Assembly (NCBI RefSeq): GCF_000317225.1
Contig: NZ_AJLL01000035.1
Location: 1 to 64,000 of the forward strand
From: Fischerella thermalis PCC 7521
GTDB taxonomy: Bacteria > Cyanobacteriota > Cyanobacteriia > Cyanobacteriales > Nostocaceae
Direction of reading: 5' to 3'
Length of the DNA: 64,000 nt
A program made the translations under genes and the position numbers. Each line of letters opens with the position of its first letter. Position 1 is the first letter of the stretch. Under the pieces are notes generated by a model, which saw only the letters and a program-made list of their open reading frames with translations, was not told the origin of the DNA and did not search any database. Shown here piece after piece: positions 1-64,000 of the stretch.

Positions 1-39
1 ATTTCATACTTAGTGGTGAATTTTTTTCATCGGGACTGC

Positions 40-63
40 CTTCTGCCTTCTGCCTTCTGAATC
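40..63. repeat. Short tandem repeat (CTTCTGC heptamers)
   Basis: About three heptamer units of the kind widespread in Nostocales spacers. They sit directly after the stop codon of the stand-alone CARF gene. Confidence 0.8.
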
Positions 64-77
64 AATACTACAAAAGA

Positions 78-575
78 TCATTTAAAGCTGGTGTCTACCT
101 TTTGGGTTAACTCTCCTCGCTCTACTTTCACGAGATTATCCCTAGCTGCAATGGTAATATACAGAGAAATTCCGCAGTCAACAGCAGCCATTACCAATGC
201 TGCGGACAAGGTTTTGGTTCCACCAGTGTAGTCAGCCATGATTTGGTGTCCGCTTTCTTGTTGTAATTTGCGGATACAATTGCAAATTTTGGAATAGCAT
301 TCGGCTAAATTATCGGGATTTTGCACTAAAATTAAATCTCGTTCTGGTTGAAAGTTTTCTCCTAAATTTACCTGTGTGGGAATGTTGGGTAATCTTTCGA
401 TCACCTCTGCACCCCGACGCACTTCACAGGGGGTTCCTTCGCCGATAACTTGTGATTTACTTCCTTTTTCACCATCGGAAGCAATAAAAATAACGCGATC
501 GGGTTGTAGGCTGTGGATAGCGGTGATGATCGGTTGAAAGGAACCACCTACGGTAACAAGGAGAATTTTGGACAT
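78..575 (-). CDS. Stand-alone CARF-domain protein, last gene of the type III-A operon
   Basis: This 165-residue protein is essentially one CARF fold. It opens with a strand and glycine turn (KILLVTVGGS, residues 3-12), and carries the CARF signature DYTGGTKTLSAAL at residues 115-127. This matches the N-terminal half of CRISPR-associated TIGR02710/Csm6-type proteins, which bind cyclic oligoadenylate made by Cas10. No HEPN or other effector domain follows: the frame ends at a TGA just before a short repeat of CTTCTGC units. Stand-alone CARF proteins of this size can be ring nucleases (Crn1 type, as in Sulfolobus) that destroy cA4, so an off-switch role is possible. It could also be a truncated effector. 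The start lies 33 bp after the CARF-HEPN gene. CARF identity is fairly sure; the function is inferred. Confidence 0.8.
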   Translation of the reverse strand: MSKILLVTVGGSFQPIITAIHSLQPDRVIFIASDGEKGSKSQVIGEGTPCEVRRGAEVIERLPNIPTQVNLGENFQPERDLILVQNPDNLAECYSKICNCIRKLQQESGHQIMADYTGGTKTLSAALVMAAVDCGISLYITIAARDNLVKVERGELTQKVDTSFK

Positions 576-608
576 GAATGTGACTTAATATGATGAAGTT
601 TAATAATT

Positions 609-1850
609 TTATTGTGGAGGTAGTAGTGATGCTACTAATTCTGAAAGAGATGGATATATCTTTTCAAAACGATCTTTAAGTGTTTTGGCTAATTTAGGAT
701 CGGGATTCATGCCAACATGGGCAATATCATTTCTTAACTCTGTAACTTGCTGCCAAAGGTCTATTAGTTCGTCTTTGTTTGCTAAGTTTTTAAGCTTTTC
801 ATCGCAACTACTAATAGTATCAACAGTTTTTTTTGACTGTATTCTTACTCCATTATTTAAAGCTCTTTCTACTTCAGAACGTCCATTTTTATTAGAGAAC
901 GTTGGTTCTCCAAACTTGAGAGCTAAAACAGAAACAATCCATTCACGTGTTAAAATTACTGCTTGTACGATTTGCTGTCTTTCACGGTACCACTGAATCA
1001 TTTTTAGTTGCAGCCGTAAATTATTAGCTAATTGCGAATTTTCTCTTGGGTTTTCAAGGGCGAATTGGCCGTATTCTTTGACTACTTGTTTACCTAAAAT
1101 ACTAAATGGTTGTGCTTGTTTAGCAATACTAGGTTCAGCTTTTTTTAAAGCTTGTTTTAGCTTAGTTGCTTCCTCCATAGTTTCTATTGGTCGAGTTAGG
1201 CGTAATGCTAGAGAAATAGATTCAATTGCCTTAGACGCTGCTTCAAGATCCCTTTTAAGTTCTCGTGCTGAAATACTATCACGTAGTTCGATTTTGGATG
1301 GCATTCCTTTTTTTAATAAATCAGCTAGTGGCTGTCCATCTCCTATTTCCACAAAACGCTCAGTTGCAGTTAACCAGTCGAGCATTCCAATAAATTCAGA
1401 TAAATCAATAACTGGTGCTATTCCATTATTGGAAAATCCTAATTCCCAGGCTCCGTAGTAAATAGCCTCAATTGTAACGTTTTTAGCTGCTTTAAGGTAT
1501 GCTGCAAATAAAAATACTAAAAATGGTAAAGAACGCAAACCATGAGTTATATCAAATATAACGCTGTCATTTTCATTTACTTCTTGATTAATAATTTTAA
1601 AAGTTTCCCACATTTCTTCGGTGCTTTGCCCAGTGGGGATTTCAACTGCTTGTATGCGTTTTTCTTCTAATTTCTCTAAAATAGGAAAAGTTTTTTCTTT
1701 GGCTTCACTTGTCACACAAACTAACATCGAGTCATAATTGCAAAACTTATGTAAAGCTTCTGCAAATACTTCTCCGTCATAATTTTGACCTTGAAAACAA
1801 TATGTTGTTTTCTTAGCCTGAATACCCAAAAATGTAATAATCTTTTTCAT
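609..1850 (-). CDS. csx1: CARF-HEPN ribonuclease, Csx1/Csx2 (TIGR02221) family
   Basis: An ancillary effector of type III CRISPR-Cas. When cyclic oligoadenylate binds the N-terminal CARF domain, the C-terminal HEPN domain is expected to cleave RNA without sequence specificity. Visible features: an N-terminal strand KKIITFLGI, the family CARF motif FDITHGLRSLPFLVF at about residues 99-113, a long helical middle, and a C-terminal HEPN motif RNDIAH (R373, H378; R-x4-H). The 413-residue length fits the family. The ATG lies 2 bp after the cas6 stop, so translation is probably coupled. It is the only protein of the operon with an evident nuclease effector domain outside the Csm complex, and Cas10 lacks its HD nuclease, so it is the likely main effector. 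Confidence 0.92.
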   Translation of the reverse strand: MKKIITFLGIQAKKTTYCFQGQNYDGEVFAEALHKFCNYDSMLVCVTSEAKEKTFPILEKLEEKRIQAVEIPTGQSTEEMWETFKIINQEVNENDSVIFDITHGLRSLPFLVFLFAAYLKAAKNVTIEAIYYGAWELGFSNNGIAPVIDLSEFIGMLDWLTATERFVEIGDGQPLADLLKKGMPSKIELRDSISARELKRDLEAASKAIESISLALRLTRPIETMEEATKLKQALKKAEPSIAKQAQPFSILGKQVVKEYGQFALENPRENSQLANNLRLQLKMIQWYRERQQIVQAVILTREWIVSVLALKFGEPTFSNKNGRSEVERALNNGVRIQSKKTVDTISSCDEKLKNLANKDELIDLWQQVTELRNDIAHVGMNPDPKLAKTLKDRFEKIYPSLSELVASLLPPQ

Positions 1851-1852
1851 AA

Positions 1853-2623
1853 TTATCTATTTGATATATTAATTAATGTCTGTCCCATCCCCAACCTTGT
1901 CTTCATCCCCGTACCAGCAAAACGCGCATATTGAACTAATAAATTAGCCACATTTGCCAATAAAGAGTCAGCACGATTAAAAATGTGTAGCGTTACATCA
2001 CCCACAAATCCATTCACATAACCTCTATGTAATTGCCAACTTCTGGTTTGAATTTTGTGATTTTTCAGCAAAATCGCATTGCTGAGGTAAGCAATTAATT
2101 CATCACCTCCCAAATAAACAGGCGCAAAATTATTCCAGCGTTCTAGCCAACTGTGGAACATTAAATTTGGTACAGGTAGAGGTAGATTTGTTCCACCCTG
2201 AGAAAAAGCTGTGGGAGTGATAAACTGCAACTCAAACCGTCTGATTGCTTCTGGTTCATTTGCTACTAAATTTGTGTACAATTCTTCATAGCTGGTGATT
2301 TCATCTTCACGGTTGATAACGTTAAATTTAGCTCCAAGGAATTCTAAAGAGTCTGAGAGATGAAGATGAGAAATTGCTTTTGCTGAAACTTCCTGCAATC
2401 CAGATAGGGATAATTTGTAAAATTCCTCTGGATGGAAGGTGAAGAAATCTCGAGAAGTGGAGCATAAACCGATAATTCCTGAGCAGGAAACAGAAGGAAT
2501 TGCTTCGTTTCCCATTTCTAAACCTAGTTGTTGATGCAGTTGTTTTACCAGTTCCAAGCTATAGGAACGGGGTAAAATTGTCGGTTCTGATACACTTAAT
2601 ATCCAGGTAGAACGAATTAGCAT
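1853..2623 (-). CDS. cas6: CRISPR pre-crRNA endoribonuclease Cas6
   Basis: Cas6 cuts CRISPR repeat transcripts into the crRNAs loaded on the Csm complex. The 256-residue protein shows the Cas6 C-terminal half: GFVGDVTLHIF strand, ANLLVQYARFAGTG helix, and the glycine-rich loop GTGMKTRLGMGQ (from about residue 237), which binds repeat RNA in this family. The N-terminal ferredoxin-like half is poorly conserved, as usual. Its ATG overlaps the csm5 stop by one base. The gene sits inside the csm operon, so processing is encoded here even though no repeat array is seen in this window. The catalytic residue cannot be assigned by eye. Confidence 0.9.
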   Translation of the reverse strand: MLIRSTWILSVSEPTILPRSYSLELVKQLHQQLGLEMGNEAIPSVSCSGIIGLCSTSRDFFTFHPEEFYKLSLSGLQEVSAKAISHLHLSDSLEFLGAKFNVINREDEITSYEELYTNLVANEPEAIRRFELQFITPTAFSQGGTNLPLPVPNLMFHSWLERWNNFAPVYLGGDELIAYLSNAILLKNHKIQTRSWQLHRGYVNGFVGDVTLHIFNRADSLLANVANLLVQYARFAGTGMKTRLGMGQTLINISNR

Positions 2624-3912
2624 TAGTCTTGTAGATTTTTGAATTTAACCCATCCCGGTACAAACTTAATTTCACCTTTGGTATTCATCACAGTTCGCCT
2701 AGACTTTGGTGCTTCAAAACCAGGCGCTTTTAAACCACAAGTATCGCGAATATCTTCCCGCAGTTCATCATCAAGACACAAGCCAATAGTAGTCCCATTC
2801 ATTCCACTACCCCAACCCAGTCTCAAACTATAGGGACATTTTTCTGGTTCGTAAAATTCGCGGATATAATTAAAATCTAAATTTTTCCCTGATGCTTGAG
2901 GATTGTTCTTAATTTCTTGCCAATAATCATGCTCATAGTCCCATTGTTCTTGAGTAAATTCTTGACATATTTGTAAGAGTTCGTCCAAGTTATTAAAGGG
3001 TAACTTCATTCCCTGTTTGTGTGTGAACCATGAAAGCATTTCTGTATCTAATGTAATGGTGAATTCTGTTTGGACATTTCGCACCATTTCAGTATAGATA
3101 GATGCTTTATATTTAGCTAAGTAATCTGAAAATCTGCTAGAAACTACTACTTCCGCAACAACAGGGATGTTAACAGGTATTTCTTGACCTTTCTTTGTTT
3201 TAATTTTGCCTTCTAAAAGTGGTGCTGAATCTGTAATTTTGATAGCTCTGAAAAAGTCTGTATTTGGCCCTTTACCAGGAAAGTTTCTCTCTTGATATGT
3301 GAGGTGGAATTCTGAGAATAAACTATCCATGAATAGCTCATCATCAAGAAATTTCTGCTGATGTTGATTAATTTTTCCTAATTTTTCTCTCAATTTTTTC
3401 TCGATTTCGCTCACCCGCTTTGGCAAAGGTAATTGAAAACGATCTGCGTGTTTCAATAGATAATATGCGATCGCAGTTCTAATTGCTCCTTTAATCGAAG
3501 AACCAGGAATAAATAATTGTCCCATCCCATTCCGAATCATGGGACGCAAATCTGTAATTCTCTCAGATGTCAACTTTTGGCTGACGGCTTCTTTGGGGAA
3601 AATTGGACAGCCTTGTGTATCTTTAGCTTTCCACCACTCGGAACCAAAGGCTTGTTTTAAAAGTCCTGTGATGTCTTGGCGTTCTTCAATTGCTTGAATA
3701 TAATCGTTGAAAAATCGTCCTCCTTGCGCTAATAAACCCTTTGCTAAGGCTTCTTGGTTGGGGAAATAGACTTTTCTATCTGTCTGTACATATTCAAAAG
3801 GATTTAATATTGATACTGATGAGCCAATATGTAAAATTGGACTTGTCATTAGTATCTTTTTTGATTGATAAAAATCAGGTTTCTTGAGAGCAGATTCGGG
3901 AGAAACCACCAT
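2623..3912 (-). CDS. csm5: Type III-A RAMP protein Csm5
   Basis: Csm5 caps the end of the Csm3 backbone of the type III-A complex and contacts the 3' part of the crRNA. The 429-residue protein has the RAMP signatures SPILHIGSSVSILNPFEYV near the N-terminus and IPGSSIKGAIRTA about 140 residues in. It ends with the Csm5-type stretch containing FEAPKSRRTVM. An internal ATG at 3849 would remove the first beta strand, so the start at 3912 is preferred. That start lies 4 bp after the csm4 stop. The glycine loop SSIKG and the aspartate-free N-terminal region match a non-catalytic subunit. The assignment is firm from motifs, length and order. Confidence 0.93.
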   Translation of the reverse strand: MVVSPESALKKPDFYQSKKILMTSPILHIGSSVSILNPFEYVQTDRKVYFPNQEALAKGLLAQGGRFFNDYIQAIEERQDITGLLKQAFGSEWWKAKDTQGCPIFPKEAVSQKLTSERITDLRPMIRNGMGQLFIPGSSIKGAIRTAIAYYLLKHADRFQLPLPKRVSEIEKKLREKLGKINQHQQKFLDDELFMDSLFSEFHLTYQERNFPGKGPNTDFFRAIKITDSAPLLEGKIKTKKGQEIPVNIPVVAEVVVSSRFSDYLAKYKASIYTEMVRNVQTEFTITLDTEMLSWFTHKQGMKLPFNNLDELLQICQEFTQEQWDYEHDYWQEIKNNPQASGKNLDFNYIREFYEPEKCPYSLRLGWGSGMNGTTIGLCLDDELREDIRDTCGLKAPGFEAPKSRRTVMNTKGEIKFVPGWVKFKNLQD

Positions 3913-3916
3913 AATA

Positions 3917-4954
3917 TTATTTATCCTGTGCTTTAATTGGCAAACTTAAGCTAATACCACTACGGTAAATTCGATATTTGTTGAAACCGTTGGGTGTAAC
4001 ATCTACTAGCTTTCCTTGTGGTGGTGCTAGAAAAACTGAACCTTCGCTAAACATGCGCACCATTTTACGTCGGAGTTGATTTTCTGCTATCCAACCACCC
4101 CGTTCTTGAATGTCATAGCTAGCTTGATTTAAAAAGTCAGTTGTTATGGGTGTATCCCAAAACAAACTCATCAGCGCGTGATGATTTCCAGCGGAAAAAT
4201 CTACCACTTTTTGCCACGTTTCTGGTAATTCTAACCACTTAACTTGAAATCTTCCTGCACCACTCGAACGTTCTCCTCCCAGTCCTTCTTCTCCTAATAG
4301 ATACAAAGCAGCTTTTAGCTTGTCTACTAATTTCTCTCCTTCTGGAGATAATTGTATGAGAAAGTATAAACCAGCCGGATTTTTCTCCCACTCAAATTGA
4401 ACAAAACCAGTATGGTAAAAGTTTGTTGCTCTGGTTACGCGGTCTACAGCAACTTTCGGAACTTTGTTAATTTTAAAGGCTTTTTTGTAGTCAAAGGTTC
4501 CTGCTGCTTTTTTACCAGTAGTTTGAGCAATTAATTCTTGGCGATCGCTCTCTTGAAACCCTTCTGTTTGATACCATCTTTGCCATATTTCTAAAGGCAA
4601 ATAATTAAGCTTTTTGTAGGTTTTGAAAAAAGCTAGATCGTCATCAGGATAGTTGATGGGAAACTTCAGGGGACGGGGAAGATAGTAAATTGTTTCTTGT
4701 CCAACTTGTCGATAAATAAAGGTGGAACTGATACGGAAAGGGGGAGTTAATTCAGGTTGCTCTTTTGAAGGAAATATCTGCAATAATTCCTCAACTGCAT
4801 TTTTACCGAATAACCGCGCGTAGACACTAACCCATGCACTAAATAAAGTATCGGAACGGACGCGATCGCTCGTTTTTTCCATCCCTATTCCCACTTCCCC
4901 AAAATGCGCGGGATTGCGACCAAAGTTGAGTTTTACTAATTTCCAGACACTCAT
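3917..4954 (-). CDS. csm4: Type III-A RAMP protein Csm4
   Basis: Csm4 is the Cas5-like subunit that holds the 5' handle of the crRNA and joins Cas10 to the Csm3 filament. The 345-residue protein starts VWKLVKLNFGRNPAHFGEVG and continues with the Csm4 stretch SDTLFSAWVSVYARLFG. Near residue 220 it has the glycine-rich loop GEEGLGGERSSGAGRF, the characteristic Csm4 GGERSSGxG motif. It starts 2 bp after csm3 ends and is followed 4 bp later by csm5. All expected parts are present, and nothing suggests a frameshift. Confidence 0.95.
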   Translation of the reverse strand: MSVWKLVKLNFGRNPAHFGEVGIGMEKTSDRVRSDTLFSAWVSVYARLFGKNAVEELLQIFPSKEQPELTPPFRISSTFIYRQVGQETIYYLPRPLKFPINYPDDDLAFFKTYKKLNYLPLEIWQRWYQTEGFQESDRQELIAQTTGKKAAGTFDYKKAFKINKVPKVAVDRVTRATNFYHTGFVQFEWEKNPAGLYFLIQLSPEGEKLVDKLKAALYLLGEEGLGGERSSGAGRFQVKWLELPETWQKVVDFSAGNHHALMSLFWDTPITTDFLNQASYDIQERGGWIAENQLRRKMVRMFSEGSVFLAPPQGKLVDVTPNGFNKYRIYRSGISLSLPIKAQDK

Positions 4955-4956
4955 GA

Positions 4957-5934
4957 TTAATCTCCTGGTAATAATCGATTTACGTACTCGCTTAAACTTC
5001 CAAAGTTATCTAAGAGTGCTTGGGTGTTGGGAATGGTTTCTAATGGTTGTAAAGCTGATGTACCAGGAGGAGTACTGGTCATTTGGCGATACTGTGCCAA
5101 GCTGCGATAGGAAAACTGAAAGTTCTGAAATCTGACTTTTCCGTAACCTCTAGAACCATGTCCGCCAAGTGCATCATCTTCTAAAATGGCCAGTGCGATC
5201 GCAATATTTTGCAAGTCTTCAATGACTTGGTTTTTGTTTTCAACGGTGTAAACTAATTCAAACTGGAATTTTGATCCAGCGGGTACACGTTCTAACTGTC
5301 TGGGATTTGCTGCTGCTGTTACTCGGTCAATACCGTTTTCAAATTTCCACTCAGTCATGTATAAACCAGTGTCGACTTGCTTGAGTTTTTCTGCTGATTC
5401 TGGTACTAAATGGCAATCTCGAATAATCAATCGAGCTGGCGCGTTACGTCCGCGATTGATTTTAATACAATTTTGATTTTGTATTGTAGAAGTAGGATTA
5501 TCTTTATTTTCTTCATATAATCCTTCTTCTCTAGCAGTTTCAATTGGCATCCAAAATTTGGAACCCCCGGTAGAACCAAATAGACGACTAATTTGACAGG
5601 TGTTAGCACCTTCGTAGGCAATAAATCTACCTGCTTCTACTTCAGTAAATCCATCTTTTAAATCGTCACTTTCATAGCGCCAAGTACCGCTTCCTCCTGA
5701 ACGATTTAGGGGTTTATTTAATAACCTTTCTAAGATAGAACGCAGTTTACCTTTAATTGAAGAACCAGGTAAATAAGGATATTTTGTGAGAGGGTCACGA
5801 ATTACAGGTTTATCCAGTCCACCGATATCCAAATTTTCGCCACCACCACCAATATGCAATCCTGTTTCAGCAGAAAGTTGACTAGTGAGGGTTAATTTAC
5901 CAAGTAGGGGTTTTTGTGCGTATGATACTGGCAT
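4957..5934 (-). CDS. csm3: Type III-A backbone and target-RNA nuclease Csm3
   Basis: Csm3 forms the repeated backbone of the Csm complex and cuts bound target RNA at 6-nt steps. The 325-residue protein has TGLHIGGGGENLDIGGLDKP near the N-terminus. D41 in GGLDKP aligns with the catalytic Asp of characterised Csm3 (D32/D33), so target RNA cleavage should be intact. Next comes YPYLPGSSIKGKLRS, and near residue 258 the RAMP loop GGHGSRGYGKVRF. It is longer than many Csm3 proteins because of a C-terminal extension of about 50 residues. It starts 2 bp after csm2 ends. Confidence 0.96.
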   Translation of the reverse strand: MPVSYAQKPLLGKLTLTSQLSAETGLHIGGGGENLDIGGLDKPVIRDPLTKYPYLPGSSIKGKLRSILERLLNKPLNRSGGSGTWRYESDDLKDGFTEVEAGRFIAYEGANTCQISRLFGSTGGSKFWMPIETAREEGLYEENKDNPTSTIQNQNCIKINRGRNAPARLIIRDCHLVPESAEKLKQVDTGLYMTEWKFENGIDRVTAAANPRQLERVPAGSKFQFELVYTVENKNQVIEDLQNIAIALAILEDDALGGHGSRGYGKVRFQNFQFSYRSLAQYRQMTSTPPGTSALQPLETIPNTQALLDNFGSLSEYVNRLLPGD

Positions 5935-5936
5935 AT

Positions 5937-6416
5937 TTACTTTCCACCTTCAGCTTTGTGATAAGCAATAATTGATTCAAGTAATTGAACTAGCCGTTCA
6001 AAATCTTCTTTGCTGTGAACTTTGTCAATAGCAGCTGACATAACTTCATCTAATGGCTTTGCTGCTTTTTGTCTGGCAGCAGCATATGCTAATTTTGGTT
6101 TCAGCAGAACAACTTCTGTTTCAACTTTGGCAAATTCACCTGTTTCCGCTAAGTCAGCTTTTAAGCGATTTACAGCATCTAAAAATTTGCGAACTTGGTT
6201 CGTTTCTAATCGTTGCTGTTTGAGATAAGGCCCAAATTGCTCGGCGTGTTTAACTAAGTCTCGAATGGGATATGTTTTTAATCCATCAGGTAAATTTTTA
6301 ATAGTTTTAATAATTTCATTTTTAATAGTTTTAGCATTTTCGTCAACTGTATTTTGTGTTTTACTCACGTTAGTTTGAGGAATTGATGGGTTAGATGGTT
6401 TTTTGAGTTTTGTCAT
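5937..6416 (-). CDS. csm2: Type III-A small subunit Csm2
   Basis: The small helical subunit of the Csm complex that lines the crRNA-target duplex. The 159-residue protein has a polar N-terminal tail of about 35 residues. It is followed by the Csm2 helices: LVKHAEQFGPYLKQQRL, TNQVRKFLDAVNRLK, and a C-terminal DFERLVQLLESIIAYHK. The pattern of two long amphipathic helices around VRKFLDAV is typical. The start lies 5 bp after the cas10 stop, which supports coupled translation. Confidence 0.92.
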   Translation of the reverse strand: MTKLKKPSNPSIPQTNVSKTQNTVDENAKTIKNEIIKTIKNLPDGLKTYPIRDLVKHAEQFGPYLKQQRLETNQVRKFLDAVNRLKADLAETGEFAKVETEVVLLKPKLAYAAARQKAAKPLDEVMSAAIDKVHSKEDFERLVQLLESIIAYHKAEGGK

Positions 6417-6421
6417 ATAAA

Positions 6422-8785
6422 TTACTGGCGATTTAAAAGTTCAATCCAAGTTGCGATCGCCCGAAAATAAGGCGCATTGTATGGACTTTTTAAGGAAGTC
6501 CGAAAATCACTGTCATCTAGTACATTTTTGGGTAATCTCGCTAAAGTATAAGCAATCTTAGGTAGATGCAAATAATAGCGAGTTCCTAAAGCCTCCTCCG
6601 ATTTTTTATTGTCTTCAAACTTTTCTAATGCTTTTTCTTGTGTTTCTGCTGTGATAAGTAAGTTACGCACAAAATTACGGGAATAATTAACCCCGATATT
6701 TTGCTGTTCTAATCTCTCGACAAATGGTAATATACCCAGTAGCTTTGGTCTAGTTTCTGAATGTAAATATTTTTGAATTTCAGAATCAATCATGCTGATA
6801 TCTTCTATTCCCAGCCATTCATCCCACTTAAATACTTGATCAAATAGACCTAAGCTATCTTTACCATTACTTTTGGCATTTTCTTCTGCTTCTCCTGATT
6901 CATCCGCTGCTTTGTAAAAGGGAAATTTAACATCATCAATACTAATACCACCTGATAAAGTAATATCTGGGTTATTTCCTGTATAAGCACGGAATGACTG
7001 GTAAACATCAAAGGCAAATTCTACAACTTCATTCCACGTACCACTAACAAATAAATCATCGCCTCCTGCATAGATAAATAGTAAATTATCTCGCCTATTT
7101 GCAGTTAAAAATTCTGCTTTTTTCTGTAAAATATCTGCAATTAATTTATTTGAATCAAGGAAATTTTCTTGCCTAAATTCAGCTAAACTGTTGAGATAAA
7201 CTTTAAAGAAATAACTCATCTGGCGCGAAAGTCCAGCAATTCTTGGCAAAGTTTTATTTTCTCCTAAACCCTCAGCAAAGATTCTCCCCAAATTATCTAC
7301 ATCCATTCGCAGATATCCAAGTCTATCTATACCTTTGGCTTTTTTCGCCATTTCGTTAGCACGGATAATAAAACCTTTTTCTTCACTACTTTCTTGAGCA
7401 TAGTTTCCCAGCAGTAAAGGAAAAGATTTCTTAAATTGGGAGAATTTATAATGCTCTATATTCCAGTCATTTACTAACAAGGCTGTGTCATTATCTGGAA
7501 CTATTTGTTTCCATCTGCGAAACAAATGATAGTAAACATTTTTAGCATCACGTTTATCAGTAGCAGGAAGTTCAAAAGCAAGTGTGTCAAACTTATCCTC
7601 AAAGTTTTCACTTTGCGATCGCACTATCACTTCAACTCTTAATAACTGTCCTCCTAACTCAAACATTCTGCAACAAGTTTCACAAGCAAGCACCGAATCT
7701 GGCTCGTTCTTATTAAGCTGCTTTAATTTCTCTGGTTCCACATCATCACGATGACAAACTTTACAAGGTTCGTGACTTTCACTTTCTTGAATAAATTTGC
7801 TAATATTTTCAGCAAACTTACGAGACTTTTGTGCAGCTAGTTTTTTACTTGTCAATTCTGACCAATATTCGGCAAACTTTGCAGTGGTAATATCTGTGAT
7901 GGGGAAGTCTAAACAATCAAGTGCGAGAAAAATTTTGCCTTGAAACTCACCCAAAAGCCATTCATTAAACTGTTGACAAATTTCCTCAACTATGCTTTTA
8001 ACTGATTCTATTGCAGGAGCTAATATATATAAATTACCACCACCTGCGTAAATAACATTTGTACGTGGTAATTCTAACGTCTCCAAAAGTTGCTGTACTA
8101 CTTCTTCCGTAACTAGTTCCAAGTAAAAGCTGCGCGCACGCAAAGATTTCAGCGCACCATCAGAAGATATAGTGTAAATAAATTTTTGAATACCTGATAA
8201 ATCGCCTGCAATTAAAGTTAGATTATTGCTTTCAGGATTATTTGCTAGTGCAGCAGCAACAGCAGCAGTACTTTTAGCTATATCTATTAATGCAATATCC
8301 AAACCACCAAAACTGATGAAAGAACCATATTTTTCCAGAATCAAAGTCAGCAAAGATAGGTTATTTAAATCTCTATCGTCATCGAGTTTATCTAATTCTT
8401 GTTTAATTTCATGTTTCAGTTTACTGAAATCTTCTAATGAAGGTTCCTTTTCTACGGGGTAAGATATTTTAGGATTACAATCGCCAATAACATCTGGCTT
8501 CCAATAATGTTGTTGATGCTGATTTTGACTCTTTTTCTCTTCGTCTTTTTCCAAGTTTACTAAGTCAAATAACAGACGCAAGGCTTTTGGGTTTTCCTCG
8601 CTATTCCAAGAAAGTAATCCCTGTGCTTCTGCAACAGCTTTTTGGATGACATCCTCATTACTATTTGCTGTTATTAACCTTGACAATTTATCTTTTAATT
8701 TCGAGTCTGTCCAATCCGCTAGAACCCTAACGGCTTCTTGGATGACTTGCAAAGCAGCTTGTTCAGCAACACGTAATTGTTTCAT
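6422..8785 (-). CDS. cas10: Type III-A signature protein Cas10/Csm1, HD motif lost, GGDD intact
   Basis: The large subunit of the Csm complex, 787 residues. Order: a divergent helical N-terminal region (1-160); the segment LDIALIDIAKSTAAVAAAL (162-180), where active homologues carry a D..H..K/T HD-associated stretch; palm 1 with GDLSGIQKFIY (194-203); a zinc-ribbon CKVC at 341-344 with CETCC at 368-372; palm 2 with IYAGGDDLFVSG and GGDD at 574-577; and a C-terminal helical domain. GGDD is the cyclase motif that makes cyclic oligoadenylate from ATP. No His-Asp pair occurs in the first 190 residues, so target-activated ssDNA cleavage by the HD domain is probably absent. The ATG overlaps the csx3 stop by 4 bp. 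Confidence 0.96.
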   Translation of the reverse strand: MKQLRVAEQAALQVIQEAVRVLADWTDSKLKDKLSRLITANSNEDVIQKAVAEAQGLLSWNSEENPKALRLLFDLVNLEKDEEKKSQNQHQQHYWKPDVIGDCNPKISYPVEKEPSLEDFSKLKHEIKQELDKLDDDRDLNNLSLLTLILEKYGSFISFGGLDIALIDIAKSTAAVAAALANNPESNNLTLIAGDLSGIQKFIYTISSDGALKSLRARSFYLELVTEEVVQQLLETLELPRTNVIYAGGGNLYILAPAIESVKSIVEEICQQFNEWLLGEFQGKIFLALDCLDFPITDITTAKFAEYWSELTSKKLAAQKSRKFAENISKFIQESESHEPCKVCHRDDVEPEKLKQLNKNEPDSVLACETCCRMFELGGQLLRVEVIVRSQSENFEDKFDTLAFELPATDKRDAKNVYYHLFRRWKQIVPDNDTALLVNDWNIEHYKFSQFKKSFPLLLGNYAQESSEEKGFIIRANEMAKKAKGIDRLGYLRMDVDNLGRIFAEGLGENKTLPRIAGLSRQMSYFFKVYLNSLAEFRQENFLDSNKLIADILQKKAEFLTANRRDNLLFIYAGGDDLFVSGTWNEVVEFAFDVYQSFRAYTGNNPDITLSGGISIDDVKFPFYKAADESGEAEENAKSNGKDSLGLFDQVFKWDEWLGIEDISMIDSEIQKYLHSETRPKLLGILPFVERLEQQNIGVNYSRNFVRNLLITAETQEKALEKFEDNKKSEEALGTRYYLHLPKIAYTLARLPKNVLDDSDFRTSLKSPYNAPYFRAIATWIELLNRQ

Positions 8786-9702
8786 TGTTTACTACCCAAC
8801 CCTACTAAAACTTTTGCCAAGACCTGCACCATCCCCCTCCTGGAAACATCCTCTCCTCGCACAAGACGGTGAACTTTACCTGTCAACACAGGCGACTCAG
8901 ACTCAATCACATCCTCTTTATCCTCAAGATCGCTGTGGATGATTGCAACTATCCGCAACCCCAGCGATTCGCAAAACTCTTGCCATTCGGGAATTTTCTC
9001 GTTTTTCCCAGATAAAATTACCGCATGTGTTGCTTCTCGCATAATGATGCGATTTTCGTCAGTTATTCTTCCGCCAACGTCAATGATATTTAGGGGTGTG
9101 TTTGCATTCCGCACCCAACTTGCAGCTTTGGTTGCAAACTCTGGGGTAAATTTCGCCTTGTATGTTGCTTTTAACTGTTGTGCTAATTCTAAATCGCGCT
9201 GTGCAGCCTCGGAATACCATGCACCCTCACCATCTGGACAAGCGGTAATCACATAAGGATAGGGTGCGCCTGCAATGTTAGAAATTGCTTGCTTTAAACC
9301 TTCGCGCAAACAAGATTTTCCCGATTGGGAAGGGCCACAAATTACAACTTTTGGGTAAATTTTATCCTTGTGCGGTTCGTCTGTTTCGATCAGTTCGCCT
9401 ATCTTGTATGCGGGAGTATGAGAGACTGCTACAATAAAGGATTTGTAGCCTTTTATACCTATTTTTGGGTCAAAAACTGCGATCGCACTATATAAATGAG
9501 ATACCTTGTGTGCTATCAGGTAACTAACAGCTACAGATGCAGGCCCATCAATTTTAAGTAGTTTGCCCCCAGCAAGTTCTCCCAGTGTTATCATCTCATC
9601 TAAACGTGCCGCCGCATCCCGCACTACTTGGTCGCCCATTGCAGGTTGACCAAACCTGACTTTTAACACGTCACCTTCAAGGTTTATCTGATACGAAGTC
9701 AT
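8782..9702 (-). CDS. csx3: Csx3 (Crn3-type) ring nuclease domain fused to an AAA-like P-loop domain
   Basis: First gene of the operon. Residues 1 to about 110 are a Csx3 domain (TIGR02579) with VSHLYSAIAVFDPKIG. H69 and D78 have the same 9-residue spacing as the catalytic His60 and Asp69 of archaeal Csx3, an enzyme that degrades cA4. Residues from about 115 form a P-loop NTPase with Walker A GPSQSGKS (123-130) and a later LNIIDVGG that may be Walker B. Free-standing Csx3 is about 110 residues, so this is a fusion, of a kind known in cyanobacterial type III loci. Csx3 works as a multimer, and the AAA-like part may gate this; that is inference. It overlaps cas10 by 4 bp, fixing sensor-maker and messenger-degrader at coupled expression. 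Confidence 0.9.
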   Translation of the reverse strand: MTSYQINLEGDVLKVRFGQPAMGDQVVRDAAARLDEMITLGELAGGKLLKIDGPASVAVSYLIAHKVSHLYSAIAVFDPKIGIKGYKSFIVAVSHTPAYKIGELIETDEPHKDKIYPKVVICGPSQSGKSCLREGLKQAISNIAGAPYPYVITACPDGEGAWYSEAAQRDLELAQQLKATYKAKFTPEFATKAASWVRNANTPLNIIDVGGRITDENRIIMREATHAVILSGKNEKIPEWQEFCESLGLRIVAIIHSDLEDKEDVIESESPVLTGKVHRLVRGEDVSRRGMVQVLAKVLVGLGSKQ

Positions 9703-9766
9703 AGAAATTAACAGTATTTCTACTTAAAATTTTAATAATCAAATATTAATTAATCAAGTGTCCCAG

Positions 9767-9772
9767 ATTATA
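9767..9772 (-). promoter_or_regulatory. Putative -10 box (TATAAT) of the type III operon
   Basis: A perfect TATAAT on the minus strand, 65 bp upstream of the csx3 ATG. A transcription start near 9760 would give a leader of about 58 nt. No clear -35 hexamer is seen because the expected place is occupied by the CRP-like palindrome. Confidence 0.5.
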
Positions 9773-9784
9773 CTCAGGATTATG

Positions 9785-9800
9785 TGTGATACAAATCACA
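9785..9800. promoter_or_regulatory. CRP-type binding site TGTGA-N6-TCACA
   Basis: The sequence TGTGATACAAATCACA has both perfect half-sites of the CRP family consensus, which cyanobacterial cAMP receptor proteins (SYCRP1, AnCrpA) also recognise. Its centre lies about 33 bp upstream of the predicted start of transcription, on top of the -35 region. That position would favour repression, or direct contact with polymerase, rather than classical class II activation at -41.5. Binding is inferred from the sequence only. Confidence 0.55.
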
Positions 9801-9822
9801 TATTTTCCTGATTTGGTATCAT

Positions 9823-9852
9823 GCCAATTTTAGATTTTAGATTTTGGATTGG
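9823..9852. repeat. Short tandem repeat (TTTTAGA/TTTTGGA heptamers)
   Basis: About four imperfect heptamers, typical of Nostocales spacers, inside the divergent csx3/WYL intergenic region. Confidence 0.7.
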
Positions 9853-9869
9853 GAATCTTTGCTAAGTAG

Positions 9870-9954
9870 TCATTACCTTGGCTGGTTGCATGGATACATC
9901 ATAAATCCTGCTGGAAGAGGCTGCTTCCAATTATGATTAACCTAGAGGTAATGA
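9870..9954. other. 85-bp nested inverted repeat in the csx3/WYL intergenic region
   Basis: Four stems are nested around one centre: TCATTACCT (9870-9878) with AGGTAATGA (9946-9954); GGTT (9884-9887) with AACC (9939-9942); ATCATAA (9898-9904) with TTATGAT (9931-9937); TGGAAG (9912-9917) with CTTCCA (9924-9929). All four pair perfectly and in register. It could be a structured leader of the WYL transcript, a small RNA, or a palindromic mobile relic. I do not recognise it as a named family. Confidence 0.6.
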
Positions 9955-9968
9955 TGGTTTTTACTTGA

Positions 9969-9986
9969 GTTCAATACAGATTGAAC
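9969..9986. promoter_or_regulatory. Perfect inverted repeat GTTCAAT-ACAG-ATTGAAC, candidate operator
   Basis: A 7-bp perfect palindrome with a 4-bp spacer, about 82 bp before the WYL regulator start. It could be an autoregulatory site. Caution: 17 bp including its left arm recur at 39702-39718 as part of an interspersed repeat. Confidence 0.4.
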
Positions 9987-10067
9987 CACTCAGTCTCTTC
10001 TTCCCTTGAAGGCTTAACCAAAGGTAGGAGAGAAATCAACACGTAATACACAGCAAAGGTTAAAATT

Positions 10068-11447
10068 GTGCTGGAGCCAGTTTTTCGAGATATTCCCAAC
10101 GTCGAACTGTTGCAGTGGTTAGCACGTGGTTCTCTCAAACAAAATCTACAGCGAGCAGTTCGTTTATGGGTGTGGTTGTCTTCGCTTTATGGTGAAAACC
10201 GCTTGGCTTTAAATGACGGTTTTACCTATGCTCAATGGCGGGATGTGTTTTTTACTTCCACGCACCCCAAAGGTGAAACTGTTCCCAAACTACACGATGA
10301 AAACTGTCCCTGTGCTAAAACTACCGCACAATGGCTATTTGATCCAAAAATAGGAATTTCGGAAACTGAATGGAAACAATCAGTTGTGTCCCACGCAGGT
10401 ATAAATAAATCTCAACTGGATGAATTACTCAAAACACGTTTGTTTGGAGTAACTCGCCGTTCCCTGCAAGCTGATTTGGAAACTTTAGCTGAGTTGGGAT
10501 GGTTGGTATACAAAAACCAAAAGTATGATCGCGTCACTGAATTACCGTTACGCCCTACAACTATAAATAATGAAGTAAATATAGCGAAACTTGGTGCTTA
10601 CGAATTAAATTTTCTCGAGGAAGATTTGAGTGCGATCGCTGAAAACCATTCCCAAAAAATCAACGGTGTACAACGCTTTTTCCTGAAACTTGATTACGTT
10701 ATTCCCCGTAGTACAATTGATTTAGTTGAAGACTGGCAATACGAATTAAGACAACTTTGGACAAAAACTCCAGTTCCACCGATTAAGCTCACCTACAACA
10801 GCGCTAAGGTGAGAGATACCGTTGATTGCATCGTTTATCCAGTATGCATCTACTACGTGCAGAGAGCAGTTTATCTGTGTGCCTATGGTGAAAGTCCCCT
10901 ACGACAAGGCGATTGGTATAATTTTCGCCTTGATCGCATTCAAAACATGATCTCCCTAGAGTGGACAAACCCTCAGCTTCCCCATAATTTGCAACAAAGT
11001 TACCAACAGAAATCTTTACCCACTCCAGATGACATCGCAGTCGCAATGAGCAAAGCATGGGGTTTTGATTTCTATTTGCCTGCTCAACTGATGCTACTCA
11101 GATTTGAGCGAGAATTTCATGATCGCTACGTTAAAGGTACTGAACGCCACGATACCTTTGCGGAAATTACTTACCAACAAGCACAACATTTAATTCGGCG
11201 CGAGGTTAAACAAGCGGAACCACAGCGAGCACTGTTGAAGATTTTGGCGAATCGTTCACCGAATGATGCCTATTATCAAGTAAGTATCCGATACCAAGAT
11301 CATAAATATAGAGATAATAACGTCATTATGCGCCTGCGAGCTTGGCGTCCTAAATGCGAAGTCTTGCTTCCCTTTGATTTACGAAAAAGTATTGCTGCTG
11401 AGGTAGCAAAAGAATCCCTGTTTTACCATCAAGATTCCCTGTTGTGA
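10068..11447 (+). CDS. WYL-domain CRISPR-associated regulator, TIGR03985 family
   Basis: A 459-residue protein of the cyanobacterial CRISPR-linked TIGR03985 family. The N-terminal half contains a winged-helix-like stretch, LFGVTRRSLQADLETLAELG. The C-terminal half has WYL-domain features: IVYPVCIYYVQRAVYLCAYG followed by WYNFRLDRIQNM. WYL domains sense ligands, often nucleic acid related, and control defence genes. The start is GTG at 10068, because an in-frame stop lies 24 bp upstream and AAAGGT at 10055-10060 is a reasonable ribosome site. It is divergent from csx3 across 365 bp, so it is the prime candidate for regulating the type III operon. The family call is confident; the target is inferred. 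Confidence 0.85.
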   Translation: MLEPVFRDIPNVELLQWLARGSLKQNLQRAVRLWVWLSSLYGENRLALNDGFTYAQWRDVFFTSTHPKGETVPKLHDENCPCAKTTAQWLFDPKIGISETEWKQSVVSHAGINKSQLDELLKTRLFGVTRRSLQADLETLAELGWLVYKNQKYDRVTELPLRPTTINNEVNIAKLGAYELNFLEEDLSAIAENHSQKINGVQRFFLKLDYVIPRSTIDLVEDWQYELRQLWTKTPVPPIKLTYNSAKVRDTVDCIVYPVCIYYVQRAVYLCAYGESPLRQGDWYNFRLDRIQNMISLEWTNPQLPHNLQQSYQQKSLPTPDDIAVAMSKAWGFDFYLPAQLMLLRFEREFHDRYVKGTERHDTFAEITYQQAQHLIRREVKQAEPQRALLKILANRSPNDAYYQVSIRYQDHKYRDNNVIMRLRAWRPKCEVLLPFDLRKSIAAEVAKESLFYHQDSLL

Positions 11448-12016
11448 TGAATACATTGAAACTAACAGATAAATTTGCAGAAGCACTAGTTTATGCAACT
11501 CGTCTCCATGCTCATCAAACCCGTAAAATTAGCGGTGTTCCTTATGTCACACACTTATTAAGCGTGACAGCACTGGTACTAGAAGCAGGAGGGACTGAAG
11601 AAGAAGCGATCGCAGCTTTGTTACACGATGCGATCGAAGATCAAGGTGGAAGTCAAACCCGCGAGGAAATTCGTCAGAAATTTGGAGACACAGTAGTAGC
11701 AATCATTGATGGCTGTACTGAATGCGACATTTACCCAAAACCACCTTGGCAAGAACGCAAAAAAAGATATTTGCATAACTTGCGTCATGCTTCACCCTCC
11801 ATCCGGCGAGTGTCTTTGGCGGATAAACTACACAATGCCAGGTCGTTATTGGCAGACTCGCGACAATATGGCAACAGCATTTGGAATGAATTTAAAGCTG
11901 GTAAAGAAGGAACTTTGTGGTTTTACCAGGAACTTTTACGAGTTTACCGTGAAAATGGTTCAGACTTGATGACTGAGGAGTTTGCACGGGTAATTGAGGA
12001 ACTGTGTCAGGTTTGA
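11447..12016 (+). CDS. HD-domain hydrolase, (p)ppGpp-hydrolase (MESH1/SpoT-HD) type
   Basis: A 189-residue single-domain protein with the metal-binding pattern of RelA/SpoT HD domains: H in ATRLHAHQTRK, LLHDAIEDQGG (HD plus the ED pair typical of (p)ppGpp hydrolases), and ADKLHNARSLL. No synthetase, TGS or ACT domain follows, so it resembles small alarmone hydrolases. The ATG overlaps the TGA of the WYL regulator gene (TGATG); a GTG 3 bp earlier is also possible. The coupling implies a shared operon. A paralogue lies at 30792-31367. The substrate could be ppGpp, another nucleotide, or a CRISPR-related messenger. Confidence 0.85.
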   Translation: MNTLKLTDKFAEALVYATRLHAHQTRKISGVPYVTHLLSVTALVLEAGGTEEEAIAALLHDAIEDQGGSQTREEIRQKFGDTVVAIIDGCTECDIYPKPPWQERKKRYLHNLRHASPSIRRVSLADKLHNARSLLADSRQYGNSIWNEFKAGKEGTLWFYQELLRVYRENGSDLMTEEFARVIEELCQV

Positions 12017-12631
12017 TATCCCTGCATTGAATTTGGCGACAGCGTGCGATCGCCCTCTTATGTCAATTTCGATTTATTGCTTACAATGTTATGCTTCGCT
12101 GTTTGTAATTGGTTTTTCCCATTACCGATTACCAATTACCTATTACCAGCTTACACGAAAATATAAGTATTCAAGCGAATATGACATCAATATATTTCAT
12201 GCAACCCCCTGCGACTACTTGAGTGATGACAATCTTTGCAGTAAATTCACATAAATCAATTAATATTGCTTATGTTAAGGTAAATTTAATAAGATTTGAT
12301 TGAGCTTGATTGAAACTTTATCGAAGCTTTGTGCGTCTACCTAAGTAGTTCAAACTCACTAGTAATGGAGCTTTATACAGCACTGTGTTTCTACCAGCAC
12401 AATGTGCTTATCTCAGTACTTACATATAAACAGCTCTACTTATTCTTAATATTTAGTGAGTTTCTCGATTAGCACAAATAGCAATTTTTCAATACAAGGT
12501 GTAAAAAATGACTTATTTTCTTATTCAGTTGCAAAAAGCCTGGCCAACTTAATGCTGGAAAACACTAAGAACCTGCATATCTGGCTTGAATAAGCCAAAT
12601 ACATTAAGTGTGGTCGTTTGAGGATTCAAGC
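12017..12631. other. 615-bp spacer with repeat block and a small hairpin
   Basis: No credible gene is seen. It holds an interspersed repeat at about 12121-12180 (CAATTACCTATTACC ending AAGTATTCAAGCGAA), a second copy of which lies near 54750-54804. A perfect hairpin TGGCTT-GAAT-AAGCCA at 12582-12597 lies 34 bp before the next gene and may be in its leader. Confidence 0.6.
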
Positions 12632-12826
12632 ATGATTCGGATCAGAGATGTTGTGCAAAAGGCTTTATCAACAGGGTACTTGACTGTAGAAGCTGAAAAT
12701 CAGCTACGGCAATTATTGAGTACACGCTATGACCTAGAAGATTTTAATGCTTTTATGACTTTACAAGAAGCTGCTATGACAGGTAGGGTGAAGCAGGAGT
12801 CTCGTGAGCGTTGCGGGATCAGGTAG
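12632..12826 (+). CDS. Small conserved cyanobacterial protein of unknown function
   Basis: A 64-residue acidic/basic mixed protein starting MIRIRDVVQKALSTGYLTVE, with LRQLLSTRYDLEDFNAFM in the middle. I recall very similar small proteins in Nostocales genomes, but no function is known to me. The ATG at 12632 has GAGG 9 bp upstream; an upstream GTG at 12608 is less likely because conservation begins at MIRIRD. It has no membrane segment, no cysteines apart from one near the C-terminus, and looks helical. It stands alone. Confidence 0.65.
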   Translation: MIRIRDVVQKALSTGYLTVEAENQLRQLLSTRYDLEDFNAFMTLQEAAMTGRVKQESRERCGIR

Positions 12827-12853
12827 AGAATTGCTCGGTGATGTCTCTATTTA

Positions 12854-13564
12854 TTAACGCTTACGCTGCTCGTCATCTTCAAAATCCTCTAGAAACCCCC
12901 AATCATCTTCATCAGCTTGATGATTTTTCTCGCTTGAATTATCTTCATCAGTTATATCATCGCTTGATGGTTGATATGGGGGAATAATTACTCGATAGTC
13001 AGCATCATAAACTGATTCAGTTTTTCCGACTCCAGAATTTTTGGGTTCGCGGTAGCTATAAGAATATGAAGAACCTGAACGAAAGCTGTCTTTAGGTTCT
13101 TGGCGACGTTCATAGCTTTTCGAGTCTCTAATTTCCGTATCTTGAGCTTTTGTTGCGTCTGATTTCTCCTCAAAATCCCAACTTTCACTGTTGTCGATGT
13201 CCCAATCATCGTCTGGATTGGATTGAGATGAAGTTTTAGCAGCCGATGGTGGGGGGCTAGTATAGCTATCAGCATATTTTTCTTGTGAGGAACGGCTACC
13301 ACTTACTGAAGTTCTACGAGACTTGGATGCAAAAGGTTTTGGCTGTTGTGGCCCTGCTAAATACGACAATTGAAATAACCCAGAGATCAACAAGGAAGTT
13401 GCAGCACCAGCAGCAATGCTGAACAAAACCCATATTGCCAAAGGCAATGGTTGACTTTGCATACCAAAAAAGACTAATGGGAGGATAGGAGACCAATTTT
13501 GCACTAATAACAGTGCTAGTCCTCCCATAGTTGCTACTAATAAAATTAATCGAAAAAGAGCCAT
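12854..13564 (-). CDS. LapA-like two-helix membrane protein with long acidic tail
   Basis: A 236-residue protein. The first 75 residues hold two hydrophobic helices (FRLILLVATMGGLALLLVQN and a second starting LPLAIWVLFSIAAGAATSLL), the layout of LapA/DUF1049 membrane proteins. The remaining 160 residues are low-complexity, rich in Ser, Asp, Glu and Arg, ending with acidic runs such as DEDDWGFLEDFEDDEQ, and are probably disordered in the cytoplasm. The start at 13564 (MALFRLILL) is preferred over 13606, because the upstream stretch is derived from spacer sequence. Function unknown. Confidence 0.7.
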   Translation of the reverse strand: MALFRLILLVATMGGLALLLVQNWSPILPLVFFGMQSQPLPLAIWVLFSIAAGAATSLLISGLFQLSYLAGPQQPKPFASKSRRTSVSGSRSSQEKYADSYTSPPPSAAKTSSQSNPDDDWDIDNSESWDFEEKSDATKAQDTEIRDSKSYERRQEPKDSFRSGSSYSYSYREPKNSGVGKTESVYDADYRVIIPPYQPSSDDITDEDNSSEKNHQADEDDWGFLEDFEDDEQRKR

Positions 13565-14017
13565 AGAGATTAGCGACTGAAGACTAGGAACTGGGTATAG
13601 GGGCAATAGGCACTGGAGACTGAGAATTGGGAATTAGACATTGAGATATTAGATGAAGAATGAGAAATTAGTTTCATACTAGCTCTTACCCTCTCACCCC
13701 TGTCTTGAAATTGGGTGTAGGGATTTAAGGGTGTAGGGGTGTAGGAGGAGTTAAATTTTCATTCCCTCGTTGTGTGATTTATCACATGACCGTCTAGCTT
13801 CTATTCTCCAGTTCGTAAACCTAGCCTCTTAATATTATTAGCAATCAACAGATCTAATATTCCTTCTGGCGTTGCACAAATTAGGGATGAATAATGAACC
13901 ACTAAGTCACCAAGACACTAAGTTTTGAGTTTTTTATTTGTAATAGAAAATAAAATCATCCTGCTTTCTCTGCAACGTCTTCTTTCTGCCTCCTGCCTTT
14001 TGCATAGCTGCCTTTGT
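13565..14017. other. 453-bp spacer with repeats and a TGTGA/TCACA palindrome
   Basis: No gene is seen. TGTGATTTATCACA (13773-13786) resembles a CRP/FNR half-site pair but with a 4-bp spacer. Further on is CACTAAGTCACCAAGACACTAAG (13900-13922), a common cyanobacterial spacer repeat also found near 31530. From about 13985 heptamer-like repeats (CTGCCTCCTGCCTT) run into the 3' end of ubiX. Confidence 0.55.
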
Positions 14018-14677
14018 TCAATATTCCTTCTGCCTCCTGCCTTTTGCCTCCTGCCTTTGTTCAGAACCTTGCCAACGTTGAATAGGAATACAATCAATAT
14101 CGAGTTGATCCAAAGCACGGGCAACTACAAAATCAACTAAATCCTCAATAGTTTGAGGATTGTGATACCAAGCAGGAATTGCAGGTACAATTCTCACTCC
14201 GGTTTCTGCAAGGGTGGTTAAGTTCCGCAAGTGAATCAGACTAAAAGGAGTTTCACGGGGAACTAGGACTAGCTTTCGCCCTTCTTTTAGCTGTACGTCT
14301 GCGGCTCGTTCTAACAAGTCGGAACTTAACCCTGCTGCTAACTTAGCTACTGTACTCATACTACAGGGAATTACAATCATTCCCAGGGTACGAAAGGAAC
14401 CACTAGCGATATTAGCCCCCACGTCTCCCCAAGGATGACAGCGTAGTTTTCCCCTCGTTTCTACTCCTGCTTGTTGTCGCCAAAATTGTTCCTGTTGAAC
14501 AGGTTCTACGGGCATACGAATATTTTGCTCAGATTGCCAAACCATGTAGGTTGACTTAGAAGCAACTAATTCAATTTCGTAGTCGGCTGTAAGCAAATAT
14601 TTCAAAGCGCGAACTGCGTAGATTAAACCAGATGCACCTGTAATTCCTAAAATGAGTGGCTTGTTGTTGTTTGACAC
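14018..14677 (-). CDS. ubiX: Flavin prenyltransferase UbiX
   Basis: UbiX prenylates FMN with dimethylallyl phosphate to make the cofactor of UbiD-type decarboxylases. The 219-residue protein has the flavoprotein signature LGITGASGLIYAVRALKYL at residues 10-28, IVIPCSMSTVAKLAAGLSSDLL (about 102-123), LVPRETPFSLIHLRN (about 139-153) and a C-terminal helix. The last 15 residues (from about SEQRQEAKGRRQKEY) are encoded by the CTTCTGCCTCCTGC-type repeat in the spacer, so the native C-terminus was probably overwritten by repeat spread. The core enzyme is complete. Confidence 0.92.
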   Translation of the reverse strand: MSNNNKPLILGITGASGLIYAVRALKYLLTADYEIELVASKSTYMVWQSEQNIRMPVEPVQQEQFWRQQAGVETRGKLRCHPWGDVGANIASGSFRTLGMIVIPCSMSTVAKLAAGLSSDLLERAADVQLKEGRKLVLVPRETPFSLIHLRNLTTLAETGVRIVPAIPAWYHNPQTIEDLVDFVVARALDQLDIDCIPIQRWQGSEQRQEAKGRRQKEY

Positions 14678-14801
14678 GTTTCTATTATTTGGGAAGAGTT
14701 AGTAGGGTCGTTCGCGTAGCGTCTCCCTTCAGGGAGATAGCATTTGTATGAGTATCTTAAATGCAAAACTAAATATTTTGGTATAAATGCACGCGGCCTA
14801 C

Positions 14802-14838
14802 AGTAGTTAGTAGTTAGTGTTTTTTACTACTAACTACT
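14802..14838. repeat. Palindromic repeat AGTAGTTAGT ... ACTAACTACT downstream of rnr
   Basis: Heptamer-type repeats (TAGTTAG) form a 10-bp inverted repeat just past the rnr stop on the minus strand. It may fold as a hairpin in the transcript end, but there is no clean U-tract after it. Confidence 0.5.
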
Positions 14839-14862
14839 ATTGACTAACCACTAACCAGCTTT

Positions 14863-17211
14863 TTATTCATCCTCTTCATAGGATTCTAAATCGTCCTGCT
14901 CTATGTCACCAGGTAAGTACATATCTGGTTCTTCACCATTGACGCTGATATCCTGGCGATAGGGAATACCATCGCTGCCAACTGTAACTAGATCAATTTG
15001 TTGACGGTAGTAATCGACGCTTTTAACTTGGACGGCGACGCGATCGCCTAATCTATAGGAAGCGCGATTTTTCCGGCCAAACAAGGCTTGTTGTCTGGCG
15101 CGATATTCGTACCAATCGTCTTTGAGGGAACTGACGTGTACTAATCCTTCTACTCGTAAAGGTACGTTATGATCATCAGTTCCATCTTTTGGTGGTACTT
15201 CAATTTCGACAAAGAACCCGTAGGATTGGACGCCTGTAATTACACCATTGAAAACCTCACCGATGCGTTGTTTCATTAAAGAGGCTCTCTGTAAGCCTTC
15301 TAAGTCAGTTTCGGCTTCTTGGACTTCTTTTTCTCTGTCGTTGATTTGGGTAATTACTCTTGTCAGCTCGCTTTGCAACTCTTGTTGCAATTCTGGTGGT
15401 AGGACGTTCCAGTTAATTTCTCCGTGGCTGGTAGAAGAACGCAAGTTCACACGCTCTTTCACACGAGTATTGCGGCGATCGCGTCCGTGTTCTAGCAGTG
15501 AGTGATATACCCTCTGCATCAGTAAATCTGGGTAACGTCGTAAGGGTGCGGTAAAGTGGACATATTCTGGCAGTGCTAAACCAAAGTGGGGTGCTTTATT
15601 GGTGCTGTAAACAGCTTGTTTGAGGGTGTCTTGTAACAAATAAGTCAAAACTTGTTCCGAGGACGACTCGGCAAATACCCTTGTCAATTGTTGATAATCC
15701 AGAGGTTGGATCTCAATATCTGGTTCTAATGACAATTCGATGCCCAAATTGATCGCTAGTTTCAGCATCTCTTGCACATCTTCAGGATCAGGTGCGCCTT
15801 GGACTCGCCAAATGCTGGGAACACCTAAAGCACTCATGTGATTGGCCATGATTTGATTCACCAGCAATACAAACTCTGTCAGCAGCGATCGCACAGGTGA
15901 ATCTTTTTCGACTACGCATCCGAGAATACCTTCATCATAGAAGGGGTTTTTATTCGTGGGCAGGTTTAACTGCAAACTTCCGCGTGCAGTGCGTTGTTGT
16001 TTCAGGGCTACTTGCAACTTTTTCAACTGTTGCAGTATTTCTACTGCTTCGGTAGGCACTTTCGTAACTTTTTTACCCAGAAGAATAGTTTCTGCTTGCT
16101 GAGCATTCACCGAAGCGTCTACTTTCACTACACTGGGTTGAATTTCCCACTCCAGTACTTCTCCTGATTCTGGATCAAAGGTAATTAAACAAGAGATACT
16201 AAGACGATCACTTCCTACTACTAGAGAACACCGCTCTACCACGTTTTCTGGTAACATTGGCAGAACCAAATCTCCCAGATATACCGATCTGCCCCGTCTA
16301 AGCGCTTCCCGATCAAGTGCTTCATCTGGCTGCACGTAGTGGGAAACATCACAGATGTGAAAGCCTAGCTGCAAATTGCCAGCGCTAGTTGTTTCCAAGG
16401 AAAAGGCATTTTCTACTGTTTTGGTGTCAACATTATTACCCTGTATCGTAATAGTAAACTTGTTACGTAAATCTAGCCGCTCTTTTAAATCTGCCTTTAA
16501 AATCCTTTTTGGTAGCTTGGTGGCTGCTTCTTGGACGTTTTCGGGAAAACTACGGGAAAGGTCATGCTTGCAAGTAACTAAATCTATGTCAGCTGCTGCT
16601 TCTGCATCACTACCAAGGATTTGCACAACCCGTCCTAGTGGGGGATATTGTGCTAGTGGATAGCGTAGAACTTCCACATGGGCGAGATGGTCGATCGCTT
16701 CTTGCAATTTCACACCATTGGCGTACAGTTTCAGTTCAAATAGTAGGCGATCATCTAAAGGTACAGCACGATAGCCCCCTTCTACTTGTTTGATCCGTGC
16801 CAACAAGGTGTGGTTGGAACGTTCTAAAATTAATTTCACCTCTCCTTCTGGAGAACGACGCCGACTACCTTCTTTGAGAACTCGTACCAAAACGCGATCG
16901 CCATTCCAAGCATTACTTAAATGGCTTTCTCGAATGTAAATGTCTTCAGTTCCCTCTACATCTTGAATTGCAAAGCAAAAGCCTTTGCTGGAACAACGCA
17001 ACTTAGCTTCTATTAGTCCTTCTTCAGTAATGCGGCGATATTTACCGCGTTCTTTCACTAAAATGCCAATTTTCTCTAGTACCTCTAAGATGATGTGAAG
17101 TTTCTGTAAACTCTCTTCATCTTCACAACCAAGTTTCTTTTCTAGAAGTTTACGAGCTACCAATTTATCATCAGTGAAATTGGCAAGGAGTGTAGCGATT
17201 GAAAATTCCAT
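14863..17211 (-). CDS. rnr: Ribonuclease R/II family exoribonuclease
   Basis: A 782-residue 3'-5' exoribonuclease that degrades structured RNA. Domains in order: N-terminal winged helix/cold-shock part, RNB catalytic domain with HICDVSHYVQPDEALDREA (the metal-binding Asp residues), FTAPLRRYPDLLMQR near residue 590 (conserved RNB motif), then an S1 domain (GEVFNGVITGVQSYGFFVEI) and an acidic tail. The start at 17211 (MEFSIATLL) is preferred over 17265, whose extra 18 residues look like leader sequence. A hairpin at 17272-17288 lies in the leader. No rpsR/rpmG genes are found next to it, unlike in some cyanobacteria. Confidence 0.94.
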   Translation of the reverse strand: MEFSIATLLANFTDDKLVARKLLEKKLGCEDEESLQKLHIILEVLEKIGILVKERGKYRRITEEGLIEAKLRCSSKGFCFAIQDVEGTEDIYIRESHLSNAWNGDRVLVRVLKEGSRRRSPEGEVKLILERSNHTLLARIKQVEGGYRAVPLDDRLLFELKLYANGVKLQEAIDHLAHVEVLRYPLAQYPPLGRVVQILGSDAEAAADIDLVTCKHDLSRSFPENVQEAATKLPKRILKADLKERLDLRNKFTITIQGNNVDTKTVENAFSLETTSAGNLQLGFHICDVSHYVQPDEALDREALRRGRSVYLGDLVLPMLPENVVERCSLVVGSDRLSISCLITFDPESGEVLEWEIQPSVVKVDASVNAQQAETILLGKKVTKVPTEAVEILQQLKKLQVALKQQRTARGSLQLNLPTNKNPFYDEGILGCVVEKDSPVRSLLTEFVLLVNQIMANHMSALGVPSIWRVQGAPDPEDVQEMLKLAINLGIELSLEPDIEIQPLDYQQLTRVFAESSSEQVLTYLLQDTLKQAVYSTNKAPHFGLALPEYVHFTAPLRRYPDLLMQRVYHSLLEHGRDRRNTRVKERVNLRSSTSHGEINWNVLPPELQQELQSELTRVITQINDREKEVQEAETDLEGLQRASLMKQRIGEVFNGVITGVQSYGFFVEIEVPPKDGTDDHNVPLRVEGLVHVSSLKDDWYEYRARQQALFGRKNRASYRLGDRVAVQVKSVDYYRQQIDLVTVGSDGIPYRQDISVNGEEPDMYLPGDIEQDDLESYEEDE

Positions 17212-18349
17212 GCAGTGAACCGACCTTTGGTCAAAACATCTTTTTTTGTTGAGAGTAAAGAACACTTGCGTGTGGGGATTCCCCCCACCCTTGCAACATG
17301 TCCATTGTTTGAATCTGGTTCTTGGTTGATTACCTCACGACCCACAGACACTAGCGGTAAACGAACTTCCCAACAGGTAGGGCGCTACACAATCATCTCA
17401 GAGTACCAGTTCGTTCAAGTCCTTTCACTTGGTCAATCCAATATACCCTTTTCCCAACCAACACCTGCCAAGTTGGGTTGGTAAAGTGCTAGGTTTTTAC
17501 GCAACGGGTTTTTGAGAGGCTGTGTTTGGATCGCTCTCAGTAGAACTGCCCAAACGCGCTACGCACCTTAAACCGCAGGTGTTCAATCGCCTAATTGAAA
17601 GGTACTTTTCGCGATTAGACTCTGATTGTTAACTAGGAGAAACTGCTGAGCAACCTAAATGTTCCATATGTAGAATCAGTAACAAATAGGTTAGCAGCTT
17701 AACAAGCTGTGAGGACGAACCATTACTTTATTATTGTAAATTTAGTCGTACTTCCAGAAAAGATTTCTGGATATTAAATTGGTTAAATAGTATAGCATTG
17801 CTAGCAATAACACTTAAATTTAGTTAGTTGTAACCAATATTTACTCAAAAATCTTAATTTTACAATCAGTGTACTTAAGTTTTAAATAGCATTTTGGTAA
17901 CTCAGGGTTTAACTATGAGTATAAATAAAGGTTTAAGAAGGTAGAAGTAGGTAGACGCTGAGCAGTTTGGTGGATGTAGGAAGATGCAACCTCACGAATA
18001 CATTCAGGGGATTTAACACAGTTGCTACGCGTTTATTTATTTTCCATAAGTAAATTCAGGGGCTTTAAACCATAGGGCAGAGCACAGAGGATTATGTTTG
18101 TATCAAAAATTACTTTTTTTGCTTATGCCCTCTGACCCTGCCTTTCTTCGGTAAAATGGGGCCATACCCGAAAATGAATCCACAACCTAATCAAACAAAA
18201 ATGGGTGGGTAAATCAAAAGCAATATTTAACAGTTAACATTTATCAGCTTTATCACTTGGGTAAAATTATCCTGCTGATTCCATATTTTAGCTTCTTTGT
18301 TCTTCCCTATTGCTTCCTTTGATAATTAAAACGTAGATTTGGTGAAATT
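17212..18349. other. 1.1-kb divergent spacer, no gene recognised
   Basis: Both strands were read and no convincing ORF or tRNA was found. Notable: hairpin GTGGGG-ATT-..-CCCCAC at 17272-17288 in the rnr leader, and a possible fold at 17645-17708 (GCTG/CAGC, AACCTA with TAGGTT, then AGCTT with AAGCT). AT-rich DNA follows up to about 17930. The rest is plain. A small RNA here is possible but unproven. Confidence 0.45.
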
Positions 18350-19213
18350 ATGTTGTCTCAACTTCAGAGCTTGTATCCTACAGCTAGTTTAATCTCTGAA
18401 TTAGTGCAAATTGATCACGGCAAATATATTGTTCGGGCAAGCGTACAAATTGAAGGTATCACCCGTGCTACTGGTATGGCAGCAGCCTCAACAGTAGAGG
18501 AAGCAGAAGATCAAGCTAGAAGTAGGGCTTTGATGGTTTTGGGAATCACTACTACGCCACAACCACAAATAGAAAGTTTGAGTGAGGCGAAGAGTATGGC
18601 TGAGGCGAAGACGACTAAAAGTAGTGATGTGGCTCAAACAAAGGAAAATTTCCCCGCATCAACACCTCCGCGTATCCCTGTCTCTGCTTTCACCCCAAGT
18701 TCCATAGATACCCCCAATCTGGAGACACAACCAAGGACACCTATTCCACCAACTGTTTCTGCAACGCCCACAATTGAAAACAACAGCCAGGACTTTGAGC
18801 AAAACTTAGCTGTGAGTCCAAGCCCAGAATTACGCTTGGATATTCAACCGGAAGACTTTGGGGTAATTTCCAACAACCAAAGTGAACATCAACCTTTACC
18901 AGAGATTGGTTCTAGTAACGTCACACTCTTTCCCCAACGCAGTCATAACAATACGCCAAATGAAGTAATGGCTGCGCCAGCACCTACAACGAGGAAAAAG
19001 AAGAAAAGTGAACCTGTGGATCAGTCAGATGATATCGCCAAAATAGGAGTCGAAATGCAGCGCTTGGGTTGGACGACAGAACAGGGTAGAGACTATTTAA
19101 TTCAAACCTATGGCAAGCGATCGCGCCATTTACTTGATTCCGAAGAATTACGTGATTTCCTCAAATATTTAGAATCCCAGCCTACACCTGTAGATCCGCT
19201 AGCGGGATTTTGA
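18350..19213 (+). CDS. Putative Rad52/single-strand-annealing-like protein of unknown function
   Basis: A 287-residue protein with two conserved-looking ends and a disordered middle. Residues 1-68 show GKYIVRASVQIEG followed by TVEEAEDQARSRALMVLGI; the pattern of a strand-rich part and then EAEDxARxRALxxLG resembles Rad52/Sak-type DNA-annealing proteins. Residues about 70-215 are Pro/Thr/Ser-rich, then a basic RKKKKSEP. The C-terminal 50 residues (MQRLGWTTEQGRDYLIQTYG, then LDSEELRDFLKYLE) form a helical module. The resemblance is by eye only, so a DNA repair role is a hypothesis. The gene stands alone. Confidence 0.5.
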   Translation: MLSQLQSLYPTASLISELVQIDHGKYIVRASVQIEGITRATGMAAASTVEEAEDQARSRALMVLGITTTPQPQIESLSEAKSMAEAKTTKSSDVAQTKENFPASTPPRIPVSAFTPSSIDTPNLETQPRTPIPPTVSATPTIENNSQDFEQNLAVSPSPELRLDIQPEDFGVISNNQSEHQPLPEIGSSNVTLFPQRSHNNTPNEVMAAPAPTTRKKKKSEPVDQSDDIAKIGVEMQRLGWTTEQGRDYLIQTYGKRSRHLLDSEELRDFLKYLESQPTPVDPLAGF

Positions 19214-19621
19214 TTATTTCATGGTAATGGGTAATGGGTAATAGGTAGTTGGTTCATATTCACTACTAATGACAATTGACAAACAACTACTAAAAAACTG
19301 TAACTAAAAATATGGAATTTGAGATGAGACTGGTATATAATGGGCAAAATTAATACAATAATTATCCTTAGACCTACCAGTAAAGTAAAGGCTGTGATAT
19401 CTAAAAAGCAATTATCACAGTTGCATCATTCTTTGCTTACTGAAAAATGATTGCTGGAATTCAAGTTGCTTAAAATTCCAGCTTCAAACTCAACAAATTT
19501 CAGGGGCGTCTAAACTCTTGTAAACAAAAAATAAAATAGCCTCGTCTAGGGAAAGGGCAAAAGTTAAAGGATAAAGAAATTTTTACTTCCTTTCACCCTT
19601 AATTTTAACCCTTATTTCTGA
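19214..19621. other. 408-bp spacer between the Rad52-like gene and clpP
   Basis: Contains short tandem GGTAATGGGTAATAGGTA repeats after 19220 and a TATAAT at about 19335-19340 on the plus strand with no gene after it. No RNA or terminator is recognised. Confidence 0.4.
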
Positions 19622-20227
19622 CTATACAACTGCCATTGGGCGGCTACCAGCTGCATGACGGTCAATCACTTGGTCTATTAAGCCATAGTCTCTGGCTTCT
19701 TCTGGTGACATAAAGAAGTCCCTTTCTGTGTCTTCGGCGATTTTTTCCAAAGGCTGACCTGTATGTTCGGCTAAATATTCGTTTAGCCGTCGCTTATGGT
19801 AAAGGATTTCGCGGGCTTGAATTTCAATATCAGTTGCTTGTCCACGAGCGCCGCCCAAAGGTTGGTGAATCATGATCCGAGAATGAGGAAGACTCATTCT
19901 TTTACCCTTAGCACCTGCACTAAGGAGAAAAGCACCCATACTGGCTGCTAATCCGGTACAAATTGTACACACATCCGGACGGATGTGCTTCATAGTATCA
20001 AAAATACCCATCCCTGCTGTTACCGAACCGCCAGGAGAATTGATGTACACATATATGTCTTTCTCTGGGTCTTCGGCGTCTAAAAACAGCAGTTGGGCAA
20101 CAATCAAGTTAGCAACGTTGTCATCAATCGCTTGTCCTAAAAAGATAATACGCTCACGTAACAGGCGTGAGTAGATATCAAAGGCGCGTTCGCCACGACC
20201 TGATTGTTCAATAACGATAGGAATCAT
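19622..20227 (-). CDS. clpP: ATP-dependent Clp protease proteolytic subunit ClpP
   Basis: A 201-residue serine protease subunit that forms the double-ring proteolytic chamber with Clp ATPases. Active-site Ser96 in GLAASMGAF and His121 in [12 protein letters not shown] are present, followed by the acidic region [19 protein letters not shown] carrying the third catalytic residue. [19 protein letters not shown] (61-79) is the family oxyanion-region motif. Cyanobacteria carry several clpP genes; which paralogue this is cannot be told here. No clpX follows in the window. Confidence 0.95.
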
Positions 20228-20511
20228 GTAGCCAGCTTGTAACTAGTGTAGATACATTCTATCGATTACAAAGGCTGATTGTTTTCCGAAACCATGTTAA
20301 CCACTGTGTAGTCATATATAGCAGATGGTGCTTACCCTATTAACTCAGCAGTTTTCCGGTATTATTTTTTCAAAGTTTTGTAAAAAATCCCATAAATTTA
20401 CTGAAAAAATCCGGTTATATCTACCTAATGGGGTAGATCCTTACTACAAGGTGTATCTAGAAGATTCGATCCCGAATTTAGAAGACATCGACCGAAACAG
20501 AGGAAATCGCC

Positions 20512-20667
20512 ATGCTAGAAAAATTTGTACAAGCCGCTATCATTACCTTCTTACTGCACCTGATCGTCGGACTCAACCCCAACACTAAAATTAGTACCGA
20601 AGCAGTACCCCCCTCTGGTACAGTTTCAATACCAGTGGCTAGTTCGTTTTTGCGTTCTTTAGAGTAA
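20512..20667 (+). CDS. Small 51-residue protein with a hydrophobic N-terminal helix
   Basis: The frame reads MLEKFVQAAIITFLLHLIVG, then a polar tail ending SSFLRSLE. A good ribosome site AGAGGA (20499-20504) lies 7 nt before the ATG, which supports translation. The first 22 residues could be an amphipathic or membrane helix and the tail is Pro/Ser/Thr-rich. It lies between divergent clpP and the DUF255 gene on the plus strand, with a spacer of 147 bp before the latter. I do not recognise the family. Confidence 0.55.
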   Translation: MLEKFVQAAIITFLLHLIVGLNPNTKISTEAVPPSGTVSIPVASSFLRSLE

Positions 20668-20814
20668 AAAATCACTGGTTGCATCAAAAGTATGTTGATT
20701 TGGTTGTCACTTATTGGCTGGTAGTTGGTTGTTAATTTTCCAACCGACTACCAACAATCAACAAAGAACATTCGAGGTAGACTGAACACAGAAGGCAAAT
20801 ACTAGCGTCTAATC

Positions 20815-22890
20815 ATGACTAATCGCCTTGCTGAAGCTAAGAGTCTCTATCTCCGCAAACACGCTGAAAATCCGATTGATTGGTGGCCTTGGTGCGACGA
20901 AGCACTCTCCACCGCAAAAGCACAGAATAAACCTATATTTCTCTCTATTGGCTACTCCAGTTGCCACTGGTGTACTGTCATGGAAGGAGAAGCATTTTCT
21001 GACCCAGGCATTGCCGAGTACATGAATGCCAATTTTATCCCGATCAAAGTAGACAGGGAAGAAAGACCAGACATCGACAGCATTTACATGCAAGCTTTGC
21101 AAATGATGAGTGGTCAAGGGGGTTGGCCTTTAAATGCTTTTTTATCTCCAGATGATTTAGTACCATTTTACGCAGGTACTTACTTCCCAGTGGAACCACG
21201 CTACGGACGTCCTGGCTTTTTACAAGTTTTACAAGCGATTCGCCACTACTACGATACAGAAAAACAAGACCTGCGCGATCGCAAAGCAGTAATTCTCGAA
21301 TCACTCCTCACCTCCGCAGTATTGCAGCAACAAGGTACTACCGCAACTCAAGACAAGGAGTTATTACACAAAGGCTGGGAAACTAGCACGGGGATCATTA
21401 CTCCGAATCAATATGGTAATAGTTTCCCCATGATCCCCTATGCAGAATTAGCATTGCGCGGAACACGATTTGAAGTGACATCTGAATATGATGGCAAACA
21501 AGTTTGTACTCAACGGGGATTAGACCTGGCATTAGGTGGTATTTATGACCATGTAGGCGGAGGCTTTCACCGCTACACCGTTGATCCCACCTGGACAGTA
21601 CCACATTTTGAAAAGATGCTCTACGATAACGGTCAAATTGTAGAGTATCTAGCAAATCTTTGGAGTGCAGGTATAGAAGAGCCTGCTTTTAAAAGAGCGA
21701 TCGCTGGTACCGTCCAATGGCTCAAAAGAGAAATGACCGCCCCAGAAGGTTATTTCTATGCTGCTCAAGATGCTGATAGTTTCACCCCCCCTTACCAAGG
21801 GGGGGACAAGGGGGGGTCAGAACCAGAAGAAGGAGCCTTTTACGTCTGGACTTTCAGTGAACTAGAACAACTGCTCACTGCTGAAGAACTCATAGAATTG
21901 CAACAACAATTTACAGTCACCGCTAATGGTAACTTTGAAAGTAAAAACGTCTTACAAAGACGCCGTAGTGGGGAACTGAGCGCAACCGTAGAAACAGCCC
22001 TGAAAAAATTATTCGTAGCGCGTTACGGTGCAACTCCTGAATCACTAGAAACATTTCCTCCCGCACGTAACAACCAAGAAGCGAAATCTCGTCATTGGCC
22101 TGGTCGGATTCCGGCGGTGACAGATACCAAAATGATAGTTGCTTGGAATAGCTTGATGATTTCTGGCTTAGCAAGGGCGTATGCTGTTTTCCGAGAACCT
22201 GTGTATTTGGAACTAGCAACCACAGCCGCAGATTTCATTGTCAATCATCAGTTTGTGGATGGGCGTTTCCACCGACTTAACTATGAAAATCAACCAACCG
22301 TATTAGCTCAGTCAGAAGATTACGCCTTTTTTATCAAAGCACTGCTAGATTTGCAAACTTGCAGCCCTGAACAAAACAAATGGTTAGAAAGGGCGATCGC
22401 TCTCCAAGAAGAATTTGACGAATATCTTTGGAGTGTAGAATTAGGAGGGTATTATAACACATCAAGTGATGCAAGTCAAGATTTAATTGTGCGCGAACGT
22501 AGTTATGTAGACAATGCGACACCGTCAGCAAATGGAGTAGCGATCGCCAATCTCGTGCGTCTTGCCCTGTTTACAGATAATCTGCATTATTTAGATTTAG
22601 CAGAGCAAGGCTTAAATGCTTTTCGCTCTGTGATGAATAGTACTCCCCAAGCCTGTCCGAGTTTGTTCACAGCCTTGGATTGGTATCGCAATAGTACCCT
22701 GATTCGCACCACCACCGAGCAATTACACTCACTCATGTCTCAATACTTACCAAGCGTTGTGTTTGCGATCGCATCAAAACTACCAGACAACAGTGTTGGC
22801 TTAGTTTGTCAAGGGTTAAAATGCCTACCAGCAGCCTCAAGTTTAGAGCAAATGTTGCAGCAAGTTCGCCAAAGTCAGGTGAGAGGGTGA
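20815..22890 (+). CDS. DUF255 thioredoxin-domain protein (YyaL/SPATA20 family)
   Basis: A 691-residue protein with the N-terminal thioredoxin-like DUF255 domain: [13 protein letters not shown], then [16 protein letters not shown] with Cys50 and Cys53 (CxxC), and [15 protein letters not shown]. The long C-terminal part is an alpha/alpha barrel of the glycoside hydrolase-like type ([32 protein letters not shown]). The role is unknown; a redox or sugar-modifying enzyme has been suggested for the family. Between DADS and [10 protein letters not shown] an extra [11 protein letters not shown] is coded by a G/C-rich palindromic repeat at 21785-21816 inserted in frame. No operon partner is evident. 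Confidence 0.9.
21785..21816. repeat. GC-rich palindromic repeat inserted in frame in the DUF255 gene
   Basis: Seven C, TTACCAA, seven G, then ACAA and seven G. This is a common Nostocales spacer repeat, here inside a reading frame and keeping it open. Confidence 0.8.
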
Positions 22891-23036
22891 GTTTGGAGGT
22901 GGGGAGGTTGGGAGGTGGGGTGATGGGGGGCTAGGGGTCCCCACTTTGTGGGGTTGGGGGGCAATGGGGAGTGTGAGGAGTAAGTATGAAACAACTACTA
23001 ACCACTAACTACTAACCAATGACCAATGAATGATCA

Positions 23037-23627
23037 ATGACCAATGACCAATTGACGGCTATCGTTTTAGCGGGCGGTAAGAGTAGACGTATGGGTAGGG
23101 ATAAAGCCCTGATCCCCATTGAAGATGTCCCTATGTTGCAACGTATCTGCCAAATTGCGGAGACTTGTGCTGAACAGGTTTATATAGTCACTCCTTGGCC
23201 AGAACGCTATCAGCATTTGTTACTACCCAAAAGTCAGTTTATTCAGGAATTACCTTTACCAGATGAAACTGGTAATGAATCAAAAACCCACGGGCCACTG
23301 GTGGGTTTTGCCCAAGGACTAACGCAAGTAAAAACAGATTGGGTGTTACTATTAGCTTGTGACTTACCGAAATTGCGGGTAGAAGTTTTGCAAGAGTGGA
23401 TTTCTAGATTACAGCAAGTACCAGAAGAAGCGATCGCAGCTTTAGTTTATAGAAATAATAGATGGGAACCATTGTGTGGTTTCTATCGCCGTCGCTGTCT
23501 ACCAGAATTAAATAAGTATATTGAGCAGGGCGGGCGATCATTTCAGGAGTGGTTGAAGCAATATCCCGTGCAAGTATTACCTTTGGTTGATCAGGAGATG
23601 CTTTTTAACTTCAATAGTCTGATTTGA
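23037..23627 (+). CDS. mobA: Molybdenum cofactor guanylyltransferase MobA
   Basis: MobA adds GMP from GTP to molybdopterin. The 196-residue protein has the nucleotide-binding signature [17 protein letters not shown] at residues 10-26 and LACDLPKL (about 105-112) with the metal-binding Asp. [10 protein letters not shown] lies between them. The ATG falls within a run of repeated CAATGACCAATGA units in the spacer, so the first 4-5 residues (MTNDQ) are repeat-derived and the exact start is uncertain. ilvN follows 83 bp downstream on the same strand. Confidence 0.92.
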
Positions 23628-23710
23628 GAGGGGCATTTAAGTTTAAAATATATGATCCAGGCTTGCAATCTAAAATCCATACAATCCTCTCCCTAGCCTC
23701 TGTTGGCGAC

Positions 23711-24232
23711 ATGAAACATACCCTATCAGTACTTGTAGAAGATGAAGCGGGTGTTCTTTCCCGCATTTCTGGTTTATTTGCCCGTCGTGGCTTTAACATC
23801 GAAAGCCTTGCTGTAGGTCCAGCAGAACAGTCAGGAGTTTCTCGGATCACAATGGTTGTACCAGGTGATGATCGTGTAATTGAACAACTGACCAAGCAAC
23901 TATATAAGCTGATCAACGTTCTGAAAGTGCAGGATATTACTGAAACTCCCTGTGTAGAACGCGAATTAATGCTACTCAAAGTGAATGCTACCAGCAACAC
24001 CCGTTCCGAGATAGTCGAGTTAGCCCAAATTTTCCGGGCGCGAGTGGTGGATGTCGCAGAAGATTCCCTAACTTTAGAAGTTGTCGGTGATCCAGGTAAA
24101 ATGGTCGCGATCGTGCAAGTGTTACAAAAATTTGGCTTGAAGGAAATTGCCCGCACTGGCAAAATTGCTTTAACTCGTGAATCAGGAGTGAATACAGAGT
24201 TGCTAAAATCATTGGAAGCCAAAGTTTCTTAG
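23711..24232 (+). CDS. ilvN: Acetolactate synthase small (regulatory) subunit
   Basis: IlvN binds branched-chain amino acids, mainly valine, and controls the catalytic subunit IlvB in valine, leucine and isoleucine synthesis. The 173-residue protein starts [20 protein letters not shown], an ACT domain, followed by [19 protein letters not shown]. The C-terminal half has [13 protein letters not shown]. The start at 23711 is chosen because the ACT domain begins there; the frame upstream (from 23624) overlaps the end of mobA and reads as spacer. The length fits the family exactly. The large subunit gene is not in the window. Confidence 0.95.
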
Positions 24233-24238
24233 CAAGCA

Positions 24239-24268
24239 GGAGCCGTCAGTGTGACTTCTGGCGGCTCC
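24239..24268 (+). other. Strong hairpin after ilvN
   Basis: An 11-bp stem (GGAGCCGTCAG with CTGGCGGCTCC, one G-T pair) and an 8-nt loop begin 6 bp after the ilvN stop. There is no U-run, so this may be an mRNA 3' stabiliser or a factor-dependent end rather than an intrinsic terminator. Confidence 0.6.
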
Positions 24269-24345
24269 AAATTCTCCGCCATTAGCCGAGCTTGATACTT
24301 GATATCAGAGATCACGCTGCAACGCCCCCAGGTCACTGTGGACTG

Positions 24346-24367
24346 AAAAACCCGCGTAGGCGGGTTT
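24346..24367 (-). terminator. Intrinsic terminator of the M20 amidohydrolase gene
   Basis: On the minus strand, an 8-bp stem AAACCCGC/GCGGGTTT with loop CTAC is followed by a total of five T. It lies 38 bp past the stop. On the plus strand the same hairpin is followed by only three T, so any effect on ilvN would be weak. Confidence 0.75.
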
Positions 24368-24404
24368 CGCATGTGTAGCCGCGATTACGAATATCGCCAG
24401 GACT

Positions 24405-25640
24405 TCATTGATGCAAAAACCTCTCCACACAACGCACAAACATTTCCACACCCATCGCCAATGCTGTTTCATCAAAATCAAAACGGGGATGATGATGAGG
24501 ATAGGCTAAATTCTTCTCTGGATTAGCAGAACCCAAGAAGAAATAACAACCAGGTACTTCTTGCAAAAAGTAGGACATATCCTCACCGCCCATAGTTTGG
24601 CACTCCGGTACAATACCCATCGGCGTTTCTACTACTTCTTCCGCAACCGATCGCACTAGTTCCGCCATCCCTGCATCATTAATTGTGGCTGGGTATAATT
24701 CCGAGTACTGAAAGTCATAATTAGCACCAAAAATTTGGCAAATTCCAGCAATAATTTGCTCAATCCGTTGGGCAAAAAAGCCTCTAAAAGACGGATTAAA
24801 GTACCTGACAGTACCACTCATCTTGGCTGTATCTGCAATCACATTGCACTTTGTTCCGGCATGGAGTTCACCGACTGTCACCACTGCTGAATCAATCGGA
24901 TTGACGTTACGAGCCACTATTGTTTGTAGAGCATTGACAATTTGGGCTGCAACTACTACTGAGTCTACAGTTTGATGGGGCATTGCACCGTGTCCGCCTT
25001 TGCCAAAAATGGTGCAGTCAAAGGTTTCTACAGCCGCCATTAATGCACCTGCACGTACACCTACTGTCCCTAAAGGCAAATTATTCCACAGGTGCAAACC
25101 AATAATGGCGTCTACATCTGGGTTTTTCAACACCCCAGCATCAATCATTGGTTTTGCGCCTCCTGGTCCTTCTTCTGCTGGCTGGAAGATCATTTTCACA
25201 GTCCCGGCAAAATCTTGACGATGCTGCTGGAGATAATAAGCTGTACCAAGAGCGATCGCAGTATGTCCATCGTGTCCACAAGCGTGCATGATCCCATCAT
25301 GTTGGGAACGGTAGGGTACTTCGTTTTGTTCGACTATGGGTAAAGCGTCCATATCCGCACGGATCGCCAAGACTTTCGATTTTGGATTGGATGCTTCTGG
25401 TTGTTTCTCACCCTGGATAATCGCAACGATACCAGTCTCAGCAATCCCAGTTTGATGCTCAATTCCCCATTCTTGTAATTTCCCAGAGACAAATTCAGCA
25501 GTGAGTTTTTCTTGAAAACCGAGTTCTGGTTTTTGATGTAACCTACGTCGCCACTCGACTAATTGGGGTTCCAATGAACGAATCGACAGGCGAACGCGAG
25601 ATGAGTCAACATTGGTAGAGTTGGGAAAGGTCGAAACCAT
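24405..25640 (-). CDS. M20 family amidohydrolase (IAA-amino-acid/hippurate hydrolase type)
   Basis: A 411-residue zinc/manganese amidohydrolase that cleaves N-acylated amino acids. Signatures: RRLHQKPELGFQE near residue 33, RADMDALPIVEQNEVPYRS (about 93-111), the metal site HACGHDGHTA (about 117-126), IFQPAEEGPGGAKPM (about 149-163) and HHPRFDFDE near the C-terminus. It matches plant ILR1-type and bacterial hippurate hydrolases; the real acyl group cannot be told. It stands alone, with a terminator just downstream. Confidence 0.92.
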   Translation of the reverse strand: MVSTFPNSTNVDSSRVRLSIRSLEPQLVEWRRRLHQKPELGFQEKLTAEFVSGKLQEWGIEHQTGIAETGIVAIIQGEKQPEASNPKSKVLAIRADMDALPIVEQNEVPYRSQHDGIMHACGHDGHTAIALGTAYYLQQHRQDFAGTVKMIFQPAEEGPGGAKPMIDAGVLKNPDVDAIIGLHLWNNLPLGTVGVRAGALMAAVETFDCTIFGKGGHGAMPHQTVDSVVVAAQIVNALQTIVARNVNPIDSAVVTVGELHAGTKCNVIADTAKMSGTVRYFNPSFRGFFAQRIEQIIAGICQIFGANYDFQYSELYPATINDAGMAELVRSVAEEVVETPMGIVPECQTMGGEDMSYFLQEVPGCYFFLGSANPEKNLAYPHHHPRFDFDETALAMGVEMFVRCVERFLHQ

Positions 25641-25960
25641 TTTATTTAAATTACTGTCGGTTATTTATATTGTGAGTCGGAATTGTCATTTGTCATTTGT
25701 TCTTTGCTAACAACTAATAAATTGAATGGCGTTGCTGAATCAAGATATGAATTTACGATTCACGGGTATGACCAGACGTAGCATTGCATTGTAGAGACGT
25801 AGCATTGTAGAGACGTAGCATTGTAGAGACGTAGCATTGTAGAGACGTAGCATTGCTACGTCTCTACAAAAATGTATGCAAACATAATTCATGACCAAAT
25901 TCAGCAACGCCAATTGAATTACACATTCTTCAAGCTGTTCCCTGTTCCCTCTTCCCTGAC
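25641..25960. other. 320-bp spacer filled with repeats
   Basis: Holds the tandem 16-bp array described separately and short CTGTTCCCTGTTCCCTCTTCCCTG repeats (about 25937-25962) that run to the end of bioD. No gene. Confidence 0.6.
25791..25867. repeat. Tandem array of four 16-bp units closed by an inverted half-unit
   Basis: Four exact copies of GTAGAGACGTAGCATT at 25791, 25807, 25823 and 25839 are followed by GCTACGTCTCTAC, the reverse complement of the unit start. The last unit and this end can form a 13-bp hairpin. It is related to the GTAGAGACGTGCC palindromes at 33558 and 40606. Confidence 0.9.
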
Positions 25961-26653
25961 CTATTGCCTATTCCCTGTTAACAACAAACACTCTAAATCT
26001 AAGTCTGACGCTACTTGGGCTAGTTTGTCTAACTCGGCTGGATTTTCCAAATAGGGCAAACAGCCTAAAACAGGGATATTTGTCAAAGACTGAATTAAAT
26101 CTGCTGGCGTCCAGTTGGCGATTTCTTCATCTGTGCGGGGTTGGATGCAATTTAGAACAATTCCTACCAGTTGGACTCGTGTTTGTCTTGCTAATGCCAC
26201 ATTTGCTACAGCTTGAGCGATCGCACCTAATCTCACTGGTACGACTAACACCGTAGGTATACGCCATTCACCTGCTAAATCTGCTACTGTTAATTCCTCA
26301 GTTACGGGTGAGCCTAATCCACCCAAAGCTTCTACTAAAACAAAATCTCGACGCTGACACAAGGCTGTGTAAGCTTGCCAAACTACTGCTAAATCTACAT
26401 GGCGATTTTCTTTAATTGCGGCAATTGGGGGGGCTAGGGGTGCTTGAAAATACAAAGGTGTGATTTCCTCAGCAGATTGTTCCAAGCTAAATAGCTGTTG
26501 ATACCATTCGCGATCGCCTACTCCTGATTGTATGGGTTTCATAATACCCAAGCTACGGCCAGAGCAATATTTTTGCCAATAGGCTGCTAATGCTGTGGTT
26601 AAAACAGTTTTGCCTGCTTCTGTGTCTGTTCCTGTAATTAGTAGTGCGTTCAA
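25961..26653 (-). CDS. bioD: Dethiobiotin synthetase BioD
   Basis: BioD closes the ureido ring of dethiobiotin in biotin synthesis using ATP and CO2. The 230-residue protein has the P-loop [17 protein letters not shown] (6-22), KPIQSGVGD (about 39-47) and [20 protein letters not shown] (about 104-123), all typical of BioD. No other bio gene lies next to it. The 3' end adjoins short repeats but the C-terminus looks normal. Confidence 0.93.
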
Positions 26654-26920
26654 TTGTAGTTAGTTAGTTGTTGCTAGTTGATTGTTGGTAGGGGTGCACA
26701 GTGAGCAGCTGTGCACTCCATAGAAGTAAAAGGGAGAGGGTTGAATACAGCTATCAGTTAGCAGTTATTAGTTTTCAGTTGCACTGTTGACTGAATAATT
26801 GATTGCTGAATTTATATATTTTTCACTAACGCCAATAATACATTATGGCTAATTCCTCTTATACTTTCTTTATTGCTTTAACCAAAAACCACCAACTACC
26901 AACTATCAACCAACAACTAC

Positions 26921-28633
26921 TCACCTTCTTGGCAAAATATCTGTGGGATTGACATCTGGGTTAGATGTGTCATCAGTAGGCTGATTGTTTTGATTCTGAT
27001 CAGGAAAAGGTATCAATGGAGTATTGGTGGGTGTTGCTGTTGGAATGTCGGTTGGTGTTTCTGTAGGTATCTCCGTTGGAATTTCGGTGGGGGTTTCGGT
27101 AGGTGTGGGCTGAGGTGGGTTTTCTAATTCGATATTGAGGTTATAGTCGCTTTCGGAACTTCCTGGAGATAGAGTTAAGTCGATCGCATATCTACCACTA
27201 ACAGGTAAAGTGCCTTGGTAGAAGGTGGTATTCTCAGCAGAAGCTTCAACTGGTTCTCTATTTGGAGCTAATACTGTTAACACAACACCCCTTTCTTGCG
27301 CCAGCACCGCGGTTAAAGTTTGCCCTTTCCGACCTCGAAAAGTGTAGCGGATGGTTTGATTGCTGGCGATTGTACCCTCTACTTGGGTTGTGCCAGATGT
27401 ATCTAAAGCAAGGGGTTTACTTATAATTGTCGGCTCGTTGGTGGTGGGTGTAACTGTCGGTGTGGGTGAAGTTGTAGAATTGTCAGGAACTACTGGAGAA
27501 GGGAAAGTTTGGGTTGGGACTTCGGTTGGTTGTGGTGATGGTGTACCACGAAGAGTACGTACCAGTGCCCAAGAACCGATTCCTGCTATACTCACCACCC
27601 CAACAGTAATTAATCCAATTGCCAACGGGTTATCTAAAAATGACCTGGTGCTAGGTTCGGGAATTGTGTGACTTGGTGTACTAGGTGCAGATGGTGATGC
27701 TGGTTCAGGACGACGACCAACCGGGACTGTTTGTATGTTGGATAACCCAGGATTGGGTGCGGCTGGGATAGAAGCTGGAATTAGGGGTGTTTGTTGTCCT
27801 GGATATGCCAATGCTTGGGCTACTTCTGTTGCGCTTGAGAAGCGATCGCCTGGTCTAAAGCTCAACATCCGATTTAAAATTTGGGCAAAGTGTGGACTTA
27901 CTGTTACCCAGCGTTGCCAATTCCAACTCAGGAGATTTTCATCAAATAATTCTTGCGGTTCTCTACCAGTTAGCAATACGATCGCGGTAACTGCCAATGC
28001 ATATAAGTCGCTACTGGGGTAAGCTTGCCCTGTTTGCATTTGCTCACTGGGGGAATAACCCAATTTGCCGACATAGGTTGCTGGTGCTGTCGGATTACCA
28101 GCTTGCAATCGTGTTGCTAGTTCTTTTACTACCCCAAAGTCAATTAAAACTGGCTTATTGTCAAGATCACGCAAAATAATATTGTCTGGGGAGATATCGC
28201 GGTGAATAATGCCTCGACTGTGAATATGTTCTAAAACAGGTAACAAAGAGCGCATTAATTGTAATACTTCTTGTTCCGTGAACGCACTACCAACAGCCTT
28301 ACGCTCATCAAGCAAACTACGGTAGGTTTTACCGGCTACATAGTCTTGCACCAAAAACAATCGCTGGTCTTGTTCAAATCTTTCCCGGAATTGCGGTACT
28401 TGTGGGTGTTGGATTTGATACAAAATCGTTGCTTCTCGGAGGAAAAGCTCTTGTGCTTTCTGCCAAGCAACAGGGTCTACTGTGTTAGGAATTAATTCTT
28501 TGATGGCACAAAATTCATTAAAGCGCCTCTGGTCTTCTGCCAGATAGGTTCTACCAAATCCCCCCTGACCGAGAATTTGAATAATCTTATAACGGTTTTG
28601 CAGAACAGTACCAGCTGAAATTGGTGGTTGCAT
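26921..28633 (-). CDS. Membrane-anchored Ser/Thr protein kinase with extracytoplasmic PT-rich tail
   Basis: A 570-residue eukaryotic-type kinase. Residues 1-275: glycine loop LGQGGFGRTYLAED, CAIKEL lysine, catalytic loop HRDISPDN and IDFGVVKE (DFG). A Pro-rich linker leads to one membrane helix at about residues 332-352 (AIGLITVGVVSIAGIGSWAL). The outer part has a beta-rich PPC-like domain (about 410-505, FRGRKGQTLTAVL ... GRYAIDLTL), then a PTETPTEIPTEIPTETPTD repeat. Many cyanobacterial Pkn kinases have this layout. The signal and targets are unknown. Confidence 0.9.
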   Translation of the reverse strand: MQPPISAGTVLQNRYKIIQILGQGGFGRTYLAEDQRRFNEFCAIKELIPNTVDPVAWQKAQELFLREATILYQIQHPQVPQFRERFEQDQRLFLVQDYVAGKTYRSLLDERKAVGSAFTEQEVLQLMRSLLPVLEHIHSRGIIHRDISPDNIILRDLDNKPVLIDFGVVKELATRLQAGNPTAPATYVGKLGYSPSEQMQTGQAYPSSDLYALAVTAIVLLTGREPQELFDENLLSWNWQRWVTVSPHFAQILNRMLSFRPGDRFSSATEVAQALAYPGQQTPLIPASIPAAPNPGLSNIQTVPVGRRPEPASPSAPSTPSHTIPEPSTRSFLDNPLAIGLITVGVVSIAGIGSWALVRTLRGTPSPQPTEVPTQTFPSPVVPDNSTTSPTPTVTPTTNEPTIISKPLALDTSGTTQVEGTIASNQTIRYTFRGRKGQTLTAVLAQERGVVLTVLAPNREPVEASAENTTFYQGTLPVSGRYAIDLTLSPGSSESDYNLNIELENPPQPTPTETPTEIPTEIPTETPTDIPTATPTNTPLIPFPDQNQNNQPTDDTSNPDVNPTDILPRR

Positions 28634-29266
28634 CTTTTAGTTAATTGAGTGTAACGGCACTACTCGGAGGAACTCACCCGCAAAAAATCATACCCAACAG
28701 TTGCAGTTTGTCAACTGCTGTATTTGTAAGTATATTAAAGTAACTTCCTAACAAACTTGCTCATAGTCTATTTTCACACTCATTGTCCAGTACAAAATAG
28801 TAGAAAAGATAAAAAAATTACTATTTCAGTTCCCGTTGCTTTCTGAGCTTGTTGCTCATTTGTTTTTCCTTGGTGATGGAAAACTATCTAGCAAGTCTGC
28901 TAATGTATTAATTTGCAGCTAGTATCATAGGGGATTCAGCCGTCCATAATTGATTCATTTATAGGTGTTCTTAACGATTACTAAGTAAACTAGAATAGTC
29001 TTCTCCTATCTCTGTGAATAGGGTGCATAAAAGTTAAGTAGTTCATCAAACAAATCTATTTAGACTTGGGTTTTTTAGAGCAAACTAAAAATCCCGACTA
29101 CAGGTGTGAGCTAGTAAGAGTGTGCTTACCACAAAAACAAAAAATTAGAACCTTGTAGTTTCATGGAGGTATGTATCAAGTTTTTATAAAAGCTTCAACA
29201 AAACTCACAGATGTTTTTTCGGACTATTGCTCTTAAACAATCTAAATATCTGATGATAATATTGCC
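28634..29266. other. 633-bp spacer between the kinase and prs
   Basis: This is a divergent promoter region. A hairpin CAGTTG/CAACTG at 28698-28717 is the clearest structure. The DNA is AT-rich with no ORF, and no riboswitch was recognised in the prs leader. Confidence 0.4.
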
Positions 29267-30283
29267 ATGAATGCACATCGAGGATCTGCTGTGCTGAGTA
29301 CCGCAACTTTCAAACTGCCATCAACTACAACAGGAATAGCTGAAAACCATCGCCTGCGGCTGTTCTCTGGTTCTGCTAATGTACCCCTATCTCAAGAAGT
29401 AGCTCGTTATCTGGGCATGGACTTGGGGCCAATGATCCGCAAACGATTTGCGGATGGAGAGCTTTACATTCAAATTCAGGAATCGATTCGGGGCTGTGAT
29501 GTTTATTTAATTCAACCCTGTTGTCAACCTGTAAACGATCATTTGATGGAATTACTCATAATGATCGATGCCTGTCGTCGAGCATCAGCGCGACAAGTCA
29601 CAGCAGTAATTCCTTATTATGGCTATGCCCGTGCTGACAGAAAAACCGCAGGGAGAGAATCAATTACTGCCAAGCTAGTCGCCAACCTGATCACCCAAGC
29701 AGGTGCTAACCGAATTCTGGCAATGGATTTACATTCAGCCCAAATTCAGGGATATTTTGATATCCCCTTAGATCATGTTTACGGTTCACCGGTAATCCTG
29801 GATTATCTAGTTAGTAAAGAACTGTCTGACATTGTGGTAGTTTCCCCAGATGTTGGCGGCGTGGCAAGAGCAAGAGCATTTGCAAAAAAGCTGAATGATG
29901 CTCCCTTAGCCATCATTGATAAACGTCGTCAAGCTCACAACGTCGCTGAAGTCTTGAATGTCATCGGTGATGTGAAGGGTAAAACAGCAGTGCTGGTAGA
30001 TGACATGATTGATACTGGTGGCACAATCACAGAAGGAGCCAAGCTACTCCGTGAAGAAGGAGCGCGTCAAGTATACGCCTGTGCTACCCATGCGGTGTTC
30101 TCCCCTCCTGCGATTGAACGGTTGTCAAGCGGTTTGTTTGAAGAGGTGATTGTCACCAACACAATTCCCATTCCCGAGGGCGATCGCTTTCCCCAATTGC
30201 AGGTGTTGTCAGTGGCGAATCTTTTAGGGGAAACGATTTGGCGGATTCATGAAGATAGCTCTGTAAGTAGTATGTTCCGCTAG
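29267..30283 (+). CDS. prs: Ribose-phosphate pyrophosphokinase (PRPP synthetase)
   Basis: Makes PRPP from ribose 5-phosphate and ATP for nucleotide, His and Trp synthesis. The 338-residue protein has RLFSGSANVPLSQEVARYLG, the flag-loop area KRFADGELYIQIQESIRG, PYYGYARADRK with the catalytic loop, and the PRPP-binding motif VLVDDMIDTGGTITEGAKLL (about 243-262). An N-terminal extension of about 25 residues, rich in Thr and Ala, is usual in cyanobacteria. It stands alone. Confidence 0.96.
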   Translation: MNAHRGSAVLSTATFKLPSTTTGIAENHRLRLFSGSANVPLSQEVARYLGMDLGPMIRKRFADGELYIQIQESIRGCDVYLIQPCCQPVNDHLMELLIMIDACRRASARQVTAVIPYYGYARADRKTAGRESITAKLVANLITQAGANRILAMDLHSAQIQGYFDIPLDHVYGSPVILDYLVSKELSDIVVVSPDVGGVARARAFAKKLNDAPLAIIDKRRQAHNVAEVLNVIGDVKGKTAVLVDDMIDTGGTITEGAKLLREEGARQVYACATHAVFSPPAIERLSSGLFEEVIVTNTIPIPEGDRFPQLQVLSVANLLGETIWRIHEDSSVSSMFR

Positions 30284-30325
30284 CATCAAAAATACTGTCA
30301 TCACCGTTACGATTGTGCAGAATGC

Positions 30326-30345
30326 CGCAGGCTTTTTTGCCTGCG
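30326..30345 (+). terminator. Hairpin after prs, possible terminator
   Basis: CGCAGGC-TTTTTT-GCCTGCG, a perfect 7-bp stem 43 bp after the prs stop. The T-run is in the loop and not after the stem, so intrinsic termination is uncertain. Confidence 0.4.
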
Positions 30346-30542
30346 CTAACCGAACCTATATATTTTATACATTTTCAGGGTGTTATCTTTTTTACCAAAT
30401 GTTGCCGGAAGCGATCGCTTGACTACAGCAAGCCTAAATCCTTGAGACTAGGTCGTGTAATCTCAATCCGCAGAAGTGCATCTAAAGGCTTACGCATGTC
30501 TATTGTCGTTGCGAAAAATGTTTAGACAAGCCCTAAATATCT

Positions 30543-30644
30543 TCATCTAAGAACACGAACACCAAAACTCATCATCAGCAGTAAAACAAAACAACCAATC
30601 ACAGTAAAAAGAACATAACGCGATCGCCACAAACGAAACAGCAT
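30543..30644 (-). CDS. Candidate 33-residue single-helix membrane protein
   Basis: The frame reads MLFRLWRSRYVLFTVIGCFV, then LLLMMSFGVRVLR. A basic start and a 19-residue hydrophobic helix resemble the many tiny membrane proteins of cyanobacteria. GTGAGGG lies about 6 nt before the ATG and is a good ribosome site. It is convergent with prs, in a spacer without other genes. No family is recognised; the ORF is too short for certainty. Confidence 0.4.
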   Translation of the reverse strand: MLFRLWRSRYVLFTVIGCFVLLLMMSFGVRVLR

Positions 30645-30702
30645 TTTTTACCCTCACAAATAGCGTCCTATCAATTATCACTATTGCCACTAACAGAAAA
30701 AC

Positions 30703-30750
30703 TATCTGCGTCATCTGTGTTTATCCGTGTGCATCGGTGGTCGATTTTTC
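30703..30750. repeat. Interspersed repeat copy A (CATCTGTGTTTATCCGTG type)
   Basis: One of four copies in this window of a repeat built from nonamers like TCATCTGTG and ending TCGGTGGTCGA. The others are at 48913-48983, 57981-58031 and 62090-62135. Confidence 0.75.
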
Positions 30751-30791
30751 CAACGACTGTGGTCATTGCGATAATTCACAGCAAACGTAAA

Positions 30792-31367
30792 TTACCTCTC
30801 ATCTTTTACTACCACCCTCTCCAACTCCGAAACTACCCGTTCTAATTCCGCAAAAATTGGACTAGAACCAGTTTGGTAAAAAGCATTTACCAATGCCCGA
30901 TAATACCAAAGCGTACCTGCTTTACCACCTTGAAAACGTTGCCAAAGCGATTCACCCACAATCCGATAATCCTTGAGAATTGACTGGGCATTGTGCAGTT
31001 TATCAGCCGCACTCACAAGTAACACAGAAGAAGAAGCACTAAGAATATGAGCAATGTATGCTTCTTTACGTTCTCGCCACGGCGGTTTAGGTGTAGTATC
31101 GGCATCCGTACAACCATCGACAATTGCAGCTACATTATCACCAAAACGACGGCGAATTTCTTCCCGTGTAGCAGCACCGCCTTGATCCTCGACAGCATCA
31201 TGTAAAAGTGCAGCTATAGCTTCATCTTCATTTGCCCCATATTCCAAGGCAATACTAGCAACACCCAACAAATGAGCAACGTAGGGAACACCTGAACCTT
31301 TGCGAACCTGGTTCGCGTGGAGTTGGGTAGCGTAGATAAGAGCTTGGGTAAAGCGTTCTGATAACAT
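30792..31367 (-). CDS. HD-domain hydrolase, paralogue of the CRISPR-adjacent HD protein
   Basis: A 191-residue protein closely similar to the one at 11447-12016: YATQLHANQVRKGSGVPYV, LLHDAVEDQGGAATREEIR, VDGCTDADTTPKPPWRERK and ADKLHNAQSIL align residue for residue. The HD and ED pairs of the (p)ppGpp-hydrolase family are intact. The start at 31367 (MLSERFTQAL) gives the paralogue's length; the frame could extend to 31457, but those residues do not match. It stands alone between prs and typA. Confidence 0.85.
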   Translation of the reverse strand: MLSERFTQALIYATQLHANQVRKGSGVPYVAHLLGVASIALEYGANEDEAIAALLHDAVEDQGGAATREEIRRRFGDNVAAIVDGCTDADTTPKPPWRERKEAYIAHILSASSSVLLVSAADKLHNAQSILKDYRIVGESLWQRFQGGKAGTLWYYRALVNAFYQTGSSPIFAELERVVSELERVVVKDER

Positions 31368-31748
31368 TTTGAGAAATGGTAACGCAAACAAATGTAGGGG
31401 CGAAGCATTTGGATGAAAATTACTTGGGCTGGGCCTTCTTTCTATACTGACATCCAAATAAAAAAATAAGTAATTTTATATATCCTCTTTGTGTCTTTGT
31501 GCCTTTGTGGTGAAAAAATAATTTTTTCAACACCAAGACACTAAGACACCAAGCAATTTTCATCTTCCTGCTACCAGGCGTACGAGCCTAAAGCTTTTTC
31601 GTTGCCTTGGAATAATTTAGATTACGATAGAATTGTAGAATTGTTAAGGCTTATTTACAGAATCTGTACATTCCCTCAAATTCTGTTAGAGCAGTCCACC
31701 AATATATATAAACTGTAACCCTTTCTAGAGTACTGGAACGCGCTTATT
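31368..31748. other. 381-bp spacer upstream of typA
   Basis: Contains a spacer repeat CAACACCAAGACACTAAG (about 31529-31546) preceded by its near-complement (TTTGTGCCTTTGTGGTG at 31494-31510), forming an imperfect palindrome. The typA promoter must lie in the last 150 bp; no consensus is obvious. Confidence 0.5.
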
Positions 31749-33539
31749 ATGACGCTCCCAATCCGTAACGTTGCTATTATCGCCCACGTAGATCACGGCA
31801 AAACAACCCTCGTTGATGCTCTCCTCAAACAATCCGGCATTTTCCGTGAAGGGGAAGACGTTCCGGATTGCGTCATGGACTCCAACGCCCTGGAAAGGGA
31901 ACGAGGCATTACTATTCTTTCTAAGAATACTGCTGTTAAGTACAAAGAAACGCTGATTAATATTGTTGACACTCCCGGACACGCTGATTTTGGCGGCGAA
32001 GTGGAACGGGTACTTGGCATGGTTGATGGTTGTATCCTGATTGTAGATGCTAATGAAGGCCCTATGCCTCAGACACGTTTTGTTTTGAAGAAGGCGTTAG
32101 AAAAGGGACTCCGCCCGATTGTTGTAGTCAATAAAATCGATCGCCCGCAAGCTGATCCCTACGGTGCAATTGATAAGGTATTAGATTTGTTCCTAGAACT
32201 AGGCGCAGATGAAGATCAGTGTGATTTCCCGTATCTGTTCGCCTCTGGTTTGAGTGGCTACGCCAAAAATGATTTGGATGACGAACCTAAGGACATGCAG
32301 CCCTTATTTGAGGCTATTCTGCGTCATGTTCCACCACCAGTCGGTGATGTCAACAAGCCATTGCAATTGCAAGTCACCACCCTCGATTATTCGGAATATC
32401 TGGGACGGATTGTTATTGGTAGAATCCACAACGGTACAATCCGCATGGGACAACAAGCGGCTTTGGTGACAGAAAGCGGTAACGTTGTCAAGGCTAAAGT
32501 CACGAAATTGATGGGCTTTGAAGGCTTGAAGCGGGTAGAAATGGAGGAAGCAACTGCTGGTCACATTGTGGCAGTGGCTGGTTTTGCTGATGCTAATATC
32601 GGTGAAACAATCACTGATCCTAATGAACCCCAAGCTTTACCACTAATTAAAGTTGATGAACCGACTTTACAAATGACCTTTTGGGTAAATGATTCGCCTT
32701 TTGCAGGTCAAGAAGGTAAGTTGGTGACATCTCGACAAGTGCGCGATCGCCTTTTCCGGGAATTGGAAACTAATGTCGCCCTCCGCGTTGAAGAAACTGA
32801 CTCTCCTGATAAATTTCTGGTTTCCGGTCGTGGTGAATTACATTTAGGTATCTTGATTGAAACTATGCGCCGTGAAGGTTATGAGTTCCAAGTATCCCAG
32901 CCACAGGTAATTTACCGAGAAGTAAACGGTCAACCTTGTGAACCTTACGAACTTCTAGTACTGGACGTTCCCGAAGATGCTGTTGGTAGCTGTATCGAAC
33001 GCCTCGGACAACGTCGCGGTGAAATGCAAGATATGCAAGTTGGTGGTAATGGACGCACCCAACTAGAATTTGTCATTCCCGCTCGTGGTTTAATTGGATT
33101 CCGGGGTGAATTCATGCGGATGACGCGGGGCGAAGGGATTATGAACCACAGTTTCCTTGATTACCGTCCACTCAGTGGTGATATTGAAGCCCGTAACAAA
33201 GGTGTGCTGATTGCTTTTGAAGAAGGTGTCTCTACCTTCTATGCGATGAAGAATGCTGAAGATAGAGGTGTATTCTTTATCACTCCCGGTACAAAAGTCT
33301 ATAAGGGTATGATTGTCGGTGAACACAACCGCCCCCAAGACTTAGAATTAAATGTCTGCAAAACTAAGCAGCTTACCAACCACCGCGCTGCTAGTGGTGA
33401 TGAGTTAGTACAGTTGCAAGCACCAGTGGAAATGAGTCTGGAACGTGCTTTGGAATACATCGGGCCAGATGAATTGGTGGAAGTTACACCCCAGTCAATT
33501 CGTCTGCGGAAGATGGCGAAGAAGTTGGCAAAACGTTAA
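31749..33539 (+). CDS. typA: Ribosome-associated translational GTPase TypA/BipA
   Basis: A 596-residue EF-G-like GTPase that acts on ribosomes under stress and cold. G motifs: [15 protein letters not shown] (G1), [11 protein letters not shown] (G2), [12 protein letters not shown] (G3) and VVNKIDRP (G4). The C-terminal BipA domain ends with [21 protein letters not shown]-type sequence and the basic tail [13 protein letters not shown] strong terminator follows. Confidence 0.96.
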
Positions 33540-33557
33540 TTAACAATAGGTTATCTG

Positions 33558-33591
33558 TAGAGATGTGCCAATGGCACGTCTCTATTTTTTT
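33558..33591 (+). terminator. Intrinsic terminator of typA, made from a palindromic repeat
   Basis: A 12-bp stem TAGAGATGTGCC/GGCACGTCTCTA (one T-G pair), loop AAT and seven T, 18 bp after the stop. The stem matches the interspersed palindrome at 40606-40633. Confidence 0.88.
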
Positions 33592-33657
33592 GTCTGTCAG
33601 AATTTGTACAATGGCAAATACAAGCTGTGCGAATAAAGATTATTGAGGAAAATAACA

Positions 33658-34221
33658 ATGGTGCAAACACCTACTGGAGTCCTCACACTAGAAGAATTTC
33701 TTAAACTGCCAGAAACAGAACCTGCTAGCGAGTATATTGATGGGCATGTAATCCAAAAACCAATGCCTCAAGGAGAACATAGTGCAATTCAGACGGAATT
33801 AGCACCTGCGATTAACTCTATATTGAAACCAAAACAGATTGCAAGAGCTTTTTCAGAACTGCGTTGTACATTTGGTGGACGCTCAATTGTACCTGATATT
33901 TGTGTGTTTACTTGGAGCAGGATTCCTCGTAAAGAAAATGGTGCAGTTGCTAATACTTTCTTACTCGCTCCAGATTGGACAATTGAAATTCTTTCACCTG
34001 ATCAAAGTCAAACGAAAGTTACAAAAAATATTTTGCACTGTTTGAAGTATGGAACTCAAATGGGATGGTTAATAGATCCAGCAGAAGAACTAGTGTTCGT
34101 ATATTTACCGGATCAACCAACAACTTTTTATGATCAGCCAGAGGTACAGTTACCAGTACCAGAATTTGCCAAAGATTTTTGTTTAACTGTGGAAAATTTG
34201 TTTAGTTGGTTACGAGACTAA
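33658..34221 (+). CDS. Uma2 family endonuclease-like protein (DUF820), first copy
   Basis: A 187-residue member of the large cyanobacterial Uma2/DUF820 family with a PD-(D/E)XK-like fold. Visible: LTLEEFLKLPETEPASEYIDG, VPDICVFTWSRI, and APDWTIEILSPDQSQTKV with the conserved E-I-L-S-P. The ATG at 33658 has TGAGGA 9 bp upstream, and is better than the TTG at 33643. The function of these proteins is unknown, though they look like nucleases. A second, divergent copy follows 63 bp on. Confidence 0.88.
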   Translation: MVQTPTGVLTLEEFLKLPETEPASEYIDGHVIQKPMPQGEHSAIQTELAPAINSILKPKQIARAFSELRCTFGGRSIVPDICVFTWSRIPRKENGAVANTFLLAPDWTIEILSPDQSQTKVTKNILHCLKYGTQMGWLIDPAEELVFVYLPDQPTTFYDQPEVQLPVPEFAKDFCLTVENLFSWLRD

Positions 34222-34284
34222 AACTCCCCAAAGTAGTAAATTTGTAAAAATAGAAAAGACATACAAACTCCGAATGTAACTCAA

Positions 34285-34872
34285 ATGCTGAGTCAGACAA
34301 CAACGCGGCGCTTTACACTGGACGAATACCATCGTTTAATTGAACTAGGTTTTTTCCACGAAGACGAACGTGTCGAACTCATTCGCGGTGAACTAGTACA
34401 GATGGTAGCCAAAGGAACAGCACACACAACCTGTTGCAGTAATTTAATTCGAGAACTAGCACAATTAGTCGCTGGTAAAGCTGAGTTACGATGCCAAGAT
34501 CCTATAACTTTACTATCAAGCAGTGAACCCGAACCCGATTTTGCCATAGTTCGTTCCACTGCTGATAATTACTTATCTGCACACCCTACACCCGCAGATA
34601 TTTTTCTTGTCATTGAGATTGCAGATTCGTCTTTAGATTACGATCGCGATGTTAAAATGCCTTTGTATGCTGAGGCTGAAATTTCTCACTACTGGATATT
34701 TAATCTAGTTACTAACCAATTAGAAGCTTACAGCGAACCTTATAAAGATTCTCTAAATAATTTTGGCTACCGCTTCAAACGCATATTTTTAGCGAATCAA
34801 TCAGTTGAACTACCTATAGCGTCATCTCCATTACTAGATTTATCTTCTGTTTTTCCTCGCAAAGGTTCTTAA
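34285..34872 (+). CDS. Uma2 family endonuclease-like protein (DUF820), second copy
   Basis: A 195-residue protein of the same family as its neighbour but only distantly similar: FTLDEYHRLIELGFFHEDER, VELIRGELVQM, SEPEPDFAIVR and FLVIEIADSSLDYDRDVKMP with acidic and lysine positions of the PD-(D/E)XK core. The pair is on the same strand 63 bp apart and may be co-transcribed. Function unknown. Confidence 0.88.
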   Translation: MLSQTTTRRFTLDEYHRLIELGFFHEDERVELIRGELVQMVAKGTAHTTCCSNLIRELAQLVAGKAELRCQDPITLLSSSEPEPDFAIVRSTADNYLSAHPTPADIFLVIEIADSSLDYDRDVKMPLYAEAEISHYWIFNLVTNQLEAYSEPYKDSLNNFGYRFKRIFLANQSVELPIASSPLLDLSSVFPRKGS

Positions 34873-34940
34873 TTTGCGGTATTAGGAAAGTCGAAATCAT
34901 ATATTTTTTTAACGCAAAGAAACGCGGAGTTTTTGGGCTA

Positions 34941-35012
34941 ATATTCAATGTATATTGAGTTAGCTTTAGCTTCGTTGAACTTTGAGCCAAGAAATTTATT
35001 TTTTGGCGGTAA
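34941..35012. repeat. Degenerate spacer repeat (TTAGCTTTAGCTT ... GAAATTTATT)
   Basis: Resembles the spacer at 39671-39750: both share AGCTTTAGCTT, a TTGA-containing middle and AAATTTATTTTTTGGC or similar. Only a loose match. Confidence 0.35.
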
Positions 35013-35038
35013 AAAAAGCTGGTGAAATTTGAAGATTT

Positions 35039-36271
35039 TTATTTTGGAAAAAAGTCAGAATAACCTAAATTCCGTCGACTTGAATGAGATGGGTTAATCC
35101 CATCATTGCGGGCGCGACGCCGCAAGTCACCAATATCGGGTGAACAACTAAGCGCATCTTCAATAGTAATTTGACCAGATAACATTAATTTGCAAAGGGC
35201 TTGATTCATGATTTGCATCCCTTCGTTAGTGCTATTTTCCATTAGTTGCAAGGCTTCTATTTCCTCACCTTTGAGGAGATAATCTTGCATGGCAGGTGTG
35301 TTAATTAAAATTTCCATTGCTGCTGTGCTATTTCCATCGGTTGTGGGTAACAAAATTTGAGCAATTACTGCAACTAATGAGTCAAGGATTTGTACTTTTG
35401 CTGCTGATTGTTCATCTGGATTATAAACATTGACCAAGCGATTAATAGCAGCGATCGCATTTTTTGTATGTAAAGTCCCGATCACCAAATGACCTGTTTG
35501 TGCTGCTTTGATCGCAGTATCTACTGTAATGCGATCGCGCATTTCTCCAATCAAAATTACATCCGGATCTTCACGCAAAGCCGAGCGCAAAGCCTGGTGA
35601 AATTCCTGGGTATGTAATCCCACTTCTCGCTGGCTAATCAAGCTTTTTTTGGAAGAGTGAATGTATTCGATAGGATCTTCAATTGTAATAATGTGTTTTC
35701 TAGTCGTTTCATTTAAATGGCGAATCATCGCCGCTTGTGTGGTAGATTTTCCTGCGCCTGTTGCACCAGTAACTAATATTAAGCCTTGTTTTTTATGAAT
35801 AATTTCTTTGAGTATAGATGGCAAACCTAAACTATCAATCGAAGGAACTTCGAGTGTAACTAGCCTTAATACTATTGCTCCACCCGTCAAGGTTTCAAAA
35901 CAGTTGACACGACAACGCAAAAATCCTGGGTAAAAAATCGCTGTATCTAATTCTTTGGTTTCTGCAAACTTTTGGCGTTGAGACTGAGTGAGAATTTCTG
36001 ATAAATAAGCTTCAAAAATTTGTGGTGTCACTATTTCTTCTGATTGATAAGAAACCATTTCACCCCGAATCCGCAATCGTGGTATTTCACCAACACGGAT
36101 ATGAATATCAGAGGCTTTTTGTTTATAGGCATCACGCACTATTTTCTCAAGAGAAATAGGATTTTTATGGATTTGTCCAATCCTTTCTAACAAAGCTTTA
36201 TTTGGTGGTGGTGGCAGTGGTAAATGTGAAAGCTTAAAATTCACCATTGGAGAAGTTATTTCATCAGTCAT
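35039..36271 (-). CDS. PilT-type twitching motility retraction ATPase
   Basis: A 410-residue GspE/PilT ATPase. Walker A is TGATGAGKSTTQAAM; the Asp box is TIEDPIEYIH; Walker B is EDPDVILIGEMRD; the His box is GHLVIGTLHTKNA. These match PilT, which retracts type IV pili. A Pro-rich N-terminal tail of about 40 residues precedes ASDIHIRVGEIPRLRIRG, the PAS-like domain. Cyanobacteria have more than one PilT-like protein, and no pilB/pilC neighbour is here, so it may be PilT itself or a PilT2/PilU-like paralogue. Confidence 0.9.
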   Translation of the reverse strand: MTDEITSPMVNFKLSHLPLPPPPNKALLERIGQIHKNPISLEKIVRDAYKQKASDIHIRVGEIPRLRIRGEMVSYQSEEIVTPQIFEAYLSEILTQSQRQKFAETKELDTAIFYPGFLRCRVNCFETLTGGAIVLRLVTLEVPSIDSLGLPSILKEIIHKKQGLILVTGATGAGKSTTQAAMIRHLNETTRKHIITIEDPIEYIHSSKKSLISQREVGLHTQEFHQALRSALREDPDVILIGEMRDRITVDTAIKAAQTGHLVIGTLHTKNAIAAINRLVNVYNPDEQSAAKVQILDSLVAVIAQILLPTTDGNSTAAMEILINTPAMQDYLLKGEEIEALQLMENSTNEGMQIMNQALCKLMLSGQITIEDALSCSPDIGDLRRRARNDGINPSHSSRRNLGYSDFFPK

Positions 36272-36527
36272 TTGCCGTATCCTCTAGTAAAAATAAATTA
36301 CAGATAAATGTCAGACAAAAGTTTAATTAAACTTTAAAAATCAACAAACTAAACCTTGAACTTTCTTAGATTGTAAATCTAATCAGTCAATCTACTTATT
36401 GAAATAATTAACTTCATCAACTCTTCAGAAAAACACGTAGGTATTGTGAATTTCAGGCATTGATAGGTTAAGTTGTTTGTTGATATTTTCCAATTACCTA
36501 TTACCTATTACCCATTACCTATCAACA

Positions 36528-37685
36528 ATGAAAATTATCAAACGCATTACTAATTGGTTAGAGATCCGTGCTTCTACTCCTACATACAGTGGTTGGGTTT
36601 TGGCAGGAATTGCTATTTGCTTTTTTGGGGCTGCGATTAATACAATGGCTGGCTGGCTTTATGTAATTAGTGGAGTTAGTTTTGCCTTACTTGGTATAGC
36701 AGCTGTGTTACCACCGCGATCGCTCTTTAATTTAGTAGTGAAGCGCCATCCAATTTCACCAGTCACAGCTGGAAATGATTTAAAGGTTGAATTAGATATT
36801 CTCAATCCGACAAAGAAGCCAGTGAACTTGCTGCAAGTTGCAGATTTGTTACCCTTCATCTTGGGAAAACCACAACAGCAAACCATAGAAACTATTTTGC
36901 CTGAGAACACTTACCGTTGGGTGTACTATTACCCTACCCAACGCCGGGGTATCTATCGCTGGGAGACCGTTGAACTAGCTAGTGGTGCGCCTTTAGGGCT
37001 GTTTTGGTGTCGTCGCCAGCGTGAATGTACAGCGAGGGTGATAGTCTATCCCCCCGTGTTAACCCTTGCCAGTTGTCCTTTGATAGATAGAATTGGGCAA
37101 GAAGACAGTCGCAAGGGCGATCCTCGTGGTGTACCTTTGCAAACAGCCAACGAAGGACTGGTGCGATCGCTACGTCCTTACCGCATAGGTGATTCCATGC
37201 GTCTCATTCACTGGCGTAGCAGTGCTCGTTACGGAGAATTACGGGTACGAGAGCTAGAAATTGTTACTGCCGGGCAACAGACAGTTATTGCCCTTGATAG
37301 CAGTGCTAAATGGCAAGAATCAAGTTTTGAACAAGCAGTAATTGCCGCAGGTTCACTGTATTTTTACGCACAAAAACAGCAAATACAAGTACAACTGTGG
37401 ACAGCATTTACAGGTTTAGTTAGAGGCGATCGCGCAGTCATGGAAACCTTAGCAGCAACTCATCCTGGTGAAGATGCCACAAATCTTCCTCCTATAAGTG
37501 AACCATTGATTTGGCTCACCCAAAACCCCTTAACCCTCTCTTCGCTTCCGAGTGGTAGTCGTTGGTTATTATGGCAAAATCTGCAAACAGCAACAGAACA
37601 AGTAGTAGTGAATCGAGACTATCCTGGTATAGTCGTGCAACCAGACCAACCTCTACAACTCCAGCTACAACAGGCTTTGAGTTGA
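36528..37685 (+). CDS. DUF58 family membrane protein
   Basis: A 385-residue protein. Two N-terminal membrane helices (about residues 20-60) are followed by a beta-rich part and the DUF58 signature LRPYRIGDSMRLIHWRSSAR with GELRVRELE. DUF58 proteins are usually coded with MoxR ATPases and von Willebrand-type proteins, but none is adjacent here. The start at 36528 is chosen; the frame upstream is the short repeat ATTACCTATTACC. Function unknown. Confidence 0.85.
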   Translation: MKIIKRITNWLEIRASTPTYSGWVLAGIAICFFGAAINTMAGWLYVISGVSFALLGIAAVLPPRSLFNLVVKRHPISPVTAGNDLKVELDILNPTKKPVNLLQVADLLPFILGKPQQQTIETILPENTYRWVYYYPTQRRGIYRWETVELASGAPLGLFWCRRQRECTARVIVYPPVLTLASCPLIDRIGQEDSRKGDPRGVPLQTANEGLVRSLRPYRIGDSMRLIHWRSSARYGELRVRELEIVTAGQQTVIALDSSAKWQESSFEQAVIAAGSLYFYAQKQQIQVQLWTAFTGLVRGDRAVMETLAATHPGEDATNLPPISEPLIWLTQNPLTLSSLPSGSRWLLWQNLQTATEQVVVNRDYPGIVVQPDQPLQLQLQQALS

Positions 37686-37900
37686 TAGGCTACTTCAATT
37701 CTGTCTATTCATTATTACAATGCTTGAGTGAGTCAAGGGCAGTTGATGATTTGCGATCGCCACAGAATCGGCAAAAGACTATATTTAAGGGATATACCTA
37801 GCGTAATAGTAGCTAAAAAAAGAGGGATTACCCCCGGTTATAGCTTACCAAGGCTGCGGTACAATGCAAAGAAATGTGTAAATTATGAGTAGCCGTTCCT

Positions 37901-38266
37901 ATGATCTCACCAGAAGTAAACACAAAATCCAGCGATAAAAACTTAGAAGCAATGCGGCATTTTTCCGAACAATACGCCAAGCGCACTGGAACTTACTTCT
38001 GTTCTGAACCTTCTGTAACCGCAGTGGTAATAGAGGGACTTGCTAAACACAAAGATGAACTCGGAGCGCCTTTATGTCCCTGTCGCCACTACGAAGATAA
38101 AGAAGCAGAGGTCAACGCTGCTTTTTGGAACTGTCCTTGTGTACCAATGCGGGAACGTAAAGAGTGCCACTGTATGCTTTTCCTCACTCCAGATAATGAG
38201 TTTGCTGGCGACAAACAAGAAATTTCTTTGGAAACGATCAAACAAGTGCGGGACAGCATGGGTTAA
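37901..38266 (+). CDS. ftrC: Ferredoxin-thioredoxin reductase catalytic chain
   Basis: FtrC passes electrons from photosynthetic ferredoxin to thioredoxin through a [4Fe-4S] cluster and a disulfide. The 121-residue protein has the full cysteine set: CPCRHY, WNCPCVPMRE and CHCMLFL. This is the light-control link of the cyanobacterial Calvin cycle. The variable chain gene (ftrV) is elsewhere. Confidence 0.96.
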   Translation: MISPEVNTKSSDKNLEAMRHFSEQYAKRTGTYFCSEPSVTAVVIEGLAKHKDELGAPLCPCRHYEDKEAEVNAAFWNCPCVPMRERKECHCMLFLTPDNEFAGDKQEISLETIKQVRDSMG

Positions 38267-38401
38267 CAGAATCAGCAAACAATTACCAGTGAACAGTTAC
38301 CAGGTATTTATCTACTGCTCACTGGTCTCTTTATAAAGAAATATATTTGTTAATAAAAGTAAAAATTATTGTTATTGAAAATGCTCGATAACTGATAACT
38401 G

Positions 38402-38797
38402 ATGACTGATGATCAACCCCAGCAATTCTGGCAAGGTGTAGAACAGTTTAATACTAGAGAATTCTACGCTTGTCATGATACCCTAGAAGCTCTATGGATG
38501 GAAGCAACAGAGCCAGAAAAAACTTTTTATCAAGGAATTTTACAAATAGCGGTAGCACTGTATCATTTGGGTAATCACAATTGGCGAGGCGCAGCAATTT
38601 TGTTAGGAGAAGGTAGCAACCGCCTGCGACGTTATCCATCAGTTTACGGCGGTATTGATGTAGATGAATTATTAGAGCAAAGCGCTGCATTATTAAGAAC
38701 ATTACAGCAAACAGAACCAGAGAAGCTAGCCACGATGAAATTGGGGGAAACTGAAGGATTGCCCTTACCCAAGATAGTTATGGGGACTGAAGAGTAG
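38402..38797 (+). CDS. DUF309 domain protein
   Basis: A 131-residue helical protein with the DUF309 pattern: QFNTREFYACHDTLEALWME and FYQGILQIAVALYHLGNHN. The conserved His and Glu (H-x3-E in CHDTLE) and the second helix with Gly-Asn-His could bind a metal or substrate. The family has no proven function. It begins 135 bp after ftrC. Confidence 0.85.
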   Translation: MTDDQPQQFWQGVEQFNTREFYACHDTLEALWMEATEPEKTFYQGILQIAVALYHLGNHNWRGAAILLGEGSNRLRRYPSVYGGIDVDELLEQSAALLRTLQQTEPEKLATMKLGETEGLPLPKIVMGTEE

Positions 38798-39010
38798 TAG
38801 ACAAGGGAGACAAGGGAGAAATCATTGAAAATGTCAGGAATTTATTCTTAAACCATCTGCCATCTGCCCTCTGCCATCTCATCTTGCCTTTTTTCGGTGA
38901 AACCTTGAGTTTATGGCGAACGTCAATTGTCTGAGCTAGTAGTTATCTTGGCATACTCTAGTAGTTGAGATAATTAGAATACAAGCTGAAATCTTAATTC
39001 TTAAATTGCT

Positions 39011-39505
39011 ATGATCTCTTGGTATCAATTATTTTTATTGCCAATGCGCCGCTTTGGATTAGCCTTCATGCTACCAGCTGCATTTTTTGGTGCGATCGCA
39101 TTTCCCAGTCAACTACAAACTGCTACCGCCCAGACATCAGCTGGAAATCGCCCTCTGACTATTCATTCTGATGTGCAAGAATACGACGCCAAAACACAAG
39201 TAGCAACTGCTCGTGGCAATGTACAAATGGTATATGAAGCCCGAGGAATTCAAGCAACAGCAGCCCAAGCTCAATATTTCAGCAAAGAACGCCGCATAGT
39301 TCTAAGTGGTAATGTTTATATTTTACAAAAGGGAGGCAATAGTATTCGGGGTGAGACAGTGACATATCTTATTGATGAAGGACGATTTGTCGCTACACCC
39401 AAAAGTGGCCGTCAAGTAGAATCTATCTACATTGTCAACGACAGTCAAGTAAATCAAGCGACTACACCGGCCCCAAACACACCTCCCCTTCAGCGTTCTA
39501 ATTAA
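39011..39505 (+). CDS. lptA: LptA/OstA-like periplasmic LPS transport protein
   Basis: A 164-residue protein with an N-terminal signal sequence (residues about 12-42, ending TATAQ). One OstA/LptA beta-jelly-roll follows: LTIHSDVQEYDAKTQVATAR, GNVQMVYEARGIQATAAQAQ, VLSGNVYILQKGG and RGETVTYLIDEGRFVA. It should bridge LPS from the inner to the outer membrane. lptB and the LptF/G permease gene follow on the same strand, so the three form an export set. Confidence 0.9.
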   Translation: MISWYQLFLLPMRRFGLAFMLPAAFFGAIAFPSQLQTATAQTSAGNRPLTIHSDVQEYDAKTQVATARGNVQMVYEARGIQATAAQAQYFSKERRIVLSGNVYILQKGGNSIRGETVTYLIDEGRFVATPKSGRQVESIYIVNDSQVNQATTPAPNTPPLQRSN

Positions 39506-39670
39506 TAGTGTTACTCCTAATTTGCACATTTTATAACCCTTATACAGGAAAGTTTTGAGAAATCTCATCAAAATGTGCTTGTTTCATATTTTGCAGGAGC
39601 GTTAATCGCGCCTGTGGTCGGCTCACCTGAGCACCCATAGCCCAAGTCCATTAAAACGGACTCAAATGTA

Positions 39671-39846
39671 TATCCAGAATGTATATCCAGTAAGCTTTAG
39701 CTTACTTGAGTTCAATACTCTGGAAATTTATTTCTTGGCAGGCGAAAAAGTAGGTGCAAGATCTAAGGTTAGTAGTTGATAATTGTTTGTTGTTTGGAAC
39801 AACCAACAACCAACAACCAACAACCAACAACCAACAACCAACAAAG
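39671..39846. repeat. Spacer with degenerate repeat and CAACCAA/CAACAAC heptamers
   Basis: The heptamer ACAACCA is repeated about seven times at 39798-39845, right before the lptB start. The start of the region (39671-39750) holds a repeat also seen near 34941; 17 bp (39702-39718) are identical to 9961-9977 in the CRISPR regulatory region. Confidence 0.7.
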
Positions 39847-39856
39847 CATACAGAAC

Positions 39857-40585
39857 GTGAAAATTGTCCTAGAAAATATTTGCAAATCTTATGGCAAGCG
39901 AGTTATTGTCAATCGCGTCAACGTTTCTGTTGCCCAGGGTGAAGTAGTTGGGTTACTTGGCCCAAATGGTGCTGGCAAAACTACAACATTCTACATTGCC
40001 ACAGGTTTAGAAAAACCAGACCGGGGAACTGTATGGTTGGATCATCAGGACATCACTGCACTGCCTATGCACAAAAGGGCACGACTAGGTATTGGTTACT
40101 TAGCCCAGGAAGCCAGTGTGTTTCGCCAATTATCAGTACGAGATAATATACTGTTGGTGCTAGAGCAAACAAACGTACCTCGTTGGCAATGGCAACGGCG
40201 ACTAGAAACATTATTACAAGAGTTTCGTTTAGAAAAAGTAGTTAATAGCAAAGGAATTCAACTTTCTGGAGGTGAGCGACGCCGGACAGAATTAGCAAGA
40301 GCATTAGCAGCGGGTAGAGAAGGACCAAAATTTTTATTTTTAGATGAACCTTTTGCAGGAGTTGACCCAATAGCAGTTTCAGAAATTCAGCATCTGATTG
40401 GACAATTGCGGGAACGCGACATGGGGATCTTGATTACAGATCATAATGTCCGCGAAACCCTTGCCATTACAGATCGTGCCTATATCATGCGCGAAGGTCA
40501 AATTCTTGCTTCTGGCAATGCCGACGAACTCTACAATAATGCCTTGGTGCGGCAATATTACTTAGGTGATAATTTTCAGGTTTAG
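39857..40585 (+). CDS. lptB: LPS export ABC transporter ATPase LptB
   Basis: A 242-residue ATPase that powers LPS extraction. Walker A GPNGAGKTTTFYI, Q-loop YLAQEASVFRQLSV, signature LSGGERRRTELARALA, Walker B FLFLDEPFAGVDP and the switch ITDHNV are all present. The start is GTG at 39857 (VKIVLENICKSYGK); the frame continues upstream to 39776 only because the heptamer repeat has no stop, giving a false PTTNNQQ tail. It works with LptF/G (next gene) and LptA (previous). Confidence 0.95.
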   Translation: MKIVLENICKSYGKRVIVNRVNVSVAQGEVVGLLGPNGAGKTTTFYIATGLEKPDRGTVWLDHQDITALPMHKRARLGIGYLAQEASVFRQLSVRDNILLVLEQTNVPRWQWQRRLETLLQEFRLEKVVNSKGIQLSGGERRRTELARALAAGREGPKFLFLDEPFAGVDPIAVSEIQHLIGQLRERDMGILITDHNVRETLAITDRAYIMREGQILASGNADELYNNALVRQYYLGDNFQV

Positions 40586-40605
40586 TCATTTGTTGGTTAC
40601 TTGTT

Positions 40606-40633
40606 GTAGAGACGTGCCATGGCACGTCTGTAC
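40606..40633. repeat. Palindromic repeat GTAGAGACGTGCC/GGCACGTCTGTAC
   Basis: A near-perfect 13-bp inverted repeat with a 2-bp centre, 21 bp after the lptB stop. Same family as the typA terminator stem and the array at 25791. Confidence 0.85.
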
Positions 40634-40716
40634 ATTGGTTAGTAGTTAGTGGTTAACCAAATACCCAATGACAAATGACAAATGACTTTTGACCAATGAC
40701 CAGTGACTAATGACTC

Positions 40717-41886
40717 ATGGCTAAATCTAAATCTTTCCACAACCTCAGTTCATTGCTGTCCCTTTCCATAATGGATCGCTACCTTGCGACCGAATTAATC
40801 CCACCTTTTTTATTTAGTTTTGGGATTTTTGCTTCCCTTGTGTTCACGGCGGACAGCTTATATGAATTGCTGCGAAAAGTCGTACAAGCAGGATTACCAC
40901 TAGAAATAGCTTTAAAGGTTTTTTTGTTAAAGCTACCACGGGTAATTGTTTATGTCTTTCCAATGTCGACACTGCTAGCAACTTTGATGACCTACAGTCG
41001 TCTCTCTGCTGAAAGTGAACTTATCGCTCTGCGTAGCTGCGGGGTAAGTGTGTATCGTATGGTACTCGCTGCTGTGGTCATGAGTTTCTTAGTGGCAGGG
41101 ATAACATTTGTTGTTAGTGAGCAAATTGCACCAGCAGCCAATTATGAAGCCTCTGTGACTCTAGATAGAGCTCTCAAGTCCGACAAACCAACATTTAAGC
41201 AAGAGAATATCTTTTATCCCGAATACCAAAATGTTAAACAGCCGGATGGTAGTAAAGAAAGAATATTGACACGCTTGTTTTATGCTGATAAGTTTGATGG
41301 CAAGCGTATGAAGGGTCTGACACTAATAGACCGTTCTCAAGAAGGTCTCAATCAAATTGTTGTAGCAGAGTCAGGAGAATGGAATGGCTCACAAAGCGTT
41401 TGGGATTTTTATAACGGTACTATCTATCTAGTTGCGCCTGACCGTTCTTATCGCAACATCGCCCGATTTAAACATCAACAATTACAACTTCCTCGCACAC
41501 CATTAGATGTGGCAAATAGAAGCCGTGACTTTGAAGAGATGAATATTGCTCAGTCGCTAGAACAACTGGAAATAGAAAGCATTAGTGGTAATGAGCAAAA
41601 AGTTCGTCAACTAAGAGTCCGTATTCAACAAAAAATTGCCTTTCCTTTTGCTTGCGTCGTCTGTGGATTAGTTGGTGCTACTGTGGGAACAATACCCCAA
41701 CGTACAGGTCGAGCAGCCAGTTTTGGGATTAGTCTAGCAGTTATTTTTACTTATTACACAACATTACAGGTTGCCCGGACATTAGGGGACACGGGTTTTC
41801 TGTCTCCTTTTGTGGCAGCTTGGCTACCCAATTTTTTGGGGTTGGCATTAGGTTTATTTTTACTGGTACGGACAGCACGGCGGTAG
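40717..41886 (+). CDS. LptF/LptG family LPS export permease
   Basis: A 389-residue YjgP/YjgQ permease. Membrane helices near residues 25-45, 60-80 and 105-125 are followed by a beta-rich periplasmic part (about 140-260). Three helices near the C-terminus end at LALGLFLLVRTARR. The start of the protein (MDRYLATELIPPFLFSFGIF, from residue 19) is the family signature. One permease gene is seen here, as is usual in cyanobacteria, where it may act as a homodimer. The ATG lies in a repeat-rich leader (AATGACTCATGG). Confidence 0.9.
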   Translation: MAKSKSFHNLSSLLSLSIMDRYLATELIPPFLFSFGIFASLVFTADSLYELLRKVVQAGLPLEIALKVFLLKLPRVIVYVFPMSTLLATLMTYSRLSAESELIALRSCGVSVYRMVLAAVVMSFLVAGITFVVSEQIAPAANYEASVTLDRALKSDKPTFKQENIFYPEYQNVKQPDGSKERILTRLFYADKFDGKRMKGLTLIDRSQEGLNQIVVAESGEWNGSQSVWDFYNGTIYLVAPDRSYRNIARFKHQQLQLPRTPLDVANRSRDFEEMNIAQSLEQLEIESISGNEQKVRQLRVRIQQKIAFPFACVVCGLVGATVGTIPQRTGRAASFGISLAVIFTYYTTLQVARTLGDTGFLSPFVAAWLPNFLGLALGLFLLVRTARR

Positions 41887-42091
41887 GATTGAGGTGATGG
41901 GGAACTCACTGGCCCCATGAGCGTAAGCGCAAAGCCGTAGACGCGCTCATAGGCTTCAAGGTAGAGTAGGGCTTCGGTGAAGGGTGGAGTATGAGGAGTG
42001 TGGGGAGTGTGAGAGGTGTGGGGAATACTAGCCATTAACCACTAACTACTAACCACCAACAACCAACAATCAACAATCAACAATTTCCTAT

Positions 42092-42712
42092 TCAATCTTC
42101 ATAATAAATGCGGCATTCTGGTGCATCTGGGTTGGCTGCACAGTATTGCTCAAAGGATGTTTTGGTAAATGCCATATGCCCAGCTTTTTGATGGGCTGCT
42201 TCTGCTTGGATTTCTTCTACTGTCACCCAAGCTGCTGCACACTCTGAAGATAATGTACCGTATAAAGAGCAAATAGCACGAGCATCTGCGATCGCTTGCT
42301 GAATTTTGTACTCTAGCAAAACTGATTGTGGACTTTCGACAAAATCACTTTTAGTTAAAATATCAGTGACAGAAATTATGCCCAACAGCTTACCTTGAAT
42401 TACGGGCGCTCTGCGGATACCTGTATTGGCAAATAACCGGGCGACGTATTCTATAGACAATTCAGGATTGACGATTATGCAGGGCTTACTCATAATTTCG
42501 TAGATCCGTACTTGTTTGGGATCTTTACCGTAAGCTGTTACCTTATAGACAATATCCGTCTCCGTAACAATACCATAAGCATCGTTTTCATGATTGCGCT
42601 CCACGACCAAAGCTCGCAATCGTTTTTCCTTCATCACACCTACTGCTTCGGCGACTGTTGCTGAACTGCGGATGCTAACAACCTCTTTGGTCATGATATC
42701 TTCTGCTTTCAT
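42092..42712 (-). CDS. CBS-CP12 fusion protein
   Basis: A 206-residue protein. Residues 1-125 are two CBS domains (MKAEDIMTKEVVSIRSSATV ... GKLLGIISVTDILTK), which bind adenosyl nucleotides. Residues 145-206 are a CP12 domain with both cysteine pairs, C148/C158 and C191/C200, and the C-terminal YCAANPDAPECRIYYED. CP12 holds GAPDH and phosphoribulokinase in the dark. The core normally reads AWDxVEEL; here it is AWVTVEEI with the Asp replaced, which may change phosphoribulokinase binding. CBS-CP12 fusions are known in cyanobacteria; this one stands alone. Confidence 0.93.
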   Translation of the reverse strand: MKAEDIMTKEVVSIRSSATVAEAVGVMKEKRLRALVVERNHENDAYGIVTETDIVYKVTAYGKDPKQVRIYEIMSKPCIIVNPELSIEYVARLFANTGIRRAPVIQGKLLGIISVTDILTKSDFVESPQSVLLEYKIQQAIADARAICSLYGTLSSECAAAWVTVEEIQAEAAHQKAGHMAFTKTSFEQYCAANPDAPECRIYYED

Positions 42713-42938
42713 GCTACTGCTCCTGTTGATTGCCCAGCCACAAGCACTAAGTTAAAGCAGATTCAAATTTCAGATGATATCGAAACTGACAGAAGAAAGA
42801 GGAAAAGGGAAAAACTGACCTGATACACCCAAATGTAAATTTTATACTAAGAGTCATATATCAATAATGACTAAATAACAATTGAGAGGCTAGGATAAAA
42901 TTCTTACTCGTTCTCTCTTCATTCCATCAGATTTATTT

Positions 42939-44015
42939 ATGTCAGGTCGTCGCTATCCTCCCGCCTACTTACGTTATCTCAAAGCCAGGTTATGGAATTT
43001 GGCTCGACCTAGTTTTTGGGGAACAGCAATCTTTTTAGCTGTGATGGGGTTGACAGTTAGAGAATACTGGATACACCCAGATTTTTTGAATTTTAGGCAA
43101 AATAAGCAAATAGAAGCCAAAAAGGATGAAAATTCTTCTCTTTCAGCAGAAGATAAAGCTATTGCCGCCGATATTGATAACTTACCAGTCTTATTTTATG
43201 ACTTTACTCATGGAACTCTACCTTCTACAGCAACTAATGTGAAGCAAAAGACTAAGGTAGACAATACCAATGCTATTTTAGACGGCTTAAGCAAACAAAA
43301 GACAACAGCCACCGATGCAAATTCCAACTCTGGCTTGAAGCTAGTGAATCCAGCATCTACGCCAAAGTTAGAAAATCCATTTGTGGTACAAACAGAAAAT
43401 TTGTTGCAATTCAAAAATGATTACAATAATGGCCAGCTGTTAGGGGTAAACGGTTTAACAGCGTCGTCTATGCCAACAGGTACAGTACAAACCTCTACGA
43501 ATGTGGGGATAGGATTCACGAATCCCGTCAACTATAACCACAATACTACTTCAGTTAGTCCCTTACAAACTGCTCTTAATCAATCAACTAATCAAAGTTG
43601 GTCTTTGGGGAGTCGTACAACCTCAACTCAGACAAATTCATTATTGTTACCCAATCAAAATTTACCATCGACGACGGGACTAAATACAAATGCGATCGCT
43701 CCCGTCAATCATAGTACAAACTACCCTAATCAAAATTTCGCTCCCCCTGCTGCTAACATTCCCAACCTCGCGACAACCAACGTCCAATTACCCACATCAG
43801 TGGTCACATCTATTACCTCTACCCAATCCTCTAATATAACGCCATCCTATACCCAAATACCAAGTCAAAGCGTTGTTAATTCCAGCAACTTTGGCGATGC
43901 TTCTAGTTTGCAACAGCCCACTCAAGTACCACAAAATAACTCCTCATCACCTTCTCAATTTCCTGGGCTGTATACAGGTGAACGCCAGATTAATGGTATT
44001 TCCTATCCGAAATAG
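42939..44015 (+). CDS. Single-pass membrane protein with Asn/Ser/Thr/Gln-rich tail
   Basis: A 358-residue protein. A basic N-terminus (GRRYPPAYLRYLKARLWN) and one membrane helix (about residues 24-44) precede about 310 residues of low-complexity sequence rich in Asn, Ser, Thr, Gln and Pro with no cysteine. It ends QFPGLYTGERQINGISYPK, which looks conserved in outline. It may span to the periplasm or cell wall. I do not recognise it. It is convergent with the P450 gene, the stops only 7 bp apart. Confidence 0.6.
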   Translation: MSGRRYPPAYLRYLKARLWNLARPSFWGTAIFLAVMGLTVREYWIHPDFLNFRQNKQIEAKKDENSSLSAEDKAIAADIDNLPVLFYDFTHGTLPSTATNVKQKTKVDNTNAILDGLSKQKTTATDANSNSGLKLVNPASTPKLENPFVVQTENLLQFKNDYNNGQLLGVNGLTASSMPTGTVQTSTNVGIGFTNPVNYNHNTTSVSPLQTALNQSTNQSWSLGSRTTSTQTNSLLLPNQNLPSTTGLNTNAIAPVNHSTNYPNQNFAPPAANIPNLATTNVQLPTSVVTSITSTQSSNITPSYTQIPSQSVVNSSNFGDASSLQQPTQVPQNNSSSPSQFPGLYTGERQINGISYPK

Positions 44016-44022
44016 CACGAGT

Positions 44023-45357
44023 CTAACTCAAGAATCTTTTAAAGCTTACCTTTAAACCATCCTGAGGATGCGGAGTTGGAACCATAGTCATCTCTAAGTT
44101 TTGTTCGGGTAGTAGTTCCCACTGATAATGACGCAGTAAAAGGGCTGCAAACAGTTTCATTTCTAGTTTGGCAAATTCTTTACCCAGGCATTCCCGTACC
44201 CCGCCACCAAAGGGTATATAACTAAAAGGTTTGGGTTTATCTTCTGCTCTTTGTGGACTAAAACGTTCTGGATCAAATACTTCTGGGTGATTATAGACAC
44301 TTTGATCTGTGTGGGTTTTACCTACCTGATATAGTACAGACCAACCTTGAGGAATGCGAAAACCATTGAATTCACAGGACTGGATTACTTCCCGAAAGCC
44401 ACCACCAACAGGCGGAATCAGCCGCATCACTTCTTTTAAAACTTGGTCTAAGTAAGTCATTTGTTTGAGATTTTCCGAAGTTAGAGGTGTGTCTATACCA
44501 AGCTGCTGTTGTTCACTGCGGGCAGTTGCTAAAACCTCTGGATTTTGTACTAATAATAGACACAGTGATGCCAAGGCTGAGGTCAGGGTTTCATGACCAG
44601 CAAATAGCAAAGTTAACAATTGGTCTTTAAGTTCGTTGAGGCTGAGGCGTTTACCTTCTTCATCCTCTGCTTGTAAAAGTAGTTCTAAAACGTCCTGATA
44701 TGAGTTTCCGGTTTCTTGACGTTGATGGACAATTTTTTCAATTTCAGCTAACAATAATTTTCGACAACGTAATGCTTTACCAAAGTTAGTCCAGGGTAAA
44801 TTTATTGGTAGGGTGAATAAACCATTCACCCAGATTTTATACCACTCACCCAATTGAGTTTGGGAAGCACAATCAACTCCTACAAGCAACTTGCAGGCAA
44901 TATCAAGAGTGTAATTTCTCAGTTCTGGATACCAAGCGAATGTAGCAAGTTTTTCCCACCTATCTAAATATTGATGGGTAATTTGCTCCATGGTAATGGC
45001 ATAACTAGCTAAAGCTCTTGGTTGAAAAGCTTGAGATAGTAGTTTACGGCGATTTTGGTGTTCTGTACCTTTTTGAACTGATAAAGATGCAGGGCCTAAC
45101 AGTATTCTGGTGCTGTAAGGCCAATTATTGGAAAAATATTTATGGTCGTTGCTGAATAAAAATCTGTTCCCTTCTGCACCTGTAACTATTAAAGTTGGAC
45201 GTCCAAATATATGAGTCTTGAATAGAGAACCATATTTTTTGTATCGCTTTTCGGTAAAATTTGGATCGTTTAAAAATGGTATTGTTTCCCCAATTAAAGG
45301 TAAACCAAAACTACCGGGAGGTAAAGGCAGTGAAGTGGGGGTATTGGTGGTTGTCAT
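44023..45357 (-). CDS. Cytochrome P450, CYP120-like
   Basis: A 444-residue class P450. Heme motif FSYIPFGGGVRECLGKEFAK, I-helix LLFAGHETLTSALAS, ExxR in KEVMRLIP, and an N-terminal LPLPPGSFGLPLIGETIPFL without a membrane anchor. The overall look is CYP120 and CYP26, retinoid hydroxylases; CYP120A1 of Synechocystis hydroxylates retinoic acid. The start at 45357 (MTTTNTPTSLPLPPG) is preferred over 45411. No ferredoxin gene is adjacent. Substrate is by analogy only. Confidence 0.9.
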   Translation of the reverse strand: MTTTNTPTSLPLPPGSFGLPLIGETIPFLNDPNFTEKRYKKYGSLFKTHIFGRPTLIVTGAEGNRFLFSNDHKYFSNNWPYSTRILLGPASLSVQKGTEHQNRRKLLSQAFQPRALASYAITMEQITHQYLDRWEKLATFAWYPELRNYTLDIACKLLVGVDCASQTQLGEWYKIWVNGLFTLPINLPWTNFGKALRCRKLLLAEIEKIVHQRQETGNSYQDVLELLLQAEDEEGKRLSLNELKDQLLTLLFAGHETLTSALASLCLLLVQNPEVLATARSEQQQLGIDTPLTSENLKQMTYLDQVLKEVMRLIPPVGGGFREVIQSCEFNGFRIPQGWSVLYQVGKTHTDQSVYNHPEVFDPERFSPQRAEDKPKPFSYIPFGGGVRECLGKEFAKLEMKLFAALLLRHYQWELLPEQNLEMTMVPTPHPQDGLKVSFKRFLS

Positions 45358-45743
45358 GTAGTCCTGCTTTGAATTATTCAACATAAGAGTGGACTGACAA
45401 GATCGATCCATATTGTACCAAGTTGTGTTGAAAAACTTTGATAATTTAAAGGCTAGCTGATTTATGTGTGTTTTTTCCCAGCGTTCCTTAGCTAAACAAC
45501 TAACGGCGTTGTCAATCTAACCAAATGCCTAAGGCGCGATCGCATCCTACATCCTACTTCTCAATACATTTCAGTGAAGCGCCTATTCATCGATATCTTT
45601 TGAATTGCTTCAGTTTATTTGTGCGATCGCAGCTAACTAACCCATATTATAAAAACTATGTCGCAGGGTTGAGGGATCATTTTGTCAAAAAAATTAACTT
45701 TTGTAAATATGTAGTTTATTTAGCTTGATTTTGGTCAAAAGCC
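45358..45743. other. 386-bp divergent spacer, P450 to fasciclin gene
   Basis: Two HIP1-containing stretches (near 45536 and 45623) but no structure, repeat or credible ORF. Promoters for both flanking genes must be here. Confidence 0.4.
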
Positions 45744-46412
45744 ATGAAAGTAAACAAAGGCATTTTACAAAAAGCTTTGTTCGGTATAGTTAGTGTGGGT
45801 AGTCTATTTGTCTTGTCTGCCTGTGGTCAACCAAGTGCAGAAAATACCACCCCTTCAGCCCAAACACCTACAGAAAATACTTCACCCGTAGCTGAAGTAA
45901 CTCCCACAACTACTGCACCTGCAACACAAACTCCTGCTGGTACAACTGCAAACAAAAACTTTGCAGAACTTGCCCAGGCAGCAGCCAGCCAAGGATCATT
46001 TAAAATTTTGACGCAAGCAACAAAAGCAGCAGGTTTAGAAGAACAACTAACAGCACAAGGGCCTTACACAGTCTTTGCACCTACTGATGCTGCTTTCAAC
46101 GCTTTACCACAAGGTACTTTAGAAAATCTCCTCAAACCAGAAAACAAACAACAACTAGTGCAACTCCTCACCTACCACGTTATCCCTGGACAAGTCACCT
46201 CTACTCAATTGACATCTGGAGACGTAAAAACAGTCGAGGGTACTCCTGTCACAATCGATGTTAATAGTACTGCCAGAACAATATCAGTTAACGGTGCGAA
46301 AGTTACTCAAGCCGATATCTTAGCTAGCAATGGTGTTGTTCACATAGTCGACCAGGTAATTTTACCTCCTAATTTTCAAGTAAGTCCTACTTCTAGTCCA
46401 ACAGCACAATAG
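45744..46412 (+). CDS. Fasciclin (FAS1) domain lipoprotein
   Basis: A 222-residue lipoprotein. The signal peptide ends in the lipobox VLSAC at about residues 23-27, so Cys27 is lipidated. A Thr/Pro-rich linker (28-72) leads to one FAS1 domain: NFAELAQAAASQGSFKILTQ, GPYTVFAPTDAAFNALP, LTYHVIPGQV and GVVHIVDQVILPP. FAS1 domains mediate adhesion at the cell surface. The gene is convergent with fba. Confidence 0.93.
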   Translation: MKVNKGILQKALFGIVSVGSLFVLSACGQPSAENTTPSAQTPTENTSPVAEVTPTTTAPATQTPAGTTANKNFAELAQAAASQGSFKILTQATKAAGLEEQLTAQGPYTVFAPTDAAFNALPQGTLENLLKPENKQQLVQLLTYHVIPGQVTSTQLTSGDVKTVEGTPVTIDVNSTARTISVNGAKVTQADILASNGVVHIVDQVILPPNFQVSPTSSPTAQ

Positions 46413-46425
46413 TTAAGATCATCAA

Positions 46426-46460
46426 ATTAAAAAACCGGGGAACATAATTGTTACCCGGTT
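46426..46460 (-). terminator. Intrinsic terminator of fba
   Basis: Minus strand: stem AACCGGG/CCCGGTT, extended by AACA/TGTT across a mismatch, followed by TTTTAATTT. It lies about 80 bp past the fba stop, between the convergent genes. Confidence 0.8.
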
Positions 46461-46538
46461 CAGTCAACTAGGATGAGAATCCTCAGTTTAGGGACACCTC
46501 ACTGCTGTGTCCCTATCCTATTTACTTATGTGTCTAAA

Positions 46539-47618
46539 TTACAGAGCAACAGTTTTCTTGATAGCAGCACTGAGTTCACCTTTAGCATACTTAGCAGCAA
46601 ACTCGTCCAAAGAAACCTGCTTAATCTTACTAGCATTACCAGCAGTTTCAAATTGTTGGTAGCGTTCAGCACATACTTTTTGCATGTACTTAATAGAAGG
46701 CTTGAGGAAGTGACGGGGGTCAAATTCCTTAGGATCTTTTGCCAAAGCTTCCCGCACAGCAGCAGTAATTGCCAAGCGGTTGTCGGTGTCGATGTTTACT
46801 TTGCGTACACCGCTCTTGATACCTTTTTGGATTTCTTCTACAGGTACACCGTAGGTTTCAGGAATTGTACCACCGTACTGGTTAATCAAAGCAATCAAAT
46901 CTTCAGGTACGGAGGAGGAACCGTGCATTACCAAGTGAGTGTTAGGCAAACGGCGGTGAATTTCTTCAATGCGGCTGATTGCCAAAATTTCACCAGTTGG
47001 CTTGCGGGTGAACTTGTAAGCACCGTGGCTAGTACCAATCGCAACAGCCAAAGCATCTACTTGGGTTTGCTCAACAAAATCAACAGCTTGGTCAGGGTCG
47101 GTTAACAGTTGGTCATGGGATAGCTTACCTTCAAAACCGTGACCATCTTCTTTGTCGCCCATACCAGTTTCTAGAGAACCCAAGCAACCGAGTTCGCCTT
47201 CAACGCTGACACCCAAAGCATGAGCAACTTTTACTACTTCACGAGTGACATTAACGTTGTACTCGTAGCTAGCTGGGGTTTTAGCATCAGCTTCCAGGGA
47301 ACCATCCATCATCACGCTGGTAAAGCCGTTCTTAATTGCTGAGTAGCAAGTGGCAGGCTCGTTACCATGATCTTGGTGCATAGCAATGGGAAGATGGGGA
47401 TAGGTTTCCACAGCTGCCAAAATCAAATGACGCAGGAAGTTTTCACCAGCGTATTTACGAGCGCCACGAGAAGCTTGCAAAATCACGGGGCTATCTGTTT
47501 CATGGGCAGCTTGCATAATTGCTTGAATCTGCTCCATGTTGTTCACGTTAAAAGCTGGAATACCGTAATTGTTTTCAGCCGCGTGATCCAACAGCAGCCG
47601 CATTGGCACGAGCGCCAT
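46539..47618 (-). CDS. fba: Class II fructose-bisphosphate aldolase
   Basis: A 359-residue zinc-dependent aldolase of the Calvin cycle and glycolysis. It shows [37 protein letters not shown] with the zinc-binding His, [24 protein letters not shown] and [14 protein letters not shown]. It also makes sedoheptulose bisphosphate in plants and cyanobacteria. A plus-strand 210-codon open frame across the 3' half is only its shadow. Confidence 0.97.
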
Positions 47619-47817
47619 AGATAGTCCTCCTAATTGTGTTGTCAGCTAGTCGGTTTGCAATCTAGCGTAAATAAATATTACGCCAATCTTAAGAAAATAT
47701 TGTGAGCCTATAGGAAATTATAACTAGTGATGGGTGATTTCTGTAGAAAAACTTTGCCTATGGCTCAACATAAATCTACCTGATAGTTGTCTATATTTAT
47801 TATCCATCTTTTCTATA

Positions 47818-47889
47818 TGGGTCGCCTGGGATTCGAACCCAGAACTAATCGGTTAAAAGCCGAGTACTCTACCTTTGAGTTAGCGACCC
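47818..47889 (-). tRNA. trnK-UUU: tRNA-Lys (anticodon UUU)
   Basis: A 72-nt cloverleaf: acceptor GGGTCGC/GCGACCC with discriminator A, D arm ACTC/GAGT, anticodon loop CTTTTAA (TTT), T arm CTGGG-TTCGAAT-CCCAG. CCA is not encoded. The anticodon stem has a C-U mismatch at its first pair. Confidence 0.97.
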
Positions 47890-47948
47890 ATGTCGCGATT
47901 TGCAACTTCACCACTATATCACATATAGCCTGGGATTTGTAAAGGGGT

Positions 47949-48818
47949 TTAGAAAAATTTTGCCAAAATTCTCACATTTGCTGTACAAGTAGCTCCTGGT
48001 TGCAAAACTGTCAGGTGTTCACCAGTGTTAATGGCGTTACGAGGCGCACTCCAGGGTTCTAGACAGTAGAAGTCTTTGCCCTTGAGTGTCCAAAACACGA
48101 GCGTCGAAAAGATGTTGTCGTATTCCAGCGTCAGTTGTAATTTCCGGCTGTTGTCAATCACACTGGCTGATTGACTAGCTGGTTGTTTAAATGCCACATC
48201 AATTTCATCTTGATTGAAATCAAATTGACCTGCAAAAGAGTGGATTTTTTTGCTTCTTTGGTCTTGGTATTCTTGAGCAGGTATCTCAAACTGCAATTGT
48301 GTTTTATCCTGGGTGAAAAAGTAAGGATGAAACCCAAAAGAAAAGGGCATTGCTTCCAAGGAGAGATTTGTATACTGTTGCTGTATTTCTAAGGTATTGC
48401 CTTGGATTCTATAATTAAAAATTAGCTGAAAATCAAAAGGATAAACTGCTTGTGTTTGTTCATTGCTATTGAGAGTAAGACTCAAAATCACTGCATCTTG
48501 AGTAACTTGATCAGTTACTTGCCAAGGTAAATCACGAGCGAAACCGTGTTGTTTTAAAGTGTAATGCTTACCGTTGTAAGTGTAAGTATTTTCGGGTAGA
48601 TTGCCGCAGATGGGGAACAAAATCGGGATACCACCCCTAACACTCAACTCTGGGTTAGCAAAGCGTTCTGCATCTAGGTAGAGAATTTCTTGCTCTTGAA
48701 GACGCCAGCGAGTAATGATACCGCCACGTTCTGGAACAACTTCTAGCTGAGAGTTGGCGGTTTCGTGCGTGAGAATGTAGGTTTTGTATTGTTTTTGTTG
48801 AATAGAGATAGAAAACAC
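47949..48818 (-). CDS. Aldose 1-epimerase (mutarotase) family protein
   Basis: A 289-residue galactose mutarotase-like protein. Motifs: RGGIPILFPICGNLPENTY, YTLKQHGFARDLPW, PFSFGFHPYFF (catalytic His region) and CLEPWSAPRNAIN near the C-terminus. It probably interconverts anomers of a hexose or hexose 6-phosphate. GTG at 48818 (VFSISIQQKQYKTYIL) is chosen. The frame continues to an ATG at 49019, but that part is translated from repeat copy B and adds false residues such as HRCTQMNTD. Start confidence is moderate; family confidence is high. Confidence 0.85.
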   Translation of the reverse strand: MFSISIQQKQYKTYILTHETANSQLEVVPERGGIITRWRLQEQEILYLDAERFANPELSVRGGIPILFPICGNLPENTYTYNGKHYTLKQHGFARDLPWQVTDQVTQDAVILSLTLNSNEQTQAVYPFDFQLIFNYRIQGNTLEIQQQYTNLSLEAMPFSFGFHPYFFTQDKTQLQFEIPAQEYQDQRSKKIHSFAGQFDFNQDEIDVAFKQPASQSASVIDNSRKLQLTLEYDNIFSTLVFWTLKGKDFYCLEPWSAPRNAINTGEHLTVLQPGATCTANVRILAKFF

Positions 48819-48912
48819 TGCTTTGGAGTGATGGAATAATAAATAACGTCTAAGGTAAATTAAAGAAGCAATATCAGGTTTTTTGGCAATAGTCCAGATT
48901 TTAATTTTGTTT

Positions 48913-48983
48913 AACGAACACCGATGTACACCGATGAACACAGATAGATTATCGGTGTTCATCTGTGTGCATCTGTGTTCGAC
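48913..48983. repeat. Interspersed repeat copy B, inverted pair
   Basis: Two arms of the CATCTGTGTTCATCGGTG-type repeat face each other (ACACCGATGAACACAGAT, then TCGGTGTTCATCTGTG), able to form a long hairpin upstream of the mutarotase gene. See copies A, C and D. Confidence 0.8.
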
Positions 48984-49091
48984 CTTAAAAACAGGATTTT
49001 TGCCATAGTTTGAATTCACATTAGGACTAAAGAATGAATTATGAAGTTATAAAATGTCTCAGCATTCATAATTCATAATTCATAATTTCTA

Positions 49092-50126
49092 CTAGTCTTC
49101 CGCAAAGACGTAGCGATACAGTTCGCTTGGATCTGGTTCTGGGCTACTTTCAGCGAACTTCACCGCCTCTTCTATTTCTTGCTGGATTTTGCGGTCAATC
49201 TCTTTTAATTCTTCCGCTGTCGCCAGGTTTCTTTCTGTAAGATAAGCAGCAAATTTCTTAATTGGATCGCGGGCAAACCAAAATTCTTTCTCATCTTTGC
49301 TGCGTAACTCATCGGGATCTGCCAAAGAGTGACCCCGGAAGCGGTAAGTCAGTGCTTCAATCAATGTTGGGCCTTCACCTGCGCGGGCGCGGGCTACGGC
49401 TTCCTGGGCCACTGCACGCACTGCCATAATATCCATACCGTCTACTTCCACACCCACCATGTTGAAGACGCTGGCTTTTTTATAAATTTCGGGGTCGGAA
49501 GTTGCCCGTTCATGAGCCATACCAATAGCCCATTTGTTATTCTCAACAACAAAAAGGATTGGCAATTTCCACAGCGCAGCCATATTTAAGGTCTCAAAAA
49601 ACTGACCGTTGTTACAAGCACCATCACCAAAAAAGCAAGCTGTAACTTGATCAGCACTGGTATCACCTAGCACTTCTCTGCGGTATTTACTTTGAAAAGC
49701 TGCCCCAGCTGCTACTGGAATACCTTCTGCGACAAAAGCATAACCACCCAGCAAACGATGTTTAGCAGAGAACATATGCATGGAACCACCACGTCCTTTA
49801 CTGCAACCTGTGGCTTTACCAAATAACTCTGCCATTACTTCTTTTGCTGGTACTCCCGCACTTAAAGCATGAACGTGGTCGCGGTAGGTACTGCAAACAA
49901 AATCTTCTCCTGGTCGCATTGCTCCTTGGATCACGCCTGTGGAGACTGCCTCTTGACCATTGTACAAGTGGACAAAACCAAACATTTTGCCCCTGTAATA
50001 CATTTCGGCACATTTGTCTTCAAAGGTGCGTCCGAGTACCATATCTTGATACAATCGCAGTCCTTCTTCTCTGTCTATCTGGGCGCTAGCAATGTCAAAT
50101 TTGGGTAAAGTGCGTTCTTGAACCAT
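49092..50126 (-). CDS. pdhA: Pyruvate dehydrogenase E1 component alpha subunit
   Basis: A 344-residue thiamine diphosphate enzyme subunit that decarboxylates pyruvate for acetyl-CoA. The TPP motif spans [17 protein letters not shown] and ENNKWAIGM (GDG-x-NN). [21 protein letters not shown] and [15 protein letters not shown]-type segments match E1 alpha (phosphorylation-loop region). In cyanobacteria pdhA and pdhB are often separate, as here. Confidence 0.96.
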
Positions 50127-50701
50127 TATTTTTTAGTATCCCTGTAGTAACACTTAAAGTTACCATTTTTAAAAGAATTGAATAATTTAGACTCGAAAAA
50201 CGAGTTAAAAATTAAACAGTCCTTTGCTATTACTGTTTTATTTTTTTTCTTGGAGGAGTTAAGATAACAACCCTAGACCCAAGACTATCAACCAGGATAG
50301 CTTGCTTTCTGCGTAGCCATTAACAAATTAAAAAATTGAATCTTTTATATTTTTACTTCCCCAGATAATTGCCATAAATATCTAACTATGTTATACTTCG
50401 GTTCGCTCGCCAGCAGCGGCAAACCTATGAAACGGCGTCTGCCTGATGGCATGTTTGGAAACTTTGCTCAGAAGCAGTCGCAGGAATGTTTAACTCCTAC
50501 ATTCCCGCCGGAAAAAAATAGTAAATATCTGCCAATAGAATATGATTGGCGCTGCTCTCAAATAAATTGCAGGGGCAGAATAAAACTTGTTGCAAAACAC
50601 ACTTGTTGTCTGAAAACAACGAGTTATTATTATGGCACGGTTTTACACTCTTGGAATACTCTCTTAGAATTATGTCGATCGCGCTGCAGGGGAAGTAGGC
50701 T
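50127..50701. other. 575-bp divergent spacer, pdhA to ftn2
   Basis: No gene, RNA or clear repeat is recognised. A 109-codon open frame (50388-50717) has many Cys/Arg, no ribosome site and overlaps the ftn2 start, so it was rejected. Confidence 0.4.
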
Positions 50702-52987
50702 GTGCGAATCCCGCTAGATTACTACCGAATTTTAGGACTGCCTTTGGCAGCAAGTGAGGAACAATTGCGGCAGGCTTATAGCGATCGCCGACAGCAATTG
50801 CCGCGACGCGAGTATTCCCAGGTAGCGATTAACTCTCGCAAACAACTTATTGAAGAAGCTTACGTGGTTTTATCAGATCCTAAAGAACGCAGAGCCTACG
50901 ATCAACTTTATCTTGCCCATGCCTATGGTTCCGAGAGGGAAAACAATCCTACCGTAGCAGTGGAAAACCGTGCTGCTGACAGTGACTCAATTGAGTCCCA
51001 AGGTCTCAGCATCGAAATTAACCCGGACGAATTAGCAGGTGCTTTGCTGATTCTGCAAGAGTTAGGAGAATACGAACTGGTACTAAAGCTAGGTCATCCG
51101 TACTTGACTAACAACAACAGTACTGGTGTCCAAGCAGGCAAAACTTCAGAAACTAGTGATTTTAGTGATACAGACCCCCAAAGAGCAGACGTTGTTTTGA
51201 CAGTTGCTCTGGCTTGCCTAGAACTAGGTCGAGAAGAATGGCAACAGGGTCATTACGAAAATGCAGCTGCTTCCCTGGAAACAGGTGACCAATTGCTAGC
51301 ACATTTTGGTCTATTCCCAAAGGTGCAAGCTGAAATTCAGGCAGATCTTTACAGACTGCGACCATACAGAATTTTAGAGTTACTTGCCTTACCCCTAGAA
51401 AAAACTGCCGAACGCAAGCAAGGATTGCAATTACTACAAGATATCTTAGGCGATCGGGGTGGTATTGATGGCACAGGAAATGACTACTCTGGTCTCAACA
51501 TTGATGACTTTCTCCGCTTTATCCAGCAACTGCGTAACCACCTGACAGTAGCAGAACAACATCAATTATTTGAAGCGGAAAGTAGACGTCCTTCTGCCGT
51601 AGCTATATACTTGGCTGTTTATGCATTGATAGCACGCGGATTCAGCCAACGTCAACCAGCTTTGATTCAGCAAGCAAAACAGATGCTGATTCGCCTAGGC
51701 AAGCGCCAAGATGTGCATTTAGAACAGTCTTTATGTGCCTTGATGTTGGGTCAAACAGAAGAAGCTACTCGCGCCTTAGAACTGAGTCAGGAATACGAAG
51801 CCCTAGCTTTTATTCGGGAACATTCTCAAAACTCTCCCGATCTACTTCCAGGCTTGTGCTTATACGGTGAACATTGGTTGCAAAACGATGTTTTTCCTAA
51901 CTTCCGAGATTTAGCCAAGCAGCAAGCTTCCCTGAAAGATTATTTTGCTGACCGACGGGTACAAACTTATCTAGAACAGCTACCCACGCAGCCAGAAACT
52001 AATTATGAAGGGTCAATAACTAACCAACCTTCACATTCTCCAACCCAGATCAATCCTAAAAGTTACCGCAGCAACCCTAATGTAGTTTACGGGCAATTTC
52101 CCAATATTAGAACCCATTCATCTTCATCCTCTCCAACATCACCGACCCATTCACCCAACGAGGGTACAGGGCTAGACATGCCTGTTACTCCCGTTTCTGG
52201 TGTGGAACGTGTAAGCAGAAGTAATAACTATTACATGAATGGTTCTGCTAGAGGTGGTGTACCCTCTCAAGCACAAACCCCAAGAAGGCGCAAATCCAGC
52301 CCATCTGCTTATTCCAGAGGACACAATAGAGAGCAGCAGGTGGCTGCTGCTAAACGGCGGAGGCGTTCTGCTTCTCGTGGGGGCAATGCCAAAATGCGGT
52401 TACTGTGGGTGTTGGGGACTACTTTAGCAAGTCTATTAGTTTTATGGCTGGCAATTTCAACAACTGTAAAATTCGTACATAACGCATTGAGACCAGCACC
52501 AACTTTACAAGATCCACAATTATCAATCCAAATAAATGAACCACCATTAACTATTCCTGAGCGTAACAGTAAACCTCAGTTTCCCACCGGGAATCTCACG
52601 GAAGCGACAGCAGAAGAGGTGATTCAGACTTGGTTAGCAACTAAATCTGCTGCCTTGGGGCCAAATCATGAAATTGATAGTTTGGAGAATATTTTAATAG
52701 GCTCAGCCCTTACTCAATGGCGACTCATTGCCCGACAGGACAAAGCTGATAACCGTTATCGCAAGTATGAACATAGCCTAAAAATAGAATCTTTAGAGAT
52801 TGCTCCTACTGACCAGGAACATGCTGCGGTGCAAGCTTCCGTAACTGAAGCAACCAGTTTTTATGAAAACGGCTTACTAAACCAGCAGAAGTCCTCTAAA
52901 GAAACGGTGCGAGTTAGATATAACTTGGTTCGCAAACCTGATGGATGGCGTATTCGGGAAATTTCGGTTTTGAATAAAGAAAGTTAG
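50702..52987 (+). CDS. ftn2: Cell division protein Ftn2/ZipN (ARC6 homologue)
   Basis: A 761-residue divisome organiser that tethers FtsZ to the membrane. N-terminal J-domain-like part: DYYRILGLPLAASEEQLRQA ... DPKERRAYDQLY, without the HPD motif, as in ARC6. A long helical middle and a basic, Ser-rich stretch (about 520-560) precede one membrane helix (LLWVLGTTLASLLVLWLAI, about 570-590). The C-terminal domain (AEEVIQTWLATKSAALGPNH onward) is the IMS/ARC6 domain. The start is GTG at 50702. It stands alone. Confidence 0.93.
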   Translation: MRIPLDYYRILGLPLAASEEQLRQAYSDRRQQLPRREYSQVAINSRKQLIEEAYVVLSDPKERRAYDQLYLAHAYGSERENNPTVAVENRAADSDSIESQGLSIEINPDELAGALLILQELGEYELVLKLGHPYLTNNNSTGVQAGKTSETSDFSDTDPQRADVVLTVALACLELGREEWQQGHYENAAASLETGDQLLAHFGLFPKVQAEIQADLYRLRPYRILELLALPLEKTAERKQGLQLLQDILGDRGGIDGTGNDYSGLNIDDFLRFIQQLRNHLTVAEQHQLFEAESRRPSAVAIYLAVYALIARGFSQRQPALIQQAKQMLIRLGKRQDVHLEQSLCALMLGQTEEATRALELSQEYEALAFIREHSQNSPDLLPGLCLYGEHWLQNDVFPNFRDLAKQQASLKDYFADRRVQTYLEQLPTQPETNYEGSITNQPSHSPTQINPKSYRSNPNVVYGQFPNIRTHSSSSSPTSPTHSPNEGTGLDMPVTPVSGVERVSRSNNYYMNGSARGGVPSQAQTPRRRKSSPSAYSRGHNREQQVAAAKRRRRSASRGGNAKMRLLWVLGTTLASLLVLWLAISTTVKFVHNALRPAPTLQDPQLSIQINEPPLTIPERNSKPQFPTGNLTEATAEEVIQTWLATKSAALGPNHEIDSLENILIGSALTQWRLIARQDKADNRYRKYEHSLKIESLEIAPTDQEHAAVQASVTEATSFYENGLLNQQKSSKETVRVRYNLVRKPDGWRIREISVLNKES

Positions 52988-53110
52988 TTAATTGTTAGTG
53001 GTTAGTGGTTGGTGGTTAGTTGTTAGTTGTTTACTCCTCACACTCCACCCTACGGGAAGCCGTGCAAAGCGCGTCTACACACTCCCCCCACCACCCCATC
53101 TCCCCACACT
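52988..53110. repeat. Spacer repeats (GGTTAGTGGTTGGTGG heptamers)
   Basis: TTAGTGG/TTGGTGG-type heptamers at 52996-53030 and a block with CGTGCAAAGCGCGTCTACAC, a common Nostocales spacer motif, near 53062-53081. Confidence 0.6.
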
Positions 53111-53196
53111 TGCGGCAGTGCATCCCTGAACAAATATATTGATGTTATGCACCTGATGATGATTTTTCATGTGTTGAAGTAGCTCAAATTATCTGT

Positions 53197-53877
53197 TTAA
53201 ATTGGAACAAAAGCCTCTGGCGGGATCGGTATCAATTCAGGAGTTGCTAGGGTGGTTGCCTGTCTGTACCAGATGCCATCAACTTCAAAACTCTCGAATT
53301 GGGTTGTGAGGATTGCCCAAGTTTGTTCGTTTAGCCCACCCCGGTAAGTCATAGTGAATCTGCTTTGCTGACTTAATCTTCGTTCCAGTTCTGCTAAATC
53401 TTCTGGTAGCCAGAACCTATTCATCACTCTTTGAGTAGCAACCTCTGGGGGAGTTTGTAACATATCAGACATTAACTGGTTAACAATTATTTGTTTATTG
53501 TTATCTTGTCTGATGATACTAATCGGGCGTTCACTTTCAGCAGCAGCAACCATGCGTTTTAATAACCCTACCGGTAATGACAGCTGACTGCAAAAAACTT
53601 CACCTCCTATAGGTAACATGCACTCGGCAGTTTCGGCGGGTGTTGGGGGTTTCTGGGATGCCATCCACCCATAAAACTCGATAGGTCGCTTGCAGTGTCT
53701 CCACCCAATTCGCACCTTGCCATTGATTTTGGCTGCGGTTTCACTCAAAGCATATCCGTAACTTTGAGCAAGGTTGGTAGCATCTTTCTTGGTTGGGGCA
53801 AGGATAGAAACCCCATCATAAGACAATTTATAGTTCCAGCCCGGTTGGTTTAGGACTTTCAGAACGCTCGCACTCAT
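53197..53877 (-). CDS. Unknown protein, partner of an RHH-like regulator (PAS-like part possible)
   Basis: A 226-residue protein with no family I recognise. Residues 1-100 contain WNYKLSYDGVSILAPTKKDA and a Trp-rich stretch (GWRHCKRPIEFYGWMASQ). The second half, RPISIIRQDNNKQIIVNQLM ... FWLPEDLAELERRLSQQ ... FTMTYRG, has the order of a PAS fold (sensor strand, helix, then turn and strand), which is only a suggestion. It overlaps the upstream gene by 50 bp, so the two are surely co-translated. Possibly plasmid-derived. Confidence 0.65.
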   Translation of the reverse strand: MSASVLKVLNQPGWNYKLSYDGVSILAPTKKDATNLAQSYGYALSETAAKINGKVRIGWRHCKRPIEFYGWMASQKPPTPAETAECMLPIGGEVFCSQLSLPVGLLKRMVAAAESERPISIIRQDNNKQIIVNQLMSDMLQTPPEVATQRVMNRFWLPEDLAELERRLSQQSRFTMTYRGGLNEQTWAILTTQFESFEVDGIWYRQATTLATPELIPIPPEAFVPI

Positions 53878-54280
53878 TCACACCACCAAAATCATTGTTT
53901 AGGGAACTAAAAGTTTTTTGCCAAATCATTTTTTGTTCTTCCTCAGGGATAGCCAAACTAGACATAATAATGGCGAAGTCCCCTGGTGTAGGCAGAACTT
54001 CTCCTTTGGCAAGCGCTTGTAGGTTTTTGACTCCACAGCGCTTAAGCTTTGTCATGTTGGCTCGAACTACATCAGCAATTGTAATCAGGCGATTTGCCTG
54101 TTCTAGTTGGGAGGAGTTGGAAGCTGCTTTTTTGCCCAGCCATTCACGGATCATCTCTTCTAATGCGTCGCTTTGAGACACACCCTCACGAGCGCAGATG
54201 CTTTTGAATTCCCGTGCCAACCCTACCGGGACGTAACCGCTGACTTGTTTGTAATCCTCACAACGCCTTCTGTCGGTCAT
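53828..54280 (-). CDS. Putative ribbon-helix-helix/HTH DNA-binding regulator
   Basis: A 150-residue protein. Residues 14-50 (GYVPVGLAREFKSICAREG, then VSQSDALEEMIREWLGKK) look like a ribbon-helix-helix unit: short strand, helix, turn, helix. A middle stretch (ITIADVVRANMTKLKRCGVK) and a later helix (PGDFAIIMSSLAIPEEEQK) may form a second helical module. The gene is preceded by clustered TGACA/TGTCA elements, good candidates for its own operator. Its C-terminal 17 residues overlap the next gene. Confidence 0.65.
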   Translation of the reverse strand: MTDRRRCEDYKQVSGYVPVGLAREFKSICAREGVSQSDALEEMIREWLGKKAASNSSQLEQANRLITIADVVRANMTKLKRCGVKNLQALAKGEVLPTPGDFAIIMSSLAIPEEEQKMIWQKTFSSLNNDFGGVNECERSESPKPTGLEL

Positions 54281-55114
54281 TTTGTGAACTGTATAGATAT
54301 CACATTTGTCTTCTATTCTCTCTCATGATATCTAAATTGTCTGACATGATTTTTTGTCATTTTTACATGAATCATTGACATGAAAAAATGACAAGTGTTA
54401 GCATGGCAGTACTGACACAATTAATCAGTCAGCTACTGCAACTTAGTAAAATTTAAGATTAACGGTAAATGCCTATAAAAAAGGTAGATACCCTGGTAAT
54501 TACTTGGCTACCCTGATAACTAGCTTGCGGGTGAAAAACAAGGGGGTTAAATCCCCTTTGCAAGTTATTATACAATTATCAAGTTTAATTATGTATAATA
54601 TTTTATAAATTCTCTGATAAGAATTTGATATTTAGCTACATACAGAGAATTTCAAGAAATGTAAATAATTTGGCTGCATTTGGCTAATTGCTTGTGATGC
54701 TATGCTTTGTTTTTAGGCATTGGGCATTGGGCATGGAATTATCAGTATCTTAATTACCAATTACCCCTTATCAGCCTACGCAATAGCAGAAGTATTCAAG
54801 CGAACATAATATAAAGGCTCTATTATACAGGTGAAAACAGAGATTTCGGTATTTTTTAATTAAGGTTAATATTCTTATCCTATAAGGACTTTACCATAAA
54901 TAGATTCTGCCAGTATCATCCGGGTGAAGTCGCCAATAGGTTTATGCATCAGGTAGATGCTTATAGTCTGATTGAAATTTAATTGCACCTAAATCAAGAA
55001 CCATATTTGCGTGTACGATCGCTACAGAAATAAGGGAACAGGGAATGCGATCGCACTATCAAATCCTCACCATTATTCACCTTTCTTTACCAAGAAAAGG
55101 GACTAGAGGTGAGG
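54281..55114. other. 834-bp non-coding, structured, AT-rich region
   Basis: Besides the operator cluster it holds: two tandem 20-bp imperfect copies starting TACCCTG (54489-54508 and 54509-54528, 15 of 20 identical); hairpin AAGGGG/CCCCTT near 54541-54559; AT-rich DNA to 54660; a perfect 10-bp inverted repeat AAATTCTCTG (54607-54616) with CAGAGAATTT (54643-54652); and a repeat block at about 54750-54804 shared with the spacer near 12.15 kb. No gene is seen. Confidence 0.55.
54342..54395. promoter_or_regulatory. Operator-like cluster of TGACA/TGTCA elements upstream of the RHH-like gene
   Basis: TGACATGATTTTTTGTCA (54342-54359) is an inverted pair; TGACATGAAAAAATGACA (54376-54393) carries the same first half as a direct pair. 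TGTCATTTTT (from 54355) is the complement of AAAAATGACA. The block starts 62 bp before the RHH-like gene. Confidence 0.6.
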
Positions 55115-56470
55115 TTAAACTTCCAACTTCTCACCCCGAATCGAACAATCTAACAACTCCATTGGATGCATAATCGCAACATCCTTTCCTTGCAACTCCA
55201 AATGCTTTTGAATCTGCAAACTACAACCCGGATTTGGTGAAGCAATCAAATCAGCACCAGTATTCAACAAATTCCGCACCTTTTGCCTACCCAACTCTTC
55301 AGCAACATCCGGTTGCAGCATATTGTAAACCCCTGCACTACCACAACATATAGCTGCATCTAAAGGTTCCTTCAACTTCACCCCTGGAATTTGCTGTAAC
55401 AACTGACGCGGTTGCACACTAATCTTTTGTCCATGCAGCAAATGACAAGCATCTTGATAAACCAAACTCAGTGATTTACCAGCCAACGGTGACAACTTCG
55501 CTGTCAACCCAACCGTTGCTAAAAACTCTTGTGCATCCCTTACCTTCGCTGCGAACTGCTTCGCCTTCTCCCGATACTCTGGATCATCCTTCAAAATGTG
55601 TCCGTATTCTTTCAAAGTATGACCACAACCAGCAGCATTGATAATCACATAATCCACACCAGTACCTTCAAAACTATCAATCATCCGCCTCGCCAAAGCC
55701 TTAGCTTGTTTAGTTTGTCCTTGGTGTTCCGGAAGCGCCGCACAACAACCTTGAGACTTAGGAATTACCACCTCACAACCATTCGCCGTTAATACCCGCA
55801 CCGTCGCTTCATTCACAGGCGAGAAAAATAACCGTTGCACACATCCAATAACCACCCCAACTCGATAACGCTTCTCACCCCGCGCCGGGATCACATCTGG
55901 TAAATTATCCTGAAAAGACTTCAGCGTCACCTCTGGTAAAAGCGACTCCATCGCCGCTAGCCGAGGTGATATATTCTTCAATAACCCAGTCACCCGAAAA
56001 AACTTAGAAAAACCCAACCTCTGATACACCAACAAAGGCACAAGTAAAATCCGTAAAGCATCAGGATTAGGAAACAAAGAAAATATTAACTGCCTAATCA
56101 ACCGATCCGCCAAACCACGTGAATAATTCCTCTCCACCTGGTGACGAGTCGCCGAAATCAACTTGTCATACTGCACCCCCGAAGGACAAGTCGTCACACA
56201 AGCTAAACAACCCAAACAAGAATCAAAATGCTCAACACTCGCTGTATTCAAAGCAATCTCACCCTCATTAATCGCATCCATTAAATAGATCCGTCCCCTG
56301 GGAGAATCCATCTCCTTCCCAATCACCCGATAACTCGGACAAGTCGAAAGACAAAACCCACAATGCACACAAGAATCAATCAACTTCGGATCAGGCGGAT
56401 TCTTCCCATCAAAACCCTGCAAATTCTTCAAACTCGCCGTCTTTCCCTCAAAACCTTCCGAAACCTGCAT
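55115..56470 (-). CDS. glcF: Glycolate oxidase/dehydrogenase iron-sulfur subunit GlcF
   Basis: A 451-residue protein. Two [4Fe-4S] motifs, CVHCGFCLSTCP (about 34-45) and CLGCLACVTTCP (about 85-96), are followed by two CCG-type domains with CCAALPEHQGQ and AICCGSAGVYNM. It passes electrons from the flavin subunits to the chain in glycolate oxidation (photorespiration). It follows glcE by 54 bp, so the order is glcE then glcF. glcD is not in the window. Confidence 0.93.
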   Translation of the reverse strand: MQVSEGFEGKTASLKNLQGFDGKNPPDPKLIDSCVHCGFCLSTCPSYRVIGKEMDSPRGRIYLMDAINEGEIALNTASVEHFDSCLGCLACVTTCPSGVQYDKLISATRHQVERNYSRGLADRLIRQLIFSLFPNPDALRILLVPLLVYQRLGFSKFFRVTGLLKNISPRLAAMESLLPEVTLKSFQDNLPDVIPARGEKRYRVGVVIGCVQRLFFSPVNEATVRVLTANGCEVVIPKSQGCCAALPEHQGQTKQAKALARRMIDSFEGTGVDYVIINAAGCGHTLKEYGHILKDDPEYREKAKQFAAKVRDAQEFLATVGLTAKLSPLAGKSLSLVYQDACHLLHGQKISVQPRQLLQQIPGVKLKEPLDAAICCGSAGVYNMLQPDVAEELGRQKVRNLLNTGADLIASPNPGCSLQIQKHLELQGKDVAIMHPMELLDCSIRGEKLEV

Positions 56471-56524
56471 ATCATCCCTCTCCCCTCTTCCTTTGCGCCC
56501 TTTGTATTCTTTGCGGTTCGTTTC

Positions 56525-57826
56525 CTAAAGCCCACCCACAAAGCGACCAGGACTTAAAATACCCTTCTCATCAAACTGCAACTTAATCCGCCGCATCATC
56601 TCCCCAGCATTGCCAGTGTAACCCCACACATCCAATTTTTGCTTCACCCCCACAGGCGCAGTCAACACACTTAGAAACCCTCTATGATTTTCACAGAGCG
56701 ATCGCATCTCCACCAATCCCTTCTCACCCTCAAACCATAACATCCCCAAACCGCTACCTATGTGAATTAAACCCTTTTGCGCCCGTGTCAAAACTTCAAC
56801 CGCCGCAGTAGGTAACACTCCTATTTTGCAAATAATTGCCGACTCATCGCCAGCAAAATAGATAGATTCTCGTAATCTTTTCCATAAATCAGCTTCATCA
56901 GCCCCTGCATAAATCGCCTTTTGCAAACCCAAATTTTGCCCCACTTCCGCCAACCGATTTGACTGTTCCTTCACACTCTCAGCAATACTTTGGAACCTTA
57001 CAATCAACCCCATCCCCGTACCCAAACCTAACTCAGACACCAGTTGGTTTGAGATTAAATCAGCCTGAGTAGGCGTTAACGCCGAATTACGTAAAATAGC
57101 AGCAGCTTGGCGCACATCCTCCGCCTTACCCTTCAGTACAACCGTTGCAGAGATTTCCGGAATTGGGTAGACACGAAACGTAACTTGACTAATGACGCCT
57201 AATGTGCCGTAAGAACCTGTAAACAGTTTCATCAAATCGTATCCAGCGACATTTTTGACGACTCGTCCCCCAGCTTTAGCAACTTGACCATCAGCACGAA
57301 CAAAAGTAATCCCTAGTAATTGGTCACGCACACTCCCGTAGCGCTGTCTCAAGGAACCCGTATCAGCAGTTGCAACAATTCCACCCAAAGTAGCTGATGG
57401 TGTGACTGGATCAAGGGCGAGAAATTGGTTAGCTTTGGCTAAAATCCCTTGGAGTTCAGAGAACTTCATCCCTGCTTCTGCTGTCACCGTTAAATCACCC
57501 ACAGCATGGTCAATCAGTTGATTAAGGCGTTCTGTGCTAACTACAACATCAACCCCCTTAACTAACCCACCCCAACTAAGCTTGCTACCACTACCACAAG
57601 GGAGAACACGCCATTTGTTGGAGTTAGCCTCCCTGATCACCTGTGGTAGCTGTTCGGTAGTTTGCGGATAGACAATACAACTAGGAGGAGTTTGAGAAGC
57701 GATCGCCTGTAATATTGATTCTTGTTGAGGTGGTGCTATCTTTTCCCAGGGGTAGAAAGCATTTTCACCAACGATAGATGCAAGACTAGAGGTACGGTTA
57801 CGTAAGGGGACTTGTTCGCTAGGCAT
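56525..57826 (-). CDS. glcE: Glycolate oxidase FAD-binding subunit GlcE
   Basis: A 433-residue FAD-binding oxidoreductase of the GlcD/GlcE type. FAD domain: CIVYPQTTEQLPQVIREANS, LPCGSGSKLSWGG, FLALDPVTPSATLGGIVATA and GGRVVKNVAGYDLMKLFTGS with TLGVISQVTFRVYP. Many cyanobacteria have GlcE and GlcF as here, with GlcD apart. It lies 54 bp upstream of glcF on the same strand. Confidence 0.9.
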   Translation of the reverse strand: MPSEQVPLRNRTSSLASIVGENAFYPWEKIAPPQQESILQAIASQTPPSCIVYPQTTEQLPQVIREANSNKWRVLPCGSGSKLSWGGLVKGVDVVVSTERLNQLIDHAVGDLTVTAEAGMKFSELQGILAKANQFLALDPVTPSATLGGIVATADTGSLRQRYGSVRDQLLGITFVRADGQVAKAGGRVVKNVAGYDLMKLFTGSYGTLGVISQVTFRVYPIPEISATVVLKGKAEDVRQAAAILRNSALTPTQADLISNQLVSELGLGTGMGLIVRFQSIAESVKEQSNRLAEVGQNLGLQKAIYAGADEADLWKRLRESIYFAGDESAIICKIGVLPTAAVEVLTRAQKGLIHIGSGLGMLWFEGEKGLVEMRSLCENHRGFLSVLTAPVGVKQKLDVWGYTGNAGEMMRRIKLQFDEKGILSPGRFVGGL

Positions 57827-58138
57827 TAGCTTTTGTCAATGTTTGTCTCCATGAAATACTGTACCTCATACCATTTCTTTGTAAAGAAGGCAGATAGCAG
57901 AAGCGGTAAAATTGTTCATGGCAAGGTCGTGAATTACTGTCTTGAAAATAGGGATCAGGAAACGGGAAGCAAACCCATAATCCATCTGTGGTCATCTGTG
58001 TTCATCCGTGTTCATCGGTGTTCGATATTTTATCTCCTCATTGTGAGCGAAAGCCCCTAAAATTCTGGAACAACATAGCATTTTCAGAACTAAATACACA
58101 GTATATTCAATGGTGTAAACGGATGCAGAATCAAAGTT
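57827..58138. other. 312-bp divergent spacer, glcE to pentapeptide gene
   Basis: Mostly filled by repeat copy C at 57981-58031. The rest is plain, and the promoters are not obvious. Confidence 0.5.
57981..58031. repeat. Interspersed repeat copy C (TCATCTGTGTTCATCCGTG type)
   Basis: Units TCCATCTGTGG, TCATCTGTGT, TCATCCGTGT, TCATCGGTGT, then TCGA. Same family as the copies at 30703, 48913 and 62090. Confidence 0.8.
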
Positions 58139-58675
58139 ATGAGAAAGATAACTGTTGAAGAATTGCTGAGAAGATATGCTGTCGGCGAAAGAGATTTTAC
58201 GGGAGTTGAGATTGTTGAATTTAGAATCAGAGATTTGCTGGAAATCAATTTGAGTGGATCTGATTTTAGATATGCCAACATACAAAAATTAGTTCGCTAT
58301 ACCGAAGGTATTAAGTTGAATTTGAGTTGTGCAAATTTACGTGGGTTGAATTTGGAATATGCTCATTTTGAACATGCTAACTTGCAAAAAGCTGATTTGA
58401 GTTACACGGATATGTGGTGTGCTGCTCTTCATTCTGCTGATTTAACTGGGACTGATTTGAGTGGCGCAAAGTTGCATGAAGCTGTTTTTTATAATGCGAA
58501 TTTGAGTCGAGCAAATTTGAGCGGCGCTCATTTGCTTGATACTCATTTTGATTATGCAAATCTGACTGAAGCTAATTTTAGATATGCGCGTAAAGTGAAT
58601 TTTGGCAATGCTTATTTACAAGATACTATTATGTCGGATGGTAGTGTTGTCAATATTTCTAGAAAAATGAGCTAG
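58139..58675 (+). CDS. Pentapeptide-repeat protein
   Basis: A 178-residue protein built of A(D/N)Lxx pentapeptides from about residue 35: DLLEINLSGSDFRYANIQKL, CANLRGLNLEYAHFEHANLQ, ADLSYTDMWC, ADLTGTDLSGAKLHEAVFY and ANLSRANLSGAHL. This forms a right-handed beta helix. The first 30 residues (MRKITVEELLRRYAVGERDF) make a helical cap. Cyanobacteria have many such proteins of unknown role. Confidence 0.9.
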   Translation: MRKITVEELLRRYAVGERDFTGVEIVEFRIRDLLEINLSGSDFRYANIQKLVRYTEGIKLNLSCANLRGLNLEYAHFEHANLQKADLSYTDMWCAALHSADLTGTDLSGAKLHEAVFYNANLSRANLSGAHLLDTHFDYANLTEANFRYARKVNFGNAYLQDTIMSDGSVVNISRKMS

Positions 58676-59174
58676 TAGTTAGTAGTTGACAGTATTCATT
58701 TTGTAAAATTTTTGGTGAGTGGCAAGATTGGGAAAACCACCACTTCAATCCTGAGGGTAGGGAAGCCGAGAAAATTGGAAACGGCTTGCGTATTTTTTTC
58801 CCGATATTTATGGGTCTGGGATTAGTTAGCGAAAAATCTTTTACAATTCAAACCGTTGGTGGAATCCTGTGGTCTAGAGTAAAAGATGGGGGAAAACCGT
58901 TCAGGTTGAAATAGGAAAAGTTAGCTTTTAGAGTGACGAAATACCAGTTGCTGGCGATCGCACAGAAGTCATAGAAGAATCAATTTGTGTTGACGACGAA
59001 AGGTGACAGAGGGCAAAAACTTATTTTCAACATAACTACCATCTTGCCACGCTGCTCCTTGTTCGCCCACAGGTGGCGAGCCCACCCCTGCTCTCTCTGC
59101 CTAATTCTAAATTTAATTAACAAGCCTGCGTCCATTAGACATTCACCCAATCTGAGACGCAAAAGGAAAACCGC
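58676..59174. other. 499-bp spacer with gene debris
   Basis: A 66-codon open stretch at 58714-58914 looks protein-like but has no start (separate entry). Nothing is recognised in the last 250 bp except a HIP1 site near 58953. Confidence 0.5.
58714..58914 (+). pseudogene. Decayed gene fragment, C-terminal part of an unknown protein
   Basis: The frame reads GEWQDWENHHFNPEGREAEK, then IGNGLRIFFPIFMGLGLVSE, and ends PFRLK before TAG. It has a non-random composition with balanced hydrophobic segments, but the frame is closed 21 bp upstream of 58714 by a stop and there is no ATG or GTG or ribosome site. It looks like the end of a lost gene. I do not recognise the family. Confidence 0.4.
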
Positions 59175-60467
59175 ATGATGAAAAGACCTAAACTCTCTGG
59201 GTTACTTAAATTCTTTGCAGTAATGCTGATGAGTTTTTCAGTATTACTCCTGTTTTGGATCGCCTCGCCATTACCGAAGATACTCGCTAGACCAGAGACT
59301 CAAATCTTTGAACAAGTTTGGCAAACTGTCAACGATAACTTTTACGATCCAGAGTTTAACGGTGTCGACTGGAAAGCGATGCGGGAAAAGTATAAATCCC
59401 AAGCTGCACAAGCCAAGTCTAGCCAGGAGTTTGCAGCTACCATTAATCAAATGCTTAGTGAATTGCAAACTTCTCACACCCGCTACTACACTAGAGAAGA
59501 ACCTGCTTACTATCAGATTTTAGGCATTTTTGTACCCAGAAGTGGTGAATTACAAAAACAGCTACCCAAATTCCTCCCTCAAGGCAAAATAGAATACACT
59601 GACATAGGTGTATTTACCAAAGACATCAACGGTAAAACCTTCGTCAGCAATATTCTCGAAAAAAGTCCCGCCGCCGCAGCTGGGTTAAAAATTGGTGATC
59701 AAATTCTCAGTGTCGATGGTCGCCCCTACCAACCCATAAAATCCTTTGCGGGAAAAGCAGGAGAAGAAGTCAAATTATTAATTCAGCGTTCAGCCACACC
59801 CAGCAGTCAAATAGAAATTGCGATCGCACCCAAAAACTTTGATGCCAAGACCATGTTTATCGATGCTCAAAAAGCCAGCATCCAGACTATACAACGGGAA
59901 GGTAAAAAAATCGGTTATATTCATATTTGGTCACACGCAGCCAACGAAGATCAACAGCAGCTGCAATCAGAAATAATTTATGGTCGCCTCAAAGATGCAG
60001 ATGGATTAGTTTTAGACTTTAGAGACGGCTGGGGTGGGGGAGATGTTAATTCTCTTAACCTCTTCACTGCTGAAGCCGGCCCAACTGTTACCAGTATTTC
60101 TCGCAATGGCAAAAAATATACTTATATATCCCAATGGAAAAAGCCGGTAGCGATGGTAATCAACGAAGGAAGCAGAAGCAGCAAAGAGATTTACGCCTAC
60201 GGCTTTCAGCAACACAAAATCGGCCCTGTAATTGGCACCAAGACTGCGGGAGCAGTAGTTGCTGGTCGTCCTTTTCTTATGGAAGATGGTAGCTTACTTT
60301 ACGTTGCAGTTGCAGATGTACTCGTAAACGGCAATCAAAGACTAGAAGGTAAAGGAGTCGCACCAGATATCAACATTCCCTTGCCATTAGAATACGCTCA
60401 AGGTGCAGATCCACAAAAAGAACGAGCCATAGAAACTGTACTAGCAGCCATCAAACAAACTAGGTGA
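59175..60467 (+). CDS. S41 family C-terminal-processing-like serine protease with PDZ domain
   Basis: A 430-residue protein with an N-terminal signal or anchor helix (residues about 14-34). Then comes the tail-binding helical part (WQTVNDNFYDPEFNGVDWKA), a PDZ domain (about 140-215, NILEKSPAAAAGLKIGDQIL) and the S41 core LVLDFRDGWGGGDVN. The putative catalytic Ser is in NEGSRSSKE, with the Lys in GPVIGTKTAGAVV, about 26 residues later. It is related to CtpA-type proteases, whose CtpA member matures the photosystem II D1 protein. The SSKE context differs from the usual SASE, so activity is likely but not certain. Confidence 0.85.
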   Translation: MMKRPKLSGLLKFFAVMLMSFSVLLLFWIASPLPKILARPETQIFEQVWQTVNDNFYDPEFNGVDWKAMREKYKSQAAQAKSSQEFAATINQMLSELQTSHTRYYTREEPAYYQILGIFVPRSGELQKQLPKFLPQGKIEYTDIGVFTKDINGKTFVSNILEKSPAAAAGLKIGDQILSVDGRPYQPIKSFAGKAGEEVKLLIQRSATPSSQIEIAIAPKNFDAKTMFIDAQKASIQTIQREGKKIGYIHIWSHAANEDQQQLQSEIIYGRLKDADGLVLDFRDGWGGGDVNSLNLFTAEAGPTVTSISRNGKKYTYISQWKKPVAMVINEGSRSSKEIYAYGFQQHKIGPVIGTKTAGAVVAGRPFLMEDGSLLYVAVADVLVNGNQRLEGKGVAPDINIPLPLEYAQGADPQKERAIETVLAAIKQTR

Positions 60468-60479
60468 ACTACCTACACT

Positions 60480-60657
60480 GACCTGACGGAGAGCGTGTAG
60501 GCTTCCTGTCCAACAGAAAGCACAGTAGTAGATTTCTTGCGTCGTTTTTCCAAACGAAGAATTTGGTCACAGAACTGTCGTCAACTCACGCGCAATTCAT
60601 CTCAACACTTCCGCTTCGCGGTAAGTGTGAGGCTTCTTGCTGTTCCTGCTAAAATTA
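60480..60657. mobile_element. Possible insertion-sequence end relic
   Basis: A spacer between convergent genes contains an 11-pair hairpin ACACTT-CCGC-TTC-GCGG-T-AAGTGT at 60605-60628, near ACTCACGCGCAATTCATC. This resembles the imperfect-hairpin ends of IS200/IS605 elements of cyanobacteria by memory. No transposase or TnpB frame is present, so it can only be a relic or a non-autonomous copy. Confidence 0.25.
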
Positions 60658-61824
60658 TCACACCAATGTCCTTTGTTTCCTTAAACTTTGAATCGTAGAA
60701 ATCATGTGTTCTGCTACCCGTTCTATCTCCTCTACTGTATTAAACCGACCAATACCAAATCGCACCGACGCATAAGCCAATTGTTCTGAATGTCCCAAGG
60801 CTGTCAGAACATGAGAAGGTGCAGTCGTTGTGGAAGAACAAGCCGAACCAGAAGATACCGCCATGATTGGTTGTAAGCCTAACAGCAAAGCGGCTCCATC
60901 CACTCCCTCAACGCTAATATTTAAATTTCCTGCGAGTCGTTGAGTAGGATGACCATTAAGATGAATTCCCTCTAACACAGAAAGTTGCTCCCATAATCTC
61001 TGTCGGAGTTGGGTGAGGTGTTGGTTTTCTGTAGCTTGTGTTTGTACAGCTATTTCCACCGCCTTACCAAATCCCACGATTTGCGGTGTATACAAAGTAC
61101 CAGAACGCATCCCCCGCTCATGGCCACCGCCATGCTGCTGGGGAGCTAGTTGCACTCTGGGATTGCGACGCCGGACATACAACGCTCCTATCCCCTTGGG
61201 ACCGTAGACTTTGTGTGCTGTCAGCGACATCAGGTCAATTTGCATTGCCTGGACATCTAAAGGAATCTTACCAATAGCTTGAGCAGCATCACTATGAAAA
61301 ATTATACCACGCTCACGACACATTTCACCAATTTTTACTAATGGCTGCAAGACGCCAATTTCGTTATTAGCAGCCATAACAGAAACCAAAATTGTGTCAG
61401 AACGAAAGGCTTTTTCTAATTCATTTAAATCTATCAGTCCGTCTTTTTGAACAGGCAGAATTGTAATTTCAAAACCGAGAGTTTGCAAATATTTACAAGG
61501 ATCAAGTACAGCACTATGTTCAGTGGCAACAGTAATGATATGCTGCCCTTTTTGAAAATAAGCTTCTGCAACTCCCTTGATAGCTAAATTATTCGCTTCT
61601 GTTGCACCACTAGTAAAAACAATTTCTTCTGGTGTGGCGTTGAGCGCTGTCGCTAAAATTTCTCGTGATTTTTTGACAGCTGCTTCCGTTTCCCAACCGT
61701 AAACATGATTGATACTGGAAGGGTTGCCAAAGTGTTCGGTGAAGTAGGGTAGCATTGCTGCTAGTACCCGTTCATCTACAGGTGTGGTGGCGTGGTTATC
61801 GAGGTAGATAGGACGATGAGACAT
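60658..61824 (-). CDS. Cysteine desulfurase, IscS/NifS family
   Basis: A 388-residue PLP enzyme that takes sulfur from cysteine for Fe-S clusters and tRNA. Motifs: YLDNHATTPVDERVLAAM, TSGATEANNLAIKG, ATEHSAVLDPC, SDAAQAIGKIPLDV, PLP-Lys in SLTAHKVYGPKGIGALYV and active Cys in VSSGSACSSTTTAPSHVL. It is closer to IscS/NifS than to SufS. There is no nif or iscU neighbour here, so it is probably a housekeeping copy. Confidence 0.94.
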   Translation of the reverse strand: MSHRPIYLDNHATTPVDERVLAAMLPYFTEHFGNPSSINHVYGWETEAAVKKSREILATALNATPEEIVFTSGATEANNLAIKGVAEAYFQKGQHIITVATEHSAVLDPCKYLQTLGFEITILPVQKDGLIDLNELEKAFRSDTILVSVMAANNEIGVLQPLVKIGEMCRERGIIFHSDAAQAIGKIPLDVQAMQIDLMSLTAHKVYGPKGIGALYVRRRNPRVQLAPQQHGGGHERGMRSGTLYTPQIVGFGKAVEIAVQTQATENQHLTQLRQRLWEQLSVLEGIHLNGHPTQRLAGNLNISVEGVDGAALLLGLQPIMAVSSGSACSSTTTAPSHVLTALGHSEQLAYASVRFGIGRFNTVEEIERVAEHMISTIQSLRKQRTLV

Positions 61825-62089
61825 AGTTATTCAATTAAAATTTTACTTATCTTTTTTTAATATACTCAAAACTTTGTATAATTCATTTTCGCGCTTTAAA
61901 AGTGCAAATTCATCAGATAAAGCATATATAGGTGAATCTTGTTTAGTCAATTTCAAGAAAATAAAAGTATTATTTGAACCATATTTTCTGAAATTAAAAA
62001 TTTACTTCTAATGTGATTTTAATAAGCAATATAAAGAGTTTGGTTTTGGTTAACGTAGACGCCCCCAAGGGCGGCTTAAGGTAGGGTAC

Positions 62090-62135
62090 ACCGATAATCA
62101 ATCTATCTGTTGTTAATCGGTGGTCGATTTTTCAA
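62090..62135. repeat. Interspersed repeat copy D (ends TCGGTGGTCGATTTTTC)
   Basis: The tail TCGGTGGTCGATTTTTC is identical to that of copy A at 30734-30750; the inner units are degenerate. Confidence 0.7.
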
Positions 62136-62164
62136 CCATTTTGGCATTGAGAAATGAAAACTCG

Positions 62165-62350
62165 ATGATAATTCCAAATGCGATCGCAGCTTTCGGCAAA
62201 ATAGCTAACCCAAAATCACTAGCTGTTCTTTCCCAGCAACTACTAGAGATTGACTATCATACAGTGGCAATCAATACACATAATTCTCTGCAAAAATGTT
62301 TCGGTGATTATTTAACTAGGATAGTACCAGTATTAATTATGACTAACTAA
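62165..62350 (+). pseudogene. HEAT-repeat-like gene fragment
   Basis: The frame reads MIIPNAIAAFGKIANPKSLA, then VLSQQLLEIDYHTVAINTHN, and so on to 61 residues. The helix-turn-helix spacing (AIAAFGKIANPKSLAVLSQQL) is that of HEAT/phycobilisome-lyase-type repeats, but there is only one and a half units. The frame extends upstream to 62120 into repeat copy D. There is no clear ribosome site. Probably a remnant, possibly a small real gene. Confidence 0.35.
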
Positions 62351-62408
62351 TCTGGGAATAATAACTTCGGCTGAAGATTCGGTCGATGTTACTAAATTTA
62401 ATGGAAAC

Positions 62409-64000
62409 ATGAATTTATCTAGTTCCCGGGGCTTTGTAAAACTTCCTTTACGACTGATCTTAATAGTTCCCTTCGTAGTTCAAATTTCTACCTCTGTTGG
62501 TTTAGTCGGATATCTATCTTTTAAAAATGGGCAGAAAGCAGTCAACGAACTTGCTGATCAAGTAATGAACAAAACCAACAGCCTAGTCAATCAGCATTTG
62601 AATAGCTACCTAGCGATTCCCCATCAAATTAATCAAATGAACGCGGATGCTGTAAACACGGGGTTACTTGATTTACAAGACTTTGAACGTGCCGGAAAAT
62701 ACTTTTGGAAACAGATGCAGCTCTATAAAAATCTGGGCTATAACGGTTATGCTCTAGCTACAGGTCAAGGAGCTGGTTCTGGCAATTATCCAGGTAGTCA
62801 AGCTAGCACAATAGATTTATTTCCTAGAGCTGTTAATGGAGTTTCTAAGGTTTATTCCTACGCTACAGATGCTCAAGGGAACCGAACAAAACTACTTAGT
62901 ACATATGATTACAATATTTTTGCACAACCTTGGTATGTAAATACGGTAAAAGCTGGTAAACCAATTTGGAGTGGCGTTAATACTTGGGATGGTGAGGTTG
63001 GTTACATTGCTGCTTCTGCTGGCTATCCTATTTATGACAAAAATGGTAAATTAGTCGCTGTTTTTGGCATTGATTTACTGCTGTCGAATATCAGTGATTT
63101 TTTGCGGCAAATTCAGATAAACCAAAATGATAATGTTTTTATTATTGAGCGCAACGGTTTACTAGTTGCCAATTCCAGTAACCAAAAACCCTATGTGATA
63201 GTTAATCGTCAAACCAAACGATTGGCTGCAACTGATAGCCGTGATCCTCTAATTCAAGCTACTGCTAAGTATTTACAGCAACAGCTGGGAGACTTGCAGC
63301 AGATTCAAGATCAACAGCAGTTCACGTTTGATTTTAAGGGCGATCGCCAATTTGTCAAAGTTACTCCCTGGCGCGATCAATTTGGTTTGGACTGGCTTGT
63401 GGTTGTAACTATTCCCGAAGCTAATTTTATGGAACAAATCAACGCCAATACCCGTACTACAATCGCCTTGTGCTTGTTGACTTTGGTAGTAGCTTCGATA
63501 GTTGGAATTTATACATCTGGTTGGATTACTCAACCTATATTACAGTTGAGTCAGGCAAGTCAGGAAATTGCCAATGGAAAATTCAATCGCCTAGTGGAAG
63601 TCAAAGGAATCTCTGAGTTAGAAATTCTTGCTCAATCCTTTAACCACATGGGTAGACAGTTGCAAGAATCTTTTACAGCCTTAGAAACAGCCAACCAACA
63701 ATTAGAGAAGACTAACGCTGAACTCGAACAACGTGTAGAAGTACGCACAGCTGAACTGCAAGCAACAATTGCAGAACTGCACTACACCCAAGCGCAGATG
63801 GTGCAGAGTGAGAAAATGTCAGCTCTTGGTCAAATGGTGGCAGGAGTTGCCCATGAAATCAACAATCCAGTTAATTTTATTCACGGTAATATTACTTATG
63901 TAGAGGAATACACTCAGGATTTATTACACTTGGTGCAACTTTATCAAAAATATTTACCTGAACCACCTCTAGAAATTCAAGAGGCACTTGTAGCAATAGA
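62409..64000 (+). CDS. Sensor histidine kinase with Cache and HAMP domains (cut by window end)
   Basis: The first 530 residues of a two-component kinase. A membrane helix at about residues 14-36 (RLILIVPFVVQISTSVGLVG) leads to a periplasmic dCache domain (about 40-335: YNIFAQPWYVNTVKAG, VFGIDLLLSNISDFLRQIQ, GLDWLVVVTIPEANF). A second helix (about 350-372) and HAMP (GWITQPILQLSQASQEIANG) follow. After a coiled coil comes the HisKA box SEKMSALGQMVAGVAHEINN with the phospho-His. The ATPase part lies beyond the window. The Cache ligand is unknown; such kinases often sense amino acids or organic acids. Confidence 0.93.
   Translation, partial: MNLSSSRGFVKLPLRLILIVPFVVQISTSVGLVGYLSFKNGQKAVNELADQVMNKTNSLVNQHLNSYLAIPHQINQMNADAVNTGLLDLQDFERAGKYFWKQMQLYKNLGYNGYALATGQGAGSGNYPGSQASTIDLFPRAVNGVSKVYSYATDAQGNRTKLLSTYDYNIFAQPWYVNTVKAGKPIWSGVNTWDGEVGYIAASAGYPIYDKNGKLVAVFGIDLLLSNISDFLRQIQINQNDNVFIIERNGLLVANSSNQKPYVIVNRQTKRLAATDSRDPLIQATAKYLQQQLGDLQQIQDQQQFTFDFKGDRQFVKVTPWRDQFGLDWLVVVTIPEANFMEQINANTRTTIALCLLTLVVASIVGIYTSGWITQPILQLSQASQEIANGKFNRLVEVKGISELEILAQSFNHMGRQLQESFTALETANQQLEKTNAELEQRVEVRTAELQATIAELHYTQAQMVQSEKMSALGQMVAGVAHEINNPVNFIHGNITYVEEYTQDLLHLVQLYQKYLPEPPLEIQEALVAI

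Follow-up and report, generated by a model that had tools for sequence, protein, structure and literature searches.

What would a stand-alone HD-domain protein of the alarmone hydrolase type do in the operon of a WYL regulator at a type III CRISPR locus? This question is raised by a gene pair of the cyanobacterium Fischerella thermalis PCC 7521, which we followed in a window of 64,000 nucleotides (positions 1 to 64,000 of contig NZ_AJLL01000035.1). Small alarmone hydrolases are known, as are WYL proteins at CRISPR loci and the ability of type III immunity to cause dormancy through RNA cleavage, and exit from this dormancy is known mainly for cA4 and ring nucleases. Our main reading, to which we assign a probability of roughly four in ten, is that the pair is an accessory cassette which regulates itself within cyanobacterial type III CRISPR systems and whose HD protein would erase alarmones. 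The WYL and Csx3-AAA models of PADLOC match the locus, and none of its models matches the HD protein at E 0.01. In the available portions of the literature on WYL proteins, TIGR03985, the genes of pSYSA and links between alarmones and type III systems, we found no description of an HD gene beside TIGR03985, and an earlier account may exist elsewhere in these sources.

The WYL-HD gene pair and the divergent type III-A operon

The regulator gene (10068 to 11447, plus strand) starts with GTG in a reading frame that is closed upstream at about 10047, encodes 459 amino acids and ends in a TGA at 11445 to 11447. Its stop overlaps by one base (TGATG) with the ATG of the HD gene (11447 to 12016, plus strand), which encodes 189 amino acids, or 190 if an in-frame GTG at 11444 is used instead. 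No clear ribosome-binding site was seen before the HD gene on inspection of the sequence, which fits a translational coupling of HD to WYL. The sequence-only reading that drew attention to this locus had described a TGATG-joined pair, led by a regulator of the TIGR03985 family and divergent from a type III operon, and this description holds: the reading frames lie where it placed them, the WYL gene matches TIGR03985 with 315.6 bits against a cut-off of 60 (Pfam WYL, 29.1 against 21.8), and the pair points away from a csx3-AAA/cas10/csm operon on the minus strand.

This operon begins with Csx3-AAA (8782 to 9702), in which a Csx3 domain of the ring-nuclease family is joined to a P-loop domain (GPSQSGKS); the call comes from PADLOC (PDLC01045, 404.7 bits), with the Csx3 models of Pfam and NCBIfam just or well below their cut-offs. 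On the same strand follow cas10/csm1 (6422 to 8785; TIGR02578, 617.9 bits against 170), csm2 (5937 to 6416; 69.6 against 30.6), csm3 (4957 to 5934; 221.8 against 90), csm4 (3917 to 4954; 343.7 against 55), an ORF called csm5 from its position (2623 to 3912), cas6 (1853 to 2623; PADLOC), the CARF-HEPN gene csx1 (609 to 1850; PADLOC and an RNDIAH motif) and a CARF-domain protein of 165 amino acids (78 to 575; PADLOC). With Cas10/Csm1 and Csm2 to Csm4 all above their cut-offs, the module is of type III-A. Its Cas10 carries GGDD and no HD motif in the first 60 residues and, together with the RNDIAH motif of Csx1, this makes signalling rather than DNA cleavage its likely output.

The divergent promoter contains a csx3 remnant (9749 to 9826, minus strand; tblastn, 69% identity over 26 residues) of a stand-alone gene that is intact at this place in relatives, many of which have it adjoining csx3-AAA; it is decayed also in Fischerella muscicola (L165). 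Csx3 is a cA4 ring nuclease according to the available part of PMC7371418, and deletion of the csx3 homologue of pSYSA left plasmid defence unaffected according to that of PMC9676260, which speaks against our main reading. In several relatives, Lys, Arg, Asn, Gln or Thr takes the place of the motif His of Csx3-AAA (SHTP in the window), and the fused Csx3 domain may be inactive there. A perfect TGTGA-N6-TCACA at 9785 to 9800, shared with 21 of 81 upstream regions, was considered as a CRP-type site and dismissed because it falls into the Csx3 coding motif KYVICITHN (seen in the relatives L169 and L174), here within the csx3 remnant.

Recurrence of the pair and two kinds of HD protein

Among 386 cyanobacterial genomes, TIGR03985 was found in 56 (51 over the cut-off, at 60 places) and a relative of the HD protein at E 1e-20 in 88; HD adjoins WYL at 14 of the 60 above-cut-off places. 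Besides that of the window, we examined 61 regions around WYL places and found HD next to a full-length WYL gene in 13 of them and next to a WYL remnant once (L064); in L036 and L087 it lies 3 to 4 kb from WYL, beyond csx3. Counting the window, HD follows WYL on the same strand in 13 of the 14 adjacent full-length pairs, the exception being L093 with HD in front. Nine of these 13 have a possible HD start within a range from an 8-nt overlap to a 23-nt gap, and the first possible start is about 68, 98, 105 and 215 nt downstream in L062, L058, L057 and L038, respectively.

A set of named loci, the best 80 of 105 and thus biased towards the WYL protein of the window, was reduced to 75 when five without 700 bp of downstream sequence were dropped, and of these, 43 carry HD directly downstream of WYL (41 found by script plus L178 and L180, whose HD frames open over 100 nt ahead of the WYL stop; the copy in L168 is in pieces). 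Four others have it elsewhere in the locus (47 of 75 altogether). By simple arithmetic, two genes of a 5-Mb genome would lie within 1 kb of each other by chance in about 4 of 10,000 pairs, and the adjacency of HD and WYL exceeds chance. The association that the sequence-only reading had proposed to count is therefore present in other strains, and its remark that the pair is unusual for type III loci has to be corrected, since the pair recurs in TIGR03985-marked cyanobacterial type III loci including that of the model plasmid pSYSA. The nearest named genome that we found is that of Fischerella muscicola PCC 7414, with a WYL protein of 95% identity.

The effector modules beside the pair vary among plasmids. 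It stands beside a III-A module on a plasmid of Nostoc UHCC 0302, beside III-B modules on pSYSA and pNPM1, and beside plasmid modules with Csx19, TIGR03986 or Csx10, which we take to be III-D; the pair therefore tracks the regulator and not one effector subtype. With the proteins of the window itself as phmmer seeds, these locus surveys under-count cas genes of types III-B and III-D. In Gloeothece citriformis, the pair is near cas1-cas2 with no effector operon in the stretch shown; in Allocoleopsis, HD is downstream of two csx3 genes and not of WYL; and the HD copy of Nostoc UHCC 0870 is broken. No CRISPR gene is listed near the HD matches of Gloeothece verrucosa and Caballeronia.

The pair of Synechocystis pSYSA, Sll7078 and the HD protein encoded downstream (WP_011153747 and WP_011153746), has the same gene order, with 23 nt between the genes, and is likewise divergent from a gene at the place of slr7080. 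Sll7078 is a TIGR03985 protein according to the available part of PMC7283877, and WP_011153748 would be Slr7080, as we infer from that of PMC9676260. Unlike the pair of the window, the pSYSA pair is beside a III-B module (CRISPR3). Another tie between CRISPR signalling and ppGpp synthesis or HD phosphohydrolases is described in the available part of PMC10910872, namely CARF or SAVED proteins with RelA or HD domains that are rare and CRISPR-linked; at our locus, by contrast, HD has a gene of its own, which is coupled to that of a WYL regulator.

The HD gene is an optional part of TIGR03985 loci. It is patchily distributed and changes 19 times or more along the WYL tree, compared to 23.4 with shuffled labels (a quick tree with long branches), a patchiness that counts against our main reading, and it is present as pieces or broken copies in L168, L186, L187, L206 and L208. 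Across 55 pairs, the distances of WYL and HD proteins correlate with r 0.83, a value that common species history inflates. For the same 34 pairs that also have Csx3-AAA, r is 0.86 for WYL and HD compared to 0.64 for WYL and Csx3-AAA, both inflated in the same way.

The linked HD proteins are set apart from a second kind. In a tree of 77 HD proteins, 20 members from several families (15 WYL-adjacent, five not) form a group with support 98/93, outside of which are 54 unlinked rows as well as L036 and L087, with the unlinked L153 at the base; 21 of 100 match rows were omitted from this tree (seven unlinked ones at 52 to 53% identity and 14 weaker ones). The window holds its own control, an unlinked HD paralogue outside the cassette (30792 to 31457, minus strand; 56% identity over the match) between ORFs that we take to be prs and bipA. 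The prs- and bipA-like neighbours have matches in 18 and nine, respectively, of 59 unlinked HD regions, whereas the 61 WYL regions have none, and this paralogue is possibly a housekeeping alarmone hydrolase. In 60 unlinked HD regions there was no match to WYL or cas seeds, all of which came from this III-A window. When cas10 was counted with Pfam PF22335 in 54 chosen genomes, a match on the same contig and no more than 20 kb away was found for 14 of 21 linked-type HD genes (a set with one broken copy, G042) and for two of 34 others (Fisher p 2e-6, uncorrected for kinship). We consider the HD gene a candidate accessory gene of these loci, given a linkage that spans several lineages and goes beyond the paralogue control.

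These comparisons bear on the view that HD is a mere passenger, a housekeeping alarmone hydrolase captured beside WYL with no role in immunity. HD genes that are missing or broken in many loci would fit such a history, as would the presence of the unlinked paralogue in cyanobacteria, yet the linked proteins form their own group across several families, keep all motif residues described below, recur in tight junctions with WYL and are found beside different effector modules. We thus regard a passenger as quite unlikely. It does count against our main reading of an alarmone-erasing cassette that a long RelA/SpoT-type match and another HD protein are already present in the same genome.

Identity and likely activity of the HD protein

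The protein belongs to the Pfam family HD_4 (91.9 bits against a cut-off of 27.2), with HD_4 and HD as its only Pfam matches and the RelA/SpoT models of NCBIfam matching below their cut-offs. With 189 amino acids and no synthetase domain, it is a stand-alone HD_4 protein in the size range of about 180 to 210 amino acids given for small alarmone hydrolases in the available part of PMC10434055. Its HD...ED signature, on which the sequence-only reading had built the assignment to alarmone hydrolases, is formed by H60-D61 and E64-D65, and the family match agrees with that assignment. All 67 HD copies from WYL loci keep ten residues (H21, R26, K27, H36, H60, D61, E64, D65, D126 and N130) that presumably correspond to the metal-binding and catalytic motifs of RSH hydrolases. 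The same ten are intact also in 55 of 56 copies of the unlinked-type control group, which includes L036 and L087 with their HD genes at 3 to 4 kb from WYL and from which six rows (L097, L134, L137, L141, L143 and L153) were set aside.

The best PDB sequence match is RelH of Leptospira levettii (7qoe, E 6.5e-57), and RelH of Corynebacterium glutamicum (7qoc) is the other close solved relative. An AlphaFold2 model of the protein (pLDDT 93.4) superposes on 7qoe with Z 27.7 (rmsd 1.7 over 181 residues) and on 7qoc with Z 27.6 (rmsd 1.5 over 183), whereas Mesh1 reaches a Z of about 22 and Rel or SpoT no more than 18.7. It is therefore well supported as a hydrolase of the small alarmone hydrolase class and of the RelH type, and a link to ppGpp is suggested by family, model fold and motif residues. 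Phage origin of the gene was considered and gave no lead, as the 24 phage records that match are all below 60% identity (33.9 to 36.8% for the ten listed).

The linked proteins resemble the RelH/MixSpo hydrolases 7qoe and 7qoc in size, fold and motif residues and differ from them in two ways, their place in the operon of a CRISPR regulator and the residue at position 148. At this position, 53 of 56 control copies and both RelH sequences have Arg and Lmo0812 has Tyr, whereas the WYL-linked proteins mostly carry Glu, Lys, Gln or Tyr, with Arg kept in a few deep members. This change hints at a different substrate or partner contact, and the substrate of the linked proteins may not be the ancestral one. 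Small alarmone hydrolase activity covers both (p)ppGpp and (p)ppApp, as stated in the available part of PMC10434055.

Could the substrate then be another 2'- or 3'-phosphorylated adenine nucleotide, either linear products of cA4 cleavage or, as for MESH1, NADPH or PAPS? The relaxation of Arg 148 would be in keeping with this idea, as would the fact that most of the loci listed also carry Csx3 and that the structural matches include complexes of MESH1 with NADPH (Z 21.9) and PAPS (Z 21.7), but the two RelH structures match better, the WYL-HD pairs of L058 and L084 have no Csx3 match in the region, and the P-loop domain of Csx3-AAA could be assigned to no nucleotide-kinase family. We consider such a substrate unlikely. 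A related notion of Csx3-AAA and HD as a kinase-phosphatase pair was abandoned, with weak P-loop matches being all that was found (Pfam G-alpha at E 0.12, KTI12 at E 0.13 and a designed or small phosphate-loop protein at E 0.029).

Some small alarmone hydrolases act as antitoxins of toxic synthetases, and the linked HD protein could in the same way counter alarmones whose source is a phage or a toxic small alarmone synthetase. ATFaRel is indeed listed among the small alarmone hydrolases in the available part of PMC10434055. Against this, no synthetase partner appeared among the family matches of the ten locus proteins scanned, and the HD gene is linked to a CRISPR regulator instead, which leaves an antitoxin or counter-measure improbable.

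A candidate WYL operator and a possible reset of type III immunity

Upstream of WYL in the divergent promoter is the palindrome TGGAAGAGGCTGCTTCCA (9912 to 9929), which we propose as a candidate WYL operator. In 65 of 81 loci, its pattern TGGAA-N8-TTCCA occurs in the 500 bp upstream of WYL; within 330 bp, it is found in 62 of 80, compared to at most three for any dyad in 20 shuffles that keep single bases only. In L035, whose divergent promoter is enlarged or split, WYL and csx3 are each preceded by a copy, and in L093, with HD as the leading gene, it is HD that the palindrome precedes. Such recurrence makes it probably the WYL operator, as judged from sequence patterns, though this prediction is less firm than the enzyme class of the HD protein. 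The exact palindrome is absent from 10 of 47 HD-bearing loci and from three of seven plasmid loci, among them pSYSA with its 38-kb stretch, and is present anywhere in just 30 of 61 regions of the genome sample, which counts against our main reading. Gloeothece and pNPM1 have no copy either, and the palindrome is tied to part of the TIGR03985 family. A global WYL regulon was rejected, since the pattern occurs nine times in the genome itself compared to 10 for the reversed pattern and 143 times compared to 171 over 14 genomes, and we treat the palindrome as local because it shows no genome-wide excess over its reversal.

Several further observations concern the surroundings of this element. Fischerella muscicola (L165, about 5778 to 5917) has about 140 bases between palindrome and WYL that are absent from the window, and Allocoleopsis (L158, 8648) has a second palindrome copy directly 3' of HD and before the next gene. 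Extra palindromes lie a few kb from the WYL promoter in L045 (5157 and 8479) and L046 (5064 and 8384, as well as 10484). The genome of the window has a second TIGR03985 gene at a contig end (L047; G000:C7:40-792), with no palindrome in the stretch.

The WYL model is weaker than that of the HD protein (pLDDT 81.1, pTM 0.48). Its best Foldseek matches are DriD (E 6.9e-9), PafBC, CapW and BrxR, and VIA-align superposes it on the ssDNA-bound C-domain of DriD with Z 11.0 (rmsd 4.4 over 189 residues) and on ssDNA-bound CapW with Z 8.1 (rmsd 5.6 over 158). In its model, the regulator shares the domain arrangement of these proteins, of which BrxR and CapW are regulators of defence, and control of a divergent or upstream promoter is likely to be its mode of action as well. 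It differs from them in its length of 459 amino acids with a longer N-terminal part, in having an NCBIfam family, a palindrome of its own and an HD partner.

The sequence-only reading had suggested that HD makes or destroys a small-molecule ligand of WYL, so that sensor and eraser would form a pair that resets the regulator. The translational coupling of the genes speaks for this model, as does the WYL-HD distance correlation being the closest among the 34 pairs compared above. It is weakly disfavoured by the solved WYL relatives, including DriD and CapW with ssDNA, which an HD_4 enzyme of this type is not expected to degrade, and by the WYL loci without HD, 24 of 29 of which still carry the palindrome. 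We therefore find this model rather unlikely.

According to our main reading of an autoregulated, alarmone-erasing cassette, the WYL protein would bind TGGAA-N8-TTCCA in the divergent promoter and sense infection or damage through a ligand that is probably ssDNA or another nucleic-acid fragment. The ligand-bound regulator would then alter transcription both ways, towards csx3 and the cas10-csm operon as well as towards WYL-HD. As a RelH-type enzyme, HD would remove the 3'-pyrophosphate of (p)ppGpp or (p)ppApp and thereby limit or end the stress signal arising once Csx1 has cleaved RNA, just as Csx3 would end the cA4 signal, so that two signal erasers, one for cA4 and one for an alarmone-type nucleotide, would be placed under one operator. 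A broader version, which we put forward tentatively as a realistic possibility, has HD as a second-signal eraser besides Csx3, a WYL-coupled RelH-like hydrolase with a shifted pocket that would clear either alarmones or a CRISPR-made 3'-phosphorylated adenine nucleotide.

For the cyanobacteria, these loci hint that the type III immune response and the ppGpp stress response are switched together in many of them. A hydrolase of the stringent-response class in the operon of the regulator itself makes a link between CRISPR and alarmones directly testable in many cyanobacteria and on pSYSA, and the recurrent palindrome offers a concrete candidate binding site for the WYL protein. If the broader version above holds true, immune dormancy would have its start as well as its end set by one operator.
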